The translations under genes and the position numbers were made by a program. From Pseudomonadota bacterium (GTDB lineage Bacteria; Desulfobacterota; Desulfobulbia; Desulfobulbales; SURF-16): DNA of 33,209 nucleotides. Positions within the stretch are counted from its first letter, which is position 1. The number at the start of each line of letters is the position of its first letter. The stretch spans positions 1-33,209 of the forward strand of contig JAUVQZ010000003.1 in assembly GCA_030597865.1 (NCBI GenBank). Direction: 5' to 3'. Under the pieces are notes generated by a model. It did no database searches, was not told where the DNA came from, and was given only the letters and a program-made list of their open reading frames with translations. Positions 1 to 33,209 of the stretch are shown here, piece by piece.

Positions 1-1
1 G

Positions 2-304
2 GATGTCCTCAGGATGGCAACCAGTATGGGTGCCTCCTGCCTTGGGATCAAGGATATCGGCACCCTGGAGGAAGGGATGAAGGCGGATCTCATCCTTGTT
101 GATTCACGAAGCCCGCGCCTTACCCCTTTTTTCAGCCCTGATCTCTTGGTGTATGGGGCCAGGGGGGGTGATGTTGACACGGTGATTGTTAACGGCAGCC
201 TGGTTGTCGATCAAGGAGAATTACTCAGCATGGATGTACGGGAAATTATGACAAAGGTACGGGAAATGGCAGGGAAGGTTGCGGGTGGTGATGATGGAAA
301 ATAG
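2..304 (+). CDS. C-terminal part of an amidohydrolase (5'-methylthioadenosine/S-adenosylhomocysteine deaminase-like), truncated by the window start
   Basis: Frame open from base 2 (DVLRMATSMGASCLGIKDIGTLEEGMKADLILVD...). The GxLEEGMKADLILVD motif and 'DTVIVNGSLVVDQGELL' ending are typical of MtaD/SsnA-type amidohydrolases. Confidence 0.85.
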   Translation, partial: DVLRMATSMGASCLGIKDIGTLEEGMKADLILVDSRSPRLTPFFSPDLLVYGARGGDVDTVIVNGSLVVDQGELLSMDVREIMTKVREMAGKVAGGDDGK

Positions 305-986
305 AATTCATGTGCCCCGGTGGGCCATCCACCGCCGCCTTTATGACTGGATGCTCCACTGGGCCCATACCCCGTACGGGGTGCTTGCCCTGGTGATTCT
401 GGCCTTTGCCGAGAGCAGTTTCTTCCCCATTCCTCCGGATGTCCTTCTCATCGCCCTGGTGCTCGGTGCTCCCCAGCGCTGGCGCTATCTGGCCCTGGTC
501 TGCACGGTGGGTTCGGTGCTGGGTGGGCTGGCCGGGTATGGTATCGGGGTGTTCGCCTGGGAAACCGCAGGCCGCTGGATTGTCGAGAACGTCGCCCACA
601 TGGAGCTGGTGCCGGTGGAGGGCCGTCTGGATATCGCCCTGCCCGCCTATCTCACCGAAGCTCTTGGTGAGGCCCTGGGCGGCAGCTATCTCTTTCAGGT
701 CTATGAGCGCTGGAATGCCTGGATTGTCTTTGTCTTTGGCCTTACCCCGCTGCCCTATAAGCTGACCACCATCACGGCCGGGGTTGCCAAGGTCAACATT
801 CCCATCTTTGTGGCCGCATCTGTTGTGGCCCGGGCCGCCCGCTTCTTCGTGGTGGCCTGGATTCTCCATAGGTGGGGGGGGGCGGCCAAGGTCTTTATCG
901 ACCGCTACTTCAACCTGCTCTGCATCGCCTTCACCGTCCTGCTCATCGGCGGCTTTGCTGTGCTGTCACTCGCTCCCGGGAATTAG
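291..986 (+). CDS. YqaA/DedA-like (SNARE-associated) inner-membrane protein
   Basis: ORF 279..986; start probably ATG at 291 or 294. Hydrophobic protein with 'AESSFFPIPPDVLLIALVLG' and 'FGLTPLPYKLTTITAGVAKV', typical of the YqaA/DedA family. Confidence 0.85.
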   Translation: MMENRIHVPRWAIHRRLYDWMLHWAHTPYGVLALVILAFAESSFFPIPPDVLLIALVLGAPQRWRYLALVCTVGSVLGGLAGYGIGVFAWETAGRWIVENVAHMELVPVEGRLDIALPAYLTEALGEALGGSYLFQVYERWNAWIVFVFGLTPLPYKLTTITAGVAKVNIPIFVAASVVARAARFFVVAWILHRWGGAAKVFIDRYFNLLCIAFTVLLIGGFAVLSLAPGN

Positions 987-1166
987 GTGATGGGCTGAAG
1001 GGGTAAGTGAAGAGGGGGCTGGCTGCTTGAAAGATGGGATAGGAACATCTGAGACAGGGCACAGGGCCCCCTTGTTGGGAAAGATGGGGTGGAGAGGTGT
1101 GGCCTGCCAGGGTGGAGGTGGGTGTTTGGCAATGGCGTAGATGGCTGACGGTGATGCAGAGGCCTG

Positions 1167-1808
1167 CTATTGGTGCCAGCCTTGACTGCCAATGAGGTTG
1201 ACAAAGCGGACATGCTCAATAACCTGGCGGCTCATCTCGCCATTTTCCTTTTTAAGCACCACGAGTTGCTGGGAGTCGCGGTCGCCAATGGGGATAACCA
1301 GACGGCCGGGATCGGCAAGCTGGTCAATAAGGGCATTGGGGATGTCAGGGCCGCCTGCCGTGACAATAATGGCATCAAAGGGGCTGTACTGGGGCCAGCC
1401 CAGGGTGCCGTCATCCGTGGTGCAGATGGCGTTAAAGACCTGAAGTTGATCCAGGGTCTGCCTGGCGCGAATATGGAGCTCCTTGAGGCGCTCAACGGAA
1501 AAAACCCGCTCGGCAAGCTTGGCCAGCACCGCTGTCTGGTAGCCACAGCCCGTGCCGATTTCGAGCACGGTCTCCTCACCGTTAAGCTCCAGGGCTTGGG
1601 TCATAAGGGCGACAATATAGGGCTGGGAGATGGTCTGGCCCAGGCCGATGGGCATGGAAAAATCGCCATAGGCCTGGCTGCCCAGGGCATCCTGGACAAA
1701 GAGATGACGGGGCACAGTGGCCATGGCATCAAGGACGCGTTGGTCTGTAATCCCGCGGGGGATCAGCTGCTCGCGGAGCATCCGCATTCTGGCGGATTCA
1801 AAACTCAT
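1167..1808 (-). CDS. pcm: protein-L-isoaspartate O-methyltransferase
   Basis: From ATG at 1808: MSFESARMRMLREQLIPRGITDQRVLDAMATVPRHLFV...GLGQTISQPYIVALMTQALEL...VLEIGTGCGYQTAVLA. Classic PCMT motifs. The longer ORF start (1943) overlaps the upstream gene. Confidence 0.95.
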   Translation of the reverse strand: MSFESARMRMLREQLIPRGITDQRVLDAMATVPRHLFVQDALGSQAYGDFSMPIGLGQTISQPYIVALMTQALELNGEETVLEIGTGCGYQTAVLAKLAERVFSVERLKELHIRARQTLDQLQVFNAICTTDDGTLGWPQYSPFDAIIVTAGGPDIPNALIDQLADPGRLVIPIGDRDSQQLVVLKKENGEMSRQVIEHVRFVNLIGSQGWHQ

Positions 1809-1812
1809 GGTC

Positions 1813-2199
1813 TTATTCAGCGGAGGGTTTTTGGGAAAGGGCCTGATCTTCGTACTCTTTTTCACTGGCGGCCCGGTACTGGCAATTGGTGACGATGTCG
1901 CCAGTAAAGGTGATGTAGACAAGGTCGTAGGAGGCAGAGCCAAAGGCCCAGTTTAATACCGGGATCTTCTTGAGCAGGCTTTTATGCTCCTGGACAAAGA
2001 TCCAGATCTCGCCGGTCCCTGTTGTTTTCTTGAATTCCGGGGTTCCCATAAAGGTACGGACATCCTCTTTAGTGGTGCCCTGGCTAATGAGACCGGCATC
2101 CGAGCTGAGGTGACGGATGGGTTCCTTACTACAACCGGCATTCAAGAGAATCATGACAAGGGAAAGGCAGCAGAGAATCGAGCTGAGGGTGTATTTCAT
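1813..2199 (-). CDS. BamE/SmpA-OmlA-like outer-membrane lipoprotein
   Basis: Signal peptide and lipobox (ILLNAGC), then 'LISQGTTKEDVRTFMGTPEFKKTTGTGEIWIF...'. 4 bp upstream of the pcm start. Confidence 0.7.
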   Translation of the reverse strand: MKYTLSSILCCLSLVMILLNAGCSKEPIRHLSSDAGLISQGTTKEDVRTFMGTPEFKKTTGTGEIWIFVQEHKSLLKKIPVLNWAFGSASYDLVYITFTGDIVTNCQYRAASEKEYEDQALSQKPSAE

Positions 2200-2603
2200 G
2201 GCAAGGTATAATGTCCTGAAATTGTATAGAAAATATGAAGTGCCCCATCAGGCACAACGCTTATTTTTTGAAAGAATTAGATTAGTCGGAAGAGTTGAAA
2301 TTTGCAAGCATCCAGGGGGATTAAGGGCAAAGAGTTCTTGGTAGATTTTTTTTTAAAAAATGGTCAACCCCCTGAAACAGCCGGAGAAAATTGTAGAATT
2401 CCTTGACCAGATGGGTGAAGTTGTAATAGGTTAATGTGAAATATGAGGTAACTAGTTAGAAATCCATGGGAATTTGAAGGTTAGTTGCCTGGAGGGGGAG
2501 CACTACATGTTGTGGGTGTCCTCTTTTTGAAAAACGTGGTGGCTTTAGCGGTCACCCCGGCGGGGCAAGCGATCCAGCCGGGTAGAGAGAAGGTAAAAGA
2601 ATC

Positions 2604-3347
2604 ATGCGTTGCCCAAAATGTAGTTTTATCTCATTTGACAAAGTGACTTTCTGTGTGAAGTGTTCCGCCGATGTAACGGAGATTGCCCACGCCCTAAACG
2701 GCACAGCTTTTAAACCCCTCGGCACTTTTTTTCTGGGCACCCTTATTCCCGACTATGCAGAAGTATTTATTACCGACCAAGTGGCCGATGATTTCTCCTT
2801 TGATAGCGATGCTGATGATCTTGATATCAGCATGGATGCGGTTGGTGATTTTGGTGAAGTTCCTGACCTGCCCGGTGATATCAGCGATGACGATTTGTCC
2901 CCGGCCTCCGAAGATATTTCTGAATTTGAAGGTGATGAACTCTCCCTGGATGGTCATGAGGTACCTGATATGGATCTCTCAAGCTTCGGGGAGGACACAG
3001 GCTTCAAGGCTGGGCCTGAACCCGTAGAAGAGGCCAGCTTTGATGATGTTCCGGAGTTTGACCTTGGTGGTGTTGAACTTGAGGAAGATGTTGACCTGGA
3101 AATGGCTGGTGAAGGTGTTGATCTTGAGGAAGATGTTGACCTGGAGATGGCCGGTGAAGATCTTGATCTTGAGCTTGACGGCATAGCTACCCCTGACTTT
3201 TCTGGTATTGATCTGAGCCTTGGCGACGATGAGCTTGAAATGGCCGGCGACGGCGATGGGGAAATAGTTGAACTCGGTGATCTTGAGATGGAGGTTGAGA
3301 AAGAAAAAGGCAACGGCGCAGCCGAACTTCCCGACCTGGAATTGTAA
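2604..3347 (+). CDS. N-terminal zinc-ribbon (two CxxC) protein with a very acidic, repetitive C-terminal region
   Basis: MRCPKCSFISFDKVTFCVKCSADV..., then an Asp/Glu-rich region with repeated 'DLEEDVDLEMAGE' units. The + frame fits better than the antisense ORFs. Confidence 0.75.
   Translation: MRCPKCSFISFDKVTFCVKCSADVTEIAHALNGTAFKPLGTFFLGTLIPDYAEVFITDQVADDFSFDSDADDLDISMDAVGDFGEVPDLPGDISDDDLSPASEDISEFEGDELSLDGHEVPDMDLSSFGEDTGFKAGPEPVEEASFDDVPEFDLGGVELEEDVDLEMAGEGVDLEEDVDLEMAGEDLDLELDGIATPDFSGIDLSLGDDELEMAGDGDGEIVELGDLEMEVEKEKGNGAAELPDLEL
3072..3161 (+). repeat. Two tandem 45-bp in-frame repeats in the acidic protein gene
   Basis: gttgaacttgaggaagatgttgacctggaaatggctggtgaaggt (3072-3116), then gttgatcttgaggaagatgttgacctggagatggccggtgaagat (3117-3161). 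Confidence 0.9.
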
Positions 3348-3372
3348 AGGCACATCGCCCTTGCTGGCAAGT

Positions 3373-3423
3373 AAAAAGCCCCAATGTCATAGCCTTAAGA
3401 GGCTTGATAAAGGGGCTTTTTTA
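3373..3423 (+). terminator. Rho-independent terminator after the acidic protein gene
   Basis: aaaaagcccc...ggggctttttt inverted repeat followed by a T-run. Confidence 0.75.
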
Positions 3424-3518
3424 TGTCCTGCGTTACGGGCCTCTGCCCTTCACCGGGCTTGGGGGTTTTGCGCCCTTGCAGAGTTTTAACAGGGGGCCCT
3501 GCATCCCTAAAATTGTCC

Positions 3519-3548
3519 TTGACAAGGGCAAGGCCTTTCGCGTAATGT
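3519..3548 (+). promoter_or_regulatory. Putative sigma-70-type promoter for tRNA-Phe
   Basis: TTGACA (3519-3524), 18-nt spacer, TAATGT (3543-3548, weak -10), 13 nt before the tRNA. Confidence 0.45.
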
Positions 3549-3561
3549 AGGCGCTCTTTTC

Positions 3562-3637
<76 letters not shown>

Positions 3638-3644
3638 AGACATT

Positions 3645-3682
3645 AAAGGCCTTACAGCATTTTCGCTGTAAGGCCTTTTTTC
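3645..3682 (+). terminator. Rho-independent terminator downstream of tRNA-Phe
   Basis: aaaggccttacag cattttcg ctgtaaggccttttttc: strong stem plus T-run. Confidence 0.85.
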
Positions 3683-3916
3683 GTTTCTGGTCGTCCTCTG
3701 GTCTTTGGGAGATTTTTCCCGCTTTCTGTGTACAGGGGGGCATATAGAATGAGAATATTGAGAAATGGGGAAAGGTAGAGACTAGAATGATACTTTTGCT
3801 AGACTTTTAGGGGCTTAAGGAGAGTTTTGCGAAAAATAATTTTGGGAAATTTAAAAAAGAGTAAATTTGCTGAGATTGGCAAGCTTGCTCTTTTTTTGCA
3901 TTTAAAATAAGAAAAA

Positions 3917-4420
3917 TTAAGCGTTCTTTCCTGGTGGGTTTATGGCCGCTTTTATGTTTTGAATTTCAATCTGAATTTTGTGGAACTTTTTATGGTCTGG
4001 AGAAAGACCTTTTCTGCTAGGGTCCTCAAAATTCCCACCTGTGATTTCGTCACTTAGTATTCTGATCTCCTGAGAAATATCTATACTGATAGCACTTGCG
4101 TTGTCTTCAATGTCTTGAAGATGCAATCTTATTTTTAACGCCCTCATTTTATTTTCAGGCGTTGAATCTTCGTCTGTCAACCAATAGAGTGCACCGAGGT
4201 CGAACAGAGAATCAGCTAAGGAGTATATTTTTTCTCTGCGCCAATGCCGCTGGCTGTTTATGTCGTTGATACGAGTTTCAAGTTTAATATTGCTTGTCGT
4301 TGCGTCTTCCGATTTTCGCAAACTGTAAAAGCTGAAAAGAAGTGCCACTAAAGCAATTCCTATTTCCCAATAATCTTTTACTGAGAAGGCAAGCTGGGCT
4401 TGATCTGCAGGGGTTGCCAT
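3917..4420 (-). CDS. hypothetical protein with one N-terminal TM helix and a cytoplasmic helical region
   Basis: MATPADQAQLAFSVKDYWEIGIALVALLFSFYSLRKS...; starts 3 bp after the stop of the STAS-like gene, apparently co-transcribed. Confidence 0.6.
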   Translation of the reverse strand: MATPADQAQLAFSVKDYWEIGIALVALLFSFYSLRKSEDATTSNIKLETRINDINSQRHWRREKIYSLADSLFDLGALYWLTDEDSTPENKMRALKIRLHLQDIEDNASAISIDISQEIRILSDEITGGNFEDPSRKGLSPDHKKFHKIQIEIQNIKAAINPPGKNA

Positions 4421-4423
4421 TTT

Positions 4424-4771
4424 CTATTTGTCCAGACTGTCGGTGTTGTTTTTTTGGACTTGGGCGTTATGAATATAGTTGCGAATAGAATCGATTACAC
4501 TTTTGCGCCGACCAACCAATTCAAGACGATTTGACAGATCGTCTTCAGAAAAGTTGTCTTCTCTAACAAGACCGCCAAAGGCTTCCTCAAGAAAGGAAGA
4601 GCCATATCCAAGCGTTCCATCAAGTTCAATGACAATGGCATCATTTTTTTTGAGAGCTTTTTTGAGTAGGTTGCGCCTGAATCCCTCCCCGGTGAATTTC
4701 CCATCCTTCTGATACCTGCCGGCAGGATAAGCTGAAAATTCTTTGGAGATATTAATTATCTTTTTCTTCAT
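4424..4771 (-). CDS. STAS-like domain protein (DUF4325 type)
   Basis: 'AIVIELDGTLGYGSSFLEEAFGGLVRE' matches the DUF4325 signature (DGxxGYGSSFLEEAFGGLVR) from memory. Overlaps the upstream ATPase gene by 20 bp. Confidence 0.8.
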   Translation of the reverse strand: MKKKIINISKEFSAYPAGRYQKDGKFTGEGFRRNLLKKALKKNDAIVIELDGTLGYGSSFLEEAFGGLVREDNFSEDDLSNRLELVGRRKSVIDSIRNYIHNAQVQKNNTDSLDK

Positions 4772-5855
4772 CTGATTTGCTTCCTATTGATGGCAGCGCG
4801 TCTAGAGGAACGCTCCAAGCTACGACCGTGCCCATTATAGAATCTTTAAAATTGCGTGAACGTTCAATGTTTTCTTTACCATTGCCCTCATAAACATACA
4901 CACCTTTTTGGCTAAAAATACCAAGTCTGCCACTATGCGTAAAGTCAATAAAGTTTTTCAACTCCACCATTCCCAGGCCTCTATGGGGTTGATATGATCT
5001 GCTCCGCCCTTCTTCCATTGCAACTTCAATTAGTCTGCTGTGATTGTCAGATTTGAATAAAGATTTGAATTTTTGAAATAAGTCTGGGTGTTTATTCTTC
5101 AGGGAGCTGGGGATGCCTACTCCAAGATCACAAACAATAACATGTAGAATTTTGTCCTTGATCCCGGTAAACATCCACCATTTTTTCTTACCATAGAGGT
5201 GTGTGTGTGTTCCATCGTCGGGATAGGCGTGCATTACAGAGTTAGTAATTGCTTCACCGACACCGGTGAACAAGATATCCGTCACGCTATCATTAAGGCT
5301 GTGCATTTTTGCTACCTCAACAATAAGTTTTCCGGCTTTATCCGCTTCTATCTTAGTCCCATGCGTATGTTGCCAGCAAACTACGTCCTTGTCTGTTATG
5401 GGTATATTCTCCCTGATGCCGAGGAGGTCAGAAAGGCCAACCTGATGGAAAACTTGTGCTGTGACAGGGTCTTTTGGACTGTTCCCTCGGATAAATTTAT
5501 TGCCTTTTATGCTTTTGATTCTGTCAATCTCAGCTTGCACTAAAATAAAACCAACAACTTCTGCTTTATTTGATTTGCTGAAGTCTATAAAAACTGGCTG
5601 ATTTTTGTTTATCGTTGTTCTGCGAAGTTTGTATAGCCAAGGCAAAAGGCAATTCATGCCATCGGATGAACTGCACCCTAACTCATTTGGCCCAAGAATA
5701 GTCTTGTAGTTTATACTTTCAAATTCACGATAATAGCTGTGGCTTTTAATTCTGTTTCTATATTTTTTTTTGTCTTTGGTTCGTTTGTTTCTTTTCCTTC
5801 TCTTTTTTGAAATTCGCAAAAAACGAATCCGTTGTTCTTGGAGGATTTTTTTCAT
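4752..5855 (-). CDS. GHKL/HATPase-type ATP-binding protein with a possible N-terminal STAS-like region
   Basis: N-box-like 'VGEAITNSVMHAYPDDG', G1-like 'VIVCDLGVGIPSSL', G2-like 'RGLGMVELKNFI', 'GTVVAWSVPL'. No HisKA-like H-box. Confidence 0.75.
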   Translation of the reverse strand: MKKILQEQRIRFLRISKKRRKRNKRTKDKKKYRNRIKSHSYYREFESINYKTILGPNELGCSSSDGMNCLLPWLYKLRRTTINKNQPVFIDFSKSNKAEVVGFILVQAEIDRIKSIKGNKFIRGNSPKDPVTAQVFHQVGLSDLLGIRENIPITDKDVVCWQHTHGTKIEADKAGKLIVEVAKMHSLNDSVTDILFTGVGEAITNSVMHAYPDDGTHTHLYGKKKWWMFTGIKDKILHVIVCDLGVGIPSSLKNKHPDLFQKFKSLFKSDNHSRLIEVAMEEGRSRSYQPHRGLGMVELKNFIDFTHSGRLGIFSQKGVYVYEGNGKENIERSRNFKDSIMGTVVAWSVPLDALPSIGSKSDEEKDN

Positions 5856-5971
5856 AGTTTCTCTGTCTTAAATATTCTTTATTCGGCATCACGCTTGGTG
5901 ATTAGTTGTTTGCGACTTGTTGTGAGAATGCCTGGCGGCATTGGTTGATGTTTTGTGTTGTTTTGAGGGTC

Positions 5972-6388
5972 TCATCTTTTGGCCACTGGTGTTCCTTTGT
6001 GACTCGTGCCGGTAAAATTGTCGAATTTGTCATCTGAAATGTTTAATTCCGCGCTAAAAGAAATATTCATCCCGGAATTTGGGTCTGTGTATAATCCTTC
6101 AGTTCTTAGAAGAGCAGTTTTTTTTGAAGGGTTCACTTCTTCAACAACCATTGAAATGTAGGTGTGATGTTTTGAGGATTGATAATACGTCTTTCCGCCT
6201 AAACTAGCAGTACTGGTAATGGTCTTGTAGTTGTCTCTGCTGGTTGACTTAATCTCTGCCCCTTCATAAATCATTGATTTGACCAAAACTATTTCAAAGA
6301 AGTTATCCTTGTCTTCCCCGAAAAAGATTGATACGGCGGATTTTTTGTTCAGCATGAGGTCGAAGTCTGGAATAGCCAAGAACCCCAC
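5972..6388 (-). CDS. hypothetical protein, possibly truncated at its 5' end by the RAYT element
   Basis: ORF of 138 aa from a GTG at 6388; the frame stays open to ~6436, inside the left end of the RAYT element. No recognised domain. Confidence 0.4.
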   Translation of the reverse strand: MGFLAIPDFDLMLNKKSAVSIFFGEDKDNFFEIVLVKSMIYEGAEIKSTSRDNYKTITSTASLGGKTYYQSSKHHTYISMVVEEVNPSKKTALLRTEGLYTDPNSGMNISFSAELNISDDKFDNFTGTSHKGTPVAKR

Positions 6389-6391
6389 CGG

Positions 6392-6431
6392 ATTATGTTC
6401 CCCATTTTGTGCAAGAATCTGGGGACATAAT
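6392..6431. repeat. REP-like palindrome at the left end of the RAYT element
   Basis: attatgttcccc (6392-6403) / ggggacataat (6421-6431): inverted repeat with one bulged base. Confidence 0.6.
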
Positions 6432-7149
6432 ACCCATTATTGATGACTTTACTTCTTTCCGTGACATTCCTTAAGCATGGCAAGAATGAAAAGAGTAGTG
6501 GTTCCAGGCTACCCACATCATGTTGTTCAGCGTGGAGTTCGCTCTATGGATATTTTTTTCCATGACGATGATAGGCGAGAGTATTTGCAACTCCTCCGCA
6601 CACAATCACAACGATTTGGGGTGCAGTTTATCTCATATTGCCTTATGGCAAATCATGTCCATTTATTTGCAATCCCAGAACAATCAGACGAGCTTAGCTC
6701 GTGCCATCGGTGAAGCTCATCGGCTTTACACTCGGATGATAAATTTTAGAAAAAAAGACCGAGGGTATTTGTTTCAAGGGCGCTTCTCCTCCTGTCCTGT
6801 GCAAACAGGAGAATATCTTTATGCGGCAGTCCGCTATGTAGAACGCAATCCGGTAAGGGCAAAAATGGTTTTGCATCCCTGGGACTTTCCATGGTCAAGT
6901 GCTGCATTTCATGCAGGAACAATTGACCATGATCCACTTGTCGTCGAATCGCCACTATTGTCTGAAATAAATGCTTGGCAAGATTTTTTAAGTACAGACT
7001 CTGACCTATGCGGCGAATTAAAACAAAAAAGCCGCACTGGTCGACCTTGTGGTACAGATCATTTTTTTGCGACAGTTGAGAGAATTTCAGGCCGAGATCT
7101 ACGCCCCCAATCACCTGGTCGTCCGCGCAATAAATAGTATTAGGTCCCC
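6421..7149 (+). mobile_element. REP-associated tyrosine transposase (RAYT) element bounded by inverted ends
   Basis: ggggacataatac (6421-6433) and gtattaggtcccc (7137-7149) are inverted with 12/13 matches and flank the transposase. Confidence 0.65.
6477..7137 (+). pseudogene. Frameshifted Y1 (IS200-like/RAYT) transposase
   Basis: Frame 1: MARMKRVVVPGYPHHVVQRGVRSMDIFF...ISYCLMANHVHLFAIPEQSDE. It continues in another frame as LARAIGEAHRLYTRMINFRKKDRGYLFQGRFSSCPV...YVERNPVRAKMV...PWSSAAFH. Extra base near 6697 (gagcttAgctcgtgcc). Confidence 0.85.
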
Positions 7150-7168
7150 GTATTCGTGTTTTTTCCCA

Positions 7169-7819
7169 TTATACCTGTTGAAATAATTGCCAGCCATATA
7201 TCGCGGTGAGAATTAAGGTGTAAAGCATTAGGGCATAATACCAGCGACCGGCAAATTTAGGGGTCTTGACAGGCGCGACATTAAAAGCGGCCAGGACCAT
7301 AAGCAGGATATAGAGGGCAGCCGTAAAAAAAGTTTGCTCGACCATGCCGTTAAATATAAAGGCACCGGTCAGAATGACAACATTGTTATCCAGGGCCAGT
7401 CCCATATAGGTCGACTCGTCAACCAGACCGAAGACATTGAAGTAGCTGAGTCGGAGTACCCCGGTGGCGACAATAATAAAGGCTCCTGGTAGGAACCAGG
7501 GGCTGAAATGCCCGTAGCTTAACAGAATAATGGCCGGACAGATACTGAAGCTGACAATGTCGATTAGGGAATCTAGCTGCCCCCCGAACTCTCGCTGTTT
7601 ATCGTTCCGCCCTTTCAACCGCCGGGCAATAATGCCATCGGTCCAATCAAAGAATACCGCCCATATCAGGCCGATCATCGCGGCTGGAAAGATGCCAAGT
7701 ATTGCATAATAAATAGCGAGGACCGCGCATAGAAGTCCGGCCAGAGAACAGATATTCGGCAGATCTTTGGCAAAAGAGAGTATGGAGACCGGGGTGTCCG
7801 TTGAGTTAGGACTTGCCAT
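7169..7819 (-). CDS. CDP-alcohol phosphatidyltransferase family membrane protein
   Basis: DWTDGIIARRLKGRNDKQREFGGQLDSLID matches D(x2)DG(x2)AR...G(x3)D(x3)D, with an AR-to-G gap of 12 residues. Multiple TM helices. Confidence 0.85.
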   Translation of the reverse strand: MASPNSTDTPVSILSFAKDLPNICSLAGLLCAVLAIYYAILGIFPAAMIGLIWAVFFDWTDGIIARRLKGRNDKQREFGGQLDSLIDIVSFSICPAIILLSYGHFSPWFLPGAFIIVATGVLRLSYFNVFGLVDESTYMGLALDNNVVILTGAFIFNGMVEQTFFTAALYILLMVLAAFNVAPVKTPKFAGRWYYALMLYTLILTAIYGWQLFQQV

Positions 7820-8922
7820 TATGTGCCCTCTGGGCCAATAACATCGCGCAATGCTTCGACTAATTTTTTGTTTTCTTCCTGGGTTCGGCTGGCTATGCGG
7901 AGATAACGGTCAGATTCCGGCATGGTCTTACCCTGGCAGTGTTTCAGGTAGATATTGTGTTTAATAAACAATTTTTCGGCAATTTCTGGACCAGATGCAG
8001 CGTGATCGGGCAGGCGACAGAAAATATAATTGGCGTCAGGTCGGTAGACGGTCATGCCCGGGATCGTTTGGAGTAGTTCATGAAAATGATCACGATCCGC
8101 CATGACCTTGTTGCAGCTAGCCTTGAATTCCGGCTCATATTGTGGGGAAAGACGCAGAAATTCTTCGGCAAAGCCATTAATATTCCAAATATGCAGTCCT
8201 TGGCGGACTTTTGTGGCAAAATCATGGTTGGCGGTAAGCATGTAGCCAATCCGAATGCCGCAGATGCCATAGGCCTTGCTCATGCTTTTGAAAATGGCCA
8301 GGTTTGGGTGTTTGTCAAGTTCTGTTGCCAAGGTCTCTTGGTCACACTCTTTGGCAAAATCAATGAAAGATTCATCAACGATGAGCATGCAGTCGTGATC
8401 TGCCAATTTCTTAAGTAAGCGAACAAGTTCCACCTTTGGGACCAGCAATGAGGTTGGATTATTCGGCGAAACCACCACTGCCAAACCCGCCTTACAACGG
8501 ATGGCTTCGGCTGCGAATTTGTCAACGTCCAACTGAAAGGAGGGGGCTTCAAGGGCAAATTCAACGACATCGCCGGCAGGCATGGCATTGGCGTATTCAT
8601 TGAACGACGGAACTGGCACAATCAATTTGCGGCCCAGGCCGGCGATAATCTTGATAAGCTCTGCGGCCCCATTACCGACGACAAGGTGCTTTGCTGGCTG
8701 ATTGATCAGCTTGCCCACCAGACCGGCCAGGTCACTTTGGGCAATGGGATAGTTTAACACCAACTGCTTTATTTGCTTGGTAATATGGGCGAAAAAATCC
8801 TCTGGTGGGAAATAGAGGTTGTAGAGGTAGTTGTGGTCGATGAAATCATGCCGCCAATAGCCGCCATGCTGACTGGAGACGAAATCGTAGCGCTCTTGAT
8901 CGGTGGAGTATTTGTTTGTCAT
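7819..8922 (-). CDS. HisC/CobD-like class I/II PLP-dependent aminotransferase or decarboxylase
   Basis: 'SSQHGGYW', 'VVVSPNNPTS', 'IVDESFIDFA', 'FKSMSKAYGICGIRIGYM' (Schiff-base Lys). Stop overlaps the next start (TAATG). Confidence 0.85.
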   Translation of the reverse strand: MTNKYSTDQERYDFVSSQHGGYWRHDFIDHNYLYNLYFPPEDFFAHITKQIKQLVLNYPIAQSDLAGLVGKLINQPAKHLVVGNGAAELIKIIAGLGRKLIVPVPSFNEYANAMPAGDVVEFALEAPSFQLDVDKFAAEAIRCKAGLAVVVSPNNPTSLLVPKVELVRLLKKLADHDCMLIVDESFIDFAKECDQETLATELDKHPNLAIFKSMSKAYGICGIRIGYMLTANHDFATKVRQGLHIWNINGFAEEFLRLSPQYEPEFKASCNKVMADRDHFHELLQTIPGMTVYRPDANYIFCRLPDHAASGPEIAEKLFIKHNIYLKHCQGKTMPESDRYLRIASRTQEENKKLVEALRDVIGPEGT

Positions 8923-8944
8923 TTGAGGTCTATTTATTGTCTGA

Positions 8945-9859
8945 TTATGATGCTATGGGTGTTGCCACCTGACTGGCGGGATAAATGGGGGGTGTTTTTT
9001 TGAGTCGGTCAATGACTGGTAACCGCCTAGGTACAGGTTGATCATTCTGGCCTTTTTGCTTAAGTGGCTTATGGGCAGTTTCCGGGACTGCTGGCTGTTG
9101 ATAGTGACTGCATACTTTGGTCGCAGCCTGCAGGTCCGCAATAGTATCAATCTCATACCAGCGATTGGCATCAAAGAAGACCGGGGCAAGGGATAGGCAA
9201 CCCTCGCTGACCATATCAGCGAAGATTGTTTCGTAATAGCCATTGACCATATTATTGGCAATATGGTGGTCTAATCTTTCTTGAACCCGTTGCCAGGTTA
9301 GGCTGGAAAGGCTGTATATATTGACGGTCTTGTAATGATTATCATCAGTTTTTTTATTGTTGGCCTGAAAGGCCTTAATCTTCTGGTGATTATTGATGGT
9401 CACTGTGGTGCCGTTCATCCAGGGCTGCAACCGGGAGATTGCGATCCGATCAGGCTGGAGCATATCCTCAAGCATTTTCGGGTCGAAAACAAGATCGCTC
9501 TCAATGAGCAGAAAAGGTTCATCTATTGCCTTGCTGGCCAGCCATAATGAGTAAATATTGTTGGTGGTCTTGTATAAGGGGCTGGCGATATAGGTGATTT
9601 CCATATTCCCGGCTCTGGTTCCAAGGAAATTGCGGATAGAATCACCCTGGTGACCGATGACAATAACCAGGCGCTTAAAGTTATGTGATTGGAGAGCGGC
9701 AACTAGCCTGTCAAGAATAGAGTTATTATCAACTTGCACTAAACATTTGGGTACGTTGTCGGTTAGAGGGGCCAGGCGACTGCCTGTTCCTGCTGCCAAC
9801 AGTAGAGCGGTTTGGACATGTGTTTTTTCTAGGCCTGGATGGTTAAGCAGATTCTTCAT
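8945..9859 (-). CDS. LicC/PntC-like phospho-alcohol (phosphocholine/aminoethylphosphonate type) cytidylyltransferase
   Basis: 'TALLLAAGTGSRLAPLTDNVPKCLVQV', 'SPLYKTTNNIYSLWLA', 'LLIESDLVFDPKML', 'RWYEIDTIADL'. Confidence 0.85.
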   Translation of the reverse strand: MKNLLNHPGLEKTHVQTALLLAAGTGSRLAPLTDNVPKCLVQVDNNSILDRLVAALQSHNFKRLVIVIGHQGDSIRNFLGTRAGNMEITYIASPLYKTTNNIYSLWLASKAIDEPFLLIESDLVFDPKMLEDMLQPDRIAISRLQPWMNGTTVTINNHQKIKAFQANNKKTDDNHYKTVNIYSLSSLTWQRVQERLDHHIANNMVNGYYETIFADMVSEGCLSLAPVFFDANRWYEIDTIADLQAATKVCSHYQQPAVPETAHKPLKQKGQNDQPVPRRLPVIDRLKKTPPIYPASQVATPIAS

Positions 9860-10161
9860 ATTTCATTTTCTCCAATTGTATAACCGCCAAGGCCCAAAAG
9901 ACTATACCGCTGTAAATCCGCGGGTTGGTTATTTTGGTGTCGATTTCTTCAGAGAGATAAGCTGAATGGTATAAAGAATAAATCAGCAGAGGCCGAAGAT
10001 GTCGGCGATAAAAAAAGTTGCGATTGCCAAAAGGATCAGTTGGTCAATTCGGAAGGGCAACTTGACATGATACAGTAATGTTAGGTGATGAGTCAAGGTC
10101 TATTGGCTGATTGACGCCCCAGCCCTTATGGTTGCTCAACTCATCTCGGACAGGCTCCTAG

Positions 10162-10305
10162 CGGACTTATTGGGGCGAACTGGACTGTCTTGTCATTGGC
10201 CGTGCCGTGGATTTTGACAAAAAAGAGGACGCCATCATTCTAGATTCGGTGGAAAATATGGGCCATATGGGGGGTGACAATATTGACAGTGGAGCACCAG
10301 GTTAA
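10162..10305 (+). pseudogene. Possible protein fragment of unknown family
   Basis: Open frame between stops: RTYWGELDCLVIGRAVDFDKKEDAIILDSVENMGHMGGDNIDSGAPG*. Protein-like composition, but no start and no family recognised. Confidence 0.25.
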
Positions 10306-10633
10306 AGTGGCAGGCCGAATTGGTTTGCTAGGCGGAGTTGCTGTGTTGGCCAGAATTCTAGAAGTCCTTTAGCAATTGAAATCTCTGGAAGAAAGCGACT
10401 GTGGCATATCGTTGGTTGGGCAATTTTTTGCTCATGGAATCGCCAGACTGCTTACGGCTCTGGCAGGATAGGCACTGGATGCAGTTAAATCGAGAAAGAG
10501 TGTTAATGTATGAGGTTAACGAGTCGTCCCGCCACCTATGTCCCATATCAGGCCCGCCACCCTTTGATTTGGCCAAAGTGAGCGATGATGGTGATCAAGG
10601 TATTTACTGAGAATAATCATGCAGATGATAAGC

Positions 10634-10867
10634 TTAACCTATTGATTCAATGAAGGTCTGTTCCAGTAGATCTTGGAAAAATTTAACATCATATTGAAGG
10701 ATATGATCCTTATGCCAATTGGCTAAAAGATTACCGATTTTCTTAAAATCAAACTTTTGGTCTGCCCGGGACTGCTCTTCATACTTTCTTGCCTTTTTCG
10801 TAAACTCACAATGTAACTGGTGATGAGTGTGAATCGCCCCTGGCTTAGTAGGCACTTCTGGAGGCAT
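10634..10867 (-). pseudogene. C-terminal hemerythrin-like fragment
   Basis: 'HHQLHCEFTKKARKYEEQSRADQKFDFKKIGNLLANWHKDHILQYDVKFFQDLL' resembles the last helices and HxxxxD metal motif of bacteriohemerythrin. The N-terminal half is missing. Confidence 0.5.
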
Positions 10868-10907
10868 TTTTTTACTCAGGGAGGGGCTTTTTCCCGGGGC
10901 GATTCAC
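10829..10907. repeat. 12-bp perfect inverted repeat (gtgaatcgcccc ... ggggcgattcac), REP/MITE-like
   Basis: Copies at 10829-10840 and 10896-10907 flank the 5' end of the hemerythrin-like fragment. Confidence 0.7.
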
Positions 10908-10997
10908 TTCGCAGAAATAATCCGCTATTCTAATCATGACCCGATCTTGAAAAAAGTCGTTCGCCAGAATCGACTAAGTCATGGAAGAGAGAAAAAA

Positions 10998-12773
10998 ATG
11001 CCTGATATAAACAAATCACTTTTATACATAGATGATAACAAAGTGATGCTGAAAATGGTGGGCAGATTTTTTGAAAAATTGGGATATTCTGTCCATCTTG
11101 CTGAAGATGGTAAAAAAGGGATAGAGGTTTTCCGGGAGGTCACCCCTGATATTGTTCTGGTGGACCTTAACATGCCGGAAATGGATGGATTTGGCGTGCT
11201 TGACATACTCTCCAGTGAATATCCAGACATACCGGTAATAGTCATCTCGGGTGATGAAGAGACCGCTGACGTGATACGAGCCTTACGTCTTGGCGCCTGG
11301 AATTACTACACCAAGCCCATCAAAGATCTCGCTCTCATCAGACACGCAGTGGAGGAGGCACTTGATAAGGCAAATCTGCGTAAAGAAAACAAGGCGTACC
11401 AGAAAGGTCTTGAAAGGAAGCTGAGCACAATAATTGATAACTTTCCCGGCTTTGTTTACACCTGTGATAAAGACCACCGGATTAGCTATGTGAACCCACC
11501 CCTCACTTCGTACTTAGGATATGACGCCACTGGCTCTTTATGCCATAAGGCCCTTTTTGGTTTTAACTCCCCATGTCCTTGGTGCGACGATATTTTGCCT
11601 GTTCGCGGCCAGTTTGTAAAACAGGAAATACAGAGCCCGCAGGATGGCCGTTGGTATAGGGTTATTTTGTCGCCGATTCTTGATCAGAATGGAGACCTTT
11701 GGGAACGTGAGGTGATTTTATATGACATTACCGAAAGGAAGCAGCAGATACTTGACCTTGAGGAGAAGGAGAAGTCTTTGCGCAAGGAAAATATACTCTT
11801 ACGCTCCACCTTATCAGACCGTTATAAATTAGGTGGTATCATTGGTAAAAGTAAACCTATGCAGGAGGTTTACGAAACTATTCTTAATGCTGCTGCCAGT
11901 GATGCCAGCGTGATCATTTATGGTGAATCAGGCACGGGAAAGGAGCTTGTGGCAAGCGCTATCCACGAGAACAGTGAGCGAAAAGAGCAATCTCTTGTTT
12001 ACGTAAACTGCGGCGCAATACCGGAAAACCTCATTGAGAGCGAATTCTTTGGATACAAAAAAGGGGCATTCACCGGGGCTAACAAGGATAAACCGGGATA
12101 TCTAGATAGTGCTGACAAAGGGACTTTATTCCTGGACGAGGTGGGGGAAATTCCGCTCAATATGCAGGTTAAACTCTTGCGAGCTATAGAGGGAAACGGT
12201 TTTACGCCCATAGGCGGTACTGAAGTAAAGAAACCTGATGTCCGCATCATTGCTGCTACCAATAGAGACCTGATGGAAGAGGTCAAACAGGGCAGAATGC
12301 GCCAGGATTTTCTCTATCGTATTCATATTATTCCGATTCACATTCCTGCCTTGAGAGAGCGTAAGGAGGATATACCCCTCCTGGTGGAGCATTTTCTTGT
12401 CCACCACGAAACTGATACAGTTCCTCCTGTTTCACCTTCAGTAACAAAGGCATTACAGCAATATGATTGGCCGGGAAATGTTCGGGAGCTCCAGAATACC
12501 CTGAAAAGATTTGTTACCCTGAAAAAGCTTGATTTCATGGGGGGTGACCTGCCGGAGACAGCAGAGGAGGAAGTCTTTGCAGGAGTAGGATCTGAACTGG
12601 GGCGACTGTCGTTGTCTGTTCTTCTTGAAGTCGTTGAAAAAAAGATACTGCTGAATATGCTCGACAAGTATGATTTTAACCGGAGAGCAACTGCAGAGGC
12701 ACTGCAGGTTGACCGCAAAACGCTGTACCGGAAAATGAAACACTTTGGCATAGAAGGCGAGCTTCACAAATAA
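10998..12773 (+). CDS. Sigma-54-dependent response regulator (REC-PAS-AAA+-HTH_8)
   Basis: REC 'LLYIDDNK...DIVLVDLNMPEMDGFGVL...PVIVISGDEE'; PAS with 'SPCPWCDD'; Walker A GESGTGKE; GAFTGANKDKPGYLDSADKGTLFLDEVGE; C-terminal Fis-type HTH. Confidence 0.95.
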   Translation: MPDINKSLLYIDDNKVMLKMVGRFFEKLGYSVHLAEDGKKGIEVFREVTPDIVLVDLNMPEMDGFGVLDILSSEYPDIPVIVISGDEETADVIRALRLGAWNYYTKPIKDLALIRHAVEEALDKANLRKENKAYQKGLERKLSTIIDNFPGFVYTCDKDHRISYVNPPLTSYLGYDATGSLCHKALFGFNSPCPWCDDILPVRGQFVKQEIQSPQDGRWYRVILSPILDQNGDLWEREVILYDITERKQQILDLEEKEKSLRKENILLRSTLSDRYKLGGIIGKSKPMQEVYETILNAAASDASVIIYGESGTGKELVASAIHENSERKEQSLVYVNCGAIPENLIESEFFGYKKGAFTGANKDKPGYLDSADKGTLFLDEVGEIPLNMQVKLLRAIEGNGFTPIGGTEVKKPDVRIIAATNRDLMEEVKQGRMRQDFLYRIHIIPIHIPALRERKEDIPLLVEHFLVHHETDTVPPVSPSVTKALQQYDWPGNVRELQNTLKRFVTLKKLDFMGGDLPETAEEEVFAGVGSELGRLSLSVLLEVVEKKILLNMLDKYDFNRRATAEALQVDRKTLYRKMKHFGIEGELHK

Positions 12774-12871
12774 TCTCATTGTAACTGTTGTCTATACGGC
12801 GACGATTCCCCCCCCCATTACTATTCCTCACTCCTTTTTTGATCTTGTCTTAGGCTGAAAATCAGCTAGTT

Positions 12872-12909
12872 GGGGCATAACTGCCCCGAGAACGGGGTCT
12901 ATATGCCCC
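12872..12909. promoter_or_regulatory. Nested palindrome, candidate enhancer (UAS) or stem-loop upstream of the MCP
   Basis: GGGGCATA (12872) ... CCCCGagaaCGGGG ... TATGCCCC (12902-12909). Further TGCCCC copies lie just downstream. Confidence 0.4.
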
Positions 12910-13068
12910 TTTCGAGCATTTTCTAATTGTTTCAGAAAGTTATCCTTTAAATCCCCTCTGTTTTTCCCTTCTGTGCCCCTAGAAAAGGCATTGCCCCCTC
13001 ATGCTTTTCCTTAGGTGTTTGTCAAAAACTATCTGTTGTTACAGCTACTTGTCGTGTTTTTTGGGGTT

Positions 13069-13085
13069 TTGGCATGGTTGTTGAA
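13069..13085 (+). promoter_or_regulatory. Candidate sigma-54 promoter for the MCP gene
   Basis: TTGGCATG-GTTG-TTGAA: GG at -24 and 10-nt spacing to GA (consensus GC) at -12; ~55 nt before the ATG at 13141. Confidence 0.5.
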
Positions 13086-13140
13086 TTTAAGTATCAGCAA
13101 CCTGTAACTTAATCATGTCATTTGGCATGGAGGAGGCATT

Positions 13141-14718
13141 ATGAAAAATGTGAGATTATCGGTAAAAATAGGAGGGGGGTTTACACTCATCGCCATGATC
13201 CTATTTATCCTTATTGCCTTGTCTTATCATGGTTCACAAAAAAATGTGCACCTCCTTGATGAGTCGATAGTGATGAGCAGGCAAACGTCCATGCTTCAAG
13301 AGATCAAATACAGTGTGGCCCAGGTTCAGCAGTGGTTGACGGATATTTCAGCAACACGCGGACTGGACGGCCTCAATGACGGCTTTGAAGAAGCCAAAGC
13401 TCACAGAGATACGTTCTACGAATACCAGGGAAAACTCTTAAGCGAATACAGGGAGCGAAATGAGACTGACCTGGTGAAGGCCGTTGAGGAGCTTGGCTTA
13501 CAATTTGACGCTTATTATGAAAACGGCAAAAAAATGGCCCGGGGTTATATTGATGGCGGTCCTGCTGTTGGCAATCAAATGATGGGTGACTTTGACGCTG
13601 TTGCGGCAGAGCTCCAGGACACACTGACATCCATAACAGAAGGAGAAGTACAAGAGCATGCTACTGTTTTTGCGGCCCTTAGCACAGGGGTTAATGATAT
13701 TACCTGGAACATTGCCATAGGAGGATCCGTTGCTATTATATTAAGCGCCTTTCTTGGTTTTATTATAACAGGCGCTGTTAGCCGGCCAATAAAAAAAGCA
13801 ACAGCACAGCTAACTGAGGGTGCAGACCAGGTCAACAACTCATCAGAACACATTGCCGCCGCAAGTCAGACGCTGGCTGAAGGAACAACTGAGCAGGCCG
13901 CAGGACTTGAAGAGACATCGTCCTCCCTTGAAGAGCTCTCAGCCATGACCTTGCAGAACGCCAGTAATGCCAACGCCGTCAACGCAATGATGTCTGAGGC
14001 AAATGATCTCGTTGAACGCTCAAGCAAATCCATGGATCAGCTAACCTTATCCATGCAGGAAATTGCCACTGCCAGTGGAGAGACCCAGAAAATTATCAAA
14101 ACCATTGATGATATAGCCTTTCAAACAAACCTCCTCTCCCTGAATGCTGCAGTTGAAGCTGCACGGGCAGGTGAGGCAGGGGCAGGGTTTGCCGTTGTTG
14201 CCGATGAGGTGCGGAATTTAGCAATGCGCGCTTCTGAGGCTGCGAAAGGTACCAGTGAGCTTATCGAGAATTCGCTGACAAAGATTCAGTCAGGCCACCA
14301 GCTTGCCGAAAAGTGTAATGAAGATTTCAGCAAGGTTGCCGAAAATGCCCAGAAGGTTGATGTCCTAGTGGGAGAAATTGCTACAGCCGTTAATGAACAA
14401 TCAGTGGGGATCAGCCAAATCACCACAGCTGTGAATGAGATGGACAAGGTAACTCAGAATAATGCGGCCAATGCAGAAGAGTCCGCGGCAGCGGCAGAAG
14501 AACTCGATACTCTTTCAGAGCAGCTTAGAGAAACCATTCGCGGATTACAGCATATGATAGATGGTGATGAGAACGTTCCAGTATGTAGACCTCCTTTGAG
14601 AGCAAAACAAAAAGCTCTTCCTGAAGGCAGGAGAAACACTGCTGGCAGGCTTATGGGGAACCTTGAAAACATGATTCCTTTGGGTCAACGAGAGGCTTAC
14701 GATTTCGAGGATTTTTAA
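13141..14718 (+). CDS. methyl-accepting chemotaxis protein
   Basis: Two TM segments and '[57 protein letters not shown]' hairpin. GGAGGAGG ribosome-binding site. Confidence 0.95.
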
Positions 14719-14732
14719 ATGCTTATTACCTT

Positions 14733-14776
14733 AATCTAATAAGCAGGGCAGGAGATCCCGTCTTGCTTATTAGATT
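14733..14776. terminator. Stem-loop after the MCP gene, possible terminator
   Basis: aatctaataagca (14733-14745) / tgcttattagatt (14764-14776) perfect inverted repeat; weak T-tract. Confidence 0.5.
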
Positions 14777-15122
14777 TATTGGAGGAGCAAAGGGTGAATG
14801 AAACAATCAGCCAATCTGGCAAATTACTCATTTTTAAATTAGCGAAAGAAGAATATGGAATCTTCTTGGAATAAAAACAAAAAAGTCCAAAGACGGCTGA
14901 TGTTTTGGCGTATAAGGTGCTTTTTGAGGGAAAAAAGGGCACCCTAAGATATTTTATCTAACCTGTGAATGCATGGGGTCTCTCGGCGCCATTCTGTTAT
15001 TCCCTTTCCCTGAACATGATTGTCGGTTAGAAGGTTTGTTTGGGATAAGGGATTTGTTAATGGTTGTAAACGTGTCGTTTCCCGGCCGTAAAAAAGCAAG
15101 TATTCAAGGTAGCTTTAAGAAG

Positions 15123-15542
15123 ATGACTAAAAAAAATATACCAACGCCTATCTGTACAACCTGCAGGGAGTCGGGCGCCCAAAACTATAAAGATGGCGAA
15201 ACCTCTTATATCTGCCCCAATTGCGGTACGGAAATGAGATACCTGCCGGCCGGAGAGCTGTTGAGTTCCGGCGGTAATAAGGGGGAAGAAAATAATGGCT
15301 GGGTGACGAAGTTTTCCGTACTCAGCTCTGAACTCTACTCCGCTAGGGCGATTTTCGGCATAGGTGTTCTGGTCCTGGTTTTAACCCTTTCCTTTTTATG
15401 GTTTGGGGAAATTGGCACTGACAGCGCCCTTTGGAGCGCCGGGTCAGGAGTTTTTCTGGTTGCCCTGGGCATAATTAAATCGATTATGCAGAAGAGAAAA
15501 ATGAAAACGGTCATAGACCAGTATCCCCACTGGAAAAAATGA
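15123..15542 (+). CDS. Zinc-ribbon protein with C-terminal TM hairpin
   Basis: MTKKNIPTPICTTCRESGAQNYKDGETSYICPNCGTEMRYLPAGE..., then two hydrophobic segments. Longer ORF start at 14973. Confidence 0.6.
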   Translation: MTKKNIPTPICTTCRESGAQNYKDGETSYICPNCGTEMRYLPAGELLSSGGNKGEENNGWVTKFSVLSSELYSARAIFGIGVLVLVLTLSFLWFGEIGTDSALWSAGSGVFLVALGIIKSIMQKRKMKTVIDQYPHWKK

Positions 15543-16025
15543 TTGCCGCGTTGGTTTCCCTTTTCACCCCCAACCCTTTGCCAATTGACCCAGGTAATGA
15601 CGATTATTGGATCGAAAGTGAAAGGGGCAGATCCCTGTTTAGTGGCCACCGCAAATATCTTCAGGCAGAATTCTGACCCGGTAAGATGGTGTGAGGCCGA
15701 TGTTGATGGGCGCCCAAATCCGGCTGTTTTTTCGTTTTCTGTTGTCCTCTGCTCCTTTTGGGATTTCCCAGGATTATGAACCCTAAGCAGCATCCTTTGG
15801 GTAGATTCTCAAACATTTCACCCCGCCCTCTCCTAACAGTTTTATTGTTGCCAGGTATGATCCTAAGGAATTAAGGAGAGTGCTTAATTCCCAGCTGGCA
15901 AGCGTCTTTTTCGAAAAACAAACATTAATAGTGGAGATGTCATAGGCCTGCCGTGCCTTTGCATTAACATGGTGATCTGCCCTTTTTCACCTGAAGAAAA
16001 GTTGCGGATAAAATTCACCTGACGG

Positions 16026-19000
16026 ATGAGCAACATGCTAGATGACCAACAAAAGATACTCGTTGTGGATGACAATCCAGTTATTCTGAAGCTGATGACG
16101 AATTTTCTGGCTGAGCGCCAAGGGCATCATGTGCTCACCGCCGCAAATGGCCTGGAGGCCCTTGAGATACTCGAAGATTTTGTGCCGGATGTCATTTTTG
16201 TTGACTGGATAATGAACAAAATTTCCGGGGATCAACTGTGTAGAATCATTCGCAGCAAGCCGCAGTTGCAAGACTGCTTTTTGGTGATTCTTTCATCCAT
16301 GGCCGCTGAGGCAGAGGCCGACTTGCTTGCTGTTGGGGCAGACGCCTACATTGCCAAGGGGCCTTTCAAAAGAACAGCGCAGCATATCCAGACTTTGTTG
16401 GAGGAAGTGGCCCTCAAAACGGCAAAGGATTTCTCGCAAACCATACTGGGTCTGGATGAAGTCCACCAACGGCAGGCTACCCAAGAATTGTTGAGGCGCA
16501 ATAGGCATCACGAGCTTATTTTGCAAAACATCTCTGATGGAATTATCGAACTGGCATCAGATACCGGCATCATCGATTTGAGTCAAGGATCCCGCGTTAT
16601 TTTTGCGAACCAGGCTGCCTGCCGATTTATTGGCGGCAGCGAGGAAAAATTGTTGGCCTCCCGTTTAACGGAGCATCTAAGTGATGCAGATCAAAAGAGG
16701 CTTGAGGGAATATTAGCCGGCATTAAGGACCAACCCGTAACCCTTGGGGATGATCAGCCATTGTTGGTCAATGGTAGATATTTGAGCGTTATTTTCATCC
16801 CCTTTGTCGACAACCAAGAGAAATATGTCATTGGCGTATTGCGGGATATTACCGCCAAGAAAAAGGCTGAGATCGCCTTAGAAAAAAGTGGCCAACGTCT
16901 GCAGCTGGCAACTGAAGATGCTAAAAGAAAGGAATATTTGCTGCAAAGTATTATCACCTCCGCACCGGTGGGCATCAGCCTGGCCGTTGGTCGCAAGATC
17001 TACTGGGCCAACGAGAAGCTCAGCGAGATTACCGGCTACTCTGCGGAAGAATTACAGGGCCTGAGTGCCCGCATGTTCTATGTCAACGATGAAGAGTTTG
17101 AACGGGTTGGTCAGGAAATATACGGCTCAATAGAAAAGCACGGTACAGGCGCGGCAGAAACGCAATGGCAGCGCAAAGACGGTTCGATCATTGATGTTCT
17201 TTTAAATGCCAGCAGTGTTGATCTTCAGGATTTTACAGACAGTGTCACCTTCACCGTCCTTGATGTCACTCAGCAAAAAAAGGCCGAGCGTGCCCTGCAT
17301 GACAGCGAGCAACGGCTGCAGCTGGCCCTGGAGGGCGCCGATCTAGGCATGTGGGACTGGGATATTCAGAGCGGCAGCATTTACTATAGCCCCCGCTATC
17401 TCTCCATGCTGGGCTATGGCCCCACAGAGCTGCCCCATACCCTGGCCACCTGGGAAGGCCTCCTTCATCCAGATGACCTGCAGCCCACCAGGCAACATCT
17501 TCTCGACTGTCTGGCCCAAGAACCCTCCCGCTGGAGCCTGGAGTTTCGCCTGCGGGCCAAGGATGGTGGCTACCTGTGGATCCTCGGTCGCGGTCAGGTG
17601 GTTGACTATGGACCGGACGGCAGCCCGCTCAGGGCCGCAGGAACCCACCTCGATATCACGGATCATAAGAGGGCGGACGAGGCCTTGAAGAAGTCAGCCC
17701 GGGAGTGGTCGGCTGCCATGGATGCCTCTGACGATATCATCTATCTCCTGGATATGGAGCGCCGCATCCTCCGGGCCAACAGGGCCTTCTGCCGGATCAC
17801 AGGCACCACGGAAGAGGCCCTCATTGGCCGGTATATTGTCGATATTATGCATTTGCAGCAGGAGGAGAAGAGGCTTTGTCCTATCTGTCGGATCCAGGAG
17901 GGAAAACGGGATGCGGAGATTATCTTGGAGGCGAATGATCCAGATAATCCCACCAGCTTCCCGCTTCGGGTAGTTGTCAGGGTGGTCCGGGGTGACCAGG
18001 GCCAGCCCATAAGTATGCTGATGAATCTCCATGACCTGAGCAGCCAGCGACAGATTGAGGAATCGTTACGGCGCAGCAAGGAGGAGTGGGAGAAGACCTT
18101 TGACTCCATGAGCGATATCGTTACCATTCAGGACAGGGATATGCGCATTGTCCGGGCCAACAGGGCGGCCCACGATATGCTGGGGGCAGAGTTAGGAGAT
18201 CTCAATGGCCAGCTCTGCTACCGGCTTTTTTCCGGCACCACCACACCCTGTTCCGGCTGCCCTGAGGTCGACACCCTTAACAGCCGCGAGTCCCATTCGG
18301 CCATTATCCGCCATGAAAAGCTAGGAAAGATTTTTCTCGTTTCATCCAGCCCCATCCTTGATGACAATAAGGAGGTGCAGTACCTGGTCCATGTTGCCAA
18401 GGACATCACCGAGCAGAGACGTCTTGAAGAACAACAGGATATGCTCTACAGCCTCATTCAGCAGTCCAATGACGCCATCTATGTCATTGATCCGGTCAGC
18501 GCCGACATCCTCTTTGTCAACCGCCAGGGCCTTGAGAATCTTGGCTATGGGTGCGATGAGATGGTGAACCTGACCATCTACGACATCGCCCATCGGCTGG
18601 CAAGCGAGGAGGATTGGCAGCAAAGTCTGGCGACGATCAGGAGGCACGGTACCTATCTCTTTGAGACCAGCCAGAGGAGGAAGGATAATTCCCTGCTGCC
18701 GGTGGAGGTCAATGCCCGGGTCAGCCGCTATAACGGCCAGGATTTTGTCGTTGCCGTGGTGCGCGACATCAGCGAGCGCAAGAGGGCCGCGGAAAAGGTG
18801 CTCCAGGAGAAGAATAAGCTGGAGGCCGTGGTCTCGGCCCTGGGCAGCGGTCTTACCTTCCAGGATCGCCATTTCAGGGTTATTTACCAGAATAATGTCC
18901 ATAAAGAGATGCAGGGTGATCAGCTGGGGAAATTCTGTTATGAGGCCTATCATGGTCGGGATAAGGTCTGCCCGGGTTGCCTGCTGGCCAAATGTTTTGT

Positions 19001-20297
19001 CGATGGTAAGCTTCATCAGCATGAAGTTGCCATGGACAAGGGTGGTGCCACCATCTACCTGGATATTTCAGCCAGCCCCTACCGGGATGGTAGTGGTGAG
19101 ATCATCGGCGGCGTGGAGAGCATCCGCGACATCACTGACCGCAAGGGGCTGGAGGCCCAGGTCCAGCAGGGCCAGAAGATGGAGGCCATGGGCACCCTGG
19201 CCGGCGGCATTGCCCATGACTTCAACAATATCCTGGCCGCCATCATGGGCTTTAATGAGATGGCCCTCCAGGACACGCCCGAGGACAACCCGATCCATCG
19301 GATGTTGAAACATGTGGCCAAGGGCGCGGAACGGGCCCGGGACCTGGTCCAGCAGATCCTCACCTTCAGCCGCAAGGCGGATCAGCACAAGGCCCCCATG
19401 CTCCTGCAGCCGGTCATCAAGGAGGTCTTAAAGCTGATGCGGGCCACCATACCCGCCACCATTGCCGTCAAGAGTAATATTGCCCCTGAGTGCGGCCTGG
19501 TTCTGGCCGATCCCACCCTGATCCACCAGTTGGTGATGAATCTCTGCACCAACTCCTATCATGCCATGCGGGAGACAGGCGGTCAGTTGTCCATCACTCT
19601 CCGCCCGCTGACGGTGGGCAGGGAGCTTGCTGAATCCATTGTGGATTTGCAGGAGGGCCCCTCTGTGCAGATCACGGTCAGCGACACCGGCCACGGCATG
19701 GAGCAGGCCACCCTTAAACGGATCTTTGAACCCTATTACACCACCAAGGCCCAGGGTGAGGGGACCGGCCTGGGTCTGGCTGTTGTCCACGGCATTGTCA
19801 CCGGTCTGGGCGGGGCAATCACCGTGGCCAGCGAGGTGGGGGGCGGTACCTCCTTCGATGTTTATTTGCCCCAGGCAGGAGAAGGGGAGCTCTGTGAAGT
19901 CCCTGGAAATAGTGGGGCTCTTGAGGGCCAGGGCCATATATTGCTGGTGGATGATGAAGAGGAGATCATCTCCTTTGGAAAGGAGATGCTTTCCCGTCTG
20001 GGCTATCAGGTCACCAGTTTTAACAGCAGTAGGGAGGCCCTGGAGGCCTTCAGGCAGAGTCCGAACGAATTTGAGCTGATCATCACCGACCAGACCATGC
20101 CTGAACTCACCGGCCTTGACCTGGCCCAGAGGATCATGGCGATACGGCCGGAGATGGCCATTCTTCTCATAAGCGGCTATAGTGTACAGGTGGATGCGGA
20201 GTCGTGCCGGGCCATGGGGCTCAGCGGTTATCTGAAAAAACCTTTTAATGGCTATGAGATGGGCGAGGCGGTAAGGAAGATTTTGAGCAGGGCCTAG
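16026..20297 (+). CDS. Hybrid sensor histidine kinase: REC - about 7 PAS - HisKA - HATPase_c - REC
   Basis: N-terminal REC 'KILVVDDNPVILKLM...VDWIMNKISGDQL'; PAS modules ending in D(I/V)T/S..K..E; HisKA 'MGTLAGGIAHDFNNILAAIMGF'; 'LVMNLCTNSYHAM', 'DTGHGM', 'GTGLGLAVVHGIV'; C-terminal REC 'ILLVDDEEEI...'. Confidence 0.95.
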   Translation: MSNMLDDQQKILVVDDNPVILKLMTNFLAERQGHHVLTAANGLEALEILEDFVPDVIFVDWIMNKISGDQLCRIIRSKPQLQDCFLVILSSMAAEAEADLLAVGADAYIAKGPFKRTAQHIQTLLEEVALKTAKDFSQTILGLDEVHQRQATQELLRRNRHHELILQNISDGIIELASDTGIIDLSQGSRVIFANQAACRFIGGSEEKLLASRLTEHLSDADQKRLEGILAGIKDQPVTLGDDQPLLVNGRYLSVIFIPFVDNQEKYVIGVLRDITAKKKAEIALEKSGQRLQLATEDAKRKEYLLQSIITSAPVGISLAVGRKIYWANEKLSEITGYSAEELQGLSARMFYVNDEEFERVGQEIYGSIEKHGTGAAETQWQRKDGSIIDVLLNASSVDLQDFTDSVTFTVLDVTQQKKAERALHDSEQRLQLALEGADLGMWDWDIQSGSIYYSPRYLSMLGYGPTELPHTLATWEGLLHPDDLQPTRQHLLDCLAQEPSRWSLEFRLRAKDGGYLWILGRGQVVDYGPDGSPLRAAGTHLDITDHKRADEALKKSAREWSAAMDASDDIIYLLDMERRILRANRAFCRITGTTEEALIGRYIVDIMHLQQEEKRLCPICRIQEGKRDAEIILEANDPDNPTSFPLRVVVRVVRGDQGQPISMLMNLHDLSSQRQIEESLRRSKEEWEKTFDSMSDIVTIQDRDMRIVRANRAAHDMLGAELGDLNGQLCYRLFSGTTTPCSGCPEVDTLNSRESHSAIIRHEKLGKIFLVSSSPILDDNKEVQYLVHVAKDITEQRRLEEQQDMLYSLIQQSNDAIYVIDPVSADILFVNRQGLENLGYGCDEMVNLTIYDIAHRLASEEDWQQSLATIRRHGTYLFETSQRRKDNSLLPVEVNARVSRYNGQDFVVAVVRDISERKRAAEKVLQEKNKLEAVVSALGSGLTFQDRHFRVIYQNNVHKEMQGDQLGKFCYEAYHGRDKVCPGCLLAKCFVDGKLHQHEVAMDKGGATIYLDISASPYRDGSGEIIGGVESIRDITDRKGLEAQVQQGQKMEAMGTLAGGIAHDFNNILAAIMGFNEMALQDTPEDNPIHRMLKHVAKGAERARDLVQQILTFSRKADQHKAPMLLQPVIKEVLKLMRATIPATIAVKSNIAPECGLVLADPTLIHQLVMNLCTNSYHAMRETGGQLSITLRPLTVGRELAESIVDLQEGPSVQITVSDTGHGMEQATLKRIFEPYYTTKAQGEGTGLGLAVVHGIVTGLGGAITVASEVGGGTSFDVYLPQAGEGELCEVPGNSGALEGQGHILLVDDEEEIISFGKEMLSRLGYQVTSFNSSREALEAFRQSPNEFELIITDQTMPELTGLDLAQRIMAIRPEMAILLISGYSVQVDAESCRAMGLSGYLKKPFNGYEMGEAVRKILSRA

Positions 20298-20316
20298 GCC
20301 CTGCGGCATTGAGATC

Positions 20317-21702
20317 ATGGCAATAATTCTTATCATAGACGACGACCAGGAGCTGGCCACCATGCTCTCCATGATGGTGCAGCGCCTGGGCCATGAGGCC
20401 GTGACGGCCGCGACCCTGGAGAGTGGGGTCATGAAGGCGGCTGAGGGCAGCTTTGATGTGGTATTTCTCGATGTCAGGATGCCGGATGGCAACGGCCTGG
20501 AGAGGATACCGGAGATTCGCAGCACGGCCTCGGCCCCGGAGGTTATCATCATCACCGGTGTTGGCGACAGGAGCGGTGCCGAGCTTGCCATCATGAACGG
20601 GGCCTGGGACTATATTGAAAAGGCCTCCCTGGCTAGGGACTTCGAACTCCCCCTGGCCCGGGCCCTCCAGTACCGGCAGGAGAAGGGCCACAAGACGCCG
20701 GTGGCCCTGGAGCGCAACGAGATCATCGGCAAGAGCCCTCGGCTCCAGGGTTGCCTTGATCTTGTGGCCCAGGCAGCGGCCAGTCTGACCAATGTCCTGA
20801 TCACCGGCGAGACCGGCACCGGCAAGGAGCTCTTTGCCAAGGCTATTCACCAGAATAGTGAGCGGTTCACAAAGAGTTTTGTGGTGGTGGACTGCGCGGC
20901 CCTGCCTGACAGCCTGGTGGAAGGCATGCTCTTTGGCCATGTCAAGGGCGCCTTCACCGGCGCTGAGCGGGATCAGGACGGCCTGATCAGGCAGGCAGAT
21001 AGGGGCACCCTCTTTCTTGATGAGGTGGGAGAACTGCCCCTTAACCTGCAAAAGGCCTTTTTGCGAGCCCTGCAGGAGCGTCGTTTCCGGCCCCTGGGTG
21101 GTAAGCAGGAGGTGAGCAGCGACTTCAGGCTGATTGCGGCAACCAACCGCGATCTCTCTGCCATGGTCAAGGAGGGCAGCTTCCGCCAGGACCTTCTCTA
21201 CCGCCTCAACTCCCTGCACATCAGTCTGCCTGCCCTGCACCAGCGCCTGGAGGATATCCGGCCCCTGGCCCTCTCCTTTATCACCCGGTTCTGCGAACAG
21301 TACCGGATCCCGGCCAAGGGCATCACCTCAGACTTTTTCGAGGCCCTGGAGGCCCACGACTGGCCCGGCAATGTCAGGGAGTTGAAAAACACCATTGAAC
21401 AGGTCCTGGCCAGGTCCGGAGATGATCCCAACCTCTTTGCCAATCATCTGCCCATTAATATCCGGGTCCGCTTAACCACCTCCCATCTGCCGCCCGATAC
21501 TCCCGGCCAGGAAGAGCCAGTCCTGGCAAGCCTGATTGGCGGCGACCTTCCCTCCCTGAAGGAGTTTCGCAACCAGGCCTATCAGGCCTATGCCCAGCAG
21601 CTCCATGGCCAGTATGGCCACGACATCAAGGAGGCCTGTCAGGTCTCCGGCCTCTCCCGCTCCCGCCTCTACGCCTTTCTCCAAGACCATAAAAAATCAT
21701 AG
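20317..21702 (+). CDS. Sigma-54-dependent NtrC-family response regulator (REC-AAA+-HTH)
   Basis: REC 'IILIIDDDQEL...VVFLDVRMPDGNGL'; GETGTGKE; GAFTGAERDQDGLIRQADRGTLFLDEVGE; C-terminal HTH 'DIKEACQVSGLSRSRLYAFLQ'. 19 bp after the hybrid kinase. Confidence 0.95.
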   Translation: MAIILIIDDDQELATMLSMMVQRLGHEAVTAATLESGVMKAAEGSFDVVFLDVRMPDGNGLERIPEIRSTASAPEVIIITGVGDRSGAELAIMNGAWDYIEKASLARDFELPLARALQYRQEKGHKTPVALERNEIIGKSPRLQGCLDLVAQAAASLTNVLITGETGTGKELFAKAIHQNSERFTKSFVVVDCAALPDSLVEGMLFGHVKGAFTGAERDQDGLIRQADRGTLFLDEVGELPLNLQKAFLRALQERRFRPLGGKQEVSSDFRLIAATNRDLSAMVKEGSFRQDLLYRLNSLHISLPALHQRLEDIRPLALSFITRFCEQYRIPAKGITSDFFEALEAHDWPGNVRELKNTIEQVLARSGDDPNLFANHLPINIRVRLTTSHLPPDTPGQEEPVLASLIGGDLPSLKEFRNQAYQAYAQQLHGQYGHDIKEACQVSGLSRSRLYAFLQDHKKS

Positions 21703-21765
21703 GCAGCACCTCTCCCCCTCTTCTGCCTGCTGATACCTTGCCTTATTCCCATCCCTACGTCCTGA

Positions 21766-21812
21766 AAAACAGGAGCACCTGTCCTTGTTTTCAGGACAGG
21801 TGCTCCTGTTTT
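21766..21812. terminator. 20-bp perfect inverted repeat, terminator-like stem-loop
   Basis: aaaacaggagcacctgtcct - tgttttc - aggacaggtgctcctgtttt. Confidence 0.75.
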
Positions 21813-21991
21813 CTGCGCCCCACCCCTTTGCCCCACCTCTTCGTGGTGGTCTACCTGCCTGATATTAAAAGAAATATTTGAAAAATATTAGCGCAGTCAT
21901 TGGTTGGCATGAATTTTCTATAAGGTACGGGGACAGGGGGGAGTTTACGTTTTTAGTTATAATGCTGAAGCATCGAGGGAGAGACGTTTTA

Positions 21992-22783
21992 ATGGCGGAA
22001 CAAACAACGAGTGAGAGTGAGATAGTAGAGGAATCTGCAGAGCATGGTGCCATGGGCGGCGAACTCACCGGGTTCAGTGTGTCCAGCCTTATGCAGATGC
22101 TTCAGGCCGATAACCGTACCATCCTGGCTGATATCAAAGGCAAAGGGCTGCAGTGTGGAATCATCTATTTTGCCGAGGGTGAGCCGATAGATGCATCGTG
22201 CGGCAGCTTAAAGGGGGACAGTGCAATTTTGGCAATGATTGAGTGGGAGTCGGTGAATATCAGCTTTCAGGCACCCCCCACAAAGCCGCCCGCCAAGACA
22301 GTGAAACACTCCTCCATGGGTCTTCTCATGGAAGGCATGAGGTTGCGGGATGAGCGCAATGTCGCTCAACCTGAAATACGTGAAGAACAGACAAATCAAA
22401 ACAGTAGAGAAGGGGACAACGAAATGGCTGGATTAAAACAGATGATGAAGGATATCGCCGATGAGATGGATGGCGTCATAGCGGTTGGTGTTGTGGGTTT
22501 GGATGGTATGACCATTGCCGCCCATAATCCCACCGGAGTTGACATGGATGTTATTTCGGCAAAATTTGCCATGGTTATGAAGCTTGTGGAAAAGTCTGTT
22601 GATGACCTGAAAAGTTTAGGAAATTTTGAAGAAAATCTTGTCCAGACTGCCAATTCCTGGATGCTCACCCGCTTTTTGGACAAGCAGTATTACTTGGCCT
22701 GCATCGTCAGCCGCGAGGGGACCCTTGGTAATGTCCGGCTGGTGGCCAAGAAGTATCTCGATCAGGTCCAACGCGCCCTGTAG
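21992..22783 (+). CDS. DUF4388 (PATAN-like) + Roadblock/LC7 fusion protein
   Basis: N-terminal 'GELTGFSVSSLMQMLQADNRTILADIKGKGLQCGIIYFAEGEPIDASCGSLKGDSAILAMIEW' is DUF4388-like. C-terminal 'DEMDGVIAVGVVGLDGMTIAAHNPTGVDMDVISAKFAMVMKL' is Roadblock-like. Confidence 0.8.
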   Translation: MAEQTTSESEIVEESAEHGAMGGELTGFSVSSLMQMLQADNRTILADIKGKGLQCGIIYFAEGEPIDASCGSLKGDSAILAMIEWESVNISFQAPPTKPPAKTVKHSSMGLLMEGMRLRDERNVAQPEIREEQTNQNSREGDNEMAGLKQMMKDIADEMDGVIAVGVVGLDGMTIAAHNPTGVDMDVISAKFAMVMKLVEKSVDDLKSLGNFEENLVQTANSWMLTRFLDKQYYLACIVSREGTLGNVRLVAKKYLDQVQRAL

Positions 22784-22826
22784 AGCTGTATACAACCGGA
22801 AATCTGAAAAAGTTTGAGGAGAGAAG

Positions 22827-23300
22827 ATGGCAACTGAAGAACAGAAAAAACAGAATATGATGCGGCTCATGACCCTGATGATCGGTGGCATGGCCAAGGC
22901 CCTTTATGACCTTTTTGGCGAAAGCGCCTTTGCCACCATGACAGAGGTGGGCAAGACCCTGCTCGCCATCATGGAGGATGAAATGGGCCTGGAGTTAGAC
23001 AGTGAAAACCCTGAAGAGGTTATCATGGAAATCGGCAGGATTTTCACCGATGAATTGGGTTTTGTCGCAGGCTTTGATGTGAAACGCGATGGCAACGACA
23101 TTATCTTGTCGGTGGACAGATGTGCCGGCTGGAACCTTACCCAGTCCATCATGAAGCTTGGGGTTGATGTGCCCTTTACCTGTCCGATCATGAATGTGGG
23201 CCAGGCAGCCCTATTAAAGATGGGCATCCATGCCCAGAAGAAAATCGCCCCCATTGAAGAGGTTCGTGGCTCAGCCATCACCTTCTCCATTATCGACTAA
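22827..23300 (+). CDS. conserved-looking hypothetical protein, possibly V4R-like
   Basis: 157-aa ORF with RBS (gaggagag), within the operon. 'VDRCAGW' and 'FTCPIMNVGQAALLKMG' are loosely reminiscent of V4R-like domains; family uncertain. Confidence 0.6.
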   Translation: MATEEQKKQNMMRLMTLMIGGMAKALYDLFGESAFATMTEVGKTLLAIMEDEMGLELDSENPEEVIMEIGRIFTDELGFVAGFDVKRDGNDIILSVDRCAGWNLTQSIMKLGVDVPFTCPIMNVGQAALLKMGIHAQKKIAPIEEVRGSAITFSIID

Positions 23301-23344
23301 GGGAGCAATCTTCGTCTCCAAGGGACAAAGACAGGTGAATCTCC

Positions 23345-24682
23345 ATGGCAGATGCTAGTCTCCAGACAGAGTCATGGCCGTTGGCCGGTGAAGCTCTCCA
23401 TGAAGAGCAGCCCATTTTCTCATGCCGGCCGGATTCCCTGTCCTTTGCCCAGGCAACATACTATCAGGATCTCCTCTATCGTACCCTGAAGATCGGGACA
23501 GAGCTTGAGTTTGCCCTGCCACAAAGGGTCAGGCGTGAGGATCTTGAAAAGGAGTTGACTGCTGAACTCAAGCCATCCCAGGATATGAACAACCTGGGAC
23601 GGCTTGGTGTTTTTGATATTTCCAAGGAACATTGCGGTATTGAGATTCGGGTGATCGGTCGCCATCCTCACTGGGATGCCCAGGTTCACCAGTACCGCCA
23701 GATCATGGCTCCCCTCTGGCGCAACAAGGTGCGCATGCGCCCTACCTGCGGTCTCCATTTTCACCTCCTTGGTGTCGGCCTCTCTGAACCGGTGCCGGAA
23801 ATCATTCTTGCCAATCTCTGGAACATCATGCGGCGCTATGGACCTGGCCTGAAATTTCTGACCAGCGGCGGTGAGTCCACGGCTGCCCTGTGCCGGCGAC
23901 GCCAGCATAATGCCCATCAGGAATTTATGCGCCGAGGCCCGGAGTCCCTCACCGTTGCGGAGATCCAGCAGCACCTCAAGAAAAGTTTCGACGTTCCTGA
24001 GCACCAAAACTTTTTCAACCTGGAGCATCTTCGTTTTAACGATAAGGGAGAGATTTCCACCTTCCATGTGGAGTTTCGTTTCCCGGATGGTGATCTCTCC
24101 CCCCTGTCCATCACTGCCAAGGTCTTTCTCTTTTTGGTCATGATGTTAAAGGCGGTGGAAATTTCAAAATTCGGCCTTCTCCATGTGGGCAAGACATCCC
24201 AGTGGCAACGCAAGAAAGAACTGTTGGACCTGATCAGCAATAATGACGGCAAGCTGGCCACCAGCGACACTGCGGCCTGTCTGCCATACCTTGACGAGTA
24301 CCGTCAAAACGCCTCAAGTTTATTACGATTTTTAAAATCAATCTTTATTCTTCTGGATAATCCCGCCGAGCTCATTCTCCAGTCCCTGGCTGAGAGCCCT
24401 ATATCCCTGCGGCGTCATAGGGGGCTTGACTGGCAACAGATCGATCAGGAGCTTCAGGGGCTGGTTGGCAGCGAGGAGAAGATGGATGAAGGTGATTACA
24501 AGCTCTGCAAAATAATTGAAATGGGCCTGGTGGAGCAAAAGGAAGATTTTCAGAGTTGGCTGGTCAGTGCCGCCTATCTCTGTAACTGTCCCCCTGAAGA
24601 GGTCAGCAAACGGCTGGAAAAATATGAGCGCCGCAACCCTATCTGGAGCCAGAAGTTGGGGTGTATGGTGTTTTTTCGATGA
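23345..24682 (+). CDS. Amidoligase-family (COOH-NH2 ligase, glutamine-synthetase-fold-like) protein
   Basis: 'KIGTELEFALP', 'HCGIEIRVIG', 'RMRPTCGLHFHLLGV', 'RRRQHN' match the amidoligase pattern (G-x-E-[IL]-E ... CGLHxH ... R) from memory. Confidence 0.75.
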   Translation: MADASLQTESWPLAGEALHEEQPIFSCRPDSLSFAQATYYQDLLYRTLKIGTELEFALPQRVRREDLEKELTAELKPSQDMNNLGRLGVFDISKEHCGIEIRVIGRHPHWDAQVHQYRQIMAPLWRNKVRMRPTCGLHFHLLGVGLSEPVPEIILANLWNIMRRYGPGLKFLTSGGESTAALCRRRQHNAHQEFMRRGPESLTVAEIQQHLKKSFDVPEHQNFFNLEHLRFNDKGEISTFHVEFRFPDGDLSPLSITAKVFLFLVMMLKAVEISKFGLLHVGKTSQWQRKKELLDLISNNDGKLATSDTAACLPYLDEYRQNASSLLRFLKSIFILLDNPAELILQSLAESPISLRRHRGLDWQQIDQELQGLVGSEEKMDEGDYKLCKIIEMGLVEQKEDFQSWLVSAAYLCNCPPEEVSKRLEKYERRNPIWSQKLGCMVFFR

Positions 24683-24718
24683 AAGATAAGAGAGGCCTTT
24701 TGGCATGAGGAGCAGGGA

Positions 24719-25504
24719 ATGTGTGGTTTAGCCGGGTGTCTTATCGGCGCAGGGGCAGGCCGGCAGGAGCGGGCGAGGATCAAGGAGATCTTCCTTGCCA
24801 ATCTCCTGGCCAATGAACAACGGGGCAGGGAGGCAACCGGCGTGGTTGCCTGCCAGAGGGATGGCTCTTTTTCCTATGAAAAGGGGGCCATGCCTGCCTC
24901 ATCCTTTGTTGAACAGGAGGGGTGTAAAAACTTCTTCAGCGAAAAAATATGCGGGGAAACCGTTATCCTGCTGGGCCATACCCGGGATCCAACCAAGGGC
25001 ACGGTGCATAATAACGACAATAACCACCCCATTGTGGTGGGGGAAACCGTGGGGATCCATAACGGGGTCATCTCCAACGATGATTCCATCTTTGTGACGC
25101 TGATGCAGGACGGCCAGGATCGGCCCAGGATCGGTTCGGTGGACAGTGAGGCCATTTTCGCCCTGTTGGATCAGGTAGATGCCAACCAGCCTCTTGCCGG
25201 GTTCTGCAAGGGGCTCCAGCAGGCAAGCAGCCAGCTCCTGGGTTCATTCACCACCCTGTTCTTTAACAGAAAGTTCCCCACGACACTTTTTTGTTTACGC
25301 TACGAGAATCCGATCTCGATCCATTATGATCAAGATCTTAAGAGCCTCTTTTTCTCTTCACGCTATGTCTTTTTGCGTAAAACCTTTGGTCGGGCGGTCA
25401 TCTCCCCGGGCATGCCCGGCCGGACAGGTTTTGTTTTTGAGGCTGAAAAAATGAAAACTCAGGGCAAGACGCCAACCCTTACCTTTGACCTAAGTCAGAA
25501 CTAA
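24719..25504 (+). CDS. Class II glutamine amidotransferase (Ntn hydrolase)
   Basis: MCGLAGCLIG (catalytic Cys2), 'NEQRGREATGVVA', 'LLGHTRDPTKGTVHNNDNNHPIVVGETVGIHNGVISND'. Confidence 0.9.
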   Translation: MCGLAGCLIGAGAGRQERARIKEIFLANLLANEQRGREATGVVACQRDGSFSYEKGAMPASSFVEQEGCKNFFSEKICGETVILLGHTRDPTKGTVHNNDNNHPIVVGETVGIHNGVISNDDSIFVTLMQDGQDRPRIGSVDSEAIFALLDQVDANQPLAGFCKGLQQASSQLLGSFTTLFFNRKFPTTLFCLRYENPISIHYDQDLKSLFFSSRYVFLRKTFGRAVISPGMPGRTGFVFEAEKMKTQGKTPTLTFDLSQN

Positions 25505-25519
25505 AATACAGAGGCAAAA

Positions 25520-25915
25520 ATGAACGTAGGATTAAAGGATATCTTGGTACACCTGGAGAAAGAGCTTCCCGGCTTTGTGGCCTCTGCGGTTGTTTCGGTG
25601 GAGGATGGCCTTCCCCTGGCAGAGTATACCAAGAATAGTAATTTTGAGGCCGGAGAGGCTGCCGCCTATCTGGCCAGCATCGTTAAATCAAATCGCAAGG
25701 CCATTAAACTGCTGGAAGGTGGCCAGGTTACCGATGATCTGCTGATCACCACGGACAAGAATTATTTTTTGATCAGGCATGGTGTTGATAAGTCTTTTTT
25801 TATCTTTCTGATGACCTCCAAAAGTGAATGGCTTGGCAAGGCCCGGCTGCTGATCAAGAAGTATGAAGCCCTCATCAATTACGTCATGGAGAAAAAAATG
25901 AGCAGCCAGGAATAG
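25520..25915 (+). CDS. Roadblock/LC7-like protein
   Basis: MNVGLKDILVHLEKELPGFVASAVVSVEDGLPLAEYTKNSNFEAGEAAAYLASIVKSNRKAIKLL... Confidence 0.75.
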   Translation: MNVGLKDILVHLEKELPGFVASAVVSVEDGLPLAEYTKNSNFEAGEAAAYLASIVKSNRKAIKLLEGGQVTDDLLITTDKNYFLIRHGVDKSFFIFLMTSKSEWLGKARLLIKKYEALINYVMEKKMSSQE

Positions 25916-26024
25916 AGCAGCTCAGTCCTGAGTGGACCCACCCTCCCGGCGCTCAGAGGTGGACCAGAGATCAGATCCACCTCCTTCCTGTTATCCTTCC
26001 CCCAGTCCTGGAAAACAGGAATGA

Positions 26025-26213
26025 GGGCCGTTTTCGGATGCTGAAGGGGCCTCCCAGGTTATCAGGGGTATGGCCAAGATGACAAGCGGCGTCAAGATCC
26101 TGTTGGATATCGACAGGGCATTATCATCAGAGGAGCTCATGGCCCTCAGTCAGCCAGCCCAAGGCAAGACATTTAAAGTTTTTATAGAGCACTTCAGAGA
26201 GATAAAAAGATGA
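26025..26213 (+). pseudogene. CheW C-terminal remnant
   Basis: Open frame after a stop at 26022: [62 protein letters not shown]. 'VIRGMAKM..GVKILLDIDRALSSEEL' is the CheW C-terminal signature. The stop overlaps the next ATG (ATGA). Confidence 0.7.
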
Positions 26214-28105
26214 ATTTCAAAAACATGACAATCGGTAAACGAATCACCCTGGGTTATGCCTTTATCATAGCCCTTCTCGTTGTCCTTGCCGCTACCAGCT
26301 ACACAGGGGTGGGCGGCATTGTTAGCAACGCCGCCGAGGTCATTGACGGCAATAAGCTGAATGGCCTCCTGACCCAGAGGGAGGTGGATCATCTCAACTG
26401 GGTTGCCCAGGTCAACAGCCTGCTCACCGATGACAGTATCACCACCCTGACCGTGGAGATGGATGACCATCAATGCGGCTTAGGCAAGTGGCTCTACAGT
26501 GATGAGCGCCTGGAGGCCGAAGGGCTGGTGCCCAGCCTGGCCCCCCTCCTGAAAAAGATCGAAGAGCCCCATTATCGGCTCCATAATTCCGCCATAGAGA
26601 TCAAAGAGGTGTTCAGGCAGGCAGACGTCTCCCTGCCTTTGAGGTTGACCGAGATTGAGGCGGCCCACCTGGCCTGGGCCGGTAGGATCCGGGACGGCCT
26701 TATTGCTGGCAACGCTAGCCTGAATAATGTTCAGACCGATCCCGGCAAATGTGTCCTGGGCACGTTTCTCACCTCGCCTGAGGGCCGCAGGGCCTATGAG
26801 GCTGGGGATGGGGATTTTAAAAGGGTGTGGGGGGGCATCCCGGCCTCCCATAACCGCATGCACCAGTCTGCCAGCCGCATCAAGGAGGCCCTGGCCAGCG
26901 GAGACAGCGGTTCTGCCAAGCTGATCTTCCAGGAGGAGACGAGACCCATGCTGGCCGCCACCGTAAAGTCCTTACGGGATCTGAGCACAGTGGCCGGCCA
27001 TGAGCTCAAGGGCATGCAGCAGGCCAACCAGATCTATGCCCAGCAGACCATGCCCGCCCTCCATGAGGTGCAGGATCTCCTCCACCAGGTCAGCGCTGAG
27101 GCCAAGAGCAACATCATGACCGATGGGGCCATGCTGCAGGCAGCCAGCTCCACCCGTCTCAAGGTATCGGTGCTGGCCCTGTTCATCATCGCGGCCGCCG
27201 TCCTTATCGCCTTTTTTACGGCCACACGGCTCATTACCCTGTTGAGCGGTATCGTTAGCCAGCTGGGCCAGGGCTCCTCTGAGGTGAACTCCGCCTCCGG
27301 ACAGATCGCCGCCGCCAGTCACAGTTTGGCCGAAGGGGCCTCGGAGCAGGCCGCCACCCTGGAGGAGACCTCCTCTGCCCTGGAGGAGGTGTCATCCCTG
27401 ACCCGCCAGAACGCCGACAACACCGGTCAGGCGGATATCCTCATGACAGAGACCAGGGAGGCCATTGGTACGGCAGATCACTCCATGCAGGAGCTGAGCC
27501 GTTCCATGGCCGAGATCTCCCAGGCCAGCAGCGAGACCCAGAGGATCGTCAAGACCATTGATGAGATTGCCTTCCAGACCAACCTCCTGGCCTTGAATGC
27601 CGCGGTGGAGGCGGCCCGGGCCGGCGAGGCCGGCGCTGGTTTTGCCGTGGTGGCCGATGAGGTGCGGAACCTGGCCCTGCGGGCGGCTCAGTCTGCCAAG
27701 GAGACCTCGGGGCTCATTGATTCCACCGTGGAAAAGGTGGATCAGGGTGCGGAACTGTTGGTTGCGACAGGTGAGGATTTTTCCCGGGCTGCCCAGTCCT
27801 CCGAGAGGATGAGCACCCTGGTCAGCGAGATTACCACGGCCTCGGCTGAGCAGGCCCAGGGAATCGACCAGGTCAATAGGGCGGTGAATGAGATTGACAG
27901 CGTCACCCAGCTCAATGCCGCCGCCGCTGAGCAGTCTGCCTCGGCAGCCGAGGAACTCACCGGCCAGGCCGCCGCCATGCAGGATATTGTTGCCAATCTC
28001 CAGGCCATGGTGGGCGGCAGGGTAGGGGCTGAGGCGGCAAAGGCCAGTCCAGTCCAGACAGCAGTGGGGTCTGCCGCACCACAGCTCCAGCTCAGTGAGA
28101 AGTAG
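26210..28105 (+). CDS. methyl-accepting chemotaxis protein with tandem CZB-like motifs between its two TM segments
   Basis: TM1 '[16 protein letters not shown]', TM2 '[18 protein letters not shown]'. Between them two copies of HxxW...C.LG..L...H..xH. Then the MCP signalling hairpin '[41 protein letters not shown]'. Confidence 0.9.
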
Positions 28106-28185
28106 GGGCAACAGGGGCGGCGCTTGAAAAGTGGCCACAATAACGCAGTGAGAGAAGATACCCCCGTAACCAACGGTAAACGGAC

Positions 28186-29379
28186 ATGAACAGAAACAGA
28201 GTGGATCTCGCCACAATAAAGGAACGAGTCCTGGTGGTTGATGATGACCAGGATGTCCTTGCGATGCTCCAGTTCCAGTTGCTTAAATTGGGACTAGAGG
28301 CCGACATGGTCAACAGTGGCAGGCAGGCCGTTGATTTACTGGCGGATCATGGGTATGGCCTGGTTATCACCGACATAGGGATGCCGGAAATGAATGGCAT
28401 TGAGCTGCTGCGCTCTATCCGGCAGCATCAGCCCCATACGGATGTCCTGGTTATCTCGGGTTATTGTGACCTTTACAGCTTCACAGATATTATTGCTGAA
28501 GGTGCTGCTGACTTCATTACCAAACCATTTGAGCGGGATGAACTGAAGGCCAAGCTCCAACGTATCTTCAGGGAGAGGATGCTTGTTGCTGATTTGGCCC
28601 GGGTAAAGGAAAAGGAAAAATCGTTTTTCCTCCATATCGTTGAGTCATTAGCCATTTCCCTTGATGAGAAGGATCAATATACCCATGGCCATTCGCGTCG
28701 CGTTACCAATCTGGCCTTGGAGATGGCAGAGCATGTAACGGAAGAGACGGTGGATGTTGACCTGCTGAGTCTCTGTGGCATGCTCCATGACATCGGCAAG
28801 ATAGGTGTCCCTGATAGGATCTTGACAAGCCCGGACACACTTTCAGAGGAGGAGTTTGAAATCATTAAGAAACATCCGGTACAGGGCGCCCATATCCTCC
28901 AGCCCATGGAGTCGGATGAGAGGATAGCTGAGATCTCAAAGGTCATCAAGCACCACCATGAACGCTTTGACGGTACAGGCTATCCAAGTGGCCTCAGGGG
29001 AACCGCTATTCCTCTATTGGCCAGGATAATTGCCATTGCCGATAGCTTTGATGCCATGACCTCAGGCCGTTCTTACCGCGAGGGGTTAAGTATTGAGACT
29101 GCCATTGAGGAGATACGAAAGAATATGGGATCGCAATTTGATCCTGTTTTGGCGGAGAAGTTTATTTATCTCATGGAGGGCAATCAGGACCAGACTCCTT
29201 GTTCTCGCCTGTTGGAATGTGACATTTTCCTAAAGATAACAAAGAACGATGTCTCAAGGTTTTATAAAATGCAGTACTGCTTTGCCGACTTCAGGGGCTG
29301 CGCCCGTTATAAGATAGGCGATGGGGATGATTCCTCACTTAACCTGCTGCCTGATGGTACCTTTATCATGGAGCGCTAG
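28186..29379 (+). CDS. REC-HD-GYP response regulator (putative c-di-GMP phosphodiesterase) with Cys-rich C-terminus
   Basis: REC 'VLVVDDDQDVLAML...VITDIGMPEMNGIELL'; HD-GYP 'LHDIGKIGVPDRIL', 'KHHHERFDGTGYPSGLRG'; C-terminal 'CSRLLECDIF...YCFADFRGCARYK'. Confidence 0.93.
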   Translation: MNRNRVDLATIKERVLVVDDDQDVLAMLQFQLLKLGLEADMVNSGRQAVDLLADHGYGLVITDIGMPEMNGIELLRSIRQHQPHTDVLVISGYCDLYSFTDIIAEGAADFITKPFERDELKAKLQRIFRERMLVADLARVKEKEKSFFLHIVESLAISLDEKDQYTHGHSRRVTNLALEMAEHVTEETVDVDLLSLCGMLHDIGKIGVPDRILTSPDTLSEEEFEIIKKHPVQGAHILQPMESDERIAEISKVIKHHHERFDGTGYPSGLRGTAIPLLARIIAIADSFDAMTSGRSYREGLSIETAIEEIRKNMGSQFDPVLAEKFIYLMEGNQDQTPCSRLLECDIFLKITKNDVSRFYKMQYCFADFRGCARYKIGDGDDSSLNLLPDGTFIMER

Positions 29380-29509
29380 GCGACAGGGCATACATTTGGT
29401 TCTTCGTCGATGGGCGGCAATGACTTTGTTTTTGCCACGGAATCCACGGAAAAATTGCCATAGGGTGGAAAAAGTTGAGCCTGCCAACCTGTACCTAACC
29501 ATTTTCCTG

Positions 29510-29569
29510 AACACAAAGGCACAGAGACACAGAGGGATTAGATGAAGAAAACCTCTGTGCCTTTGTGTT
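29510..29569. repeat. 17-bp perfect inverted repeat (aacacaaaggcacagag / ctctgtgcctttgtgtt), REP-like
   Basis: Copies at 29510-29526 and 29553-29569, downstream of the HD-GYP gene and convergent with rnd. Confidence 0.8.
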
Positions 29570-29623
29570 TGATAAACAACCTGCCAGATGGCCGGCCCGG
29601 CATGTACAAGGGAAGACCAGGGC

Positions 29624-30715
29624 CTATCTTTCAATAAATTCAGCAAGAAAAATCTTCCGCCAGCCTCTTCCCTGTCTCATCTGAGAGGGAGAGGAGGTGG
29701 TCTGTTTGATCAGTTCCTTCAGTTCGCCTTTGTTGCCCAGCAGGGCCGGGTCAATTCCGTGGCTATCTCCTTGCTGAACAATAAAGTCCTGGAGGCTGAC
29801 CAGGGCGGCTTTTTCCGTTTTGCTCAGCTTGATATTGCGTAACAGGGGGGGACAGTTCTTTTCTGATTGACCCAGACCCCTGTTCACCGACCCTATCATT
29901 GGGGGGCCATAGGCTGCCACGCACCGTGGGGAGATTTCACCGCACTCCTGTATGGCTGCTTGGTCGTCTAATCGTTGGCTGGCTATGCAGAGGAGGACAT
30001 TATCGCGGACAATATGTCCCCGGGGCCTATCTCTCTTTCGTGCCTCTTTTTCCCGCCAGAGGGTAAGTTCCTGGAGAATGGCAAGGGAGCGGCGATCCAG
30101 GCGGCTGGCGCCCCGTATCTTGAGATAGCGTTCCTGGTCACTTATTCCTCCATAGGTCTCAGGCTTGTCCAGTTTCTGCAGTTCTTCCTCCAGCCAGCTC
30201 CCGGCCTCAGGGGTGGCTCGCTCCAGCAACAGGGTCCGCATCTTGCCAAGATAACGGACATCGTCCAGGGCATATTCCTTTTGGCCATGGTCCAATGGAC
30301 GTTTGAGCCAGTTTGTCCGAGTTTCTGCTTTGTCCAGTTTGATCCCAAGGAGGATCTCGACAAGGGCTGCCAGGGAGAGGGTGGACGACAATCCCGCAAA
30401 GCCTGCCCCCAGCCTGGTGTCGAAAATGCTCTTCGGGTCTGCACCGGTGGCATGACGCAGGATGGCTAGATCCTGGGGGGCGTCATGCAATATTTTGACG
30501 ACTGCCGGATCAGCGAGTAAGTCGCCCAGGGGGGAGAGGTCGTCTAGGGCGCAGGGATCGATAAGGAAACACTCGTCCTGGGAAAGAGCCAGCTGAATCA
30601 AGCCCAGGCGGGGGTAATAGGTTCGTTCCCAGATAAATTCGGTGTCCAGGGCCACTGCATCCCTATTGCGGGCCCGTTTCACCACGTCCTGGAGGTCTTC
30701 TGCTCTATTAATCAT
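29624..30715 (-). CDS. rnd: ribonuclease D
   Basis: DEDD exonuclease motifs: 'VALDTEFIWERTYYPRLGLIQLA', 'ILHDAPQDLAIL', 'YALDDVRYL'. Start at MINRAEDL (30715) is more likely than 30790. Confidence 0.9.
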   Translation of the reverse strand: MINRAEDLQDVVKRARNRDAVALDTEFIWERTYYPRLGLIQLALSQDECFLIDPCALDDLSPLGDLLADPAVVKILHDAPQDLAILRHATGADPKSIFDTRLGAGFAGLSSTLSLAALVEILLGIKLDKAETRTNWLKRPLDHGQKEYALDDVRYLGKMRTLLLERATPEAGSWLEEELQKLDKPETYGGISDQERYLKIRGASRLDRRSLAILQELTLWREKEARKRDRPRGHIVRDNVLLCIASQRLDDQAAIQECGEISPRCVAAYGPPMIGSVNRGLGQSEKNCPPLLRNIKLSKTEKAALVSLQDFIVQQGDSHGIDPALLGNKGELKELIKQTTSSPSQMRQGRGWRKIFLAEFIER

Positions 30716-30841
30716 TATTGCCTGCCGTGTAAAAAAAGTTTCATTGTCATGCCGGATAAAATCACTGTGTGAAACAAGACATGTCGGCACAAGAAAAACA
30801 AGTATTAATTATACAGTCTAGTGCTTGGCTGGTTAAAGAGT

Positions 30842-30890
30842 CACCCTTCGCCAGGCTCAGGGGCCGGTTTCCTGAGCCTGCCGAAGGGTG
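30842..30890. repeat. REP-like palindrome
   Basis: cacccttcgccaggctcagg (30842-30861) / cctgagcctgccgaagggtg (30871-30890): 19/20 inverted match, in the rnd-sulP intergenic region. Confidence 0.8.
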
Positions 30891-30974
30891 GACTTGCTTA
30901 TTAACAGGTTGCTATTTCAGGGTCTACCGTTTAAGGTGGGCGGCTTTTTCCCAAACTATATGATAAGGATAGCG

Positions 30975-32504
30975 ATGTTTGAGCTTTTTGTTAGAAGAAC
31001 GGCAAGTTTCAAGAATGATATACTGTCGGGCCTGACCGTGGCCCTGGCCCTGGTTCCCGAAGCAGTGGCCTTTTCCTTTGTGGCCGGGGTTGACCCATTG
31101 GTCGGTCTTTACGCCGCCTTTCTTGTCGGCCTGATCACCTCCGTTATCGGCGGTCGTCCGGGTATGATCTCCGGCGCCACCGGCGCCCTGGCCGTGGTCA
31201 TGGTCTCCCTGGTTGCCCAGCATGGGGTTGAGTATCTCTTTGCCGCCGTGGTGCTGATGGGGGTCATCCAGATCAGCGCTGGGATGTTGCGGTTGGGTAA
31301 GTTCGTCCGTCTCATTCCCCATCCGGTCATGCTTGGCTTTGTCAACGGCCTGGCCATTGTCATTTTTCTGGCCCAGCTCAACCAGTTCAAGGTTGAAAAT
31401 GCCGAGGGGATGCTGCAGTGGATGAGCGGCCCCATCCTGTGGCTGATGCTCGGCCTGGTGGCACTGACCATGGCCATCATCTATTTTCTGCCCAAACTGA
31501 CCCGGGTCGTCCCTTCCTCCCTGGTCGCTATTATTGTTATCACCGCCCTGGCCCACGGACTTAACCTCGATACCCGCATGGTTGGCGACCTGGCCTCGGT
31601 TGCCGGCGGCCTTCCCACCTTCCATATTCCTTTGGTGCCGCTGACCCTTGATAATATGATGATTATCCTTCCCTACTCATGCATTCTGGCCGCCATCGGT
31701 CTGATCGAGTCGCTGATGACCATGAGTCTGATCGACGAAATCACCGAGACCAGGGGGCGCGGCAACAAGGAATGCGTCGGCCAGGGGGTCGCCAATGTGG
31801 TGACCGGTTTCTTTGGTGGCATGGGGGGATGTGCCATGATCGGCCAGAGTATGATCAACGTTAACTCCGGCGGCCGGGGGCGGCTTTCCGGCATTTCTGC
31901 GGCCCTCTTTCTCCTGGTCTTTATCGTTTTCGCCTCGGGCCTTATTGAGATGATACCACTGGCTGCCCTGGTGGGGGTCATGTTCATGGTCGTTGTCGGA
32001 ACCTTTGCCTGGTCGAGCTTTCGTATTCTCCACAAGATTCCGTTTACCGATGCCCTGGTGCTGGTCCTTGTCTCCGGCGTCACCGTTGCCACTGACCTGG
32101 CCCTCGCCGTTGGTGTTGGTGTCGTTGTCTCGGCCCTGGTTTTTGCCTGGGAAAGCGCCAAACGTATCACCTCAACCAAGAGTATCGATGACTCCGGGGC
32201 CAAGGTCTACAGCCTGAGCGGCTCCCTCTTTTTCGGCTCGATCCAAAGTTTTCAGGACCAGTTCACCCCCCAGGAAGATCCGGACGAGGTGATCATCGAT
32301 TTTGGCCAGGCCAGGGTCTGCGATCATTCGGGCATCGAATCCATCAACAGTCTCACTGAGCGCTATCTGTCCAGGGGTAAAAAACTGCGCCTGAAACACC
32401 TCAGTTCGGAGTGCCGCACCCTGTTGCAGAACGCCGGCAGCATGATCGAGGTAAATGTCATCGAGGATCCACGCTACAGGGTTGCCACCGATCAGTTGGC
32501 CTGA
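30975..32504 (+). CDS. SulP-family anion transporter with C-terminal STAS domain
   Basis: 'DILSGLTVALALVPEAVAFSFVAGVDPLVGLYAAF', 'GMISGATGALAVV', C-terminal STAS 'DEVIIDFGQARVCDHSGIESI'. Start at 30960 or 30975 (AAGGAT upstream). Confidence 0.92.
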   Translation: MFELFVRRTASFKNDILSGLTVALALVPEAVAFSFVAGVDPLVGLYAAFLVGLITSVIGGRPGMISGATGALAVVMVSLVAQHGVEYLFAAVVLMGVIQISAGMLRLGKFVRLIPHPVMLGFVNGLAIVIFLAQLNQFKVENAEGMLQWMSGPILWLMLGLVALTMAIIYFLPKLTRVVPSSLVAIIVITALAHGLNLDTRMVGDLASVAGGLPTFHIPLVPLTLDNMMIILPYSCILAAIGLIESLMTMSLIDEITETRGRGNKECVGQGVANVVTGFFGGMGGCAMIGQSMINVNSGGRGRLSGISAALFLLVFIVFASGLIEMIPLAALVGVMFMVVVGTFAWSSFRILHKIPFTDALVLVLVSGVTVATDLALAVGVGVVVSALVFAWESAKRITSTKSIDDSGAKVYSLSGSLFFGSIQSFQDQFTPQEDPDEVIIDFGQARVCDHSGIESINSLTERYLSRGKKLRLKHLSSECRTLLQNAGSMIEVNVIEDPRYRVATDQLA

Positions 32505-32660
32505 GTCTTTGGCCGTACAGCAAGGTGGAGACGAATCTCAGCCCCGCTGGTCTTAAAAGAGGCAGGACTACAGTGGCGGCCCATGGCAAAGGCTGCTACG
32601 TTGGAGCGGTTGTCTGTGGTGCTGTTTCCTTTAAACCCTGAGTCTGGATGATCCCTGCCC

Positions 32661-33209
32661 ATGCTGCTCATCTTCCCCCCTGTTGCCAAGCCGTGCGAGC
32701 CGCCGGCCGGTATTGCCCTCCTTGCCGGGATTCTGCATGGCCACGGTTTGCCCTGCACCTTGCTGGACGCCAACCTTGAAGGCCTACTTCATCTGCTTGA
32801 TTCGCCCCCTGCTCCCTCCGACACCTGGGGCCGCCGTGCCTGCCGTGGCCTGGATGCCAATCTAGCTCGCCTCAAAGATCCGCAACTCTATACCAACCCG
32901 GATCGTTACCAGCGTGCGGTGGCCGATGTCGGCCGGGTTCTTGACCTCATTGGCCGGCCCCATGGCCTGGGTTTGAGTCTCGCCAACTACCAGGATCAGG
33001 CCTTATCGCCGCTGAAAAGTGCGGACCTGCTGCGGGCCGCGGCAACACCCGAGTCAAACATCTTCCACCCCTATTTCAGCCAACGGTTGCCCGGCCTGAT
33101 CGCGGCCCAGAGGCCCAAGCTGGTGGGTATCTCCCTCAACTACCTGAGCCAGGCCATCACCACCTTTGCCCTGATCGGCTTTTTGAAGAAAAAATATCCC
33201 AGCCTGCCC
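32661..33209 (+). CDS. N-terminal part of a B12-binding/radical-SAM-like protein, truncated by the window end
   Basis: Open for 183 codons with no stop: MLLIFPPVAKPCEPPAGIALLAGILHGHGLPCTLLDANLEG...RPKLVGISLNYLSQAITTFALIGFLKKKYPSLP. 'FPP...P.GIA.LAG.L...G......D.N' is typical of cobalamin-binding radical SAM N-termini. Not in the supplied ORF list. Confidence 0.7.
   Translation, partial: MLLIFPPVAKPCEPPAGIALLAGILHGHGLPCTLLDANLEGLLHLLDSPPAPSDTWGRRACRGLDANLARLKDPQLYTNPDRYQRAVADVGRVLDLIGRPHGLGLSLANYQDQALSPLKSADLLRAAATPESNIFHPYFSQRLPGLIAAQRPKLVGISLNYLSQAITTFALIGFLKKKYPSLP

Follow-up and report, generated by a model that had tools for sequence, protein, structure and literature searches.

A mobile three-gene module predicted to build a lipid head group from a decarboxylated phospho-amino acid in bacteria and methanogens

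Three adjacent genes in the window (the whole stretch of DNA that was analysed, 33,209 nt) appear, judging from their sequences, to encode a route of lipid head-group synthesis that has not been described before. The window is the entire contig C8 of a 2.73 Mb genome that is 92.7% complete and consists of 299 contigs. In the simplest reading, to which we assign a probability of about 0.55, the operon would be a de novo Kennedy-like head-group pathway fed by decarboxylation of a phospho-amino acid. The module itself is real and widespread, and it is horizontally transferred across phyla and domains as a cassette.

The module consists of three intact ORFs, all on the minus strand, in an operon-like arrangement at 7169-9859. 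The ORFs and adjoining features are as follows.

8945..9859, minus strand: predicted LicC/PntC-like CTP:amino-alcohol-phosphate cytidylyltransferase (NTP enzyme), 304 aa; from Pfam PF00483/PF12804, PDB matches and conservation
7819..8922, minus strand: CobD-like fold-type I PLP enzyme, predicted phosphoserine/phosphothreonine decarboxylase, 367 aa; from PF00155 and tree
7169..7819, minus strand: PS-synthase-like CDP-alcohol phosphatidyltransferase (third enzyme), 216 aa; from PF01066, tree and AF2 model
7817..7821, minus strand: TAATG stop/start overlap of the PLP and CDP genes (translational coupling); from the sequence
6520..7137, plus strand: convergent ORF immediately beyond the operon end, unrelated; no Pfam match

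Pfam assigned the genes, in operon order, to NTP_transferase, Aminotran_1_2 and CDP-OH_P_transf. The NTP and PLP genes are separated by 22 bp (8923-8944), and both the coordinates and the sequence agree with the tightly coupled minus-strand trio that the earlier note had described, including the spacing of 22 bp and the overlapping TAATG. When the three genes were compared with those of two homologous loci, dN was 0.10-0.28 and dS was 0.65-1.4 (dN/dS ~0.10-0.22), indicating that the module genes are under purifying selection. Recurrence of the gene order, low dN/dS and co-evolution confirmed that the three-gene arrangement is a real operon and not a chance one. No Rfam RNA element was found at the operon, and promoter-like sites there were no more than at chance level.

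Several other features of the window were noted as well. By eye, the convergent ORF at 6520-7137 (plus strand) resembles a REP-associated (Y1) transposase and is possibly a decayed insertion adjoining the module. Tightly spaced genes at 23345-25915 (plus strand) encode three proteins: one of 445 aa that has no Pfam match and resembles an amidoligase by eye, one that contains a glutamine amidotransferase domain (GATase_6), and a small one that resembles Roadblock proteins by eye. At 4424-5855 (minus strand), a histidine-kinase-like ATPase under the Pfam cut-off is followed by a STAS-like DUF4325 protein, forming a regulatory-looking pair. A tRNA-Phe(GAA) gene lies at 3562-3637 (plus strand), and the antisense ORF overlying it at 3395-3643 is spurious.

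A genome scan with the PLP protein gathered 79 homologous loci with identity of 64-84%, and the NTP-PLP-CDP order was retained at essentially all complete loci. The nearest loci were mainly in Desulfobulbales-type records. According to record titles, bacterial carriers belong to Desulfobulbales, Desulfuromonadales, Pontiella (Kiritimatiellota), Bacteroidota, Ignavibacteriota, Planctomycetota, KSB1, Mariprofundus and Porticoccaceae, and archaeal carriers were the methanogens Methanococcoides and Methanosarcina (Methanosarcinaceae); many of the records are MAGs, and single taxonomic assignments are unsure. Named carrier strains include Pontiella sulfatireligans, Desulfosediminicola flagellatus, Methanococcoides seepicolus, Labilibacter marinus and Saccharicrinis aurantiacus. 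The distribution was patchy: a close orthologue was present in 14 of the 96 other genomes searched as relatives, in 2 of 296 other genomes sampled from the phylum, and in 17 of 112 genomes of the family to which the Methanosarcina genome belongs. Identity of the PLP protein between archaeal and bacterial records reached 88%. Distance matrices of the three proteins were strongly correlated (Mantel r 0.79-0.89; the highest value among 999 permutations was 0.14), and this correlated divergence indicated that the module travels as a unit. One Methanosarcina record (L099:9019-15341) holds the whole three-gene module twice, in tandem.

The earlier assignment of the first gene to a LicC/PntC-like cytidylyltransferase was borne out by PDB searches, in which the best match was LicC (1jyk, E 2.4e-13, full length) and the second was PntC (6pd1). 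In PntC, Glu104 and Glu196 are positioned toward the primary amine of AEP, and LicC has Asp105 and Asp192 (PMC6697681). E120 and E210 of the NTP enzyme align with the two glutamates of PntC, and neither varies among 75 orthologues. The aspartates of the LicC choline pocket are likewise matched by Glu in the NTP enzyme; at the first of these sites the LicC alignment was moved by one position, in agreement with the PntC alignment. This invariant Glu/Glu pocket of the PntC type predicts a small primary-amine substrate. The module differs from the LicC and PntC systems in that lic and ppm genes do not recur in its neighbourhood and the NTP enzyme is not fused to an aminotransferase.

The PLP enzyme had been proposed to be CobD-like from its HGG (residues 19-21) and DESFIDF (183-189) motifs. 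Its top NCBIfam model was CobD TIGR01140, at 178.4 bits and under the cut-off of 290.55. We built a tree with the module proteins, 6oux, and CobD and HisC proteins of related genomes. The module proteins formed a clade (100/99) that joined 6oux (98/95) on the CobD side, the branch of 6oux being long and represented by a fragment only, while HisC formed its own clade (100/99) apart from the module. Robust grouping with HisC, the outcome that would speak against a CobD-like enzyme, was thus absent. In addition, 21 positions, the HGG and 18 more, were common to the PLP enzyme and CobD and not to HisC. The catalytic Lys216 and R342, which corresponds to CobD Arg337, were invariant, whereas the position of CobD Arg323 is taken by an invariant Lys327. 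This replacement and the score under the CobD cut-off suggest that the substrate may differ from that of CobD. At least three carriers (G023, G058 and G090) hold separate CobD-like and HisC genes, so the PLP enzyme of the module is a third paralogue, and the source genome retains its own HisC. No recurrent cobamide gene was found among the neighbours of the 79 loci. The tree and the paralogues ruled out that the PLP enzyme is HisC or the organism's own CobD.

The best PDB match of the PLP enzyme was 6oux (E 2.8e-38), which from its name would be Sulfurospirillum SMUL_1544, an enzyme that reportedly decarboxylates serine phosphate. In PMC7755780 the product of SMUL_1544 is called 'threonine phosphate decarboxylase-like enzyme', which is also the name of 6oux, and a paper in the reference list of PMC6461909 states in its title that SMUL_1544 governs norcobamide synthesis.

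The third enzyme passed PF01066 (46.6 bits against a cut-off of 22) and has all residues of the CDP-alcohol motif in the form DWTDGIIAR-x12-GGQLDSLID. The pattern DxxDGxxAR-x12-GxxxDxxxD was found in 70 of 70 module orthologues; the gap from AR to G was thus always 12 residues, whereas all remaining members of the family that were found in the source genome and eight other carriers have 7 or 8. The best models were archaetidylserine and phosphatidylserine synthases at 73-99 bits, under their cut-offs (75.5 bits with PssA TIGR00473, cut-off 107), and Pcs models scored only about 19-27 bits (27.4 bits with a cut-off of 350). In a tree of the family members of the source genome and eight carriers, which held no proven Pcs sequence, the third enzymes of the module formed a separate clade adjoining the phosphatidylserine and archaetidylserine synthases. 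The AF2 model (pLDDT 85.5) matched MjPSS best in Foldseek (7b1k, E 1.5e-7, TM ~0.7, end to end). Helices 7-8 and a beta-sheet enclose the lipid chains in MjPSS (PMC8633023), and the MjPSS-like fold therefore favours a lipid substrate for the third enzyme. Tree placement and model both uphold the proposal of a lipid-type CDP-alcohol phosphatidyltransferase. The 12-residue gap noticed earlier is also real and matches the AR-x12-G spacing of Pcs (PMC3972451), but the nearest relatives of the enzyme are PS and archaetidylserine synthases. Pcs proper, which uses CDP-DAG and choline, was ruled out by the model scores and by the place beside the PS synthases. Type II PssA and MjPSS are nearest to the module enzyme in clade and fold; it keeps the aspartates of the motif and Arg101 of MjPSS, but has AR-x12-G instead of x8, Tyr for MjPSS Arg104, and an invariant DNN (144-146) where PS synthases carry a GLPxP-type loop.

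The genomic background bears on the supply of the head group. In the source genome psd and pssA lie side by side on contig C133, and Psd was present in 27 of 29 carriers, indicating that the module supplements the usual way of making PE rather than substituting for it. A bypass made necessary by missing Psd is thereby ruled out, and the module does not replace phosphatidylserine decarboxylase, which the earlier note had seen as bypassed. Choline/ethanolamine kinase scored over the cut-off in one of the 29 carriers and was not found in the source genome, and this near-absence makes the PLP enzyme the probable source of the phospho-amine. Of the overall interpretation put forward in the earlier note, the operon and the three enzyme families stood, while replacement of Psd and the phosphonate route did not; the presence in archaea and the ATP-grasp, methyltransferase and LicD partners went beyond what that note had seen.

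Accessory genes were found downstream of the module. An ATP-grasp-type protein of about 423 aa was encoded in 26 loci, both bacterial and archaeal; its sequence hints at the amino-acid/amine ligases LdmS, BesA and MfnD, and a structural model of moderate confidence (pLDDT 74) matched BesA and other ATP-grasp peptide ligases best. When 29 genomes were searched, this gene was confined to the module or to a contig end completing a split copy. A SAM methyltransferase was encoded in 10 loci, all without the ATP-grasp gene; the two never occurred together (p ~0.008, a value that treats the loci as independent although they are not). Neither accessory gene is present in about half of the loci, the source locus among them, and tblastn across the 33,209-nt source sequence detected no homologue or remnant of either. 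These partners suggest tailoring of the head group.

The third gene is replaced in some loci. In a verrucomicrobial locus (L132:3-3548) LicD and a different CDP-alcohol transferase-like ORF come after the NTP and PLP genes. In L121:9029-12888 and L108:4035-6906 a class III aminotransferase gene takes the place of the third gene after NTP and PLP, a hint that the CDP-amino alcohol may be put to a different use there. Such replacements are expected if the first two genes make an activated amino-alcohol phosphate.

In the pathway that we propose, the CobD/SMUL_1544-like PLP enzyme would decarboxylate O-phospho-L-serine to ethanolamine phosphate or, alternatively, phosphothreonine to 1-amino-2-propanol phosphate. 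The PntC-like enzyme would then activate the product with CTP to CDP-ethanolamine (or CDP-aminopropanol), and the PS-synthase-like membrane enzyme would transfer the phospho-amino alcohol to a lipid alcohol, which may be diacylglycerol, dialkylglycerol or archaeol, with release of CMP. The pathway would operate alongside PssA/Psd, and its product would probably be tailored by the ATP-grasp ligase or the methyltransferase in many hosts. We infer all of the reactions, as well as whether phosphoserine or phosphothreonine is used, which lipid serves as acceptor and which way the third step runs. The PS-synthase relatives of the third enzyme use CDP-DAG as donor and require no separate cytidylyltransferase, so the third step would require the lipid to be the acceptor, which counts against this scheme. 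In the Kennedy pathway, including LicCA-CPT of Treponema denticola, a CTP-activated phospho-amino alcohol is moved to lipid by a CDP-alcohol phosphotransferase (PMC8590670). The predicted pathway shares CTP activation of a phospho-amino alcohol and subsequent transfer to lipid, but the phospho-amine apparently comes from decarboxylation of a phospho-amino acid and not from a kinase, and the transferase is PS-synthase-like. No report of a lipid route through a serine-phosphate decarboxylase was found in the open-access papers that were searched.

Other readings share parts of this scheme. PssA/Psd already provides carriers with PE, so it is not obvious what another pathway to plain PE would be for, and a different or tailored head group is quite possible. 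The reading in which the first two steps are unchanged and the product is a distinct head group, such as an aminopropanol lipid from phosphothreonine or an ethanolamine that is aminoacylated or N-methylated through the downstream ATP-grasp enzyme or methyltransferase, seems less likely as a whole than the main reading. The coexistence of Psd, the restriction of the BesA/peptide-ligase-like ATP-grasp gene to the module and the mutual exclusion of the two accessory genes speak for it, but about half of the loci lack both genes, the ATP-grasp model is of moderate confidence, and the present data do not separate phosphoserine from phosphothreonine. It is doubtful that the third enzyme is instead CDP-DAG-dependent, as Pcs and Pss are, and acts on a free amino alcohol, the CDP-amino alcohol from the first two genes having some other destination such as a glycan: its nearest relatives are CDP-DAG-dependent and its motif spacing is that of Pcs, but the three genes stay together and co-evolve, and no recurrent glycan transferase was found beside the module except at the one LicD locus.

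The pairing of an NTP transferase with a CDP-alcohol transferase also recalls IPCT-DIPPS of di-myo-inositol phosphate synthesis, and the product might be a soluble, osmolyte-like phosphodiester with a small alcohol as acceptor. The NTP enzyme does match IPCT in model and PDB searches, and many carriers are of marine, vent or saline origin according to record titles. We consider this improbable, because the third enzyme groups with PS/archaetidylserine synthases, and its model is far nearer to the lipid-enclosing MjPSS than to IPCT-DIPPS (E 0.056), PIP synthases also being far poorer matches. Least probable by far is a phosphonolipid, in which a PntC-type enzyme would activate AEP for its attachment to lipid. 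The amine pocket of the NTP enzyme is PntC-like, but the PLP enzyme is CobD-like and not an AEP transaminase, and PEP mutase exceeded the cut-off in only two of the 29 carriers; in the source genome the best match reached 102.7 bits against a cut-off of 319.6. This near-absence makes a phosphonate route unlikely, and the AEP alternative raised in the earlier note is close to excluded.

Beyond the Kennedy-like head-group pathway, we tentatively entertain a broader reading, in which the module would be a mobile bacterial and methanogen pathway whose starting step, decarboxylation of a phospho-amino acid, leads to ether or ester lipids of a new amino-alcohol class that are then tailored. The module-specific ATP-grasp enzyme might aminoacylate the lipid, or the methyltransferase methylate it, so that the head group would be made neither by PssA/Psd nor by the Kennedy pathway with its kinase, and the PS-synthase-like enzyme might have switched its donor from a CDP-lipid to a CDP-amino alcohol. 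If the proposed head-group pathway is right, it would be a third logic of amino-phospholipid synthesis, in which the amino alcohol is made in free form by decarboxylation of a phospho-amino acid, in contrast with synthesis on the lipid (Psd) and with salvage followed by a kinase (Kennedy). Present in many bacterial phyla and in Methanosarcinaceae, it would also be an unusually mobile part of membrane metabolism, serving both bacterial and archaeal lipids.

Follow-up and report, generated by a model that had tools for sequence, protein, structure and literature searches.

A glutamine synthetase-fold ligase, a class II glutamine amidotransferase and Roadblock and Bet3-like proteins in one operon: a possible amide-bond-forming module in a small-GTPase circuit of Desulfobulbales

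The stretch of DNA analyzed here, 33,209 nucleotides from a genome of the Desulfobulbales (hereafter the window), raises the question of what a ligase and a glutaminase might be doing in the same operon as Roadblock proteins. Bacterial small GTPases are controlled by Roadblock proteins with GAP or GEF activity together with response regulators, and covalent amide chemistry within such a circuit would, if true, be new. The initial annotation of the locus had proposed an undescribed peptide or protein amidation system under signalling control. Our best guess is that signal-gated amidation or peptide ligation acts on a circuit composed of DUF4388, Roadblock, Bet3-like and MglA proteins.

The operon encodes, in order, a 263-aa DUF4388-Roadblock protein (21992..22783, with an alternative TTG start at 21878), a 157-aa protein (22827..23300), a 445-aa putative ligase (23345..24682), a 261-aa class II glutamine amidotransferase (GAT-II; 24719..25504) and a 131-aa Roadblock protein (25520..25915). 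All five ORFs lie on the + strand and are separated by gaps of 43, 44, 36 and 15 bp, in agreement with the earlier description of five consecutive same-strand genes with short gaps. Between an NtrC-type gene and the operon, a terminator-like + strand hairpin can be read from the sequence (21769..21812), in which perfect 16-bp arms (21769-21784 and 21794-21809) are followed by a run of T's; it suggests that the operon is transcribed separately. Because that neighbor is of the NtrC type, a sigma-54 promoter was looked for 5' of the operon, and no consistent site was observed. The 294-bp gap 3' of the last gene was also considered as a source of a small peptide substrate, a candidate that was rejected as the gap holds only 30- and 47-codon ORFs on the + strand.

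The 445-aa protein had been called an amidoligase from motifs only, and structure prediction coupled with Foldseek comparison upholds that call: the protein is predicted to be a COOH-NH2 ligase with the fold of the glutamine synthetase (GS)/gamma-glutamylcysteine synthetase superfamily. Specifically, all 17 matches of the AlphaFold2 model (pLDDT 80.8, pTM 0.84) in the PDB at E<1e-3 are PafA, Dop, GS, YbdK and GshA-type ligases or their relatives, with PafA the best match (best E 2.8e-5, with low TM-scores of 0.3-0.5), and phage amidoligases are matched in a viral library. An alignment of 13 ligase sequences, including a phage-like homologue of 33% identity, revealed the invariants K49-x-G51-x-E53-x-E55, G98-x-E100, C135-x2-H138-x-H140, H241-x-E243-x-R245 and S307-D308-T309, of which E53/E55, E100, H138/H140 and E243/R245 follow the superfamily motif order, an order shared with phage Amidoligase_2. 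The cellular and phage ligases align in the same motif register, with a profile-profile E of 0.008. No Pfam family was matched above cut-off by hmmscan, Amidoligase_2 (PF12224) included, and a sequence-profile search of the PDB gave no match; the PF12224 null in the window's own genome is uninformative by itself, since control genomes also lack a match.

Similarly, the assignment of the fourth gene to the GAT-II Ntn-hydrolases is borne out by Pfam GATase_6 (E 2e-9) and by the GlmS glutaminase domain 1xff, matched in a profile search at E 4.8e-11. The catalytic Cys2, together with R89, H103, N115, G116 and D142, is invariant in 10 genomes, and all GlmS-type glutaminase residues checked are kept, while in place of the HTRW-motif Trp this family has Asp, Glu, Lys, Asn or Ala. 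A role as ammonia donor was first suggested for the enzyme; that such a role would be obligatory is less probable, because two Electrothrix genomes retain the ligase without an intact GAT-II, the gene being absent in G123 and a remnant in G125.

The 157-aa protein, initially listed as unknown, is predicted to have a Bet3/V4R (TRAPPC3) fold. Its AlphaFold2 model (pLDDT 79.9, pTM 0.74) contains the elements H-H-E-E-H-H-E-E, with helices packed on a four-stranded sheet in the Bet3 topology, and the best Foldseek matches are TRAPPC3/Bet3 (E 2e-5 to 2e-4), along with the V4R domains of PoxR and MopR. In a 12-sequence alignment C99 and C119 are invariant. No Pfam family, V4R and Bet3 models included, scored above cut-off, and the family's sequence profile found no match in the PDB. 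V4R domains feature conserved glycine pairs with three residues between them (PMC2253512), and no G-x3-G occurs among the invariant glycines of the 157-aa protein.

The two remaining genes encode Roadblock proteins, as had been proposed. The first matches both DUF4388 (PF14332, E 1.2e-11), which we take to be the PATAN domain, and Roadblock (PF03259, E 1.7e-6), and in most relatives its product carries an N-terminal receiver (REC) domain. The 131-aa protein matches Robl_LC7 below threshold (18.9 bits, where the cut-off is 23; E 0.001). It is encoded in 12 of the 12 ligase-bearing genomes of the order and in 45 of 259 genomes overall, and it is not a ligase-only partner, a candidate role that was rejected because the gene also adjoins REC-DUF4388-Roadblock genes at sites without a ligase. 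The proposal of signalling control was prompted in part by neighboring two-component, chemoreceptor and HD-GYP genes. In a species of the same genus these genes are contiguous and the five-gene site is empty, so that they lie outside the unit; what stands of the proposal is the link inside the operon, provided by the (REC-)DUF4388-Roadblock protein.

In a survey of the order to which the cable bacteria (Ca. Electrothrix) belong, 12 of 263 genomes encode the ligase, and each of the 12 also has the Bet3-like protein together with the two Roadblock proteins; the Bet3-like gene occurs in 16 of the 263 overall and adjoins the ligase gene in most loci. The co-linear block recurs in Ca. Electrothrix and across three families of the order, and two genomes of a separate family in the phylum carry the cassette as well. 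Presence of the genes is patchy within genera, yet joint: the ligase, the Bet3-like gene, the GAT-II and the 131-aa Roadblock are all missing from three further species of the genus to which the window belongs. In addition, divergence of the five operon proteins is correlated (r 0.69-0.96). The DUF4388-Roadblock and Bet3-like core is present without ligase and GAT-II in genus g44, indicating that the core does not need amide chemistry. With a ligase fold found and the ligase, GAT-II and Roadblock genes co-conserved in related genomes, the initial proposal has withstood both of the observations on which it had been staked in advance.

The statement that no MglA-like GTPase accompanies the Roadblock proteins is true of the window; three MglA-like genes lie elsewhere in the genome, and mglA adjoins the operon in two relatives. 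At locus L020 there is a 4-bp overlap between the operon's last Roadblock gene and an mglB-like Roadblock gene, with mglA following downstream, while at locus L032, from a distant relative, mglA lies directly upstream of the operon. Around the Electrothrix loci, no mglA was observed in the few kb examined to either side. Because MglA is present in 206 of 259 genomes of the order, co-occurrence alone is uninformative; it is adjacency in two relatives, in two arrangements, that suggests a tie between the operon and an MglA-type GTPase. This adjacency, like the folds, motif conservation and co-conservation described above, was computed.

Taken together, these data are best accommodated, at a probability that we put at about 0.4, by a signal-controlled, amide-bond-forming module that is built on a Roadblock/Bet3-like scaffold and serves an MglA-type small-GTPase circuit. 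The (REC-)DUF4388-Roadblock protein would take in a signal, which where REC is present may be phosphorylation by an adjoining histidine kinase, and hand it on to the Roadblock layer, with the Bet3/V4R-fold protein as a putative ligand-binding or scaffolding partner. The ligase would convert a carboxylate and ATP to an acyl-phosphate and join it to an amine, while GAT-II would cleave glutamine to supply the ligase with ammonia, or act in reverse as an amidase. The likeliest target would be a peptide or protein component of the GTPase circuit (a Roadblock protein, the GTPase or an effector), amidation of which may reset polarity or motility output. The joint action of the two enzymes, the direction of their chemistry, the target and the motility output are what we infer here. 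A more specific version, in which ligase and GAT-II form a reversible amidation or peptide-ligation switch on a Roadblock/Bet3-like/MglA assembly with TRAPP-like parts and set polarity or motility, cable bacteria included, is doubtful.

A similarly doubtful possibility is that no protein is modified at all, and that ligase and GAT-II instead make a small amidated or glutamyl-type ligand of the Bet3/V4R protein, which in turn steers the Roadblock proteins. The V4R domains of PoxR and MopR bind small ligands (PMC2253512, PMC10933270), the GS-fold relatives YbdK and GshA work on small molecules, and ligase and Bet3-like genes are usually adjacent; however, the Bet3-like protein of genus g44, encoded with neither enzyme, would need another ligand, or none. 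A further reading is nitrogen or glutamine sensing, in which GAT-II and ligase would be glutamine- and ATP-responsive regulators of the Roadblock-GTPase circuit and catalysis would be secondary. Glutamine is a standard signal of nitrogen status, the whole glutamine site of GAT-II is kept and the rest of the operon consists of signalling proteins, but a mere sensor need not retain a full catalytic set including Cys2, and GAT-II is missing or broken in two Electrothrix genomes; this reading is improbable.

Just as improbable is a domesticated phage trait, whereby a pair acquired from a phage alters the cell surface or prevents superinfection and sits in a signalling operon only by coincidence. 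A ligase beside a GlmS-type GAT-II is indeed a phage gene pair (PMC3890496, PMC10580990), and a phage-like contig carries a distant homologue of the window ligase next to two COOH-NH2 ligases. No close homologue was found, however, in 50,697 phage records, 72,556 plasmid records or viral contigs, and the pair keeps the same signalling partners from family to family, with correlated divergence. That five unrelated genes are adjacent by accident is scarcely credible: accidental neighbors do occur at this locus, namely the two-component, chemoreceptor and HD-GYP genes on its flanks, but the return of the same block in a distant family and in 12 genomes of the order, patchy yet joint, refutes a chance cluster.

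The GAT-II of the operon possesses the full set of glutaminase residues of the GlmS domain, and differs in standing alone without the isomerase half and in the replaced HTRW Trp. The ligase shares its fold with PafA and Dop of pupylation, while the operon contains GAT-II in place of Dop and is without a Pup-like small protein having a conserved C-terminal Glu/Gln: comparison of the C-termini of the five operon proteins in ten genomes revealed none that is Pup-like, and the small proteins were rejected as Pup-type modifiers because their C-termini are not conserved.

The term undescribed must be qualified, as the ligase and GAT-II pair is already known from phages LUZ24 and phiEco32 (PMC3890496, PMC10580990), and phage amidoligase and GAT-II systems were predicted in Iyer et al. 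2009, as related in PMC10580990 and PMC11253131. Like the operon, LUZ24 gp16-gp22 and phiEco32 phi32_83-86 place a GS-fold ligase (GxExE, CxxHxH, ExR) beside a GlmS-type GAT-II. The phage sets also contain a PF14395 ligase, to which LUZ24 adds a RimK-type ATP-grasp and a gamma-glutamyl cyclotransferase. No partner of the Roadblock, DUF4388 or Bet3-like kinds was seen in the phage sets inspected, and the cellular ligase fails the PF12224 search. To our knowledge, the substrate of the phage pair is unproven. The pair is otherwise known mainly from phages and is here joined to Roadblock and Bet3-like proteins, whose kind regulates small Ras-like GTPases. The operon extends it to a cellular setting in which its partners hint at a substrate. 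The candidate novelty is the merger: in a literature search to which Iyer et al. 2009 was external, no description of a ligase/GAT-II pair merged with a DUF4388/Roadblock/Bet3/MglA circuit was found, nor any paper on cable bacteria with Roadblock or amidoligase proteins. The operon offers a concrete, testable gene set in cable bacteria and their sulfur-cycling relatives.

The predicted fold of the 157-aa protein likens it to TRAPP, to Asgard TRAPPC3 and to bacterial V4R domains, although it lacks a sequence-level V4R/Bet3 match and the paired-glycine motif. Accompanied by Roadblock proteins, and in two relatives by an MglA-type small GTPase, it recalls the components of eukaryotic TRAPP; TRAPP-type genes of the Asgard archaeon MK-D1 generally lie in separate operons (PMC10933270). 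PATAN proteins occur in the neighborhood of MglB homologues, and response regulators of the PATAN type bind PilB, the motor of the type IV pilus (PMC4316618, PMC10519157). The papers covered describe neither an amide-bond enzyme nor a Bet3-like protein in MglA-MglB(-RomR) modules and PATAN/MglB neighborhoods (PMC4316618); with these the operon shares Roadblock proteins, DUF4388 (PATAN) and response-regulator domains, joined in two relatives by MglA.

Five genes on the forward strand (21992-25915), separated by gaps of 43, 44, 36 and 15 bp, encode a DUF4388-Roadblock protein (21992-22783), a 157-aa protein (22827-23300), a 445-aa protein (23345-24682), a class II glutamine amidotransferase (GAT-II; 24719-25504) and a 131-aa Roadblock protein (25520-25915). 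A hairpin with perfect 16-bp arms and a run of T's behind it (21769-21812) lies between the upstream NtrC-type gene and this block, and 294 bp separate the block from the downstream chemoreceptor gene, so that the five genes look like an operon of their own. The source genome is fragmented (299 contigs, 92.7% complete) and belongs to an order whose members include the cable bacteria Ca. Electrothrix.

The genes on either side, encoding a hybrid multi-PAS kinase, an NtrC-type regulator, a chemoreceptor and an HD-GYP regulator (16026-21702 and 26210-29379), were initially annotated as the signaling setting of the operon. Orthologs of all four lie together in a genome of the same genus (L074 4208-12280), where the NtrC-type and HD-GYP genes are spaced by 453 bp and the cassette is absent between them. 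The flanking genes are thus placed outside the system, the cassette having been either inserted among them in the window or lost from the related genome. The window chemoreceptor (26210-28105) matches the zinc-binding CZB domain twice, most strongly at residues 61-131 in its N-terminal part, and its ortholog in L074, 64% identical, has the same kinase and regulator genes as neighbors. The block in Electrothrix and other relatives is flanked divergently by the gene for a different histidine kinase, of REC-GAF-PAS type, and its first gene there includes a REC domain.

No family match to the 445-aa protein was found in Pfam, NCBIfam or PHROG. Its AlphaFold2 model is good (pLDDT 80.8, pTM 0.84), and every one of the 17 PDB entries matched by Foldseek at E<1e-3 is a GS/GCS-fold ligase or relative (among them PafA, Dop, glutamine synthetase, YbdK, GshA and bifunctional glutathione synthetase), with TM-scores of only 0.3-0.5 that place it in the superfamily and not in a family. 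At that level the model upholds the initial amidoligase call, and the protein is predicted to be a GS/GCS-fold ligase. Phage amidoligases make up most of the named top Foldseek matches in a viral library; phage Amidoligase_2 proteins share the motif order of the window ligase, and profile comparison aligns the two, weakly, in matching motif register (E 0.008). Homologs were gathered from 12 genomes of the order and three more of the phylum, and in an alignment of 13 of these Lys49, Gly51, Glu53, Glu55, Gly98, Glu100, Cys135, His138, His140, His241, Glu243, Arg245 and Ser307-Asp308-Thr309 are invariant, even in a distant homolog on a phage-like contig. The end of that contig (L033 3122-9851, genome G287), judged phage-like by eye from SSB-, helicase-, uracil-DNA glycosylase- and DNA polymerase III-like genes, carries, within 7 kb, genes for two PF14395 COOH-NH2 ligases as well as the distant homolog, three ligase genes in all.

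The GAT-II assignment is likewise sustained. The protein is a stand-alone glutaminase domain of the GlmS type, and a search with its family profile recovers the glutaminase of E. coli GlmS (5e-11). The residues Cys2, Arg89, His103, Asn115-Gly116 and Asp142 are invariant across ten genomes. Phage GAT-II proteins are recognizable relatives (24-32% identity).

The 157-aa protein, initially listed as unknown, indeed has no sequence-level match in Pfam or the PDB, but its model (pLDDT 79.9, with lower values for the N-terminal helix; helix-helix-strand-strand-helix-helix-strand-strand) is not featureless. Its top PDB matches by Foldseek are TRAPPC3/Bet3 (E 2e-5 to 2e-4), accompanied by the bacterial V4R domains of PoxR/MopR and a Thorarchaeal TRAPPC3. 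Since the matches also include, at lower TM-scores, a few designed proteins and some H-NOX domains, the predicted Bet3/V4R fold leans on the abundance of Bet3/V4R entries with TM near 0.6. The family alignment did not show the glycine pairs that PMC2253512 describes for V4R/Bet3. Cys99 and Cys119 are invariant; a zinc site has been reported in Thor-TRAPPC3 (PMC10933270), and by analogy these two cysteines could bind metal.

Conservation of the cassette is sparse and consistent. The ligase is present in 12 of 263 genomes of the order, all of which carry the Bet3-like gene (16 genomes overall) and the 131-aa Roadblock gene (45/259 overall), and ten of which have a full GAT-II adjoining the ligase. 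Assuming independent draws, the probabilities of these overlaps for the Bet3-like and 131-aa Roadblock genes, respectively, are 1e-17 and 2e-10 by genome, values too small owing to the relatedness of the genomes, and 5e-7 and 6e-4 by genus; the stronger argument is therefore the pattern of presence and absence. All four genes are absent from three other species of the window's genus, and only two species of a second genus (g20) were found to have the ligase. The same gene set occurs in two genomes (G513 and G450) from a different family of the phylum, with ligase, GAT-II and Bet3-like protein 42-50% identical to those of the window, so that the proposed co-conservation of ligase, GAT-II and Roadblock genes holds beyond the order. 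Pairwise divergences of the five proteins are correlated (r 0.69-0.96). An exception is Ca. Electrothrix aarhusensis, in which the Bet3-like gene sits on a different contig, near a gene (L058 9428-12838) for a protein of 1136 aa whose N-terminal domain is caspase-like (Peptidase_C14) and whose C-terminal domain is lipase/hydrolase-like. GAT-II is missing from one Electrothrix genome (G123, L022 9291-9454) and reduced to a C-terminal remnant in another (G125, L023 9353-9646), and in G450 the ligase is split into two frames (L032 8252-9543) by mutation or assembly error; these are signs of decay. A small protein with two CW domains accompanies the cassette in Electrothrix and the distant family (L002 6038-6379 and L032 7857-8132, both NF045718; L031 10082-10357, assigned by similarity), and was not found beside the cassette in the window.

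The absence of an MglA-like GTPase, as first annotated, holds for the window only. In another genome of the family (L020), the operon's last Roadblock gene shares 4 bp with an mglB-like Roadblock gene, behind which comes a gene for an MglA-type GTPase, and the window's own genome carries this mglB-mglA cluster on another contig (C104), with MglA 86% identical. The two clusters (L020 2096-6615; L059 3123-7600) share mglB-like and mglA genes, a long protein (580 aa in L059; 714 aa and very acidic in L020), a protein of 270 aa that contains cysteines, and one more small protein. Directly upstream of the DUF4388-Roadblock gene in G450 (L032) lie a distinct MglA-type gene and a pair of Roadblock-like genes, one of them above the Pfam Roadblock cut-off. 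MglA occurs in 206 of 259 genomes of the order, making its mere presence uninformative; that two unlike arrangements adjoin the operon favors a functional link over shared history.

GS-fold ligases generally use ATP to activate a carboxylate to an acyl-phosphate, which an amine then attacks, and GlmS-type GAT-II domains release ammonia from glutamine. Combined, the two enzymes would carry out glutamine-dependent amidation; alternatively, the ligase may form a product that GAT-II could undo. Retention of the ligase without an intact GAT-II gene in two Electrothrix genomes shows that GAT-II is dispensable at least there, whether through a different source of ammonia, a different amine or decay. 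Because Roadblock, Bet3-like and GTPase proteins are the most constant company of the enzymes, the leading candidate for their target is a protein of that circuit. The main rival, in which the enzymes make a small ligand for the Bet3-like protein, is opposed by genus g44, which lacks both ligase and GAT-II but retains the Bet3-like gene and the DUF4388-Roadblock gene, accompanied by another Roadblock and a two-CW protein. Together with the occurrence of the 131-aa Roadblock gene elsewhere beside REC-DUF4388-Roadblock, NtrC and kinase genes, this makes the ligase and GAT-II look like a cassette added to a pre-existing REC-DUF4388-Roadblock circuit.

Taken together, the parts of the cassette and their conservation are established, while its chemistry is a proposal. 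A literature search covering few subscription journals returned no paper joining the ligase/GAT-II pair with MglB-PATAN neighborhoods, and none on Roadblock or amidoligase genes of cable bacteria. DUF4388 we take to be the PATAN domain. MglB-PATAN neighborhoods are already known, PATAN proteins being sometimes encoded near MglA and MglB genes (PMC4316618), and PilB, the pilus motor, is a binding partner of PATAN response regulators (summarized in PMC10519157). The ligase/GAT-II pair is in turn known from phages (PMC3890496, PMC10580990), in which its proposed role is modification of the cell wall against superinfection.
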